Source: an uncultured Rubritalea sp.
Lineage (GTDB): Bacteria > Verrucomicrobiota > Verrucomicrobiia > Verrucomicrobiales > Akkermansiaceae
Length of the DNA stretch: 42,340 bases
Reading direction: 5' to 3'
NCBI GenBank assembly: GCA_937132085.1
Contig: CAKZNV010000049.1
Span: forward strand, 1-42,340
Shown here piece after piece: positions 1 through 42,340 of this stretch. The translations under genes and the position numbers were made by a program. How positions within the stretch are numbered: position 1 is the first letter of the stretch; each line of letters begins with the position of its first letter. The notes below the pieces were generated by a model. The model was not told the origin of the DNA, ran no database searches, and was given only the letters and a program-made list of their open reading frames with translations.

Positions 1-1
1 T

Positions 2-49
2 GCTCTCCTCCAATCACATGGACACAACGTTTCAGTAGCAGTAGAATAA
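2..49 (+). CDS. gmd: GDP-mannose 4,6-dehydratase, C-terminal tail (partial)
   Basis: Only the last 15 codons are in the window, ending in a TAA whose last A is the first base of the next ATG (TAATG coupling). The residues [14 protein letters not shown] resemble the usual end of GDP-mannose 4,6-dehydratases, which finish with a SHGY/H-D-V-A-type segment. The next gene is GDP-L-fucose synthase, the standard partner of this enzyme, which supports the call. The evidence is a short similarity plus context; nothing of the catalytic part is visible. Confidence 0.6.
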
Positions 50-993
50 TGTCTAAGAAATTACTCATACTCGGTGGACGAGGAATGGTTGGATCTGCTC
101 TTGTTAGGGCTGCGAAGGCACGAGGTATCACAGATATTCTCACACCTACTAGTAGCGAGCTAGATCTCTGTGATCAAGCTGCTACTGAGCAGTATCTAAC
201 AGAGAATACACCTGATGAAGTCATCGTAGCTGCCGCTAAAGTGGGAGGGATCCATGCCAATAGCACGTATCCTGCGGACTTTATCTATGTGAATTTGATG
301 ATTGCAGCAAATGCTATTCATGGAGCGTATAAAGCTGGAGTAAAACGCCTTCTATTCTTGGGTAGCTCTTGTATCTACCCTAAGCAAGCGCCTCAGCCGA
401 TGAGTGAAAGTTACCTGCTGACTAGTGAGCTAGAACCAACTAATGAGGCCTACGCCATCGCTAAAATTGCGGGTCTGAAACTTTGTGAGTATTACAGAAA
501 GCAATATGGAGTAAATTATCACTCAGCGATGCCCACCAATCTCTATGGACCTGGTGACAATTATCATCCTGAGAACTCCCATGTCATCCCAGCGATGCTA
601 CGCCGATTTCACGAGGCTAAGGCCTCTAGGGCAGAAGCGGTTCAGATCTGGGGGACAGGAACACCGAAAAGGGAATTCCTCTATGTCGAAGACCTCGCAG
701 ACGCATGTTTTCATTTACTTGATTTAGAAACTCCTCCAGACCTAGTCAACATGGGCTATGGTGACGATGTGAGTATTTTAGAACTCGCTCAAACCGTGGC
801 TGCAACAGTTGGATTTGAAGGTGAAATCACCACGGATCCTACCAAGCCAGATGGCACACCACGCAAGTTGATGGATAATAGTATTTTAAGATCGTTAAAT
901 TGGTCTCCTAAAGTAGATTTAAAGCAAGGCTTAGCCCTCGCTTATCAATGCTTTCTTGAAGAAGAAGCAAGCGGCACGATGAGAGCCAAATAA
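49..993 (+). CDS. fcl: GDP-L-fucose synthase
   Basis: This NADPH-dependent extended SDR epimerises and reduces GDP-4-keto-6-deoxymannose to GDP-L-fucose in the cytoplasm. The 314-aa length is normal for the family. Visible features are the Rossmann glycine motif G9-x-x-G12-x-x-G15, the S106-S107-C108 active-site segment followed by IYPK, and the catalytic pair Y135-x-x-x-K139, all at the positions expected for Fcl/WcaG. The ATG overlaps the stop of the preceding gmd tail by one base, as in a typical gmd-fcl pair. The enzyme supplies GDP-fucose to a transferase elsewhere in the locus. Identification is firm; WcaG and Fcl are names for the same enzyme. Confidence 0.93.
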
Positions 994-1002
994 AGACACG
1001 TA

Positions 1003-2001
1003 GTGAAGAAAGTTTTAATAGTTGGAGGTGCGGGTTACATTGGCAGCCATTGTGTATTGGAAATGCATAATGCTGGTTATGAGGTTACCGTGCTTGATAA
1101 TTTGATCTATGGTCACAAGGAGTCATTGCCTACAGAGGTGACTTTCATTGAGGGCGATATTTCCGACTATGATTTAGTAGTTGATCTGTTAGAAAAAAAC
1201 AAAATCGAGCTAGTGATGCACTTTGCTGCATTTGCCTACGTAGGAGAATCAATGGCTGAGCCGTTGAAGTATTATCAAAATAATGTTGAGAATACGATTG
1301 TCCTGCTCCGTGCAATGCAGTCGGTAGGAGTTAAACAATTGGTGTTTTCCTCTTCCTGTGCAACTTACGGAGTGCCAGAAAAGTTGCCTATTATAGAAAC
1401 TACTCCACAAACGCCAATCAATCCTTACGGTGAGACCAAATTGGTGATTGAGAAGCTTCTTAAGTCGCTCAGTGAGAATGATGCTCTGTCGGTCATTGCT
1501 CTGCGTTACTTTAATGCTGCTGGAGCATCAGGAGAACGAGAAATAGGTGAAGATCATGACCCGGAGTTACATCTTATTCCATTAGTGATCAAGGCGACCC
1601 AAGAGAATGACTTCACTTTCAGAGTTTTTGGAGATGACTACGATACTTCAGATGGCACTTGTGAGAGAGACTATATTCATGTGTCAGATGTGGCTATGGC
1701 TCACCTAATGGCAGCCGAGAAACTGAACAATAACACGGGAGGTTTTTCAGTTTACAACTTGGGGGCTGGAACCCCTGCATCTGTAAAAAATATTATCAAT
1801 CTAGTGAGTGAGGTCTCCAAGAGAGAGGTTCGTCATACCATAGAACCACGTAGAGCGGGTGATCCACCCAGCCTATATACAGATTACAGCAAGGCTAAAA
1901 ACGAGTTGGGCTGGGAACCTAAGAACAGTGATCTAGCTACTATCATTCAAAGTGCGTATACTTGGCACACAAATAACCCTAATGGCTATCAATCATCCTG
2001 A
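1003..2001 (+). CDS. galE: UDP-glucose 4-epimerase
   Basis: GalE interconverts UDP-glucose and UDP-galactose (some homologues also act on the N-acetyl forms) using tightly bound NAD. The 332-aa protein has the glycine motif G8-x-x-G11-x-x-G14, the FSSSCATYG active-site segment near residues 115-123 and the Y142-x-x-x-K146 pair. It starts with GTG nine bases after fcl; this start places the nucleotide-binding strand at the normal distance from the N-terminus. The stop TGA overlaps the ATG of the next gene by one base. Directly upstream of UDP-galactopyranose mutase, its likely job is to provide UDP-galactopyranose for conversion to the furanose. Confidence 0.92.
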   Translation: MKKVLIVGGAGYIGSHCVLEMHNAGYEVTVLDNLIYGHKESLPTEVTFIEGDISDYDLVVDLLEKNKIELVMHFAAFAYVGESMAEPLKYYQNNVENTIVLLRAMQSVGVKQLVFSSSCATYGVPEKLPIIETTPQTPINPYGETKLVIEKLLKSLSENDALSVIALRYFNAAGASGEREIGEDHDPELHLIPLVIKATQENDFTFRVFGDDYDTSDGTCERDYIHVSDVAMAHLMAAEKLNNNTGGFSVYNLGAGTPASVKNIINLVSEVSKREVRHTIEPRRAGDPPSLYTDYSKAKNELGWEPKNSDLATIIQSAYTWHTNNPNGYQSS

Positions 2002-3176
2002 TGTCTGAAATTAAGAAAACCCCCGTAGATGCTCTAATTGTAGGGGCTGGTTACGCTGGTGTTGTCATGGCTGAGAGGCTATCGAGCCAACTAGGTTGGA
2101 AATGCGTGATTGTAGAGCAACGTGATCACATCGCGGGGAATGCCTACGACTACATCGATGATGCAGGTGTGCTTATCCATAAATACGGACCACACTATTT
2201 TAGATCTAACTCGCAAAGGATTGTCGATTACCTTAGTGATTTTACGGAATGGAGTCCAGTGGACTATCAAATCAAAAGTTACACTCGAGGTAAGTATTGG
2301 AATTTCCCCATAAATCTCAATACTTTTGAGCAAATCGTTGAGCGAGAGGCGACGAGTGATGAGTTTGAAGCATGGTTAGAAGAGCAAAGAGAAGACATTC
2401 CAGAGCCTAGAAATTCTGAAGAAGTTATCACTTCACAGGTTGGTAAAGAGCTCTATGAAATGTTCTTTAAGGGCTACACGATTAAGCAATGGAAGAAAGA
2501 TCCTCGTGAACTCGATAAGAGTGTCTGCGGGAGAATTCCTATTCGTTTGAATAGAGATGACAATTATCTAAGAGAAAAATTTCAAGCTCTTCCTAGTAAG
2601 GGCTACACTGCAATGTTTAAGAACATGTTAGACAGTGTGCCTGATGTCGAAGTTCTCTTAGGTAAAAGCTACAAAGATACTGTAGAGGAATACACATTTA
2701 AAAAGCTGATCTATACTGGTCCTGTAGACGCTTACTTCAAGCAATGTTTCGGACCTTTGCCTTATCGATCATTGAGGTTTGAGCAGGAAAGCTACAGTGG
2801 TGAAGCGCTTAAGGAGAGGGAGAAGATATCGGGTAAGAAAGGCTTTTGGCAACCAGCGATGCAGGTGAACTATCCAGATGAGAAGGTTCCTTTCACTAGA
2901 ATAGTGGAAGTAAAGCATGCTACTGGACAGGATGTGGAAGCGACGACGATTGTCAAAGAATACCCAGAAGACTTTGAGGTGACTGGTGAACCATACTACC
3001 CTGTGCCGATGAAGGAATCACAAGAGATTTACAAAAAATACAAAGAGCTAGCAGACCAAGAAGAGAACGTTAGCTTCATCGGCCGGCTTGGAACCTATAA
3101 ATATTATAATATGGATCAAGTCGTAGGTATGACTCTAACAGAATTCGAAAAAATACAAAATGAATACAATAGATAA
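2001..3176 (+). CDS. glf: UDP-galactopyranose mutase
   Basis: Glf is a flavoenzyme that converts UDP-galactopyranose to UDP-galactofuranose. The 391-aa length is typical. The N-terminus carries the FAD-binding motif GAGYAG at residues 15-20 and an acidic residue ending the second strand ([10 protein letters not shown]). Family landmarks follow, including [19 protein letters not shown] and a C-terminal [13 protein letters not shown] segment that contacts the flavin. It is coupled to galE by TGATG and its 3' end overlaps the following dehydrogenase by 17 bases. Its presence predicts galactofuranose in the polymer, which would need a matching galactofuranosyltransferase among the GT2 or GT4 genes downstream. 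Confidence 0.93.
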
Positions 3177-4482
3177 AATAGAAAATAAGTCGGCAGTGAT
3201 TGGCATAATAGGCCTTGGTTACGTAGGCTTACCACTGGCTCTTGCTTTCATTGAGAAGGGCTTCAAATGCATTGGCTTTGATATCGATCAATCCAAAGTA
3301 GATTCAATTACCAAAGGAAAGAGTTACATTGATCACATCCCCTCTGGGCCACTGGCACAGGGAGTCAATGACGGCCTGCTTGAAGCAACTACTGATTTTA
3401 GTCGTATTCCAGAAGTAGAGGCAGTCATCATGGCTGTGCCTACTCCTTTGAATAAGCACTTTGAGCCAGATCTTAGCTATGTGACGATGACGATGGATTC
3501 AGTCGCTCCCTACCTCAGAAAAGGTCAGATCGTTTCTTTAGAATCAACTACCTATCCTGGGACATGTGAAGAAGAGCTTAAGCCAAGAATCGAATCACAA
3601 GGTCTTACAGTAGGAGAAGATATCTACCTAGTTTATTCACCTGAGCGTGAAGACCCAGGTAATGCTCACTTTTCTAGTAAGACAATCCCTAAAGTAGTGG
3701 GTGGCACTACTCCAGCCTGTGCTGAGCATGGTAAAGTGCTCTATGAATCAGCTATCTCGTCTGTGATTCCAGTTTCTTCTACGCAGGTCGCTGAATTTAC
3801 TAAGCTTCTTGAGAACATCTACAGAGCAGTCAACATCGGTCTTGTAAACGAGCTGAAAGTAGCGGCAGATGCGATGGGAATCGACATTTGGGAAGTGATC
3901 AATGCTGCTGCAACCAAGCCATTTGGATTCAAAGCGTTCTACCCTGGACCTGGTCTTGGTGGTCACTGTATCCCTATTGATCCTTTTTATCTTACCTGGA
4001 AAGCAAGAGAGTTTGGTATCCATACTCGATTCATTGAGCTCGCTGGAGAGATCAACCGTTCAATGCCAAAGTATGTAGTGAGTGGAACAATGGAAGCACT
4101 CAATGAACGCAAGAAGTCACTCAACGGAAGTAAGGTGCTCCTCATGGGACTTGCTTATAAAGAAGATGTGGATGATATGCGAGAGTCTCCTACGTTCGAA
4201 CTTATGGATCTTATCAAAGCTCAGGGAGCGGATGTTCACTACTATGATCCCCACATCCCAGTCATTAGCCCTACACGTGAGCACGCTAACTGGACAGGAT
4301 ATGAATCTACAGAATGGAGTGCAGAAAATATTGCGAGTTTCGATGTAGTGATTATTGCTACGCATCACAAAGCATTTAACTTGCAGGAGCTAGTAGAGAG
4401 TGCTGCTCTAATCGTTGACACGAGAAATGCTCTTTCTAAGAACGGTATCGAAGGTAAGCCTGGGCAGGTTAAAAAAGCTTAA
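3160..4482 (+). CDS. wbpA: UDP-N-acetyl-D-glucosamine 6-dehydrogenase (WbpA type)
   Basis: This enzyme oxidises C6 of UDP-GlcNAc to UDP-GlcNAc-uronic acid with two NAD. The 440-aa protein has the three-part UDP-sugar dehydrogenase layout: NAD domain with GLGYVGLP near residues 18-25, a central helical segment, the catalytic loop GPGLGGHC ending in C270, and the UDP-binding C-terminal domain ([18 protein letters not shown]). A UDP-glucose or UDP-ManNAc dehydrogenase would share these motifs. The choice of UDP-GlcNAc rests on the next three genes, which are the remaining WbpB, WbpD and WbpE steps in order. The start overlaps glf by 17 bases; no other ATG lies closer to the Rossmann strand. Confidence 0.87.
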
Positions 4483-4500
4483 TTCTAAACGACTATCATT

Positions 4501-5448
4501 ATGAAAATTGGAGTAATCGGAGCAGGAGCTTGGGGAAAAAATCTCGTAAAGAATTTTTCTGAAATGGGTGTGTTAGCAGGAGTTGCTGATGCAGTAGAAT
4601 CTAATCGCGAAAATGCAAAGGCTGTTCAGTCAGATGTAGCATTGTTTGATAGCCACACTGATCTTCTCGCTCAGGGATACGATGCTGTGGCAATCGCTAC
4701 ACCAGCTCACACACACTATGCCATTGCTAAAGATGCGATGGATGCAGGTTGCGATGTATTTATTGAAAAACCAATGACTCTAGATCCTGACGAGTCCGAA
4801 GCGCTAGTAAAACTTGGACAAGAGAAGGGCAAGATTGTCATGGTGGGACACCTCCTTCTGTATCAGCCAGCGATCGCATATATCAAAGATGCTCTAGAGA
4901 GAAAGGACATCGGCAAGGTATACACCATGCACCAACGCCGTTCAAAACAGGGCCGAGCAAGAGCAGTAGAGAATGTTCTTTGGAGCTTTGGAGTGCACGA
5001 TGTCGCGGTGTTACTTTACCTATCTGGACAGGCTCCTTCTGAGGTTAGTGCTGTTGGTCACTGTGGGTTACAATCTTCGGTAGAAGATGATACTTATCTT
5101 CATCTTTCATTCCCAGACGGATCTAAAGCCCATCTTCATAACTCGTGGTTATGGCCTATCGTAGAGAGAGGTCTCATTATCGTAGGGGAAAAAGGGATGA
5201 TAGTTTACGATGAGATTGCTCAAAATGTTAAATTGGTAAAGAAAACGATCGATGCAGATCTTCAGAATGTGGATGAGGGTGAAGAAGTCGTCTTTGAGGG
5301 TAGTGGCCAGCCACTCAGATTAGAGCTAGATCACTTTGTGGACTGCTGCAAGACTAGAAATAGTCCTAAATCATGCGGTCAAAATGGTCTCGATGTAGTC
5401 AGAGTGCTAGATCAAGCCGAGGAAATCCTAAAGTCAGCAAGAGTTTAA
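4501..5448 (+). CDS. wbpB: UDP-N-acetyl-2-amino-2-deoxyglucuronate 3-dehydrogenase (WbpB type)
   Basis: This Gfo/Idh/MocA-family oxidoreductase has an N-terminal Rossmann fold (GVIGAGAWGKN, residues 4-14), the family's EKP motif at E89-K90-P91 and a C-terminal beta-sheet substrate domain containing GVHDVAVLLYL. In the Pseudomonas WbpABED pathway WbpB oxidises C3 of UDP-GlcNAcA so the aminotransferase can act. The gene sits 18 bases after the 6-dehydrogenase and just before the acetyltransferase and aminotransferase, which makes this role much more likely than the many other functions of the family. The 315-aa length matches WbpB-type enzymes. Confidence 0.87.
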   Translation: MKIGVIGAGAWGKNLVKNFSEMGVLAGVADAVESNRENAKAVQSDVALFDSHTDLLAQGYDAVAIATPAHTHYAIAKDAMDAGCDVFIEKPMTLDPDESEALVKLGQEKGKIVMVGHLLLYQPAIAYIKDALERKDIGKVYTMHQRRSKQGRARAVENVLWSFGVHDVAVLLYLSGQAPSEVSAVGHCGLQSSVEDDTYLHLSFPDGSKAHLHNSWLWPIVERGLIIVGEKGMIVYDEIAQNVKLVKKTIDADLQNVDEGEEVVFEGSGQPLRLELDHFVDCCKTRNSPKSCGQNGLDVVRVLDQAEEILKSARV

Positions 5449-5463
5449 CTAGAGTTTAGCAAC

Positions 5464-6111
5464 ATGAATTACTTTAAGCACGAGACAGCAGTCGTTGATA
5501 AAGGTGTCACGATTGGGGACAACACCAAAATCTGGCATTTCGCTCATATCTGTTCGGGTGCGGACATTGGCGCTTCCTGCGTCTTTGGTCAGAACACGAT
5601 GGTTGCCAATGACGTAAAGATTGGATCCAATGTGAAAGTTCAAAACAACGTGGCGATCTATACGGGAACCATTGTTGAAGATGATGTCTTTTTAGGGCCT
5701 TCCTGCGTGCTTACGAATGTGACAAATCCCAGATCACAAGTCAAACGACAGAGTCTCTATGAAGAAACTCTGATTAGACGTGGAACTACTGTGGGCGCTA
5801 ATGCGACGATTGTTTGCGGCATTACTTTAGGTCGATACTCCTTTATCGCAGCCGGCGCCGTCGTTGCGAAATCTGTTCCCGACTATGCCTTCATGATGGG
5901 AGTTCCAGCGAGGCAGCACGGTTGGATGAGTAGACATGGACATATTTTGAAAACAAAAGATGCGGAAGGAATGCTAGTCTGTCCAGAGAGTGGTTTTAGA
6001 TACCAAGAGCAAAATGGTGAACTAAACTGCATCGACCTAGATGAAGAAGCTGTTCTACCAAACGATCTAACAGAGGGTTCGAAAGCCTACGATGAATTTA
6101 AATCAAACTAA
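5464..6111 (+). CDS. wbpD: UDP-2-acetamido-3-amino-2,3-dideoxyglucuronate N-acetyltransferase (WbpD type)
   Basis: This is a left-handed beta-helix (hexapeptide repeat) acetyltransferase. Repeats of the form [LIV]-G-x4 run from about residue 15 to 145, for example IGDNTKIWHF, IGASCVFGQN and IGSNVKVQNN. The enzyme would acetylate the 3-amino group left by the aminotransferase, completing UDP-2,3-diacetamido-2,3-dideoxyglucuronic acid. The order here is A-B-D-E, with D before E. The 215-aa chain ends in a hydrophilic extension with LVCPESGFRY, which I recall from WbpD-like proteins and which looks like a small ribbon of unknown purpose. Function rests on fold plus neighbourhood. Confidence 0.87.
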   Translation: MNYFKHETAVVDKGVTIGDNTKIWHFAHICSGADIGASCVFGQNTMVANDVKIGSNVKVQNNVAIYTGTIVEDDVFLGPSCVLTNVTNPRSQVKRQSLYEETLIRRGTTVGANATIVCGITLGRYSFIAAGAVVAKSVPDYAFMMGVPARQHGWMSRHGHILKTKDAEGMLVCPESGFRYQEQNGELNCIDLDEEAVLPNDLTEGSKAYDEFKSN

Positions 6112-6129
6112 CAACAAACGATAAGAAAT

Positions 6130-7230
6130 ATGGACTTTATTGACCTCAAAAGCCAGCAGGCTCTCATCAGAGAGGAACTCGACAAACACATTTCCACAGT
6201 TCTTGACCATGGACAGTATATCATGGGGCCAGAAGTAAAGGAGCTAGAAGCTGCTCTTGCAGAGTATGTCGGAGTGAAACACTGTATCGGAGCTGCCTCA
6301 GGAACTGACACGCTACTCATCGCTCTCATGGCCCTGGGTATTGGACCTGGTGATGAAGTCATCACAGTTCCCTATACTTGGATTTCCACGGCAGAAATGA
6401 TTGCTCTCACTGGAGCCACTCCAGTCTTTATCGATATTGAAGTAGACAGCTGGAACATGGATCCTGCATTGCTAGAGGCTGCTATCACAAATAAGACGAA
6501 GGCTATCATGCCAGTAGGTATCTATGGCCAAACTGCTGATATGACAGCGGTGAATGAAATAGCGAAAAAGCATAATCTTCCAGTCATCGAAGATGCTGCG
6601 CAGTCATTTGGTTCTACTCATAACGGTGTGAAGTCATGCGCACTCTCCACTATCGGGAGCACCTCATTTTTTCCTTCTAAGCCACTCGGCTGCTATGGTG
6701 ACGGTGGAGCATTATTCACTAATGATGACGAACTGGCTGCGAAGATGAGACAAATCCGAGTCCACGGACAAGAGAAGAAGCATCACCACCCAGTGCTCGG
6801 AATCAATGGCCGACTCGATACGATTCAAGCTGCTGTAGTTCTTTGTAAATTACCACTATTTGATGATGAGATAGCAAAGCGTCAGCACGTAGCTGAATCT
6901 TATGGAAAATCACTTTCACAAAGTGCTGCTGTGGCAGATGGTCTTCAGCTCCCAGCAGTAGCAGAAGGGAACACCTCTGTATGGGCACAATACACAATGT
7001 TATCACCTGACAGAGATGCTCTAAAAGAGAAGCTAACAGCAGCAGGTATTCCTAGTGTGAGCTACTATGCAGTGCCACTTCATTTACAGCCAGTATTCGC
7101 TTACCTAGGTCACGAAGCTGGAGATTTCCCAGTGTCTGAAAGAGTGGCAAACGAAGGTATCAGCTTACCAATGAATCCCTACCTAAAGGAAGAAGAAATT
7201 CAGCAGGTAGTAGACGCATTTAAGTCCTAG
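6130..7230 (+). CDS. wbpE: UDP-2-acetamido-2-deoxy-3-oxo-glucuronate aminotransferase (WbpE type)
   Basis: This PLP-dependent DegT/DnrJ/EryC1 sugar aminotransferase transfers an amino group from glutamate to C3 of the 3-keto-uronate. It has the family signature order: GAASGTDTLLIAL (phosphate binding) at residues 54-66, the EDAAQSFG aspartate segment at 164-171, and STSFFPSKPLGCYGDGGA with the Schiff-base lysine at K184. At 366 aa it is full length. It lies 18 bases after the acetyltransferase and closes the four-gene uronic-acid set. A C4 aminotransferase would look similar, so position in the pathway is assigned from context. Confidence 0.88.
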   Translation: MDFIDLKSQQALIREELDKHISTVLDHGQYIMGPEVKELEAALAEYVGVKHCIGAASGTDTLLIALMALGIGPGDEVITVPYTWISTAEMIALTGATPVFIDIEVDSWNMDPALLEAAITNKTKAIMPVGIYGQTADMTAVNEIAKKHNLPVIEDAAQSFGSTHNGVKSCALSTIGSTSFFPSKPLGCYGDGGALFTNDDELAAKMRQIRVHGQEKKHHHPVLGINGRLDTIQAAVVLCKLPLFDDEIAKRQHVAESYGKSLSQSAAVADGLQLPAVAEGNTSVWAQYTMLSPDRDALKEKLTAAGIPSVSYYAVPLHLQPVFAYLGHEAGDFPVSERVANEGISLPMNPYLKEEEIQQVVDAFKS

Positions 7231-7256
7231 AACAATCAATCACCAATAAAAAAAAT

Positions 7257-8465
7257 ATGAGATACAATCCCGATGATATCTTACCTAAAATGTTAGGTAG
7301 AGATGGTTCATTTCTACAACAAGAGATGAATCTAAAAGACGCTGATATTTCGTCTCAATTAAAAAATGCTAAAGTGCTAGTAATTGGAGCTGCTGGGTCC
7401 ATCGGAGCTTCTTTTGTAAGAGTGCTAACGGGCTACGCAGTTAAATCGCTCCATTTAATTGATATTAGTGAAAGTAATCTTGCAGAATTGGTGAGAGATT
7501 TTCGATCGGCTGGCGTTGTATTACCTGATGATTTCAAGACCTACGCGATTGACTTCTCAGGACCAGAAATGGCCGCTCTACTAGATGCTCAGCAATACGA
7601 TTATGTATTAAACTTTGCAGCGCTAAAGCATGTAAGATCTGAGCGTGACCCTTTCACGATGATGAGGCTATTAGAAGTGAATGTCCTCGCAAATGATAAT
7701 CTTTGTCAGCAATTGATGCAGAAAGCAGATACCCAAATGGTATTTTCAGTATCATCTGATAAGTCGGTGAGACCAGCAAGCATCATGGGGGCGTCTAAGG
7801 CTTTTATGGAAAGAGTCTTTTTGGCTAATTGCGATAAATTACCATTTACTAGTGCAAGATTCGCTAATGTAGCCTTCTCCGATGGAAGCCTATTACACTC
7901 GTTCTGTCAGCGTCTTGAGAAGAATCAGCCATTAAGCGCACCATCAGATGTTAGACGATACTTTATTTCACACCGTGAAGCAGGTGAGCTTTGTTTCCTG
8001 GGGTGTTTTGCAGGGCTTAATAAAGAAATCGTGTTCCCGCAATTAGATCAAACAAAGGATATGATGACATTTTCTGAAATAGCGAAGCTATTTCTGAATC
8101 ATCATGGCTACGAAGCTCTAGAGTGCGAATCTGATGTGGAAGCTAGAGCCAAATCCTTAGAGCTAACGACCCAATCTACCCAGTGGCCATGCCATTTCTC
8201 AGAGTCAGATACTAGCGGTGAGAAGATGTATGAAGAGTTCAGTGATACTACTGAAGTTGTGAATACGACTAGATACCCGAACTTAGGAATAGTGACAGAC
8301 CCTACTTTCCACGGTAGCGAAAGAGTATATGAAGGTATTGCTAGTATAAATAATCTACGTGCTAAAGGTGCGTGGGAGCAGCAGGAATTGATCGACATAG
8401 TCAGCAAGGCTGTGCCTGAATTAACTCACGTATCGTCTTCTAAAAACTTGGATCAAAAGATGTAA
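7257..8465 (+). CDS. Nucleotide-sugar 4,6-dehydratase-like protein (Polysacc_synt_2 / CapD-PglF-LegB type)
   Basis: This extended SDR protein of 402 aa has an N-terminal extension of about 38 residues before the NAD motif G44-x-x-G47-x-x-G50. The active-site region reads SVSSDKSVRPASIMGASK, with D168-K169 and M177-x-x-x-K181. Replacement of the usual catalytic tyrosine by methionine is the hallmark of the PglF/FlaA1/CapD dehydratase group. It is therefore likely to remove water from an activated GlcNAc or hexose. The C-terminal 120 residues are not recognised. It is followed four bases later by a reductase and then by a CBS-nucleotidyltransferase, suggesting a small dedicated nucleotide-sugar pathway. 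The exact substrate and base (UDP or GDP) cannot be read from sequence. Confidence 0.7.
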   Translation: MRYNPDDILPKMLGRDGSFLQQEMNLKDADISSQLKNAKVLVIGAAGSIGASFVRVLTGYAVKSLHLIDISESNLAELVRDFRSAGVVLPDDFKTYAIDFSGPEMAALLDAQQYDYVLNFAALKHVRSERDPFTMMRLLEVNVLANDNLCQQLMQKADTQMVFSVSSDKSVRPASIMGASKAFMERVFLANCDKLPFTSARFANVAFSDGSLLHSFCQRLEKNQPLSAPSDVRRYFISHREAGELCFLGCFAGLNKEIVFPQLDQTKDMMTFSEIAKLFLNHHGYEALECESDVEARAKSLELTTQSTQWPCHFSESDTSGEKMYEEFSDTTEVVNTTRYPNLGIVTDPTFHGSERVYEGIASINNLRAKGAWEQQELIDIVSKAVPELTHVSSSKNLDQKM

Positions 8466-8468
8466 TTA

Positions 8469-9374
8469 ATGTCTGAAACTTGTTTAATATTTGGTGCATC
8501 TAGCTGGATAGCACAACGATTTATAAAGAAGGCTAAGAGTGTTGCTAATCTCCGTATATTAGAAATATATAGAGGTGGAAATATGACTGCTGATGAACGT
8601 GTCATAGGAGACCCACTTGACTATGAATTTGTAAATCAGTTAATTAAATCAGAGAAACCAAGTCAGATTATTAATTTTTGTGGCGTTGCTCTGAGTGATG
8701 ATCGTGTCGATGAGATGGAGGCTATCAATGTTAATATATCAAAAAATATTCTGCGATCTATTCAAAATAACTATCTAAACTCTAGACTCATTGCTCTGGG
8801 CTCAGCAGCCGAGTATGGTGTCGCTGATAGCGAAGTGATCTCTGAGTCTTGTCATTGTGACCCAGTGTCACAATATGGTAAAACAAAGTTAAGACAGACT
8901 AAGTTAGTTTTAGAGTCTGAAAGCTGTGTAGCAAACAGACATTTAATTGTTAGGCCATTTAACCTAGTAGGGGTCGACATGCCAGAGTCAATCATTGCCC
9001 ATACATTATGGAGTAAGGCAAAAGAAGTTGTAGATGGTGAAGACCTAGATCTCTTTTTCCCAGAAATGGTAAGAGATTTCTTAGATGTAGATGATGCCGT
9101 AACTGGGATTTTGTCTCTGATGAAATCAAATGAAGGAAATGCTATTTTCAATCTTAGTTCGGGAAATGAAATTAGTTATAAAAGTTTTATAAAGGCCATG
9201 CTATCAGCTCTAAACAAAAAGTGCACAGTGATACAAAGTCCACACATGATGGGTAAGCCTGCACTGGTTCCAAGTGCCGTCGGAAGTTCTATGAAGTTAA
9301 AGCAGTCTACAGGTTGGACTGCTGGAACTAGTCTGGCTATGACATTTCAAAAAATATTAAAACATGAAAGATAA
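8469..9374 (+). CDS. NAD(P)-dependent epimerase/reductase of the extended SDR family
   Basis: This 301-aa SDR probably reduces or epimerises the keto sugar made by the preceding dehydratase. The catalytic residues are present: S112 in GSAAEYG and Y136-x-x-x-K140 in QYGKTK. Downstream motifs such as IVRPFNLVG and VRDFLDVDDAV are typical of GDP-4-keto-6-deoxymannose reductase and RmlD-like enzymes. An oddity is the nucleotide-binding loop, which reads G9-A-S-S-W-I-A15 instead of GxxGxxG, so the second and third glycines are missing. It starts just after the dehydratase stop and overlaps the next gene by 11 bases. The reaction is not assignable from sequence alone. Confidence 0.68.
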   Translation: MSETCLIFGASSWIAQRFIKKAKSVANLRILEIYRGGNMTADERVIGDPLDYEFVNQLIKSEKPSQIINFCGVALSDDRVDEMEAINVNISKNILRSIQNNYLNSRLIALGSAAEYGVADSEVISESCHCDPVSQYGKTKLRQTKLVLESESCVANRHLIVRPFNLVGVDMPESIIAHTLWSKAKEVVDGEDLDLFFPEMVRDFLDVDDAVTGILSLMKSNEGNAIFNLSSGNEISYKSFIKAMLSALNKKCTVIQSPHMMGKPALVPSAVGSSMKLKQSTGWTAGTSLAMTFQKILKHER

Positions 9375-10422
9375 AACTAAGTATATAATTCCTCCTGATT
9401 GCACGATCATAAAGGCTCTAAAGCGAATGGACGAGTTAGTCTGTAAGTTGCTCATCGTGATGAACGGTGATGACTATTTAGGACTACTTAGTGGTGGAGA
9501 CATACAAAGGAGTATAATTAAGAACGCCTCGCTAGAGGATAAAGTGGAGGGTATAATGCGCACTAATCAGACTGTGGCGAGAACCACAGATAGTCATGAA
9601 GCGGTAAAAGAGCTGATGATATCTAAGCGCACAGAGTTTATGCCAATTCTTGACGATGATAATAACCTAACATCAATTGTTTTCTGGGAAGATATCTTTG
9701 GCGAAGAAAAGCGCATCACAACTCAAATTGATCTCCCAGTGATCGTGATGGCAGGGGGAAAAGGAACTAGACTGAAACCTTTTTCTAATATTTTACCAAA
9801 GCCACTATTCCCTCTGGGTGAGAAAACGATTCTGGAAGAAATCTTGGACCGATTTGAGACAGCGGGTAGTAAAAAGTTTTACCTTTCGGTCAATTACAAA
9901 GCAGATTTTATAAAAAGCTACATAGATCAGATCGAGGCGACTACTTACGATATTACCTATTTCAAAGAAGATAAGCCTTTGGGCACAGCTGGAAGTTTGA
10001 GTCTTTTGAAGGATAAAATTAAAGAGCGGTTTTTCGTATCGAATTGCGATATCGTGATTAGTGCTAATTATAGCGAAATTGTTGATTACCATGTGAAAGA
10101 GGGCAATGAAATCACACTTGTAGGAGCATTTAAGCACATTAAAATTCCTTATGGAACATTGGTCACAGACGAAGAGGGATCTTTGAAAGAGCTGAAAGAA
10201 AAGCCGGAGATGACTTATTTAGTAAACTCTGGACTCTATATTCTAGAGCCTCATCTATTAGAAGAAATTCCAGAGGATAGCTTTTATCACATTACAGATT
10301 TAATAGACAGCGTTAAGGATCGCAAAGGTAAAGTAGGGGTCTTTCCGGTAAGTGAAAAAAGCTGGTGTGATATTGGGGAGTGGGATGAATACAGGAGGAC
10401 CTTGGAGTTATTAAAACATTGA
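9364..10422 (+). CDS. CBS-domain sugar-1-phosphate nucleotidyltransferase (PtmE-like)
   Basis: The 352-aa protein has two N-terminal CBS motifs (about residues 5-55 and 62-112) fused to a nucleotidyltransferase domain from about 122. The NTase signature MAGGKGTRL lies at residues 129-137, followed by LPKPLFPLG. This architecture is that of Campylobacter PtmE, a glucosamine-1-phosphate guanylyltransferase in legionaminic acid synthesis, and of related proteins in other surface-sugar loci. It would activate the sugar used by the two preceding genes; the CBS pair may sense a nucleotide. No NeuB-type sialic-acid synthase occurs in the window, so a legionaminic product is not supported. It overlaps the upstream reductase by 11 bases. 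Confidence 0.75.
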   Translation: MKDKTKYIIPPDCTIIKALKRMDELVCKLLIVMNGDDYLGLLSGGDIQRSIIKNASLEDKVEGIMRTNQTVARTTDSHEAVKELMISKRTEFMPILDDDNNLTSIVFWEDIFGEEKRITTQIDLPVIVMAGGKGTRLKPFSNILPKPLFPLGEKTILEEILDRFETAGSKKFYLSVNYKADFIKSYIDQIEATTYDITYFKEDKPLGTAGSLSLLKDKIKERFFVSNCDIVISANYSEIVDYHVKEGNEITLVGAFKHIKIPYGTLVTDEEGSLKELKEKPEMTYLVNSGLYILEPHLLEEIPEDSFYHITDLIDSVKDRKGKVGVFPVSEKSWCDIGEWDEYRRTLELLKH

Positions 10423-10431
10423 TATAATAAA

Positions 10432-11550
10432 ATGAATAAATCAAAAATATTGTTAGTAGGGTTAGCCCCTCCTCCCTTTCATGGACAGTCAATAGCCACA
10501 GGCTTGTTGTTTGATCATGATTGGAGAAATATTGATGTTGAGAAATTGCCTATTCGTTACAGTAAAAATGTTAATGAAATAGGAAAGGCCTCTCTGGGGA
10601 AGGTCTTTTATATGTTTAAACTAGTTTTTAGATGTTGGAGGATGAAGTTCAAGACAGGTTCTAATATACTATATTACACACCCACTAGTCCTAATTTAGT
10701 TCCTTTCGTGAGGGATGTTGTGTTTCTAGCCCTGTGCCGTCCTCTATTTAAGCAGACATTATTACATTACCATGCTGGAGGAATGCCACAGTTTCTAGAA
10801 AGTAATTGGCTTCTGAAGCTAATAGGTAAATGGATTTACGGAAGAAAATCATGGGCGGTGGCTCTGACCAGTCATGTGAAGGTTCCTGATTTAGATTATG
10901 GTGCTTCGAAGCTATTTACCATAGCAAATGGTGTGGAAGTCCCGAAAGAGATGACCTCTATTATAAGACAAGAACGTGATACAGTTGAGGTTTTATTTGT
11001 AGGGAATCTCTATGAAGACAAGGGAGTATTTGATGCTATAAGTGCTGTCGGAGAGGTTCAGATACAAACATCAAAAAGAATCGTTCTAAATGTCATGGGT
11101 GATTCTCCGGATAGAGAAATTACTAGGAGAATTAAGACCCTTATTTCCAGTCTAAATGTTAAAGTCAACCTTCTGGGAGTATGTAAAGGGGAAGAAAAGT
11201 GGAAGCGTTTTAAAACAGCAGATATATTTTTATTTCCGTCATACTATAGTTCAGAAAATCAACCACTTGTCCTTCTCGAGGCTATGGCTAGCGGGCTCCC
11301 TATAGTTGCGACTAATTGGCGGGGAATCCCTGGTCAGGTCGTTCATGGGGAATCTGGGATTTTAGTCGAGCCAAAGAAAGTTAGTCAAATTGTTGATGCT
11401 CTCGGTAGCTTGGTTGATTCTTTTGATAAAAGAGTAGAGATGGGTGAGGCTGGAAAACGTGCCTATCTCAAGGAGTTTACAACTTCTGCCCATATTAAAA
11501 AAGTAGAGAGCCTATTTTTAGAATCAATAAAATCTTTAAATGATGAATAA
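10432..11550 (+). CDS. Glycosyltransferase family 4
   Basis: This is a 372-aa GT-B-fold retaining glycosyltransferase, cytoplasmic and probably peripheral to the inner membrane. The C-terminal half shows the GT4 donor-site signature E275-x7-E283 within ENQPLVLLEAMASGLPIV, preceded by the strand VEVLFVGNLYEDKG at about 185-198. The N-terminal half starts with a Rossmann strand and a glycine-containing loop (LVGLAPPPFHGQS), normal for the family. The gene follows the CBS-nucleotidyltransferase by nine bases and overlaps the WecG-type gene by 11. Donor and acceptor are unknown; it may use the sugar made by the three genes before it. Confidence 0.85.
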   Translation: MNKSKILLVGLAPPPFHGQSIATGLLFDHDWRNIDVEKLPIRYSKNVNEIGKASLGKVFYMFKLVFRCWRMKFKTGSNILYYTPTSPNLVPFVRDVVFLALCRPLFKQTLLHYHAGGMPQFLESNWLLKLIGKWIYGRKSWAVALTSHVKVPDLDYGASKLFTIANGVEVPKEMTSIIRQERDTVEVLFVGNLYEDKGVFDAISAVGEVQIQTSKRIVLNVMGDSPDREITRRIKTLISSLNVKVNLLGVCKGEEKWKRFKTADIFLFPSYYSSENQPLVLLEAMASGLPIVATNWRGIPGQVVHGESGILVEPKKVSQIVDALGSLVDSFDKRVEMGEAGKRAYLKEFTTSAHIKKVESLFLESIKSLNDE

Positions 11551-12301
11551 TATAGTGACCGGCTCCGTTTTAGGAACACAAGTAGCAGCTGTTACGAAAG
11601 AGAACGCAGCGGAAATAGTAATCGAGTGGGGGCAGAGAGGGGATAGAGCATATGCTATTGAAGCCGCTGACGTGCATGTGGTGACACGTGCTCGCCATGA
11701 AGACGATTTTGGTAAAGTAATGACCAAGTTTGACCTGATTTGTCCAGATGGGATGCCTGTCAAATGGAGTCTCAATAAGGCGGTCAAAAAAGAAGATCAG
11801 ATAGAAGATCGGGTCAGTGGCGCCGAGCTTATGGAAGAAGTGTTTAGACAATCAGCCTATCATGAGGGATGCTCGCATTTCTTATTAGGTGGTTCCGATA
11901 AACTCTTAGATATTTTACCATCTATCATAGAAGAAAAATGCCCAGGATCTAGAGTAGCCGGTGTCTACTCACCTCCCTTTGGGCAGTGGCCAGAGGATGA
12001 GTTCGAGAGGATCTGCCAGAAGATCAAAGACTCTGGAGCCCAACATGTTTGGGTGGGGTTAGGCTGTCCTAAGCAAGAGCGCTGGATCGCTGATCATAAG
12101 GAACAGCTTCCTCCAGGGTGTTATTATGGAGTGGGAGCAGCATTCGCATTTCATGCAGGAATGGTTCCTAGAGCTCCAATGATATTCCAGAAAACAGGGA
12201 TGGAGTGGTTTTTTCGTCTATGCAAGGAACCAAGAAGGCTCTGGAAACGTTATTTTACTTATAATTCTTTATTTATTTTTTATTCTTTCAAGAAGGGGTG
12301 A
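11540..12301 (+). CDS. WecG/TagA/CpsF family glycosyltransferase (GT26)
   Basis: The 253-aa protein matches GT26 enzymes, which add the second sugar, often ManNAc or a ManNAc-uronic acid, to an undecaprenyl-diphosphate-linked first sugar. Seen are the DGMPV segment with D70, the RVSGAELM motif at 91-98, the conserved VWVGLGCPKQERWI stretch and the GVGAAFAFHAG segment. The basic tail RLCKEPRRLWKRYF typically anchors these enzymes to the membrane. Given the WbpABDE set in this locus, a diacetamido-uronic acid is a plausible donor, which is inference only. Two ATG codons (11540 and 11543) are possible starts. Confidence 0.88.
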   Translation: MMNNIVTGSVLGTQVAAVTKENAAEIVIEWGQRGDRAYAIEAADVHVVTRARHEDDFGKVMTKFDLICPDGMPVKWSLNKAVKKEDQIEDRVSGAELMEEVFRQSAYHEGCSHFLLGGSDKLLDILPSIIEEKCPGSRVAGVYSPPFGQWPEDEFERICQKIKDSGAQHVWVGLGCPKQERWIADHKEQLPPGCYYGVGAAFAFHAGMVPRAPMIFQKTGMEWFFRLCKEPRRLWKRYFTYNSLFIFYSFKKG

Positions 12302-12307
12302 TTTACA

Positions 12308-13585
12308 ATGGCTGAACAACATAAAAAACAACTTAGTATCACTATGTTAGGAATGACGACAATAAACATTCTTGGACCTCTGGCTGGTTTGATCAAGGCT
12401 GCTGATTCTACAGTTAGATTGAAATCGGTAGGGTTAAGATCCTTGAAGTCTGGTGCCGATGAGGTTGTAGACAGGGATGGCTCTTATGGATTTGATGAGT
12501 GTGTAGCATCTGCCCTGAAAGCTCTGCCTGGTCAGAAAATCAGAGCTAAGATTTTAAACACAGAAAAGGCGAAGAATAATCTATTCACATCTAAGGTGAG
12601 AGCTTTCCTCAGCCGTAACATAAAGTCTTTACTCTATAGCGGTAAGATTAAGCAGCAAATTGAAGAATCTAGAAAAACCTCAGATGTAATCCATCTTCAT
12701 GGCTTGTTTTGGTCTCCTTTTCACAAGGCTTTGTCTCAAAAAGATTATGGACCATTGATCATTAGCTGCTGGGGCAGCGATGTATTGAGAACGTCTGATA
12801 TAAAAATTACTGAGAAGCAACAGCAACTGTTGAGAAGAGCATCATGTATTACGGTTTCGGGGCCAGAGTTCAAAGAGGTCGTGTTATCTAAGTATGGTCG
12901 GGACCTAGAGGATAAAATAAAATTTACTATTTTTGGTCCAGATTTACAGAATATCCCCGAAGGGGATAAAGAGAAGGGATCCAAACGGTTTAGAGAAAAT
13001 AATCAAATATCCGATGAGAAGATCGTTATTGCTATCGGGCACAATGGTCATCCTGAGGGACAGCATCTGGAGTTACTCAAATCAGTGAATTGCGTAGGGG
13101 GTGAAATGCGTGAGAGACTCTATGTCGTTTTGCAAATGACTTATGGTTGTGATGAGGGCTATTTAAATGAAGTGCGTGCAGCGCTCAAAGCTTATGGGCT
13201 AGAGGGCATGGTCATAGACGAGTATATGTCAGATGAAGATGTGTCTGATCTTAGATTTACGAGTGATATTTTTCTGTATGCCCCTGTTTCTGATGCTTTT
13301 TCAGCATCTGTTACACAAGCTCTAGCGGCTGGAAGCGTTGCAATACTGGGATCTTGGCTGCCTTATAAAACAAGAAGCAGAGCGGGTTTTAAGTATTGGG
13401 AAATAGATGATCCAGCCGGTGCTAGCCAAGCGATTACCGATGTCCTAAGTGATTGGCCTAAGCAAAAACAAGTTTGCGTTTCAAATAGAAAATTGGCATC
13501 TGAGTTTTTTGATTCTAGTCGGCTCGGAGGTTTATGGATTTCAGCATACGAGGATGCTCTGAAGAACTACTCTTCTTCAAAGTAA
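12308..13585 (+). CDS. Glycosyltransferase, GT-B fold (GT4-like)
   Basis: The 425-aa protein has the two-lobed GT-B pattern. The first lobe contains VIHLHGLFWSPFH and LIISCWGSDVLR, which in GT4 proteins form the acceptor side. The second lobe begins near EKIVIAIGHNG and ends with DAFSASVTQALAAGSVAILGS, where the usual glutamates of the EX7E motif are not clear (D-A-F-S-A-S-V-T-Q). Loss of the canonical glutamates means the catalytic details may differ from standard GT4. It begins six bases after the GT26 gene and is the last gene before a 121-base gap. Substrates are unknown. Confidence 0.72.
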   Translation: MAEQHKKQLSITMLGMTTINILGPLAGLIKAADSTVRLKSVGLRSLKSGADEVVDRDGSYGFDECVASALKALPGQKIRAKILNTEKAKNNLFTSKVRAFLSRNIKSLLYSGKIKQQIEESRKTSDVIHLHGLFWSPFHKALSQKDYGPLIISCWGSDVLRTSDIKITEKQQQLLRRASCITVSGPEFKEVVLSKYGRDLEDKIKFTIFGPDLQNIPEGDKEKGSKRFRENNQISDEKIVIAIGHNGHPEGQHLELLKSVNCVGGEMRERLYVVLQMTYGCDEGYLNEVRAALKAYGLEGMVIDEYMSDEDVSDLRFTSDIFLYAPVSDAFSASVTQALAAGSVAILGSWLPYKTRSRAGFKYWEIDDPAGASQAITDVLSDWPKQKQVCVSNRKLASEFFDSSRLGGLWISAYEDALKNYSSSK

Positions 13586-13643
13586 ATAACGAACTGAGAA
13601 GGAATTGGAGGAGACAATAGAATTTTAATAAAAGTGGAAGTTC

Positions 13644-13673
13644 AGTGATTGGAGAATAAGCACTTGCTATACT
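13644..13673 (+). promoter_or_regulatory. Possible promoter in front of the rml block
   Basis: The 121-base gap between the GT4-like gene and rmlB is among the largest in the window. It contains TATACT at 13668-13673, close to a sigma-70 -10 box and about 34 bases before the rmlB ATG. The region 15-22 bases upstream has only weak -35 candidates. It could be an internal promoter for the dTDP-sugar block, but the match is poor. Confidence 0.25.
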
Positions 13674-13706
13674 TTAGTTACCTTCTATAGAAAAAGACGT
13701 TTAAAA

Positions 13707-14783
13707 ATGAGTATTATGAGAAGAAAAATTTTAGTAACTGGAGGCGCAGGATTTATAGGATCTGCTGTCATTCGCCATTTAATTGAGAATACAGATTGGC
13801 AAGTGGTCAATTTAGACAAACTTACCTATGCTGGTAATCTCAACTCTTTGTCTGAGGTGAGCAATAGCGAGCGATATTGTTTCGAGCAAGTAGATATTTG
13901 CGATTATGCTGCTGTGAAAGAGGTTCTTGAAAAGCATCAACCTGATTCAATTATGCACCTAGCGGCTGAGTCACATGTAGACCGCTCAATTGATGGGCCA
14001 GGTGAATTTATTCAGACGAACATTGTAGGCACATATAACCTGCTTCAAACAGCTTTGGAGTATTGGCGAGCTCTTCCGAATGATGGTAAGAAGTTCTTCA
14101 GATTCCACCATGTGTCTACAGATGAGGTTTATGGTGACCTTGATAAAGCTGGTTATTTTACTGAAGAGACATCCTATGCTCCTAGTTCACCTTATTCAGC
14201 GAGTAAGGCATCATCAGATCACTTGGTGAGATCTTGGGGGCGCACCTATGGTTTTCCAGTGGTAGTGACTAATTGTTCAAATAATTACGGGCCATTTCAT
14301 TTCCCTGAGAAATTGATTCCTTTAATGATACTTAATGCTCTAGAAGGCAAATCATTGCCTGTGTATGGAGATGGTAAGCAGGTGAGAGATTGGCTTTATG
14401 TTGAGGATCACGCAAGGGCTCTTGTAAAAGTGGTCGCCGAGGGTGAACTGGGTGAGACTTATAATATCGGAGGTAACAATGAAAAACAAAATATTGAGGT
14501 GGTAAAGACTCTGTGCAAAATTTTGAATGAGAAGGTGGAAGTAAAGCCGAATGGGATCAGTGATTTCAATGAACTAATTACTTACGTTAAAGATCGACCT
14601 GGTCATGATCTACGCTATGCTATTGATGCTAGTAAAATTAAAAACGATCTTGGCTGGGAGCCAGAGGAAACATTTGAGTCTGGAATAGCAAAGACAGTAG
14701 ATTGGTATCTGAGTAACAAGGATTGGTGTGACCAAGTCCAAGATGGAAGCTACCAAAGAGAGCGCCTAGGAGATGGAAATTAG
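13707..14783 (+). CDS. rmlB: dTDP-glucose 4,6-dehydratase
   Basis: RmlB converts dTDP-glucose to dTDP-4-keto-6-deoxyglucose with a transient NAD redox cycle. The 358-aa protein has GGAGFIGS at 12-19, the catalytic T138-D139-E140 in HVSTDEVYG and Y163-x-x-x-K167 in PYSASK, all diagnostic for the family. Other conserved parts are [11 protein letters not shown] and [18 protein letters not shown]. The downstream genes are rmlA and a ketoisomerase, N-acetyltransferase and aminotransferase, while rmlC and rmlD are absent. The product is therefore likely channelled to a 3-amino-3,6-dideoxyhexose and not to rhamnose. A second in-frame ATG at 13716 is an alternative start. Confidence 0.95.
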
Positions 14784-14846
14784 TGGTTTGCCACACCCCT
14801 TTATTAATGAGAAGTGGAAAAGTAGAAATAGTAGAATAAAAATATA

Positions 14847-15719
14847 ATGAAAGGAATAATCTTAGCAGGAGGGTCAGGGACTCGATTGTATCCAGTGACA
14901 ATGAGTATCTCAAAGCAACTGTTACCAGTGTATGATAAGCCGATGGTTTATTATCCAATATCTGTGCTCATGCTAGCAGGGATTAGAGAAATACTCCTGA
15001 TTTCGACACCTGATGATCTTCCGCTATACAAGAGGCTTTTGGGAGATGGTTCTCGGTTTGGTGTCGATTTGAGCTATGCTGAACAGCCTAGACCTGAGGG
15101 GTTAGCCCAAGCATTTATTATAGGTGAAAAGTTTATTGCTTCAGATCGAGTAGCATTAGTTTTAGGAGATAACATTTTCTATGGACAGGGGTTCTCACCC
15201 AAACTACTAGCTGCAGCAGCTCGTAAAAAAGGAGCTTCCGTATTTGGTTATGAGGTTCATGATCCTGAGAGATTCGGGGTGGTAGAGTTTGATTCTAATG
15301 GCAAGGCAATATCAATAGAAGAAAAACCTATTAAAGCTAAATCAAACTTTGCGGTTACTGGTCTTTATTTTTATGACAACGATGTGGTAGAAATAGCAAA
15401 GAATGTTAAGCCTTCTGCACGTGGAGAAGTGGAAATCACTAGTGTTAATCAAGCTTATCTGGAACGTGGTGATCTTCAAGTCGAGATTTTAGGAAGAGGT
15501 CACACTTGGCTCGACACAGGGACTCATGATAGTTTACTTGAAGCATCTTCTTTTGTGAGAACTATCGAAACGCATCAAGGCTTCAAAATCGCTTGCCTTG
15601 AAGAGATTGCCTGGAATCAGGGTTGGATGACAAAAAAAGAAATGTTAACTGTTGCTGAAACTATGGGAAAAACGGAGTATGGACAATACCTTAAAAATTT
15701 AGCCTTAAAAGAACAATAA
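14847..15719 (+). CDS. rmlA: Glucose-1-phosphate thymidylyltransferase
   Basis: RmlA joins dTTP and glucose-1-phosphate to make dTDP-glucose. The 290-aa protein is the normal size and shows the signature [13 protein letters not shown] at 6-18, the [12 protein letters not shown] segment with the conserved K23, the [10 protein letters not shown] loop and the later VEEKP-type IEEKP. It lies 63 bases after rmlB and one base before the next gene. Order rmlB-rmlA followed by fdt/qdt genes is common in amino-deoxy-sugar clusters. Confidence 0.95.
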
Positions 15720-15720
15720 A

Positions 15721-16125
15721 GTGGGTAACCCTTGGATAGACCTCCCAAGCTTGGGAGACGACCGCGGTCAACTATGTGTAACAGAAGTTGACGCACATGC
15801 CCCATTCGATATCAAGAGAGTTTATTGGCTCTATGAAACCGAACCCAATGTAACCCGTGGGTTACATGCTCATAAAGAACTCCAGCAATTAGCTATTGCT
15901 GTTTCAGGCTCTTGTAAGATGCTACTGGATGACGGAGAGAGTAGAACGCCATATGTTTTGGACAGTCCTCATCGAGCATTATATATTGGGCCTGGAATGT
16001 GGAGAGAGATGAGTGATTTCTCGGCCGATTGTGTTCTTATGGTGATTGCAAGTGAAGTGTATGATGAAACTGATTACATTAGAGACTATGATGAATTCAA
16101 AAAATCCGCCATTCCTGCACGATAG
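15721..16125 (+). CDS. fdtA: dTDP-4-keto-6-deoxyglucose 3,4-ketoisomerase (FdtA/QdtA type)
   Basis: This small cupin (134 aa) moves the keto group from C4 to C3 of dTDP-4-keto-6-deoxyglucose. The signature R46-G-L-H49-A-H51 followed by KELQQ holds the two histidines of the active site, and the glycine-rich cupin strands around [13 protein letters not shown] follow. It starts with GTG one base after the rmlA stop. FdtA gives the galacto product (Fuc3N) and QdtA the gluco product (Qui3N); they differ by few residues and I cannot separate them with confidence here. The N-acetyltransferase and aminotransferase that complete the pathway follow directly. Confidence 0.88.
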
Positions 16126-16570
16126 TTCAGATATCCAGTCAAGCAATATTGGGGCAGATACCAGAATTTGGCAATATTGTGTAATTCTAGAAGCAGCTAC
16201 TATTGGTGAAGGCTGTAATATCTGTTCACATTGTTTGATCGAAAATGATGTTACTGTAGGAGATAGAGTAACAGTGAAATCAGGGGTTCAGTTATGGGAT
16301 GGAGTTATTTTAGAAGATGATGTATTTATTGGTCCTAATGTTACTTTTACAAATGATGTTTACCCTCGTTCAAGGCAGTTTCCTGATCAATTTTCTAAAA
16401 CTCTGATTAAGCAAGGAGCTTCAATTGGTGCTAACTCTACAATTCTCCCCAATATAATTATTGGTGAAAATGCTATGGTCGGAGCTGGATCAGTAGTTAC
16501 AAAAAACGTTGAAGCTAATACATTAGTAATTGGCAATCCCGCCAAATTCATACGTAATTTACCACAATAG
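16091..16570 (+). CDS. fdtC: dTDP-3-amino-3,6-dideoxyhexose N-acetyltransferase (FdtC/QdtC type)
   Basis: This left-handed beta-helix acetyltransferase of about 159 aa begins with [14 protein letters not shown] and then repeats such as [10 protein letters not shown] and [10 protein letters not shown], ending with [11 protein letters not shown]. It would use acetyl-CoA to acetylate the 3-amino group made by the following aminotransferase. The reading frame is open to an ATG at 16046, but the MNSK start at 16091 (or the adjacent ATG at 16088) places the helix at the usual distance and leaves only a 35-base overlap with the ketoisomerase. It is related to the WbpD-type protein at 5464 but lacks that protein's C-terminal extension. 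Confidence 0.85.
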
Positions 16571-16584
16571 TATATTAAAATAAG

Positions 16585-17688
16585 ATGATTCCTTTTCTAG
16601 ATATCAAAGCAATCAATTCTCGCTATAGAGATGATTTAGTAGAAGCCGCCAGACGTGTCATAGACTCTGGATGGTATGTTTTAGGTAATGAAGTTAAAGC
16701 TTTCGAGAGTGAGTTTAACTCATGGTGTAAAACAAATCACACTATTGGGATATCTAATGGGCTAGCTGCCTTACGCCTAGTGTTTGAAGCTTGGATTGAA
16801 CAGGGTAAATTAGAACGAGGTGATAGCGTTATTGTTCCGGCAAACACTTACATAGCATCGGTGCTGGCGATAACAGCTGCGGGCTTGAAGCCTGTTTTAG
16901 TTGAGCCTGATGAAGATACTTACAACCTTTCATTGAAGGGAGTTCGTTCTGCAATGACAAGCGAAATTAAAGCTGTTCTGGTGGTTCATTTGTATGGAAG
17001 AATCGCTCCTATGGATCAGCTGGCTCCTTTTTGTAGCGAAAATAACTTATTATTACTAGAGGATGCAGCTCAATCACATGGAGCCGCAATCGCAGGAAAA
17101 GCCTGTGGAGTATGGGGAGATGCTGCGGGGTTTAGCTTTTATCCCGGAAAGAATTTGGGAGCTCTTGGTGACGGAGGTGCTATCACCTGTCAAGATGAAG
17201 AGTTTGCAAAGTTAATTAAGGCTCTTCGTAACTACGGTTCACACAGGAAGTATGAAAATATCTATCAAGGTAGTAATGAGAGGCTGGATGAAATGCAGGC
17301 TGCTATGCTGCGGGTAAAGCTTCAGTATCTGAATGAGGATAGTAACTTACGTCGTGATATTGCAGACCAGTATTGTAGACAGATTTCTAATGATAAGATC
17401 CGCTTGCCAATTATACCAGCAGATAGGGATGAGCATGTTTGGCATTTATTTGTTGTAAGGTCTAAGATGCGGGATGAGTTTATCGAGCATATGAGTAAAA
17501 ACGGTGTGCAGTGTATGATTCATTATCCAATTGCTCCTCATAAGCAGCTCGCTTATCAGACTGAATTTGCAAGTTTATCATTTCCACTCACGGAGAGAAT
17601 TCATGAAGAGGTGGTATCTTTACCGATTAGTCCGACGATAAGTAAGGACGAGGTTAATACTGTCGTAGCAGCAGTAAACAGTTTTTGA
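16585..17688 (+). CDS. fdtB: dTDP-3-keto-6-deoxyhexose 3-aminotransferase (FdtB/QdtB type)
   Basis: This PLP-dependent DegT/DnrJ/EryC1 aminotransferase of 367 aa converts the 3-keto sugar to dTDP-Fuc3N or dTDP-Qui3N. Landmarks are [15 protein letters not shown] near 55-69, the [10 protein letters not shown] segment at 158-167 and [17 protein letters not shown] with the PLP lysine at K189. It completes the rmlBA-ketoisomerase-acetyltransferase-aminotransferase set. It differs clearly from the WbpE-type enzyme at 6130, which has FFPSKPLG, so the two are distinct enzymes for different pathways. Confidence 0.88.
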
Positions 17689-17701
17689 ACTAAGAGATAA
17701 A

Positions 17702-19006
17702 ATGGCTTTTTTAAAGAATGTTCGCCAACGGGTAGTGGCAGCAAGAAGGAGTTTAGGTTTTCTGAAGAATATTCAGCGAACTCATTTGGCTCATGTTGAG
17801 AAGATGGAACTTCAGATCAACGCGTTGAAAAAAGAGCTTAAAAAGCACACTAAGTCCTCACAGTCATCAGGTGCGAAAAGAGTTGTTTTTGTATGCCACA
17901 ATCCTAGTTTATGGGGAAAAGTAAGGTCTATTCATACTAAATTGATTAATAACCCAGCATTCGATGTAGTGGTTGTAGCTGTTCCTTATAAACATGGGGC
18001 TTTTAAGAAAGCTGAATACCGTGATGGGGGGGTGTATGATTTTTTAGATAAGAATGAAATTGAATATATTCCTGGGTTCAATGAAAAAAATGAATCCTGG
18101 TTAGATTTACAGGATCTCAATCCTCGTTATGTTTTTTTCCAAACACCTTATACTCTTTTCCCCGATATCTACTCTGCTGAGCATGTTTCCATTTTTGCCG
18201 AAGTCTGTTATGTCCCATACGTAGGAATTTTACTTTATCAGGGAACTGTAGAAAGAAGTGCATTACCATTATCATTCTTTGAGCATGTATCTTATGCCTT
18301 TATGCCTAATCAAGAAGAGGCTGATCATCTTTATAAAAAGTTCAATGGGGCTGTGAGTAAGGATATAATTCAGGTATGCGGAGCTCCAATGTTGGATTAT
18401 ACTATTGAAGGACCAGCTTGTGATGAGGGAGCTTGGAAATTAGATAAAGAGGATTTTCGTAAACGAATTTTATGGACTCCAAGGTGGCACACGGCTGAAG
18501 GTAATTGCCATTTTTTTGACTATACAGATAAATTGTTAGATCTGGCGCAAGGTGGAGATAATATTGAACTGCTATTTAGGCCTCATTCTTTATGTTTTTC
18601 TAATTTTGAGAAAACGGGTGAATATACTGCGGAACAACAGGTGGATATACGACAGAGGTTTGGAGATACAGCGAATGCTTCTATCGACGAGTCTGGCGAG
18701 TATGAGAACACATTCCTCTGTAGTGATATTCTTATTTCTGACATGTCCTCAATGCTGGGAGAATTTCTTGTGACCGGCAAACCGATCATCTATACACACC
18801 GCGTGAATTCATTTAATGAGTTAGGTTCCAAGCTTAGTGAAGGCTTTTACTGGGTAGAGAATTATGTGGAATTAAAAGAGACTTTAGACATGCTTTTGAG
18901 GGGTGAGGATCCTTTAATGAGTAAACGCTTAGAGCTAGTAGAACGATATTTTCACATTCCTGAAAATGGAGCAGCATTTGAAATTGAGACTATTTTAAAT
19001 TCTTAA
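17702..19006 (+). CDS. CDP-glycerol glycerophosphotransferase family protein
   Basis: This 434-aa GT-B-like protein belongs to the TagB/TagF superfamily, which transfers a phospho-alcohol from a CDP donor to a glycan. After a basic, coiled-coil-like N-terminus (about residues 28-52) come strands VVFVCHNPSLWGK and VVVVAVPYKHGAF. The C-terminal lobe has ILWTPRWHTAEG, LLFRPHS and SDILISDMSSMLGEFLVTGKPIIYT, which correspond to the family's tryptophan/histidine, R-x-H-P and S-D-x-x-I-T-D-x-S-S motifs. No glycerol-3-phosphate cytidylyltransferase is visible. It lies directly upstream of genes that should make a CDP-linked phosphoramidate, so it may use that donor; this is inference. Glycerol phosphate remains the default alternative. 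Confidence 0.75.
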   Translation: MAFLKNVRQRVVAARRSLGFLKNIQRTHLAHVEKMELQINALKKELKKHTKSSQSSGAKRVVFVCHNPSLWGKVRSIHTKLINNPAFDVVVVAVPYKHGAFKKAEYRDGGVYDFLDKNEIEYIPGFNEKNESWLDLQDLNPRYVFFQTPYTLFPDIYSAEHVSIFAEVCYVPYVGILLYQGTVERSALPLSFFEHVSYAFMPNQEEADHLYKKFNGAVSKDIIQVCGAPMLDYTIEGPACDEGAWKLDKEDFRKRILWTPRWHTAEGNCHFFDYTDKLLDLAQGGDNIELLFRPHSLCFSNFEKTGEYTAEQQVDIRQRFGDTANASIDESGEYENTFLCSDILISDMSSMLGEFLVTGKPIIYTHRVNSFNELGSKLSEGFYWVENYVELKETLDMLLRGEDPLMSKRLELVERYFHIPENGAAFEIETILNS

Positions 19007-19068
19007 ATAGGTGATGGTTATTTAACCCAATAGTAGTCAGTAAAAAATTAGAAAATAATACTAAAACG

Positions 19069-22000
19069 ATGAAATTAATTATTTTAGCAGCAGGTCAAAG
19101 TAGTTCGATCTCCAGCAGTTCAGATGTTCCACCAGATTGTCTGCAAAGCTTCGACAAACAGTCTACCATCCTGGACAAGACTTTAGAGGTAAGTTCATCA
19201 ATAAGCCAGTGTGAGAGCGTTCTTGTTGGGGGCTACAGAATACTGGATATTATTCAATCATACCCAAGCTTACGTTATTATTATAACCCTACATGGGATA
19301 AGACAGGTAGCTTAGTGACCTTATTGAGAGCTAGCTCAGAGTTTGATGATGATTTGTTGATTGCATATTCTGATGTTGTGCACGATCCCGCAGTTGTTGA
19401 ACGTATGCTTAAGGAAGATGCTGAGATAGTGATCAGTTTTGATAGCTTGTGGCGTAATCGTTATGAAGGGAGAACTAGTGGAGATCTAGAGAGTGCCGAA
19501 GTTGTATACAGGATGGAAAATTCTCAGCTACGTGTAGAAAAATGCACAGGTGAAGATGAAGCTTGTGAGCTAGGTGAATTTACGGGACTGATCCTTATAA
19601 GGAGGGCCGTGCTTCAGCAAGTCTTACCAATGCTTGAGAAGCGGGTGAAAGAACAACCTATGGCTAGTATTATTAGCATTTTCCATGAGTTAAGTATGCA
19701 GTTTCGAGTTCGACCTGTTGATCTACGAGGCAGATGGGCTGAGTTAGATTCAGAAACAGATTTAGCCCAATTCAGGTTTGGGACGAAGGCTGAAACTTTA
19801 TCTCGTCTGGAGGGAATGCTAAGTGAGGGACTAGTTTTACCTCAAGAAACGGTTTGTGTAGGAGAGTGGAGAGCTAGTAGAGAGTCTGTAATAGAAAGGG
19901 TAATGGGGGCTTTTAGTGACTCAGCTGAAGTGGTTGTCAGAAGTTCAGGCCTGGCTGAAGACTCGACCGTATCCAGCATGGCTGGTGAGTTTGAAAGCGT
20001 CTTGGGCGTTTTAGTGCATGATGAGAAAGATCTTAGTGGAGCAATTGATATAGTTTGTAATAGTTTCCTCCGTGATGGAGAGAATGACTTTGATGATAAC
20101 CAGATTTTAATCCAGCCAATGCTGACGGATGTAGTCGCGGCAGGAGTAGTTTTTACAGAGGATATGGAGACGAGTGCTCCATATTATGTGATTAATTACG
20201 ACGAGTCTGGATCTACTGATTCTATTACCAGCGGAGCTGGCGGTGAGCACCGGACGTTGATTGTCGCTAAGTTTGCAAGTGAGAATGTATCGGACCCTAA
20301 AATGCGCGCTCTGATTGACTCCTTAAAAGAAATAGAAGAGCAAACTGGATATCATTCATTAGATATTGAGTTTGCAATTAGGATGGAAGAGCAGGGTAAT
20401 GAGCTGATACCTAAGGTGTATATTCTTCAAGTTCGGGCTATTGCTGCGCAGAAGGACAAGCTAAAAGTGTCTGCAGATGATGTGGAAAAAGAGCTTAAAG
20501 CAGTTAAGAGCTTCATCAGAAATGATAGCTCGGAGTCCAAGTCACTCTGTGGAAAGAAAGTTGTGTATGGTGTTATGCCAGACTGGAATCCTGCTGAGAT
20601 TATAGGAATCAACCCTCGGCCTCTAGCCTTTAGTTTATACCGAAATGTAATTACTGACGAGGTGTGGGGCCGGAGCAGAGAAGAGTGCGGATATCGTCAC
20701 ACCTTCCCTAGACCTGGTCTTGTGAACTTGGCTGGGAAACCCTATGTGGATGTTCGAATGAGCTTTACAAGCTTTGTGCCTAGTAGCTTGCCTACGAGAG
20801 TGTCTGATAAGTTAGTTGAGTATGCTGTAGAAAAGCTAGCTTTACAGCCAGAGTTACATGATAAAGTAGAATTCAATGTGATGCCTACTGCTTACGATCT
20901 TAATTTTAATCCAGTTTTAGATGAACTAAGTGCTTTTGGATTTACTGGAGATGAGGTGAGTGAAATAAAGAACGCCTACTGTAAATTGACTAATGATATT
21001 TTAACAGGGAATCGTATCAGTGTAGATTGTGAGTTGAGTAAAGCGATCAACTTAGAGCAGAGCAGGACATTGATCCAAGCACGAGTTGCAGAAAAAGGAG
21101 TTACTTGGTCAGGTGTAGTTGATTTACTAGATGATTGCCGTAAGTTAGGCTCGTTACCTTTTAGTAATTTAGCTAGATTTGCTTTTATAGGTGTAATTCA
21201 ACTAAAGGGCTTAGTTAAGAGGGGTGTTTTGACTCAGGAAAGAAGTGACGTGTTTTTGGCTAGCATTCAAACTGTAGCTAAAGATTTTGTGCATGATTTA
21301 TCATGTGAATCCAAAGATAAACTGGTTGCTCAGTATGGCCATTTACGACCTGGGACCTACGACATAACTTGCCCTGCATACCACGAGAATTTTGACAGGT
21401 ATATCGATCTGTCAAATAGACCGAGTGCGGAGACTTCTATAAAGTTTGAATTGACTGTAGAAGAGGGGGAGTCTATTTCCTCTGCTTTGGCATCAGCCGG
21501 GATTGAGTGCAATGCAGAGGAGTTGTTTTACTTTATAAGACAAGCTATTGTTGGCAGGGAGAAAGGTAAGTTTGAATTTACAAAAAATCTTAGCTTAGCA
21601 ATGGACTACATGATTGACCTCTCTAGAGAGAATGGGATTGATAGGGATGACTTAAGCTTCCTCCAGATTGAGGAGCTTCTAGAGCTAGCTAGTCGTTCTA
21701 AGCCGAGTAATCTTAAAACAGTTTGGGATGGCATAGTGAAACGCAGAAGGAGGGAGCATGTGATTTCCAGTGCTATTAAGCTACCAGCTATTATCTCCAA
21801 TGAAGCTGATGTAGAGATGTTTTATGTTTCGGATTGTTTGCCTAACTTTATCACACAGAAGTCGGTCACTGCACCCATCTGTAACTTCACAGATAGTGAG
21901 AATGATGTTGATGGTAAGTTTTGTGTGATTGAAAATGCAGACCCTGGTTTTGATTGGCTATTTAGTCATGATATAGCTGGTTTAGTAACTGCATATGGTG

Positions 22001-22149
22001 GAGCGAATAGTCACATGGCTATTCGTTGCGCTGAGTTCGAAATCCCAGCTGTGATTGGCTGTGGAGAATCATTATTCAAGAAAGTCTATGATGCAAAAAA
22101 AGTGCACTTAGATTGCGGAGCTAAAAGAATGGAGATTTTAGGCAAGTGA
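19069..22149 (+). CDS. L-glutamine kinase (PEP-synthase-like) with N-terminal degenerate nucleotidyltransferase domain
   Basis: The 1026-aa protein is a fusion. Residues 1-240 are a nucleotidyltransferase domain whose first ten residues (MKLIILAAGQ) equal those of the cytidylyltransferase at 22817, but the GTRL signature is SSSI and the conserved K23 is D23, so it is probably inactive. From about 250 it resembles PEP synthase/pyruvate phosphate dikinase: an ATP-binding domain (VVVRSSGLAEDS at 288-299, then SMAGEFESVLG) and a C-terminal swivelling domain with GGANSHMAIRCAEFEIPAVIG and phosphohistidine H982. No PEP/pyruvate barrel follows. The C. jejuni homologue type (Cj1418) phosphorylates the side-chain amide of L-glutamine. 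The stop overlaps the next GTG by four bases. A dikinase of other specificity is possible, but the neighbours favour glutamine kinase. Confidence 0.8.
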   Translation: MKLIILAAGQSSSISSSSDVPPDCLQSFDKQSTILDKTLEVSSSISQCESVLVGGYRILDIIQSYPSLRYYYNPTWDKTGSLVTLLRASSEFDDDLLIAYSDVVHDPAVVERMLKEDAEIVISFDSLWRNRYEGRTSGDLESAEVVYRMENSQLRVEKCTGEDEACELGEFTGLILIRRAVLQQVLPMLEKRVKEQPMASIISIFHELSMQFRVRPVDLRGRWAELDSETDLAQFRFGTKAETLSRLEGMLSEGLVLPQETVCVGEWRASRESVIERVMGAFSDSAEVVVRSSGLAEDSTVSSMAGEFESVLGVLVHDEKDLSGAIDIVCNSFLRDGENDFDDNQILIQPMLTDVVAAGVVFTEDMETSAPYYVINYDESGSTDSITSGAGGEHRTLIVAKFASENVSDPKMRALIDSLKEIEEQTGYHSLDIEFAIRMEEQGNELIPKVYILQVRAIAAQKDKLKVSADDVEKELKAVKSFIRNDSSESKSLCGKKVVYGVMPDWNPAEIIGINPRPLAFSLYRNVITDEVWGRSREECGYRHTFPRPGLVNLAGKPYVDVRMSFTSFVPSSLPTRVSDKLVEYAVEKLALQPELHDKVEFNVMPTAYDLNFNPVLDELSAFGFTGDEVSEIKNAYCKLTNDILTGNRISVDCELSKAINLEQSRTLIQARVAEKGVTWSGVVDLLDDCRKLGSLPFSNLARFAFIGVIQLKGLVKRGVLTQERSDVFLASIQTVAKDFVHDLSCESKDKLVAQYGHLRPGTYDITCPAYHENFDRYIDLSNRPSAETSIKFELTVEEGESISSALASAGIECNAEELFYFIRQAIVGREKGKFEFTKNLSLAMDYMIDLSRENGIDRDDLSFLQIEELLELASRSKPSNLKTVWDGIVKRRRREHVISSAIKLPAIISNEADVEMFYVSDCLPNFITQKSVTAPICNFTDSENDVDGKFCVIENADPGFDWLFSHDIAGLVTAYGGANSHMAIRCAEFEIPAVIGCGESLFKKVYDAKKVHLDCGAKRMEILGK

Positions 22150-22820
22150 TCGTAAATAATTTAGATAAGAACGCTAAAAGAAAGCCTGTTCTGCTGGTGT
22201 CAGCACGAGTGACAGAAGAATCTTCTTATGTAGAAAAACGCACCGCTCTGGCCTATGACTATGTTTCATTTCTGGAGAAACTAGGCTACTTGATTATAAT
22301 GATCCCTGCTAATTCTAAGCAGGTGGAGGAGTATTTGCTCATGGATTATCAGGCAGTTGTTCTGACTGGTGGCAATACTTGTCATCCATGTGACGGGGGT
22401 GAGACTCCGAAAGGTTTTTATGCTGAGAGGGATAGAACGGAGAGTCTGCTAATACAGGGTGCTGTTACAGCAGAGAAGCCTTTGCTTGGAATTTGCAGGG
22501 GAATGCAGTTTATTAATTCTTTCTTTGGGGGGCAGATTAGTTATGGAATAGGAGGTCATGTAAATAGAAAACATTCTATATTCTCAAGTGATCCCGCCCT
22601 AGATCGAGCATCAGTGAACAGTTTTCATGATGACGGAGTTGTTAGGGCTGACCTAGCTCCTAAACTAAAAGAACTAGCGAGTTCAGAGGATGGCTATATC
22701 GAGGCCTACATTCATAATGAATTGAGCATACTAGGTATACAGTGGCACCCGGAGAGACAATCTGAAGAATTTGATAGGAATTTAATACAGAAATTTATAA
22801 AAACAGGAAAAATACAATGA
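22146..22820 (+). CDS. Class I glutamine amidotransferase-like hydrolase (gamma-glutamyl-CDP-amidate hydrolase type)
   Basis: The 224-aa protein has a class I glutamine amidotransferase/peptidase C26 fold with a full triad: C117 in LLGICRGMQF, H201 and E203 in GIQWHPER. Family databases would likely label it gamma-glutamyl-GABA hydrolase. Between the glutamine kinase and the cytidylyltransferase it matches C. jejuni Cj1417, which splits gamma-glutamyl-CDP-amidate to glutamate and cytidine diphosphoramidate. It starts with GTG overlapping the kinase stop by four bases, and its own TGA overlaps the next ATG by four (ATGA), which indicates translational coupling of all three genes. Confidence 0.8.
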   Translation: MIVNNLDKNAKRKPVLLVSARVTEESSYVEKRTALAYDYVSFLEKLGYLIIMIPANSKQVEEYLLMDYQAVVLTGGNTCHPCDGGETPKGFYAERDRTESLLIQGAVTAEKPLLGICRGMQFINSFFGGQISYGIGGHVNRKHSIFSSDPALDRASVNSFHDDGVVRADLAPKLKELASSEDGYIEAYIHNELSILGIQWHPERQSEEFDRNLIQKFIKTGKIQ

Positions 22821-23563
22821 AACTAATAATTTTAGCAGCAGGACAAGGAACAAGACTGAGACCTCTTACGGACAATATACCAAAATGCATGGTGCCAGTG
22901 AATGGTAAGCCCATTTTGAAAATACAGCTTGAAACAGCTGAGCGAGTTGGCATCTCTGACATTAATGTCGTCTGTGGGTATCTCGAGGAAGCTATCGCTT
23001 ATCCGAACATAACCAAGCACATCAATGATCGATACGAGACTACCAATATGGTTGAGTCTCTTTTCTCTGCAGAGAAGGTGATGGATGATGATGTGATAAT
23101 TGCATACGGAGACATAATCTATCAGGATGATGTTTTGAGTTCTTTAATTGCATCAGAAGCTCCGATTTCTGTTATCGTAGATTTGGAATGGAGAAATTAC
23201 TGGGAAGCTAGAATGGATAATCCATTAGAGGATGCGGAAAGTTTGAAAATGAATGATGATGGGACTATCAAAGAGCTAGGGAAAAAAGCATCTAGTTTTG
23301 ATGATGTTGAAGCACAGTATACGGGCTTAATCAAATTTTCAAAAGGGATTATGCAAAAAATTAGAGAATTTTACCATAGTCTAGATAGGAGTCAACTTTA
23401 TGAAGGACGTTCATTTGATCAGATGTATATGACTACATTCTTGCAGCTTTTATCAACAGAGGTTTCTCCATTAGTTGCTGTTCCTATTAAGAATGGGTGG
23501 ATTGAAGTGGATGAGCCTAGTGATTTAGACCACGTTAATTTCTACGAGAGAGATAGTAAATAG
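22817..23563 (+). CDS. CTP:phosphoglutamine cytidylyltransferase-like nucleotidyltransferase
   Basis: The 248-aa protein is a sugar-nucleotidyltransferase-fold enzyme. The signature LAAGQGTRLRPLT at 6-18 and conserved K23 in IPKCMVPV are intact; the metal-binding aspartate lies in AYGDIIY. By fold it groups with LicC-type phosphocholine cytidylyltransferases, and automatic annotation may say so. The context (glutamine kinase and amidotransferase immediately upstream, four-base overlap) matches C. jejuni Cj1416, which joins CTP and N-phospho-L-glutamine to form gamma-glutamyl-CDP-amidate. The segments DDDVIIAYGDI and EWRNYWEAR have clear counterparts in the N-terminal domain of the kinase fusion, showing the two are paralogous. 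Confidence 0.8.
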   Translation: MKLIILAAGQGTRLRPLTDNIPKCMVPVNGKPILKIQLETAERVGISDINVVCGYLEEAIAYPNITKHINDRYETTNMVESLFSAEKVMDDDVIIAYGDIIYQDDVLSSLIASEAPISVIVDLEWRNYWEARMDNPLEDAESLKMNDDGTIKELGKKASSFDDVEAQYTGLIKFSKGIMQKIREFYHSLDRSQLYEGRSFDQMYMTTFLQLLSTEVSPLVAVPIKNGWIEVDEPSDLDHVNFYERDSK

Positions 23564-23602
23564 TTTTCTAATAAAGACGTTTAACGAGCTCTAGACTATG
23601 TA

Positions 23603-24052
23603 GTGGGGTTAATTCAGAAATCTTATAAGAATATGTATAATTTTGATCAATGTTACCAGATTGTTGAAGGGTATTTGAATAGTTATGATGACTCCATTGA
23701 GTTTGAGTCTCATCAAAAAGTGGAGAGTGAGCTGTCGATGGTCAGTGTCTTACAGTATCTAAAAAAAGAGCGGAATACAGTTCTTGGTATAGATATATTG
23801 AATATTGAGCAGATGATGAGACGCTTCGAACTTAAGAAGGTCTTGTTCAAGCAATATACAGTAGAAAACAGGATTCCAGTGCCCAGTGATTCGGAGTTGA
23901 GCCCAAGAGAGTATGAGCTCATAAGTGTGTCGTTTATTAAACTAGGCTGTATCCTTAATGATTTGAGGTTTATCAATGTAGCTTTTAAAATTATTGATCA
24001 GAAAGCTAAGAAGGTTCAGGACTTGGCCATTAAAATCGCACATAATCTATAA
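23603..24052 (+). CDS. Small protein of unknown function
   Basis: I do not recognise this protein. It is 149 aa from a GTG at 23603, or 139 aa from an ATG at 23633, which I consider equally likely. It is mostly helical and charged, with no signal peptide or membrane segment and no obvious catalytic motif; SELSPREYELISVSFIKLGCILNDLRFIN is the most structured part. Its TAA overlaps the ATG of the formyltransferase-like gene by one base, so the two are probably made together and may form a complex. It follows the phosphoramidate genes by 39 bases. The reading frame is supported by its length and the coupling. Confidence 0.6.
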   Translation: MGLIQKSYKNMYNFDQCYQIVEGYLNSYDDSIEFESHQKVESELSMVSVLQYLKKERNTVLGIDILNIEQMMRRFELKKVLFKQYTVENRIPVPSDSELSPREYELISVSFIKLGCILNDLRFINVAFKIIDQKAKKVQDLAIKIAHNL

Positions 24053-24936
24053 TGAAGGAGATGACGAAAATCGATGATTTGGCTTTGTTGGCCAATGAAA
24101 ATAGTGTGTGTAAAGCTTACTTAGAGGCATTTCTGAGTAATGGTTTTTTACCCAATAGAGTGGTTCTTGTTAAGTTTATTTCAGATCCCAAGAAGAACTT
24201 AGGGGTGAAGTCGCTTTTGAAGAAAGTAATTAAAAAGGCTCTCCGGTCTCCTAAGACGGCAGCGACTAAACTGATTGGCATATTTGTTAATAGAAGTGAT
24301 TCTAAGCCTACATTTTCTCCTCCACAGTGGCTAAAAGAGTTGGCTGCGTTCTGTGAAAATAAATCATTACCTTTTCCTCAGTTTAATACGTCAGTTGAAG
24401 AAATTCTAATCGAGAATGAAATAGATTATGAAATATTAGAAGCGAGAACGATTAGTGACACGATAGTGGAAAATTATATACGTAGCTCGGTATCAGAAAA
24501 ATTTATATTGTTCTCTGGAGGTGGTATATTGAGAAGTAATGTTTTAGATTTATCTCAGAGGTTTATTCATATCCACCCTGGGGTAGTTCCTGAGGTAAAA
24601 GGTGCAGATTGTATTTTGTGGAGTTTATTAGTGAGAGAGAAAATAGGAATGAGTATGTTCTTCATGAACGCAGGTATAGACACTGGTGATCTAGTGACTG
24701 CTTGTGAGTATGATTTGCCAAGTATTTCTCTGAGTGAAGTATCTGATGGAGTGGTTCTATCAAATGATGTTGTTCAGTATATTGACCCTATATATAGAGC
24801 TGAGACAATGATTCGGAAAATTTTAGAAACTCCAGACCTCTCTTCTTGGGAGAGCGAGAGGCAAGCCCCTAAGTCAGGGAAGGTGTATTATTTTATGCAT
24901 GATTCATTGAAAAGGCTCCTTCCTAGAAGCATATGA
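24052..24936 (+). CDS. Formyltransferase-fold protein
   Basis: The 294-aa protein carries the core of the N10-formyltetrahydrofolate-dependent formyltransferase family: IHIHPGVVPEVKGAD followed by LWSLLVREKIGMSMF and FMNAGIDTGDLV. The catalytic histidine (H175) and aspartate (D210) are present, but the asparagine two residues before the histidine, nearly invariant in Fmt-type enzymes, is H173 here. The family's first 120 residues are unlike the standard cofactor domain, though FILFSGGGILRS resembles its last strand. It could formylate an amino sugar of this locus or act on another acyl or amidate group. It is coupled to the unknown 149-aa gene by TAATG. Confidence 0.7.
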   Translation: MKEMTKIDDLALLANENSVCKAYLEAFLSNGFLPNRVVLVKFISDPKKNLGVKSLLKKVIKKALRSPKTAATKLIGIFVNRSDSKPTFSPPQWLKELAAFCENKSLPFPQFNTSVEEILIENEIDYEILEARTISDTIVENYIRSSVSEKFILFSGGGILRSNVLDLSQRFIHIHPGVVPEVKGADCILWSLLVREKIGMSMFFMNAGIDTGDLVTACEYDLPSISLSEVSDGVVLSNDVVQYIDPIYRAETMIRKILETPDLSSWESERQAPKSGKVYYFMHDSLKRLLPRSI

Positions 24937-24968
24937 AATGCGAAAAGATTTCTCATTAGAGTTCATCA

Positions 24969-24988
24969 CTAGCTAAGCAAAGAGCTAG
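24969..24988 (+). other. Short inverted repeat before the flippase gene
   Basis: In the 80-base gap after the formyltransferase-like gene there is a perfect 6-base stem, CTAGCT and AGCTAG, around an 8-base loop. A TTTT run starts about 12 bases later and not directly at the stem, so it is a poor intrinsic terminator. It may be chance. Confidence 0.2.
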
Positions 24989-25016
24989 ACAGGAGAGATT
25001 TTAGTTAAAAAGTAAC

Positions 25017-26471
25017 ATGACATCGATAAAAAAATCATTTCTGTGGTCTGCCTTGGAGCAAATCGGCCCTAAGGTGTTACAGTTTTCAGTGGCTATTGTG
25101 TTAGCGCGTGTTCTCGAACCTGAGGATTTTGGTCTGGTTGGGATGCTTGTTTTATTCACTTCATTAGCTCAGATATTTGCTGATTCAGGTTTGTCTGCAT
25201 CTTTGATTCAAAAAGAGAATATAACAGAAGATGATGAGACGAGCGTTTTCTATATTAATATAGGAATGGGAGTAGGGGTGGCGCTGTTGCTCTGTGTTAT
25301 TTCTCCTTTAGTTGCTGCATTTTATGATCAGCCGCAATTGATTGCATTACTATGCTTACATTCTTTGTCCGTAGTGATTACATCGTTTACTATCGTGCAT
25401 AACGCATTAATCATACGAGCAATGGAGTTTCATAAGACTGCCTGGATAGGAGTGGCTAGCACTTTGGGCTCTGGGATCGTAGGGCTTGGTATGGCGTTTA
25501 CAGGCTTTGGAGTCTGGAGTTTGATTGGTCTAGTTCTTGCTCAGAATGTTACTCAAGCTGTTTTGCTTTGGAGCGTGAATGATTGGCGTCCTAAGGGGCA
25601 ACTGAAAAGAGAGAATCTTAGGAGCATTTGGAGTTTCAGTTCGTATCTATTGTTTTGTCAGTTAATAGGAGTTGCAAATAAAAACATTCATTCTGTGATT
25701 ATTGGAAAATTCTACTCTCTTGAGAATCTAGGCTTTTATAACCGGGCTAATAACCTCAGGATGCTTCCAGCTAATACGATGGCTGGGATGATCAACAAAG
25801 TGGCATTCCCAGTTTTCTCTCGCTGTCAAGGAGATAAAGGTCTCTTGTTAAGAAGGATACGTAAGCTGGTGAGAACCTCGTTGGTGTTTTCAGCTGCTGG
25901 TATGGCTCTTCTAGCTGTCTTGGCAGATCAGTTAGTTCCTTTTCTGATGACAGATAAGTGGCTACCAGCAGTGCCTCTACTCAGGATATTGTGTTATGCT
26001 GCTGCTTTAGTTCCAGTTAGCGCTCTGTATTTAATGGCCCTACAGGCACAGGGATACTCCAAGCTTAACTTCCGCTTAGAGTCCATAAAGATGGTGGTTA
26101 GTGTCTGCGTGGTGTCTACATTTTGTTGGTTCGGTGTAACAGCGATTGCCTGGGGAGTAGTTTTAATGACTGTAATCGCGTATTTCATGAATGCTTTTTA
26201 TCAGGTAAAACTACTTGGATATAGTTGGAAACTGCAAATGTTTGATATTATGCCGACTCTTATTTTGTGTGCTATTGCTGCTGTGTTAACATTACCTTTA
26301 GTGAATTTAGAAATGGAGAATGCTGTCATGATAATGTCCGCCCGCTGTGTTGTTTTTATTTGCACTCTCGGAATAGGAACTTTTATGCTAAGAAACGTGT
26401 TTTTTGGAGACATTTGGCTTCTGATCGAATCCATGTTGAGAAAGTCTAAACCAACGAGCAAAGGTATCTAA
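25017..26471 (+). CDS. wzx: Polysaccharide repeat-unit flippase (Wzx, WzxC-like)
   Basis: This 484-aa multi-pass inner-membrane protein of the MOP superfamily moves lipid-linked repeat units to the periplasm. The N-terminus (FLWSALEQIGPKVLQFSVAIVLAR, then LEPEDFGLVGML and FADSGLSASLIQ) is characteristic of WzxC/TuaB-type flippases. About 12-14 hydrophobic segments can be traced, with basic loops such as RRIRKLVR between the two halves. It begins the block containing the polymerase and later glycosyltransferases, which fits a Wzx/Wzy-dependent route. Confidence 0.9.
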   Translation: MTSIKKSFLWSALEQIGPKVLQFSVAIVLARVLEPEDFGLVGMLVLFTSLAQIFADSGLSASLIQKENITEDDETSVFYINIGMGVGVALLLCVISPLVAAFYDQPQLIALLCLHSLSVVITSFTIVHNALIIRAMEFHKTAWIGVASTLGSGIVGLGMAFTGFGVWSLIGLVLAQNVTQAVLLWSVNDWRPKGQLKRENLRSIWSFSSYLLFCQLIGVANKNIHSVIIGKFYSLENLGFYNRANNLRMLPANTMAGMINKVAFPVFSRCQGDKGLLLRRIRKLVRTSLVFSAAGMALLAVLADQLVPFLMTDKWLPAVPLLRILCYAAALVPVSALYLMALQAQGYSKLNFRLESIKMVVSVCVVSTFCWFGVTAIAWGVVLMTVIAYFMNAFYQVKLLGYSWKLQMFDIMPTLILCAIAAVLTLPLVNLEMENAVMIMSARCVVFICTLGIGTFMLRNVFFGDIWLLIESMLRKSKPTSKGI

Positions 26472-26476
26472 ATAAA

Positions 26477-27367
26477 ATGAGAAAAAAATATCATAACAAT
26501 CAGAATCCATTAGTGAGTGTTCTCATACCTTCCTACAATCACGCTGATTATATTGAGGCGGCGATCAGGAGTGTTTGGAACCAAACTTACCAGAATATAG
26601 AGCTAATTGTGTTGGATGATGGTTCAGAAGATAGTTCACCTGACCTGATACGCGAGTTGGAGAAAATGAGTCCTATTCCGATGTCCGTCATCGTGAAAGA
26701 AAATGCAGGTTTATGCGCCACTTTAAATCAGGGCTTAGAAATCGCTAGAGGGAAGTATGTGTCTATTTTAGCGTCAGATGATAAATATTTAGAGGATAAA
26801 ACCCAAATTCAAGTGAATTTCATGGAGGGGAATACCAATTGTGTGCTTTGCTTTGGTCGGGTGATACATCTGAAAGAAGGAGGTGAGCTAGAGGATGATC
26901 CTATTCGCCCTTTAAGCGGGAATATGTTTGAGGACCTGTTGTTTGGCAACTTTATCCCAGCAGTAAGCTGCTTGGCTAGGAAGAGCGTCTTTAGCAAAGT
27001 TGGAGGGTTTGATGAAAATAGCGCCATTGAGGATTGGGATATGTGGCTACGCATAGCAGAGTTTCATGAGATCCAGTATGTCGATCATTTTTTGTCGTAT
27101 TATAGACGTCATGATAACAATTTTTCCTCTAATTTGGATAAGATGGAGCTAGCCAAGCTAGGTATCTTGAATAAATGGAAAGGGAAAAAGAGCTTCGTAA
27201 AGGCTAAGCAGATATGGGCTCTTACATATTTTTGTGGCTTATTGGATAAGAAAAAAGGGCTAGGGGCTTTTAAATTAATGTTAAAGCATGGAAAGGGTTT
27301 TGTTTTTAAAAAGCGTTTCTGGTTTAATTCCTTAAGATTTGTTAAGCGTTTTTTATTGAAGCAGTGA
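26477..27367 (+). CDS. Glycosyltransferase family 2
   Basis: This 296-aa GT-A enzyme has the family 2 opening VSVLIPSYNHADYIEAAI, the nucleotide-binding LIVLDDGSEDSS, the SILASDDKYLED segment in place of a DXD motif (S-D-D), and the acceptor-side IEDWDMWLRIAE with the catalytic-base-like E-D-W-D. The C-terminal region is rich in lysine and aromatic residues and probably touches the membrane. It begins five bases after the flippase stop. Substrate unknown; a galactofuranosyl or hexosyl transfer is possible. Confidence 0.88.
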   Translation: MRKKYHNNQNPLVSVLIPSYNHADYIEAAIRSVWNQTYQNIELIVLDDGSEDSSPDLIRELEKMSPIPMSVIVKENAGLCATLNQGLEIARGKYVSILASDDKYLEDKTQIQVNFMEGNTNCVLCFGRVIHLKEGGELEDDPIRPLSGNMFEDLLFGNFIPAVSCLARKSVFSKVGGFDENSAIEDWDMWLRIAEFHEIQYVDHFLSYYRRHDNNFSSNLDKMELAKLGILNKWKGKKSFVKAKQIWALTYFCGLLDKKKGLGAFKLMLKHGKGFVFKKRFWFNSLRFVKRFLLKQ

Positions 27368-27500
27368 GTTATTGACACTCTTTAGTTCTCTGATTCGAGC
27401 TACAGATCAGACAGTTCTCTCTTCTTATTAAGCTTGCACAAGTTAGACTCAGAGACTATCCCCACTAGGAAGAACTTAGCATGGAAGCTAAATTTGATTT

Positions 27501-28997
27501 ATGAATTCACCTATAAAAAGTATTATAACGATAGCCGTTGCTGTTATAGTAGCGGTATATTGCACTGTCGATATTCTTTCAACACGTGGTAGTGGCTTAG
27601 CGCGTCTCTATATTTACATTACTGTTCTAGCTGGTTTTATAAGTATAATACGCCCGCAATTGAGCTTGTATGCGATAATCCCTTTGAGTTGTTTCATTGA
27701 TCTATTTAAAAGGTTTATGGTGATCTATGGTAGCCCGTCTTCTAGTGAACTGGCATCACTTATGTCAACTCCAATGATTATGATTTTAGGCGCTACATTT
27801 AGTGTGTTCTTGGCGGCAGTGACTGGAGTGAAGCGTATTGACAAGCTTGGGTGGCTCTCATTTTTTCTAGCAGTATTGCTTTTATCAGCAAGTGTCGCCG
27901 GTGCTGTAGCGAGTGGTGGCGGTATTCGTGGACTCGGACATGCCTTTAACCAAGGGATATATGCATTTTTGATATTCCTAATCCCTCTGATTTTGGATAC
28001 GGATGAGAAGCGTCTTAAATATTTAAGATACTGTATACCGTTTTTCACGATAGTTGCATTGTATATGTTGAAACACAGTTTCTTTGGTTTGGCTCAATTC
28101 GAGTATGACTACTTGATGACCGGCTTAACGCAGGAAGTAAGAATTCTAGTGGATGATGGTGGAGCGAGACGTTATTTCTCAACGATGAATAGTGCCGCTA
28201 CTGTATCGACGATGCTATCAGTTGTTGCTACTTTGGTGTTAACTTTACCTGGCAAAGGAAATAGACCTAAATCAAACGGACGAAAGTTTTTCTGCGTATT
28301 ATTGGCTCTACTTTTCTACACTGCGGCTGCGATGACATTGGCTAGAACTGGTATCATCTGTGGACTAGCCTCTCTAGTCGCCTATCTGCTCTATGGTAGT
28401 AAAATGAAGACGCTTGCATGCTATGCTGCAGGTGCTATGATTTTCTTAATGGCTATCTTCAGTTCTGGTTACATTGTAAAATATAGATTACTAGATGAAT
28501 GGCAGGATAGTTTGCAAGATGAGGCTTTAACGAGTGAAAGTAGCGCTAATACTTCTCGTGCTTTAGTCCTAACAACTATGTATGATAGATTAAGTGGTTG
28601 GGATAAATTAACTGAGCCTTGGAGATTCCCACTACTAGGAACAGCTTTTGGAGGGAAACTGGATGTTTCAGATCTAGGAAAGTATAAGTTTAGTCACGAC
28701 TTGATAGTAGGCACACTAGCTAAACTAGGCTGGATTCCCTTTTTGATAGGTATCGGGTTGTTAATATATGCGCTATTTAAAATTCATACGTTCCAGTTTA
28801 GTTTAAATAGTAACTCATTAGCGTTCAAGTTAGTTAGGGTGTGTATGGCTGCGGCAGGAGGTATCCTGATTGGTGGTGCTGCTAATGGCGCACAGCTTGT
28901 GAATTTCCCTCAGAACTTCTACTTTTTCTTATGGTTATCCATCATTGTTGCGACTTATATGAATTATAAAAGAGCTCCAAAAGCAATTACAGTTTAG
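27501..28997 (+). CDS. wzy: O-antigen polymerase/ligase-like membrane protein (Wzy candidate)
   Basis: This 498-aa protein has about 10-12 transmembrane segments and a large periplasmic loop around residues 325-395 (DEWQDSLQDEALTSESS to KYKFSHDLI). The tract TAAAMTLARTGIICGLASL and the periplasmic histidine in FSHDLIVGTLAKLGWIPF resemble the Wzy_C/O-antigen ligase pattern. Position between the flippase and later transferases favours the repeat-unit polymerase. The upstream 133-base gap contains TTGACA at 27372-27377 but no convincing -10 box at proper spacing, so no promoter is called. Wzy and WaaL proteins are hard to separate by sequence; a second member lies at 38799. Confidence 0.75.
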   Translation: MNSPIKSIITIAVAVIVAVYCTVDILSTRGSGLARLYIYITVLAGFISIIRPQLSLYAIIPLSCFIDLFKRFMVIYGSPSSSELASLMSTPMIMILGATFSVFLAAVTGVKRIDKLGWLSFFLAVLLLSASVAGAVASGGGIRGLGHAFNQGIYAFLIFLIPLILDTDEKRLKYLRYCIPFFTIVALYMLKHSFFGLAQFEYDYLMTGLTQEVRILVDDGGARRYFSTMNSAATVSTMLSVVATLVLTLPGKGNRPKSNGRKFFCVLLALLFYTAAAMTLARTGIICGLASLVAYLLYGSKMKTLACYAAGAMIFLMAIFSSGYIVKYRLLDEWQDSLQDEALTSESSANTSRALVLTTMYDRLSGWDKLTEPWRFPLLGTAFGGKLDVSDLGKYKFSHDLIVGTLAKLGWIPFLIGIGLLIYALFKIHTFQFSLNSNSLAFKLVRVCMAAAGGILIGGAANGAQLVNFPQNFYFFLWLSIIVATYMNYKRAPKAITV

Positions 28998-29015
28998 AGA
29001 TTTTATCGCAAAGTG

Positions 29016-30263
29016 ATGATGACAAATAAAAAAAAAATACTAATTATTGTTGATAGTTTTGTTCCCAATTTCTCCCCTAGAATGGGTTATTTGGCGTTGT
29101 TGTTGTCTAAGAGAGACTGGGTAGTGGAGGTAATTACCACTGATTTCTGGAAAGCCGCTTCTATCTATACTATTAAAGGTCTTGAGGTCGATGTCACAAC
29201 AGTAGATGCAAGCTGTTATCTTGATAAAAAACTGTCGAATATATCACGACTGTGGAAACGTATGAGCTCTATGCATGGAGAGTTTCAGTCTTTGTATGAG
29301 AAAATGAAGGCTGAGGCGGAACGTAAGTTATCAGCTAAACGGTTCGATATCATTCTAGCCTCCGCTGCGTATACACCCTTTTTGGCGGATATCGCAAGAT
29401 CATGCAGTGAAAAGTTTGAGATCCCTTGGATAGCAGATTTTAGAGACATGTTTGAACAATATCCGAAATTAGCGAAGGGGAGTGGCATAAAGAAAAAGTA
29501 TGATGATTTATGGAATAAAGAACAGATTCGCCGGAGATCTAAAATCATTAAACAAGCGAGTGCGTGCACATGTGTATCTTATGAGCATCGGGAGATCTTA
29601 AGTGAAACCCATCCTAATGCATATTGTGTATTCAATGGTTATGACTCTGAGTTATACATTTGGGACACTCCAACTAAGCAAGACATGTTTAGACTAGTTT
29701 TTGGAGGTAAAGTGTATAAGGATCTATTGTTCCAAGATCCTTCCTATGTATTTGAAGCGATTTCTATCTTAAGTAAGAAAAAGTTGATTTCGCCTAGTCA
29801 TTTTTGTTTTGATTTATACTTATCTGATGCTTGCCAGCTCTATATAGAAGAATTTGTTGAGCGATATGAGGTTCAAGAATATGTTAATATTTTCCCTTTA
29901 ATGAATGTTGAGGAATTTGCTCTGCAAATAAAGAGGTCTTCAATCTGCATGCTTTTCACTAGTGAGCACACCACCGGAATAATGTTTACAAAGTCATTTG
30001 AGTATATTGGTTCTGGCCGACCTATTTTATCAGTGCCAGATGACAAGGGGTGCATGAATCAATTACTCAAAAAGCTAGGGGCTGGATGCAGTGCTTCTAG
30101 TGCTGAAGAGGCTGCGAATTTCATACTGGGAAAATATCAAGAGTGGCTGAAAAATGGATTTGTTTTATCTACAGCCGACCCCCAAAAAGCTTCTGTGTTC
30201 AGCCGTGCTAATCAAAGTGAAAAATTTGAAGAGCTTATTAATCAATGTCTCCAGATGAAGTAA
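29016..30263 (+). CDS. Glycosyltransferase, GT4-like
   Basis: This protein of about 415 aa has GT-B architecture. The N-lobe contains ILIIVDSFVPNFSPRMGYL and FDIILASAAYTPFLADIAR with WIADFRDMF, a segment common in GT4 enzymes. The C-lobe contains LVFGGKVY and FEYIGSGRPILSVPDDKG, the donor-site region. The reading frame opens with GTG-ATG-ATG at 29013-29021; I take the first ATG, but any of the three could be used, and no good ribosome-binding site decides it. Substrates are unknown. Confidence 0.78.
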   Translation: MMTNKKKILIIVDSFVPNFSPRMGYLALLLSKRDWVVEVITTDFWKAASIYTIKGLEVDVTTVDASCYLDKKLSNISRLWKRMSSMHGEFQSLYEKMKAEAERKLSAKRFDIILASAAYTPFLADIARSCSEKFEIPWIADFRDMFEQYPKLAKGSGIKKKYDDLWNKEQIRRRSKIIKQASACTCVSYEHREILSETHPNAYCVFNGYDSELYIWDTPTKQDMFRLVFGGKVYKDLLFQDPSYVFEAISILSKKKLISPSHFCFDLYLSDACQLYIEEFVERYEVQEYVNIFPLMNVEEFALQIKRSSICMLFTSEHTTGIMFTKSFEYIGSGRPILSVPDDKGCMNQLLKKLGAGCSASSAEEAANFILGKYQEWLKNGFVLSTADPQKASVFSRANQSEKFEELINQCLQMK

Positions 30264-30293
30264 TTTGGACTAATCAATGCAAATTATAAATTC

Positions 30294-31286
30294 ATGAAAA
30301 TTGAGAATAGTGTGAGTGTAATCATACCTATGTATAACTGCGAAAGTAGTGTGCATTTCAGTATCGATAGTATTCTGGAACAAACCTTATCAGCCTACGA
30401 GATCATCTTAGTAAATGATGGATCTACAGATGATACTATAGCAGCTATTGCTAAATACGGAGACTCCGTCATCTATACTGAGCAAGAAAATCTAGGTCCA
30501 GCTACAGCACGTAATAAGGGTATTGGCCTAGCTAAAGGGGAATATATAATGTTCTTAGATGCAGACGACTATGTATTGCCTGATTTTCTTGAGAAGACAG
30601 TGGATTTTCTTAGTTCTCATCCAGAGTGTGTAGCAGTCAGCACGGCGCAAAAGATCATACGGCCAGAAGGTCAGCCTGAGAGTATTTTGCCAGGCTTCTT
30701 TTCAAAAAATACTTTTGGTGATAGTCCATTTGTAATAGATGATTTCTATAGTTTTTGGGGGGAACATGATCATATTCTTACTGGTTCTGTATTGATGAAG
30801 AGCTCTGCGGTGAATGAGGTGGGTAGCCAATTAGAAAACTTGAGGGTGTCAGAGGACTTAGAGTTCTGGGCAATGCTAGGAACTCTAGGTAAATGGGGAT
30901 TCGTTCCAGAGGTTCTCTGGGTGGGCACTTCAGAGATGCATGCCGTGAAAACAGGATGGACTAGCCATTTTAAAAAACGTCGTTCACTGTGTCCTCTCGT
31001 TGAAGATTGGGAGGTTAGATTGAAGAAGAGCATAAGACCTGAGGATGAGGCTGGCTTTAAGGTCGTTAGGGGCCGAGTGGCGCTAGGCTTTGCTTTTTAT
31101 CATTTACTGGCTGGGAAAACTAAACTAAGTAGATCAATACTACGTAATTATTCTAATGAACTTCCTAAGAATAAACTATCTAAGGTGCTAGCAGCTTGCT
31201 CTAAGTTTGGTTTTATCGGAATGTGGTGTGCGTCCATTCTTTTTAGAACAAGAGACCATTTGAAAGACCTTAATATTATTAAATAG
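30294..31286 (+). CDS. Glycosyltransferase family 2
   Basis: This 330-aa GT-A enzyme has VSVIIPMYNCESSVHFSI, IILVNDGSTDDT, the metal-binding FLDADDYVLPDF (D-A-D-D) and RVSEDLEFWAML in the acceptor domain, the complete series expected for an inverting family 2 transferase. The last 40 residues contain a hydrophobic stretch (FGFIGMWCASILF) that may anchor it. It follows the GT4-like gene by 30 bases and is two bases from the acyltransferase gene. Confidence 0.9.
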   Translation: MKIENSVSVIIPMYNCESSVHFSIDSILEQTLSAYEIILVNDGSTDDTIAAIAKYGDSVIYTEQENLGPATARNKGIGLAKGEYIMFLDADDYVLPDFLEKTVDFLSSHPECVAVSTAQKIIRPEGQPESILPGFFSKNTFGDSPFVIDDFYSFWGEHDHILTGSVLMKSSAVNEVGSQLENLRVSEDLEFWAMLGTLGKWGFVPEVLWVGTSEMHAVKTGWTSHFKKRRSLCPLVEDWEVRLKKSIRPEDEAGFKVVRGRVALGFAFYHLLAGKTKLSRSILRNYSNELPKNKLSKVLAACSKFGFIGMWCASILFRTRDHLKDLNIIK

Positions 31287-31288
31287 TT

Positions 31289-32737
31289 ATGAATTTTAAC
31301 TCTATAGAGTTTGTGGTGCTGTTTGTCGCTACAATCGCTCTTTACTACTCACCGTTATGCAAAAGAAGATCTTTTCAGATTTTAATTCTTTTAGCGGCTA
31401 GTGCCATTTTCTATGCTTGGTCTACGCCATCGCTACTATTTCTGTTAGGAGGATCTTGTATATGGAACGCTTTATGCACTGAGAGAATTATCTTTTGGAA
31501 GTTTATTAAAGAGGACGATAAGAAGGCAAAGTCAATATTGATATGGGCAGTATGCATAAATCTCATATTATTAATGTTTTTCAAATACGCTGGGTTTATT
31601 GCAGTCCAGTTGTTCGGGGATTTGATCACTAGTGGAATATCACAATGGTTGGTGGAAATACCGCTCCCTATAGGTATCTCCTTTTATACTTTCCAGGGTA
31701 TTAGTTTGCTAATTGATACCTATAGAAAAGATCTTGATGATGAACAGTTAACCAAATTATCAGGAACTGGGAAGAATCGCTATGCAGCAACTAGGGACAT
31801 ATCGTTTTATATCATATTTTTCCCTCAATTAGTAGCTGGTCCGATAGTTAAAGCTAGAGAGTTTGTGAGCCAAATCGGTTATAAACAATATTGTAACATT
31901 GAATGGGTAACTGCAGTAAAATTAATGATACTTGGTTACTTTCTTAAAATAGTGGTAGCTGACAACATCGCCGAGCAAACTATAGTTTTAACACAGCCAT
32001 GGTTACAGAGCTTAAGTTCAATAGATGCCATTATTTTATTATACGGTTACTCACTACAGATATTTGCTGACTTTGCTGGCTATTCATTGATTGCCATTGG
32101 CTTGGCCAATATGTTTGGATATAAATTGCCGATTAACTTTAATTTCCCTTATAACTCAACGAGTATCACAGAGTTTTGGCAAAGATGGCACATCTCTCTA
32201 TCTAGCTGGCTAAGAGATTATTTATACATACCGCTGGGAGGAAATAGGAAAGGATCAAAAAGAACTTACATTAATTTATTTTTAGTAATGTTCCTTGGAG
32301 GGCTATGGCACGGTGCTGCATGGAAGTTTCTTATTTGGGGGGCTATGCATGGGGTTTTTCTAGCGCTAGAAAGACTTTTTAATAGAAATAAAAAAGAGAC
32401 TTCGAGTATACGTTCTATATTAGGTTGGATTTATACTTTCCATGTGGTCACTTTATTATGGTTAACATTTTTAATGCCTAGTATGGACCAAATAATTCTG
32501 TATTTTAAGGTCTTATCAAATGGATTTCATCTTCATGGGCCTACTATTTTTGTGCCTGTTTATTTTGGTTCGTTTGTAGTGGTTTATCACGCAATTGGGT
32601 GGTTTAAAGAGCATAAAAATTTAGTATTTAATCGATTTTCAGGTGGAGCATTAGAGGGCTATTTATATTCAATTCTACTATTCCTTATTTTAACAAACTC
32701 AGGCCCCCCACAAGGGTTCATATACTTTCAATTTTAA
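31289..32737 (+). CDS. MBOAT-family O-acyltransferase (AlgI-like)
   Basis: This 482-aa multi-pass membrane protein transfers an acyl group, usually acetyl, across the inner membrane onto a polysaccharide in the periplasm. Conserved features are PIGISFYTFQGISLLIDTYR near 127-146, FFPQLVAGPI, FWQRWHISLSSWLRDYLY with H301, the PLGGNRKG loop, and GGLWHGAAW with the MBOAT histidine H341. The next gene is an SGNH-type protein, the usual partner (compare AlgI with AlgJ/AlgX and DltB with DltD). It suggests O-acetylation of the polymer made here. Confidence 0.92.
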   Translation: MNFNSIEFVVLFVATIALYYSPLCKRRSFQILILLAASAIFYAWSTPSLLFLLGGSCIWNALCTERIIFWKFIKEDDKKAKSILIWAVCINLILLMFFKYAGFIAVQLFGDLITSGISQWLVEIPLPIGISFYTFQGISLLIDTYRKDLDDEQLTKLSGTGKNRYAATRDISFYIIFFPQLVAGPIVKAREFVSQIGYKQYCNIEWVTAVKLMILGYFLKIVVADNIAEQTIVLTQPWLQSLSSIDAIILLYGYSLQIFADFAGYSLIAIGLANMFGYKLPINFNFPYNSTSITEFWQRWHISLSSWLRDYLYIPLGGNRKGSKRTYINLFLVMFLGGLWHGAAWKFLIWGAMHGVFLALERLFNRNKKETSSIRSILGWIYTFHVVTLLWLTFLMPSMDQIILYFKVLSNGFHLHGPTIFVPVYFGSFVVVYHAIGWFKEHKNLVFNRFSGGALEGYLYSILLFLILTNSGPPQGFIYFQF

Positions 32738-32739
32738 TC

Positions 32740-33564
32740 ATGAAGAATAGAAAATTTTGGATGTTCTTGTTATTCGGTAGTATAATTCATACTAGTTTAT
32801 ATTATGGTATCCTTGTGCGTGGAAACTACTTTTCAACTAAGGGAGCTTCAAATTTTTTCACTAGTGTTTCAAGATTGCAGAAGTCATTGAAAGTAGAAGA
32901 TGCTGAATATGCGGTCACAGGATCATCTTTAGTGGGGCGTTTCCCTGCTCGTGAAAAGATGCTAAACCTAGGCATTGATGGTAGCACCTCAGTGAAGTCT
33001 CTGCAGGCTCTCGAGACAGGTGAGTTTAAAATACCTAAGACGATAATTATTGAAGCTAACTTGATAATGGGCTGGCAGACTATAGAAGGTGACCCTCTGT
33101 TTGACTATTTGAAAGGGGTGCATTTTAAGGCAGGACAGCATTGTAGATTGCTTGCAGCAGAATCTAGACCCTCCGACGTTGTTTACAGTTTTTTGCGAAA
33201 AAAACAGGACTCTCATGGCAAATTAGAAGCTAAACTGAAAAAAGTAGAGATAGAGAACCCTAAATTTATTGACTCTAAGCTAGCAGAAACTACAGAATAC
33301 AAAAATATTGTAGAATTAATCCTGCGAGCTAAAAAGAATCAGACCCGAATCATTATTGTGTGGATACCAAATGGGATAGGCTCCCAAGGCCGAATAGAAA
33401 GAATACAAAACTACGCCAAAAGCATAGCGGCTTCAGTTGGATGTGAATACATCGACATGATGTTTTTGGATCGGGATGACACAGTAACTTATACGGATGG
33501 CGTTCACCTAACGAAAGAATCAGCAGAGTTTGTCTTGGACACTTTGTTGAAGACAATCGAGTGA
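32740..33564 (+). CDS. Membrane-anchored SGNH hydrolase-like partner of the acyltransferase
   Basis: The 274-aa protein has a single N-terminal membrane segment (FWMFLLFGSIIHTSLYYGIL) and then a periplasmic domain. SGNH-fold landmarks are visible: TGSSLVG with nucleophile candidate S62, NLGIDGS with the glycine block, EANLIMG with N107, and TDGVHLT near the end with D253 and H256. It is two bases after the MBOAT gene and is best read as the periplasmic enzyme that passes the acyl group to the glycan. It is shorter than AlgX or AlgJ and diverged, so the call rests on these motifs plus pairing. Confidence 0.72.
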   Translation: MKNRKFWMFLLFGSIIHTSLYYGILVRGNYFSTKGASNFFTSVSRLQKSLKVEDAEYAVTGSSLVGRFPAREKMLNLGIDGSTSVKSLQALETGEFKIPKTIIIEANLIMGWQTIEGDPLFDYLKGVHFKAGQHCRLLAAESRPSDVVYSFLRKKQDSHGKLEAKLKKVEIENPKFIDSKLAETTEYKNIVELILRAKKNQTRIIIVWIPNGIGSQGRIERIQNYAKSIAASVGCEYIDMMFLDRDDTVTYTDGVHLTKESAEFVLDTLLKTIE

Positions 33565-33587
33565 TATAAAATATAGATATAGAAAAT

Positions 33588-34751
33588 ATGGAAAACAGTA
33601 ATAAACCTCAGAAAGTAGTTCTATTGACCAACATGCTTCCGCCATATAGAATAGGTTTTTATGAATATCTGGCAGAGAAATATGATTTTATGGTGCTGTC
33701 AGATAAAGTTAATTCCACTGGGCGCCTATGGAAAGATGTGTCCAAAAATTATAAATTTTCCTTTAGGATTATGAATAGTAGCTCGTTCATGTTGAAGCGT
33801 AGTAGAGCGGATGTTGGTTATGTTAGTAAAAGAGAATTTAGTTTTTCGGCAAAGACATTTTTTGAGCTAAGAAAGGAGAAGCCTGAGACGGTGATCACAA
33901 TAGAATACGGATTCAAGACGCTCTGGGCTCTTCTGTATGCGAAACTATATGGAAAAAAAGTGATTCTCTGGTCTGAAGGCACGCTTCACACCGAAGGTTC
34001 ACCCAACTTTATCAGAAGGTGCCTGCGCAAATTTATAGTTCCTAGGGTGGATGTTTTTTGGACAAACGGATGCGATTCTACTGCTTTAGTGAATAAGTAT
34101 TCCCCGTCTAAAGATGTAACAATTATTGAAGCGATGACTGGTGTCGATACCTATTGGTGGAAATCTAAGGTTGCTGAATCGCTACTTAAGCGAGATGAGT
34201 TACGCAGTCAATTTGGTATAGAAGGAACCTGCATATTAGTGAATGGCAGTATCACAGTGGCGAAGGGGACTCCCCAACTGATGAAGGCTATTGATGCGTG
34301 GGCGAAGAAACGTGTGAGCTTAGTTTTAATTGGTTCTGGAGAGCTTGAAGCTGAAGTTTCTAAGTGGGCGGAATCACATGAATTTGTAAAGTTGATCATG
34401 CCTGGCTTTATATCTCCTGAAAAGATGCCAGATTATATGGCAGCTGCAGATTGGTCCGTATTACCAACTCTTGACGATAATTGGCCTTTGGCTTCTTTAG
34501 AAGTTCTGATGTCTGGGCTTCCGCAATTATTTTCATGTTACAATGGAGGGGCTGTTGATCTTTGTATTGATGGAGTTACTGGCTATACCTTTGACCCCCT
34601 TGACCCGGATGATTTTGACAGGGCATTAGAATTAATCGACTCAATAAAGCAGCGGGTGCCAGAAGAAACCATTGATATATCAGCAAACAAGTATTCTCCA
34701 AATGCGATGGGGGAGAGAGCAATCGAGTCAATTAGTGTTTTAAATAATTAA
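33588..34751 (+). CDS. Glycosyltransferase family 4
   Basis: This 387-aa GT-B enzyme has VVLLTNMLPPYRIGFYEYLA at the N-terminus, TLWALLYAKLYGKKVILWSEG in the first lobe, and the second-lobe strand ILVNGSITVAKGTPQLMKA. The donor site reads LDDNWPLASLEVLMSGLPQL, a normal GT4 variant with aspartates in front of the conserved glutamate. It sits between the acylation pair and the initiating transferase. Substrate unknown. Confidence 0.85.
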   Translation: MENSNKPQKVVLLTNMLPPYRIGFYEYLAEKYDFMVLSDKVNSTGRLWKDVSKNYKFSFRIMNSSSFMLKRSRADVGYVSKREFSFSAKTFFELRKEKPETVITIEYGFKTLWALLYAKLYGKKVILWSEGTLHTEGSPNFIRRCLRKFIVPRVDVFWTNGCDSTALVNKYSPSKDVTIIEAMTGVDTYWWKSKVAESLLKRDELRSQFGIEGTCILVNGSITVAKGTPQLMKAIDAWAKKRVSLVLIGSGELEAEVSKWAESHEFVKLIMPGFISPEKMPDYMAAADWSVLPTLDDNWPLASLEVLMSGLPQLFSCYNGGAVDLCIDGVTGYTFDPLDPDDFDRALELIDSIKQRVPEETIDISANKYSPNAMGERAIESISVLNN

Positions 34752-34756
34752 AGAGT

Positions 34757-36175
34757 ATGGTCGAAAAAAAATCCAATAATAGAAATATTCAAGTTTTACA
34801 GATAATTGATAGTATATTAGTCCTGTGCGCGATGGTCTCCGCATCATTATTGTGGAATGTGTTACTGGCTGATATTGTGAAATCTTGGGGTTATTTTAAA
34901 GTCTCTGGAACCGATTTGTCTTCATTTGGGAAGTATGGCTCTTGGCTTTACTTGGCAGTGCCATTTATACCTGTAAGTCTAGAGGCTTTTGGCTTTTATG
35001 AGAAATATGGTCAAAGAACTTTAATGTCAGCAATGAGTAAGATACTCAAAGCTCATGCCACAGTGATTATTGCCTATGCATTGTTGGCTGTTCTTTTGAA
35101 ACTAGAAACCCATCGTCCGACCTTAGTCATAGGTTGTGTATCATCAATGGTGTTTATTTCCGTTAGAGAGTGGCTCTTAATGCGTCGATATAAAGAGCGT
35201 CTTAAAACGGGTAAAGGCAAGATTAGGACGATGTTAATGGGGGCTAGGCTAAAGAACGAATGGTGGGATGCTCAAGATGAAAGCACGAAGAATAAATATG
35301 ATATTCAAGTGCATCATGACTTGGATAATGATGACCTTGACGTTCTAAGAAAGCATTTGAGCGATCATGCTATAGAGCAGGTAATCGTTTTTACCAGAAA
35401 TAGAAATTTCAATCTAATTTCTAAAGCTATTGAGGAGTGTGAGATCCAAGGGGTAGAAGTGTGGTTAGCCTCGGATTTCGTTCGAGCACGTATATGTCAG
35501 CCATCATTTGATATGATTGGAAATACCCCAATGTTGGTATTGAAATCAACACCTAGCTTAACTTGGTCTTTATTAATGAAAGATATTATGGACCGAGTAG
35601 GAGCAGCGCTGCTAATTTTAGCAACCTCTCCACTATGGCTTCTCGCTATTATTGGTATTAAACTTAAGAGCCCAGGACCAATATTTTACAAGCAAGAAAG
35701 AGCTGGTAAGTATGGAAATCCTTTCTGGATTTGGAAATTCAGAACAATGGATGTCGATGCCGATAAAAAGCTAGAAGCTCTTAAGTCTGAGATGGGAAAC
35801 CAGATGAGTGGCCCAGTGTTTAAGCTTGAGAATGACCCAAGAATTACAAAGTTTGGGGCATTCATGCGGAGAACTAGTATCGATGAATTGCCGCAATTAC
35901 TCAATGTATTATTTGGCGAAATGAGTTTGGTGGGGCCTAGACCGATGGCTATGTATGAGTTACCAGAGATAGAAAAGTCTGAACACAGGAGAAAGCTAAG
36001 TGTGAAACCAGGAATCACCTGTATCTGGCAAGTTGAGGGTCGCAATTCCATCACAGATTTTGATGAATGGGTCGCATTAGATTTGAAATACATCGATAAC
36101 TGGTCTATATGGTTAGACATCAAACTTTTACTGAAGACGGTCCCTGCTGTTTTGTTTTCTAAAGGTGCGAGTTAA
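34757..36175 (+). CDS. Undecaprenyl-phosphate sugar-1-phosphate transferase (WcaJ/WbaP type)
   Basis: The 472-aa polyisoprenyl-phosphate hexose-1-phosphate transferase starts repeat-unit assembly by placing the first sugar phosphate on undecaprenyl phosphate. Four hydrophobic segments occupy the first 140 residues, a CoA-binding-like soluble domain spans about 150-260, and the catalytic bacterial sugar transferase domain runs from about 275. That domain shows KSPGPIFYKQERAGKYG, KFRTMDVDADKK, TSIDELPQLLNVLFGEMSLVGPRP and PGITCIWQVEGR. Such enzymes use UDP-glucose, UDP-galactose or UDP-sugars such as GlcNAc derivatives; this sequence does not tell which. Only one such gene is present, so it defines the reducing end. 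Confidence 0.93.
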   Translation: MVEKKSNNRNIQVLQIIDSILVLCAMVSASLLWNVLLADIVKSWGYFKVSGTDLSSFGKYGSWLYLAVPFIPVSLEAFGFYEKYGQRTLMSAMSKILKAHATVIIAYALLAVLLKLETHRPTLVIGCVSSMVFISVREWLLMRRYKERLKTGKGKIRTMLMGARLKNEWWDAQDESTKNKYDIQVHHDLDNDDLDVLRKHLSDHAIEQVIVFTRNRNFNLISKAIEECEIQGVEVWLASDFVRARICQPSFDMIGNTPMLVLKSTPSLTWSLLMKDIMDRVGAALLILATSPLWLLAIIGIKLKSPGPIFYKQERAGKYGNPFWIWKFRTMDVDADKKLEALKSEMGNQMSGPVFKLENDPRITKFGAFMRRTSIDELPQLLNVLFGEMSLVGPRPMAMYELPEIEKSEHRRKLSVKPGITCIWQVEGRNSITDFDEWVALDLKYIDNWSIWLDIKLLLKTVPAVLFSKGAS

Positions 36176-36187
36176 GCTAGTGGAATA

Positions 36188-36424
36188 ATGAAAAAACTTT
36201 TTAGATCACTTGGAATCATTGTTGTGAAAATAGTTGGTAGAAAAATTACTGATTACAAAAATGGTGAGCACCTAGGCAAAGCTATCATCATTGTGTGGGG
36301 AGGGAAGATTCATATTATCGGCTACACTGGGCACAGGTGCCTTTTAGTAGATTGGTTGCCACAGGAGGAGCTTACTTACTGGAGAGCTAGATTAGGATTC
36401 ACTACGAGAAATAATGATAAGTAG
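36188..36424 (+). CDS. Small hypothetical protein
   Basis: This 78-aa basic protein is not recognised. It has a short hydrophobic N-terminal stretch (LFRSLGIIVVKIVG), too short for a clear membrane helix, and a strand-rich middle (GKAIIIVWGGKIHIIGY). It begins 12 bases after the initiating transferase and its stop overlaps the next gene by 11 bases, which supports it being translated. A regulator or partner of the initiating transferase or of the next protein is possible. Confidence 0.5.
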   Translation: MKKLFRSLGIIVVKIVGRKITDYKNGEHLGKAIIIVWGGKIHIIGYTGHRCLLVDWLPQEELTYWRARLGFTTRNNDK

Positions 36425-37160
36425 AAAGCCATCAGCTAAGATTTTAATCGCTATTCTGGCGCACTCTTCGAATGAGGTCATTGCGAAAATAGTGACTTAC
36501 TGGAATGAGATGTTTCCTGAATCAGATGTCATGATTGTCTATGGTGGGACAAATGAGAATTTCGAAAAAGTAGATTATTCGGCGAAGAGGATGGTTACTG
36601 ACAGTCGCCTTAGAACACAAAATCATCAACGAGAGTGCCAGAGTTATACAGGAGTATTCGATCAAATATTGACTGAAGTTAAGAAAGCTGATTACGATTT
36701 TGTTTATTTCACAGAATTTGATCACTTGCCTTTGCGTAAGGACATGTTCGAGTTACTGATTAATCAATTAGGAGACAATGATGTTCAGTTCCATGTCCTC
36801 CAGCAAATTGACAGAACTAATAACCCACACTATCTCTACCACCTGGCCAAATCTAATTTCAAACAGTTTTTTTCTCAGTTATCAAAAAGGAATGATGGAG
36901 CTATCTTCAGCGCTTATGGATTTGGTCAACTCTGGAGAGTAGAGCCACTGATAGAATTTGCATCTATAGAGGATAGTGTGGGATGCTACTTAGAGTTATG
37001 GATGCCTACATTAGCTCACCACTTAGGGTATTCGATCTCCAGCTTAAGAGGTCAGGAAAAATATCATAGTTTCAAAGGTGATTTTACTGATAAAATAGAA
37101 GAATTCACTAAGGATGGGGCCTGGTCCGTCCATCCTGTTAAAAATTTCTGGAACAAATAA
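36414..37160 (+). CDS. Putative glycosyltransferase (GT-A-like), unassigned
   Basis: The 248-aa soluble protein has features of a GT-A nucleotide-sugar enzyme: an opening strand ILIAILAHSSNEVI like the start of family 2 proteins, and VYFTEFDHLPLRKDMFELL in the position where a DXD metal site and following helix are found. The later segment RRNDGAIFSAYG is not matched (the sequence reads SKRNDGAIFSAYG) to any family I know. No membrane segments. It overlaps the 78-aa gene by 11 bases. Function is open; a transferase acting on the polymer is the simplest reading. Confidence 0.5.
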   Translation: MISRKPSAKILIAILAHSSNEVIAKIVTYWNEMFPESDVMIVYGGTNENFEKVDYSAKRMVTDSRLRTQNHQRECQSYTGVFDQILTEVKKADYDFVYFTEFDHLPLRKDMFELLINQLGDNDVQFHVLQQIDRTNNPHYLYHLAKSNFKQFFSQLSKRNDGAIFSAYGFGQLWRVEPLIEFASIEDSVGCYLELWMPTLAHHLGYSISSLRGQEKYHSFKGDFTDKIEEFTKDGAWSVHPVKNFWNK

Positions 37161-37164
37161 ACTC

Positions 37165-38076
37165 ATGAATGATTATATCAAAAAAAAACCTATAAGTCTA
37201 TTGATTCCATTGATCTTAATAGGGTTAGTGATTATTTTGTTTTATGCTATACTGCCGATTTACGCCAATTATGGTGACGCGTCTGTATTAGACTATGCGA
37301 TGAATAGTTGGAACGCTGAAACAGGTTACGAACATGGTTATTTAGTTATTCCACTTATGATCTTGTTTGCGTTTTATGGTATGCAGAAGATTAAGACTGG
37401 ACCGGTTAGGCCAAGTATACTGGGAATAGCCCCTCTTATACTGGGAATTGGACTTTATGTTCTTTCCGTGAGGACGATTCAACCAAGGTTGGCTTTGTTT
37501 GCTTTTCCATTTATTACGATCGGAATTATCTATTTTAACTTTGGTTGGAGAGTCGCTAAGCATTTCTTGTTTCCTGCTTTTTTTCTCTATTTTGCAATTA
37601 CCCTACCAGGGCTGCAACAAGCGACTAATAGCCTTCAATTAATGGTAACGAAATTCTGCGACGTGTTGAGTAACTGGGTGGGTATCGAAACTATCATTCG
37701 AGGAAATAACATAGAATCAGCCACTGGAGCATGGGATGACCTTAAAATTGCTGAGGGCTGTAGCGGGATAAGATCTATTGTGGCTCTGACTATGATTTCG
37801 GCTATTTACGCAATGTATACTCAAAACAAACTATGGAAGAAATGGTTTATCTTTGCCTGTGCATTACCAATTGCGATCTTCACAAATGCGTTAAGGATTT
37901 TTACCATCATTGTTATTGCTGAAATGGGCTACGGAGAGTTCGCGGCTGGTGTTTATCATGATTACACGGGATTGGTGGTGTTTTTCCCTGCGGCCTTACT
38001 TTGTCTTTTCGTGATTGATAAGAGAATCAATGCTAGAGATAACAAAAAAAAGGTAGTTAAAACAGTAATGAAATAA
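37165..38076 (+). CDS. Exosortase (EpsH-type cysteine transpeptidase)
   Basis: The 303-aa protein has about eight membrane segments and the exosortase/archaeosortase active site: C199 in EGCSGIRS, R244 in NALRIF and H265 in VYHDYTG. These enzymes cut PEP-CTERM-type proteins at the membrane and are usually encoded in exopolysaccharide loci. I start it at ATG 37165, four bases after the preceding stop; the frame is open to 37114 but that would overlap the previous gene by 47 bases with hydrophilic residues before the first helix. The EpsI-type protein follows five bases later as a separate gene and is not fused as in EpsH of some bacteria. No PEP-CTERM substrate is visible in the window. Confidence 0.92.
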   Translation: MNDYIKKKPISLLIPLILIGLVIILFYAILPIYANYGDASVLDYAMNSWNAETGYEHGYLVIPLMILFAFYGMQKIKTGPVRPSILGIAPLILGIGLYVLSVRTIQPRLALFAFPFITIGIIYFNFGWRVAKHFLFPAFFLYFAITLPGLQQATNSLQLMVTKFCDVLSNWVGIETIIRGNNIESATGAWDDLKIAEGCSGIRSIVALTMISAIYAMYTQNKLWKKWFIFACALPIAIFTNALRIFTIIVIAEMGYGEFAAGVYHDYTGLVVFFPAALLCLFVIDKRINARDNKKKVVKTVMK

Positions 38077-38081
38077 ACGAG

Positions 38082-38792
38082 ATGAAAAAATCTATTATAA
38101 AAAGACTATGGGTATCGTTAGTATTGGTTGGGCTAGGATTAGGGACGATTTACGTGTTGCCGACTTCTTCAGAAATTAAGGCGACAATGCTTTCTACTGA
38201 GCTTCCAGAATCACTTAATGGCTACTTAAGTGTTACTAAAGAAGTAACTGGTGAAGAATTGAAAATTTTGGCTCAAGACACAGAGTTCGAAAGGCGTTCG
38301 TATTATAACAAAGACGATGTGACCTATGCCGCTATAGATGCCTCTATCGTATTTTCGGGTAAAGATGTTAATAATAGCATCCATCGACCAGAACGGTGTT
38401 TGGTTGCTCAAGGTTTTAAGATCGAAAAAGAGGATTTCATAGATATAGAAATTACTATTAACGGTAAACAAGTAAGCATCCCATTTAAGATGCTAATTTA
38501 TAGTATCGTCCCGAAAGAAGGAACCAGACTGAGTTATGTTCAATATTATACTTTTGTGGGGCATGAGAAAATAGTTTCTGGCCATTATGAACGAACTATT
38601 GAGGATATGAAAGGACGAGTTTTTGGAGGCTATAATCAGCAGTGGGCGTATACTACCTTTAGCAGTATTATCACAGATGAACTAGATCCTCAGAAGCTAA
38701 GGGACACAAGAGTTGAAGCGCACTCGATTGAGGAGACCCGTGATAGTATGGATAAGTTCATTAAACTTCTTCTTCCTCAAATGTTTGACTAA
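38082..38792 (+). CDS. epsI: Exosortase-associated EpsI-family protein
   Basis: The 236-aa protein has a signal-anchor (about residues 8-26) and a periplasmic domain with H101-R-P-E-R-C106 in SIHRPERCLVAQGF, the EpsI family signature. EpsI proteins accompany exosortase and are required for exopolysaccharide in some systems, although the biochemical role is not settled. It lies between the exosortase and a ligase-like membrane protein, with 5- and 6-base gaps. Confidence 0.88.
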   Translation: MKKSIIKRLWVSLVLVGLGLGTIYVLPTSSEIKATMLSTELPESLNGYLSVTKEVTGEELKILAQDTEFERRSYYNKDDVTYAAIDASIVFSGKDVNNSIHRPERCLVAQGFKIEKEDFIDIEITINGKQVSIPFKMLIYSIVPKEGTRLSYVQYYTFVGHEKIVSGHYERTIEDMKGRVFGGYNQQWAYTTFSSIITDELDPQKLRDTRVEAHSIEETRDSMDKFIKLLLPQMFD

Positions 38793-38798
38793 CAAGCA

Positions 38799-41069
38799 AT
38801 GAAATATTTAATCAGTATTCTCACTAGCCTCGCCGTCATAGCTGCGGGGTTTTTTGCTGTTACTCAGTCACTCATCACAAGCGCTCCTATTATAGGACTT
38901 TGTAGTTTATTGGGGCTCGTTTCTCTACTTAATATTAGTCAGTGGAATCAGAGGTTCACTAGAGTGCGGCTTATAAGAATCCAGCTTTACCTCGTGACGC
39001 TGTTATTCACCTTCCTGTTAATTAGAGCGATGTTTTCTCCGGTGATTGAGTATCTTAAACAAGATATATTTTTAATAGTAAGCTTTTCTATTATCTACTT
39101 GGTAAGCACACTTTGTTTAAATACTCTTAGAGCTCAAAAATTTTTAGTTGTCACGATTGTGCTGTTATTTCTAGCCAATTTATCGATGTTTCACCCTTCG
39201 CTAAATGAATGGAGAGACACGGTATGGGGTTATGCAAAGGGGACTGATGTTAGCGGCCTCTATAATCACAGGAATGTTTTTAGTAACATAATGATGTTAG
39301 GTGTTTTGACCTTTGTTTCTATTGGTCTCTTTGGTCAGGGGAAAATAATATCTAAGCTGATATTTCTTATATTAAGTCTAGCTGGACTTACTGTCATCGT
39401 GGCTTCAGAGTCTCGAGGTGGAATGGTTAGTGTCGGAGTTGGATCTATCACAGTGTTTGCTATCTGGGTAAGGCTAAATCTTAGCTTTTCGTCATTGAAG
39501 GTGAAATTGGCGAGTGCGTCGATTTTAGTTTTAGTCATTGGGGGGGCGGTGTTTGCCTATAAAGTAGTCGATAACAAGAGGTTTGAAAATCATGTTGGAA
39601 TACTTAATCGTGATGGAGGTAGACCAGAGATGTTCTCTATGGCCATAGACCAGTTTGGTGATGGGCCTATCGTCGGTAGCGGCAGTCGTAGTTTTCAATA
39701 CAAGAGCTATGAATACTGGTCATCTGGTAAGACTGATGCGAGCCAAGATTACATTTTCGTCCATAATGAATTTTTGCAAATGTTGACAGATTATGGAATA
39801 GTAGGGTTCCTTCTTCTTCTGGCATTAGTCTTCATCAGTATAGTCATGTCTGTGAAGGTGACTGAGAATACGGACCGTTCTATAGTAGTGGATGGATGGT
39901 TAAGCACGCGAGCTTTGAAAGTAGCCTCGATAGGAACTCTTGCAGGTATGATTACGCATTCTTTGTTTTCGTTCCCTCTTCACAGTTTATCAAATCTTAT
40001 TGTATTCGGTATTACGAGTTCATGGCTGTTCATGCAATTCAGTGAGAATTCTCAAGACAGTAAAACGAGGATGATTTTTTATAAGCTTCCTCTAGCTTGC
40101 TATATTCTGGCAGCATCTATTTGTGGTCTTTATTTCTCTATCCCAGAGATTAAAGCCAGTATGGTGTTTTGGAAAAATGGAATCAAGATTGATGATCAGA
40201 ATTGGGATCCTAATCTCGTGGACTCAGTCAGTTGGACAACAGCATTAGAAGAAGTGGCAGAGATCGCTCCAAATCATAATCGATATACAAGGTTGGCTTC
40301 ATTATATTTATTAGAAAAAGTAGATGCAGCGCCTGCTTCTGCCGTTGTCTATAGTGACAGAGCTTTTGCTAGTTACAAAAAAGCTTTGGAGTATAATCCA
40401 TTCGATAGTGTGGCGATGCTTAACATAGCGGATTACCATCTTGAAAGAAATGAATTTATAGATACTGAAAGATGGCTCAAAAAAGTAAAAAAAATAAACA
40501 TCAATAGAGAAAAGATCTTTAAGATTTATTATAGAGAGGCTCTCCTCTATATTCGTTGGGCTAGATATTTAGAGCAACAAAATCAGCTTGATCTAGCGCT
40601 CCAGAAATTGTCTTTAGCTCAGAAGGCTATTAATCAGAATATAAAAGAAGTTGGAATAATAGAAAATCTTCCAGGGAAAATTGTTTTTGCCGCATTGATA
40701 CTCGCTAAGTCTGACTTGCTACGCAGTAAAGGTGATTTGCAAGCTGCGAACGAATCTTTCGACGAATATGATACATTTGCGTTGAAAAATCTTAATAGTT
40801 GGCATGATCAAACTGAAGGTAAAAAGCGAATCCTAGTGTTGTTTAACGAGGCTAAGTTACTACAAATGAGAGATCTTAGAAGAGAGTTGGATTTATTGAC
40901 AAAATGTGCCTTTGAAATTGCCATTTATAAAAGACGGTTTTCGTCACGCTTTAGTGACTCAGAGCAAAGATCCATAAAAGTAATAGCATTATGGGGAAAC
41001 AATCGATTAGTGATGTGGTTGGATCTCAAGAAGCCTCAGTTTTACTTACCAAACAGAACTTCAATTTAA
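38799..41069 (+). CDS. O-antigen ligase-family membrane protein with C-terminal TPR region; 3' end probably replaced at a join
   Basis: The first 450 residues hold about 11-12 membrane segments with the Wzy_C/O-antigen ligase pattern: [24 protein letters not shown], a periplasmic loop with [20 protein letters not shown] and [12 protein letters not shown]. The rest is a soluble, helical region with TPR-like spacing (for example [22 protein letters not shown]). It probably transfers or polymerises glycan in the periplasm. The frame runs to 41069, but from about 40967 it lies in sequence that codes in another frame for a chemotaxis receptor. The last 30 or so residues are therefore unlikely to be original, and the true protein is probably truncated at the join. 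Confidence 0.8.
40955..40970. other. Probable junction between unrelated sequences
   Basis: Here the ligase-like frame stops resembling its own family and the receptor frame begins to be meaningful. The receptor frame has TGA at 40955-40957 and recognisable Cache residues from about 40967, so the join lies in between. No inverted repeat, insertion sequence or tRNA marks it. Confidence 0.6.
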
Positions 41070-42256
41070 GTCGTATCAACAAAAATGGAAAAGAGATCTT
41101 TATAGCCTCTCATTATATCCCATCAATTGAGTGGTTTATTGTAGCCGAAGTGCCCGTTGATGAAGTATTTGAAAGCCTTTATGCCTCAACTCAAGACATT
41201 ATTATGTGGATTGTGGGCATCATTGCGGTATTTATAACGTTGGCAATTTGGGGCGCAGGCTCAATTACTAATAAGATTAAAGAGCTAGCACACCGTTTCC
41301 GTGAATTGGGTGAAGGTGAGGGCGATTTAACTCATCGTATCGAAGTAAAAGGCAATGATGAAATAGCAGAGCTATCAAAAGGGTTCAATAGCTTTGTAGA
41401 AAAGATCCATTCAACAGTGACAGATGTGGTTGAAACAGGGCATGTATTACACACAACGGCTGAAAATGTTGCACTAAAAGCAACCTCAACTCGTGATAAT
41501 AGTGAAATGCAGCGCGATCAAACCTTGCAAGTTGTGACAGCAATTAATCAAATGGGAAGCACGATTAACGAAATTGCTTCTAATGCCGCGAGTGCTGCAC
41601 AATCAGCAAGTAAAGCGGAAGCAAGTACCCAAGATGGTCGTCAAACGGTCATTGAATCTCGTGATGCGATTACCCAGCTTGAAGGTGATTTGGTTCAAGT
41701 GAGTCATGTGGTGGAACAACTTGCAGGAACTACACAAGACATTGGCTCTATTCTTGATGTTATTCGTGGTATTTCTGACCAAACTAATTTATTGGCATTA
41801 AATGCAGCCATTGAAGCCGCACGCGCTGGTGAGCATGGTCGTGGATTTGCCGTGGTTGCTGATGAAGTCCGTCAACTAGCAAGCCGCACTTCAGAATCTA
41901 CCGATGAAATTCAGAAGATGATTGATCAGCTGCAAACTGAAGCTCAAAATGCCGTAACAGCAATGGAAGCAAGCCATGCAGTAACAGCGCGTGGTGTTCA
42001 ATCAGCTGATACTGCAACGGATGTTTTAGCAGGAATTGCGTTAAGTATTACCGATATTTCAGATATGAATACGCAAGTTGCCACTGCAACAGAAGAGCAA
42101 TCAACCGTGGTGTATACGATTAATCAAAATATCGAAGAGATTAATGGTATTAATGAGTTAACCACGGCAACAGCTCAAGAACTTGCCGATTCAAGTCAGC
42201 AATTAAATGCACTTTCACAACGATTAGATCAATTAGTTGGTGCATTTAAAGTATAA
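40991..42256 (+). CDS. Methyl-accepting chemotaxis protein, 5'-truncated fragment
   Basis: The 421-aa frame is the C-terminal part of a chemoreceptor: end of a Cache sensor domain (to about residue 52), one membrane helix ([20 protein letters not shown]), a HAMP domain ([20 protein letters not shown]), and the signalling domain with the hairpin tip [36 protein letters not shown] and typical end LVGAFKV. The Cache similarity continues upstream of ATG 40991 as KIHKSNSI back to about 40967, then meets a TGA at 40955, so the ATG is internal and the first membrane helix and most of the sensor are lost. All 15 or so arginines are CGN, unlike the AGA-rich polysaccharide genes. It looks Vibrionaceae-like. 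Confidence 0.85.
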
Positions 42257-42267
42257 GCGCTCGCTTA
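42254..42267 (+). terminator. Palindrome at the end of the chemoreceptor gene
   Basis: TAAGCG and CGCTTA form a perfect 6-base inverted repeat over the stop codon, but the two-base loop is too small. A second palindrome (AGGT-TT-ACCT) and a five-T run follow by 42280. Together they could end transcription weakly. Confidence 0.25.
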
Positions 42268-42340
42268 GGTTTACCTTTTTATGCGATTTCTTGTAGAATA
42301 ACGTCAATTGTTTTATATGAATTGAGAAAATAATCATGAG

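Follow-up and report, generated by a model that had tools for sequence, protein, structure and literature searches.

Glutamine kinases with an N-terminal, probably inactive cytidylyltransferase domain in putative phosphoramidate gene clusters

Main

Why does the kinase that opens a biosynthetic pathway carry a relative of a later enzyme of that pathway, when an intact version of the later enzyme is encoded two genes downstream? The question is raised by a 42,340-nucleotide stretch of DNA from an uncultured Rubritalea sp. (contig CAKZNV010000049.1), here called the window, which is a surface-polysaccharide cluster with a flippase, a Wzy/ligase, glycosyltransferases and sugar-nucleotide enzymes. 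A fused kinase, a hydrolase and a separate cytidylyltransferase (free CT) are encoded in this order, with a 4-base overlap at both junctions. We take the three proteins to correspond to Cj1418, Cj1417 and Cj1416 of the Campylobacter jejuni O-methyl phosphoramidate pathway, presumably the kinase, the hydrolase and the CTP:phosphoglutamine cytidylyltransferase of that species. Cj1418, the C. jejuni L-glutamine kinase (EC 2.7.3.13), catalyses ATP-dependent phosphorylation of the glutamine amide (PMC6429109, PMC10971088). The window kinase, which belongs to the same family and has the same hydrolase and CT neighbours, is assumed by homology to phosphorylate the glutamine amide with ATP as well. 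However, C. jejuni kinases (L100 and L114, 774-779 aa) lack the N-terminal CT-like domain of the window kinase. The features discussed below are as follows.

19069-22149, + strand: fused kinase, 1,026 aa, uninterrupted open reading frame
19069-19782, + strand: N-terminal pseudo-cytidylyltransferase domain, residues 1-238 (BLASTP, AF2 model, 42 other kinases with a homologous domain)
19099-19137, + strand: degenerate signature loop S11-SSISSSS...P22-D23 replacing GxGTR(x)nPK, with Arg13 and Lys23 lost
19366-19374, + strand: Y100-S-D102, kept substrate-side Tyr and first metal carboxylate (alignment)
19459-19500, + strand: R131/R135...E144, of which R135 and E144 are kept and are invariant in the phosphoglutamine-CT family
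19735-19749, + strand: W223-x-E225-x-D227, with the second metal carboxylate E225 (LicC E216) kept
19753-22149, + strand: glutamine-kinase core, Cj1418-like, PEP-synthase type, with ATP-binding and swivelling-His domains (NF004508, Pfam)
22146-22820, + strand: class I glutamine-amidotransferase-type hydrolase, Cj1417-like, GTG start, 4-base overlap with the kinase stop
22817-23563, + strand: separate, intact CTP:phosphoglutamine-type cytidylyltransferase (free CT), Cj1416-like, 4-base overlap with the hydrolase stop

The kinase family model NF004508 matches the fused protein with 866 bits (cut-off 501), covering residues 229-1024 and model positions 3-788 of 789. As the match spans only these residues, the first approximately 230 residues are an addition to a standard kinase of approximately 790 aa. 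The core itself has Pfam matches to PPDK_N and PEP-utilizers, and its R291, E297 and H982 are invariant. The hydrolase matches Peptidase_C26 (6e-32); its assignment and that of the free CT are ones that we presume from general knowledge together with the gamma-glutamyl-CDP-amidate hydrolase model NF045546, which the hydrolase matches with 108 bits, under the 250-bit cut-off. The free CT has R13, K23, D99 and E230, and its AF2 model (pLDDT 96.4) finds PntC (6pd2) and LicC (1jyk) among its best structural matches.

The added domain belongs to the CT family

A preliminary description of this DNA had proposed that the N terminus of the kinase is homologous to the CT at 22817, and the comparison bears this out. 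BLASTP of residues 1-244 against the free CT gave 66/248 identities (27%), 48% positives and 89 bits, with an E value of 6e-26 that applies to this single pair, and hhalign of the domain against the CT-family profile gave a probability of 99.8% over 230 columns. The details given at the time were also confirmed: MKLIILAAGQ is the same in both proteins, GTRL is replaced by SSSI (11-14) and PKC by PDC (22-24), and the later blocks DDDLLIAYSDVV/DDDVIIAYGDII and LWRNRYEGR/EWRNYWEAR match. The gap-free start of the alignment holds up to residue 31. A domain extent of residues 1-240 was roughly right, with the end now placed at about residue 238 (19782) and the NF004508 match beginning at residue 229.

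The window domain scores 102 bits with the CT-family profile, and the best other nucleotidyltransferase (NTase) family model reaches 24 bits; judged by these profiles, the phosphoglutamine CT is its nearest family. Conversely, a profile of the fused domains gives free CTs 100-147 bits and other NTases at most 72, which supports descent from the phosphoglutamine CT family.

Structure prediction, which had been suggested earlier as a check, places the N-terminal domain in the NTase fold of PntC and LicC. The AF2 model of the fusion (39 fused sequences) has a mean pLDDT of 89.5 and shows the fused domain as a complete NTase fold; residues 14-17, inside the degenerate signature loop, are its only stretch with pLDDT below 50. 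VIA-align superposed the domain on PntC 6pd2 with Z 25.4 (225 residues, 2.4 Å) and on LicC 1jyk with Z 21.8. Residues 1-238 thus share the fold of PntC (6pd1/6pd2) and LicC (1jyk/1jyl), and the metal carboxylates align, but the domain lacks their GxG(T/S)R...PK signature, which is needed for catalysis. The conserved residues discussed next were located through sequence alignment to PntC and LicC rather than in three-dimensional space.

Catalytic residues are lost and the metal site is kept

Residues were counted after aligning 43 fused domains together with 83 free CTs (free-CT numbering R13/K23/D99/E230). Arg13 is found in 4 of the 43 fused domains, Lys23 in 2 and both together in none, compared with 83/83 free CTs in each case; the full set of R13, K23, D99 and E230 likewise occurs in 0/43. 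The window domain has S13 and D23 at these positions and does not match the GxG(T/S)R...PK signature, so that the loss of the catalytic Arg and Lys reported in the preliminary description stands and extends to the whole group. The N77-M78 motif is also lost in the fused domains, and most have lost acceptor-side T206 (the amine-contact position), D139 and K157. Alanine mutants of Tde-PntC at Arg15, Lys25 and Lys153, which correspond to R13, K23 and K157, had less than 10% activity (PMC6697681).

By contrast, the metal pair (D99 and E230) is present in 38/43 fused domains, against 82/83 free CTs. The first metal Asp (D102, free-CT D99) is kept in 41/43 and the second metal Glu (E225, free-CT E230) in 38/43, as are the Tyr (Y100, free-CT Y97) in 38/43, R135 (free-CT R132) in 34/43, E144 (free-CT E141) in 40/43, the Trp (W223, free-CT W228) in 40/43 and Gly170 in 43/43; the Asp, Tyr, Arg and Glu141 are found in 83/83 free CTs. 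At the D227 position, 26 of the 43 have Asn. D102 aligns with the PntC E104/D106-LicC D105/D107 site, a one-residue shift being allowed at D99 for LicC. The window domain keeps the equivalents of the metal pair, Tyr97, Arg132, Glu141, Trp228 and Gly170, its two metal-binding carboxylates being D102 and E225 by alignment equivalence to LicC D107/E216. Five domains are without the metal pair (L062, L063, L066, L084 and L102), and the first four of these are the four that retain Arg13. We saw no alternative complete catalytic set in the domain that would mark it as a distinct active family. Pseudoenzyme status is therefore well supported by the residue pattern, from which we infer that the fused domain is catalytically inactive.

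The fusion recurs across phyla

A survey of homologues showed that the fusion is no one-off. Homologous N-terminal domains are found in 43 kinases, drawn from the window, plasmid loci and the best 80 of at least 499 relatives in one scan of genome contigs; because the query was itself fused, this list favours fused proteins and gives no fraction of kinases that are fused. By NCBI names the hosts span approximately 13 phyla, mostly as metagenome-assembled genomes (MAGs) and with one archaeal isolate, Haloferax elongans. The other isolates are Marinobacter, Legionella septentrionalis, Pseudomonas marginalis, Vibrio alfacsensis and Pseudohalocynthiibacter, and plasmid records of Vibrio alfacsensis, Pseudohalocynthiibacter and Roseovarius have the same architecture. 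Recurrence in both isolates and MAGs rules out an assembly artefact. One fused kinase (L065) has the same sequence as another (L030). A phylum sample added three kinases, two of them fused (L117 and L118), of which L118 equals L057 in the part compared.

Among relatives of the window genome, a kinase over the family cut-off was found in 0/57 further genomes from its genus, family and order, in 8/384 genomes of a class sample and in 4/388 of the phylum sample, the window's own being included in each sample. The window's kinase is the one fused protein among the eight of the class sample. The phosphoramidate module is thus scattered in these relatives and has probably moved horizontally. No stand-alone version of the domain was found in the 12 genomes with a domain-less kinase that were searched, where the strong matches were the free CTs, and viral contigs held nothing beyond one distant partial kinase. 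The fusion was undescribed in the literature searched, which did not include the primary Raushel papers, where it may be mentioned. The fused architecture is real, recurrent and conserved and, apparently, undescribed.

The free CT was seen in 40/43 fused loci, which is every one with enough flank; L057, L061 and L070 lie on contigs that break off too early to show one. It lies downstream of the kinase in 38/40, usually just after the hydrolase, and upstream in L077 and L102. All 39 alignable CTs of fused loci retain R13 and K23. In the Vibrio alfacsensis plasmid pVa1 (L029), the free CT open reading frame (9563-10189) encodes 208 aa without the C-terminal E230/D232 part and is missing from the PLSDB gene table. 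Domain-less kinases, including those of C. jejuni, have the same neighbours, which makes the domain accessory to the chemistry rather than required for it.

Other N-terminal additions were also seen. The glutamine kinases of L080 (256-3180) and L105 (5479-8370) begin with an APS_kinase domain (Pfam 1e-28 to 1e-31), a candidate for the CDP-phosphoramidate kinase step, and L092, L107 and L111 have N-extensions resembling theirs. In an archaeal Altiarchaeales MAG (L110, 3153-6065), the N terminus of the glutamine kinase is a cytidylyltransferase domain of the Pfam family CTP_transf_like, which differs from that of the phosphoglutamine CT. The APS_kinase fusions mark the kinase N terminus as a fusion hot spot for pathway-type enzymes.

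An ancient fusion under constraint

Duplication, fusion and decay had been suggested as the origin of the domain, which was described as a dead copy of its own partner. That the domain is a conserved pseudoenzyme is supported; that it was copied from its own partner is not. The window domain is 40% identical to the domain of L045 but 26% identical to its own free CT, and the free CTs stay outside a single clade that holds all 43 fused domains (SH-aLRT 98), in a tree that a poor outgroup leaves without a firm root. The tree groups the window domain with those of L045, L036 and L037, and the window's free CT with their CTs. A recent duplication of the neighbouring CT is thereby ruled out, and the duplication and fusion are ancient. 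Within the window's group, L036 and L045 still have Lys23, which is consistent with stepwise decay.

On the kinase tree, a single clade of fused kinases was rejected (AU p 0.0006). That tree requires four architecture changes, which imply domain losses (for example, in DPANN archaea and in a 17-row group) or repeated exchange. If the domain arose once, the most economical account is one fusion followed by losses.

In two close pairs, dN/dS was 0.07 and 0.11 for the domain and 0.05 and 0.10 for the kinase core, with synonymous change near saturation; by these ratios the fused domain is under purifying selection. In another pair, L067 (5803-8871) and L073 (5797-8847), identity is 36% in the domain and 76% in the kinase, which suggests a local relaxation of constraint on the pseudo-CT domain.

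What the domain may do

Residues 1-238 are very probably an ancient, disabled member of the phosphoglutamine CT family, fused to the kinase N terminus and maintained by selection with an intact CT two genes downstream. With the Arg13 pyrophosphate loop, the alpha-phosphate Lys23 and the N-M motif gone, the domain would no longer transfer CMP; CTP is unlikely to bind where both the phosphate loop and the N-M motif are missing. What remains, the carboxylates for Mg and some of the acceptor side, may let the domain bind Mg-phosphoglutamine, which the kinase makes, or a nearby intermediate of the pathway, either to hold it for the active CT or to regulate the attached kinase. Mg-phosphoglutamine is favoured because the pyrophosphate and alpha-phosphate residues are lost while the metal site and its acceptor-side neighbours are kept.

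Ligand, regulation and hand-off are read from this pattern of residues, and we offer the mechanism tentatively, at a little less than even confidence; the explanation taken whole, identity and mechanism together, we regard as evenly balanced. Against it count the dispensability of the domain for the chemistry and its fast divergence in L067/L073. Phosphoglutamine binding is also not assured, because T206, D139 and K157 are mostly lost, and the four domains that lack the metal pair but retain R13 make one ligand for the whole family uncertain. A wider proposal, in which the pseudo-CT family, derived once, is a metal-dependent phosphoglutamine-binding module that couples P-N bond formation to consumption of that bond, is possible but doubtful, and we hold the same reserve about the coupling itself, which would be by allostery or direct hand-off.

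The main rival to phosphoglutamine binding is a docking scaffold, in which the dead domain, by mimicking a CT protomer, would bring the active CT and perhaps the hydrolase to the kinase, for direct transfer of labile phosphoglutamine. Strict co-occurrence, the kinase-hydrolase-CT order and the overlapping genes would fit such a complex, as would the other pathway-type enzymes at the same N terminus (the APS-kinase-like domains of L080 and L105 and the CTP_transf_like domain of L110). Domain-CT distances are also correlated once kinase and hydrolase distances are removed, but weakly (partial r 0.25, Mantel p 0.02) and no more than domain-kinase (0.34) or kinase-CT (0.37) distances. Moreover, the most conserved columns include active-site equivalents, and LicC and Ari-PntC are monomeric (PMC6697681), leaving no known CT-CT interface to mimic. 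We consider docking unlikely.

Less probable still is a feedback sensor that binds CMP-phosphoglutamine or CDP-phosphoramidate and inhibits the kinase. The analogy is with GMPPA, an NTase paralogue without catalytic activity that exerts allosteric feedback inhibition and has GDP-mannose as its ligand (PMC11228364). GMPPA resembles the fused domain in how it may work rather than by kinship: it too is a dead NTase homologue kept beside an active enzyme, but it forms a subunit of its own and exerts its control on GMPPB, its NTase paralogue, whereas the dead domain of the window is fused to a kinase. The retained metal pair and the position of that kinase at the first pathway step are in keeping with a sensor. 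However, the base and phosphate side (R13, K23, N77 and M78) is the part that was lost, which makes binding of a nucleotide product less likely than binding of the acceptor.

A ligand-free structural appendage, serving kinase stability or oligomerisation, would explain why many kinases function without the domain and why it diverges fast in the L067/L073 pair, but it sits poorly with the retention of D102, Y100, R135, E144, W223 and E225 across very divergent domains, and we think it improbable. That the domain is still an enzyme, now acting on a phosphoramidate intermediate in some other metal-dependent reaction, is very improbable despite both metal carboxylates in 38/43 domains, since no new conserved Lys/His constellation replaces the lost residues and the signature loop is deleted or disordered.

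A precedent of another kind is found in PEP mutases (for example, Fom1 and PF12804-Ppm fusions), in which a cytidylyltransferase-type domain is likewise fused to the preceding phosphorus-chemistry enzyme (PMC6697681). There the characterised CT domain is active, whereas the window has both a degenerate domain and an intact free CT.

Most of what is known of phosphoramidate decoration comes from Campylobacter capsules, and the loci described here place the module in many phyla. Many of its first-step kinases bear a dead relative of a later enzyme, which offers a clean case of evolution from enzyme to sensor (or scaffold). Nature supplies kinases of both kinds, domain-bearing and domain-less, for direct comparison, and candidate residues are named here. 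Should control or channelling of phosphoglutamine prove to be the role of the domain, this would show how cells handle a reactive N-phosphorylated amino acid.

Other genes of the window and its genome

Directly 5' of the kinase, 17702-19006 encodes a CDP-glycerol glycerophosphotransferase-like protein with relatives in the Vibrio locus L029 (10531-11613) and in L067; it is a possible candidate for the transferase of the activated group. A formyltransferase-like protein is encoded at 24052-24936 (Pfam Formyl_trans_N 7.8e-7) and has relatives in 17 fused loci (for example, L038 9598-10503, L058 12623-13981 and L049 13519-14883) and in 6 others. In formyltransferases, the catalytic Asn sits in N-x-H. 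In 22/22 motif-search matches of the formyltransferase-like proteins, this position is His (H-x-H-[PS]-G) and the later Asp is kept, so the protein may be an altered-chemistry enzyme of the phosphoramidate pathway. The window genome also encodes a second NTase (L119, C203:27271-27984), which scores 72 bits with the fused-domain profile; its neighbours, judged by eye, are an asparagine synthase-like and a CDP-alcohol phosphatidyltransferase-like open reading frame.
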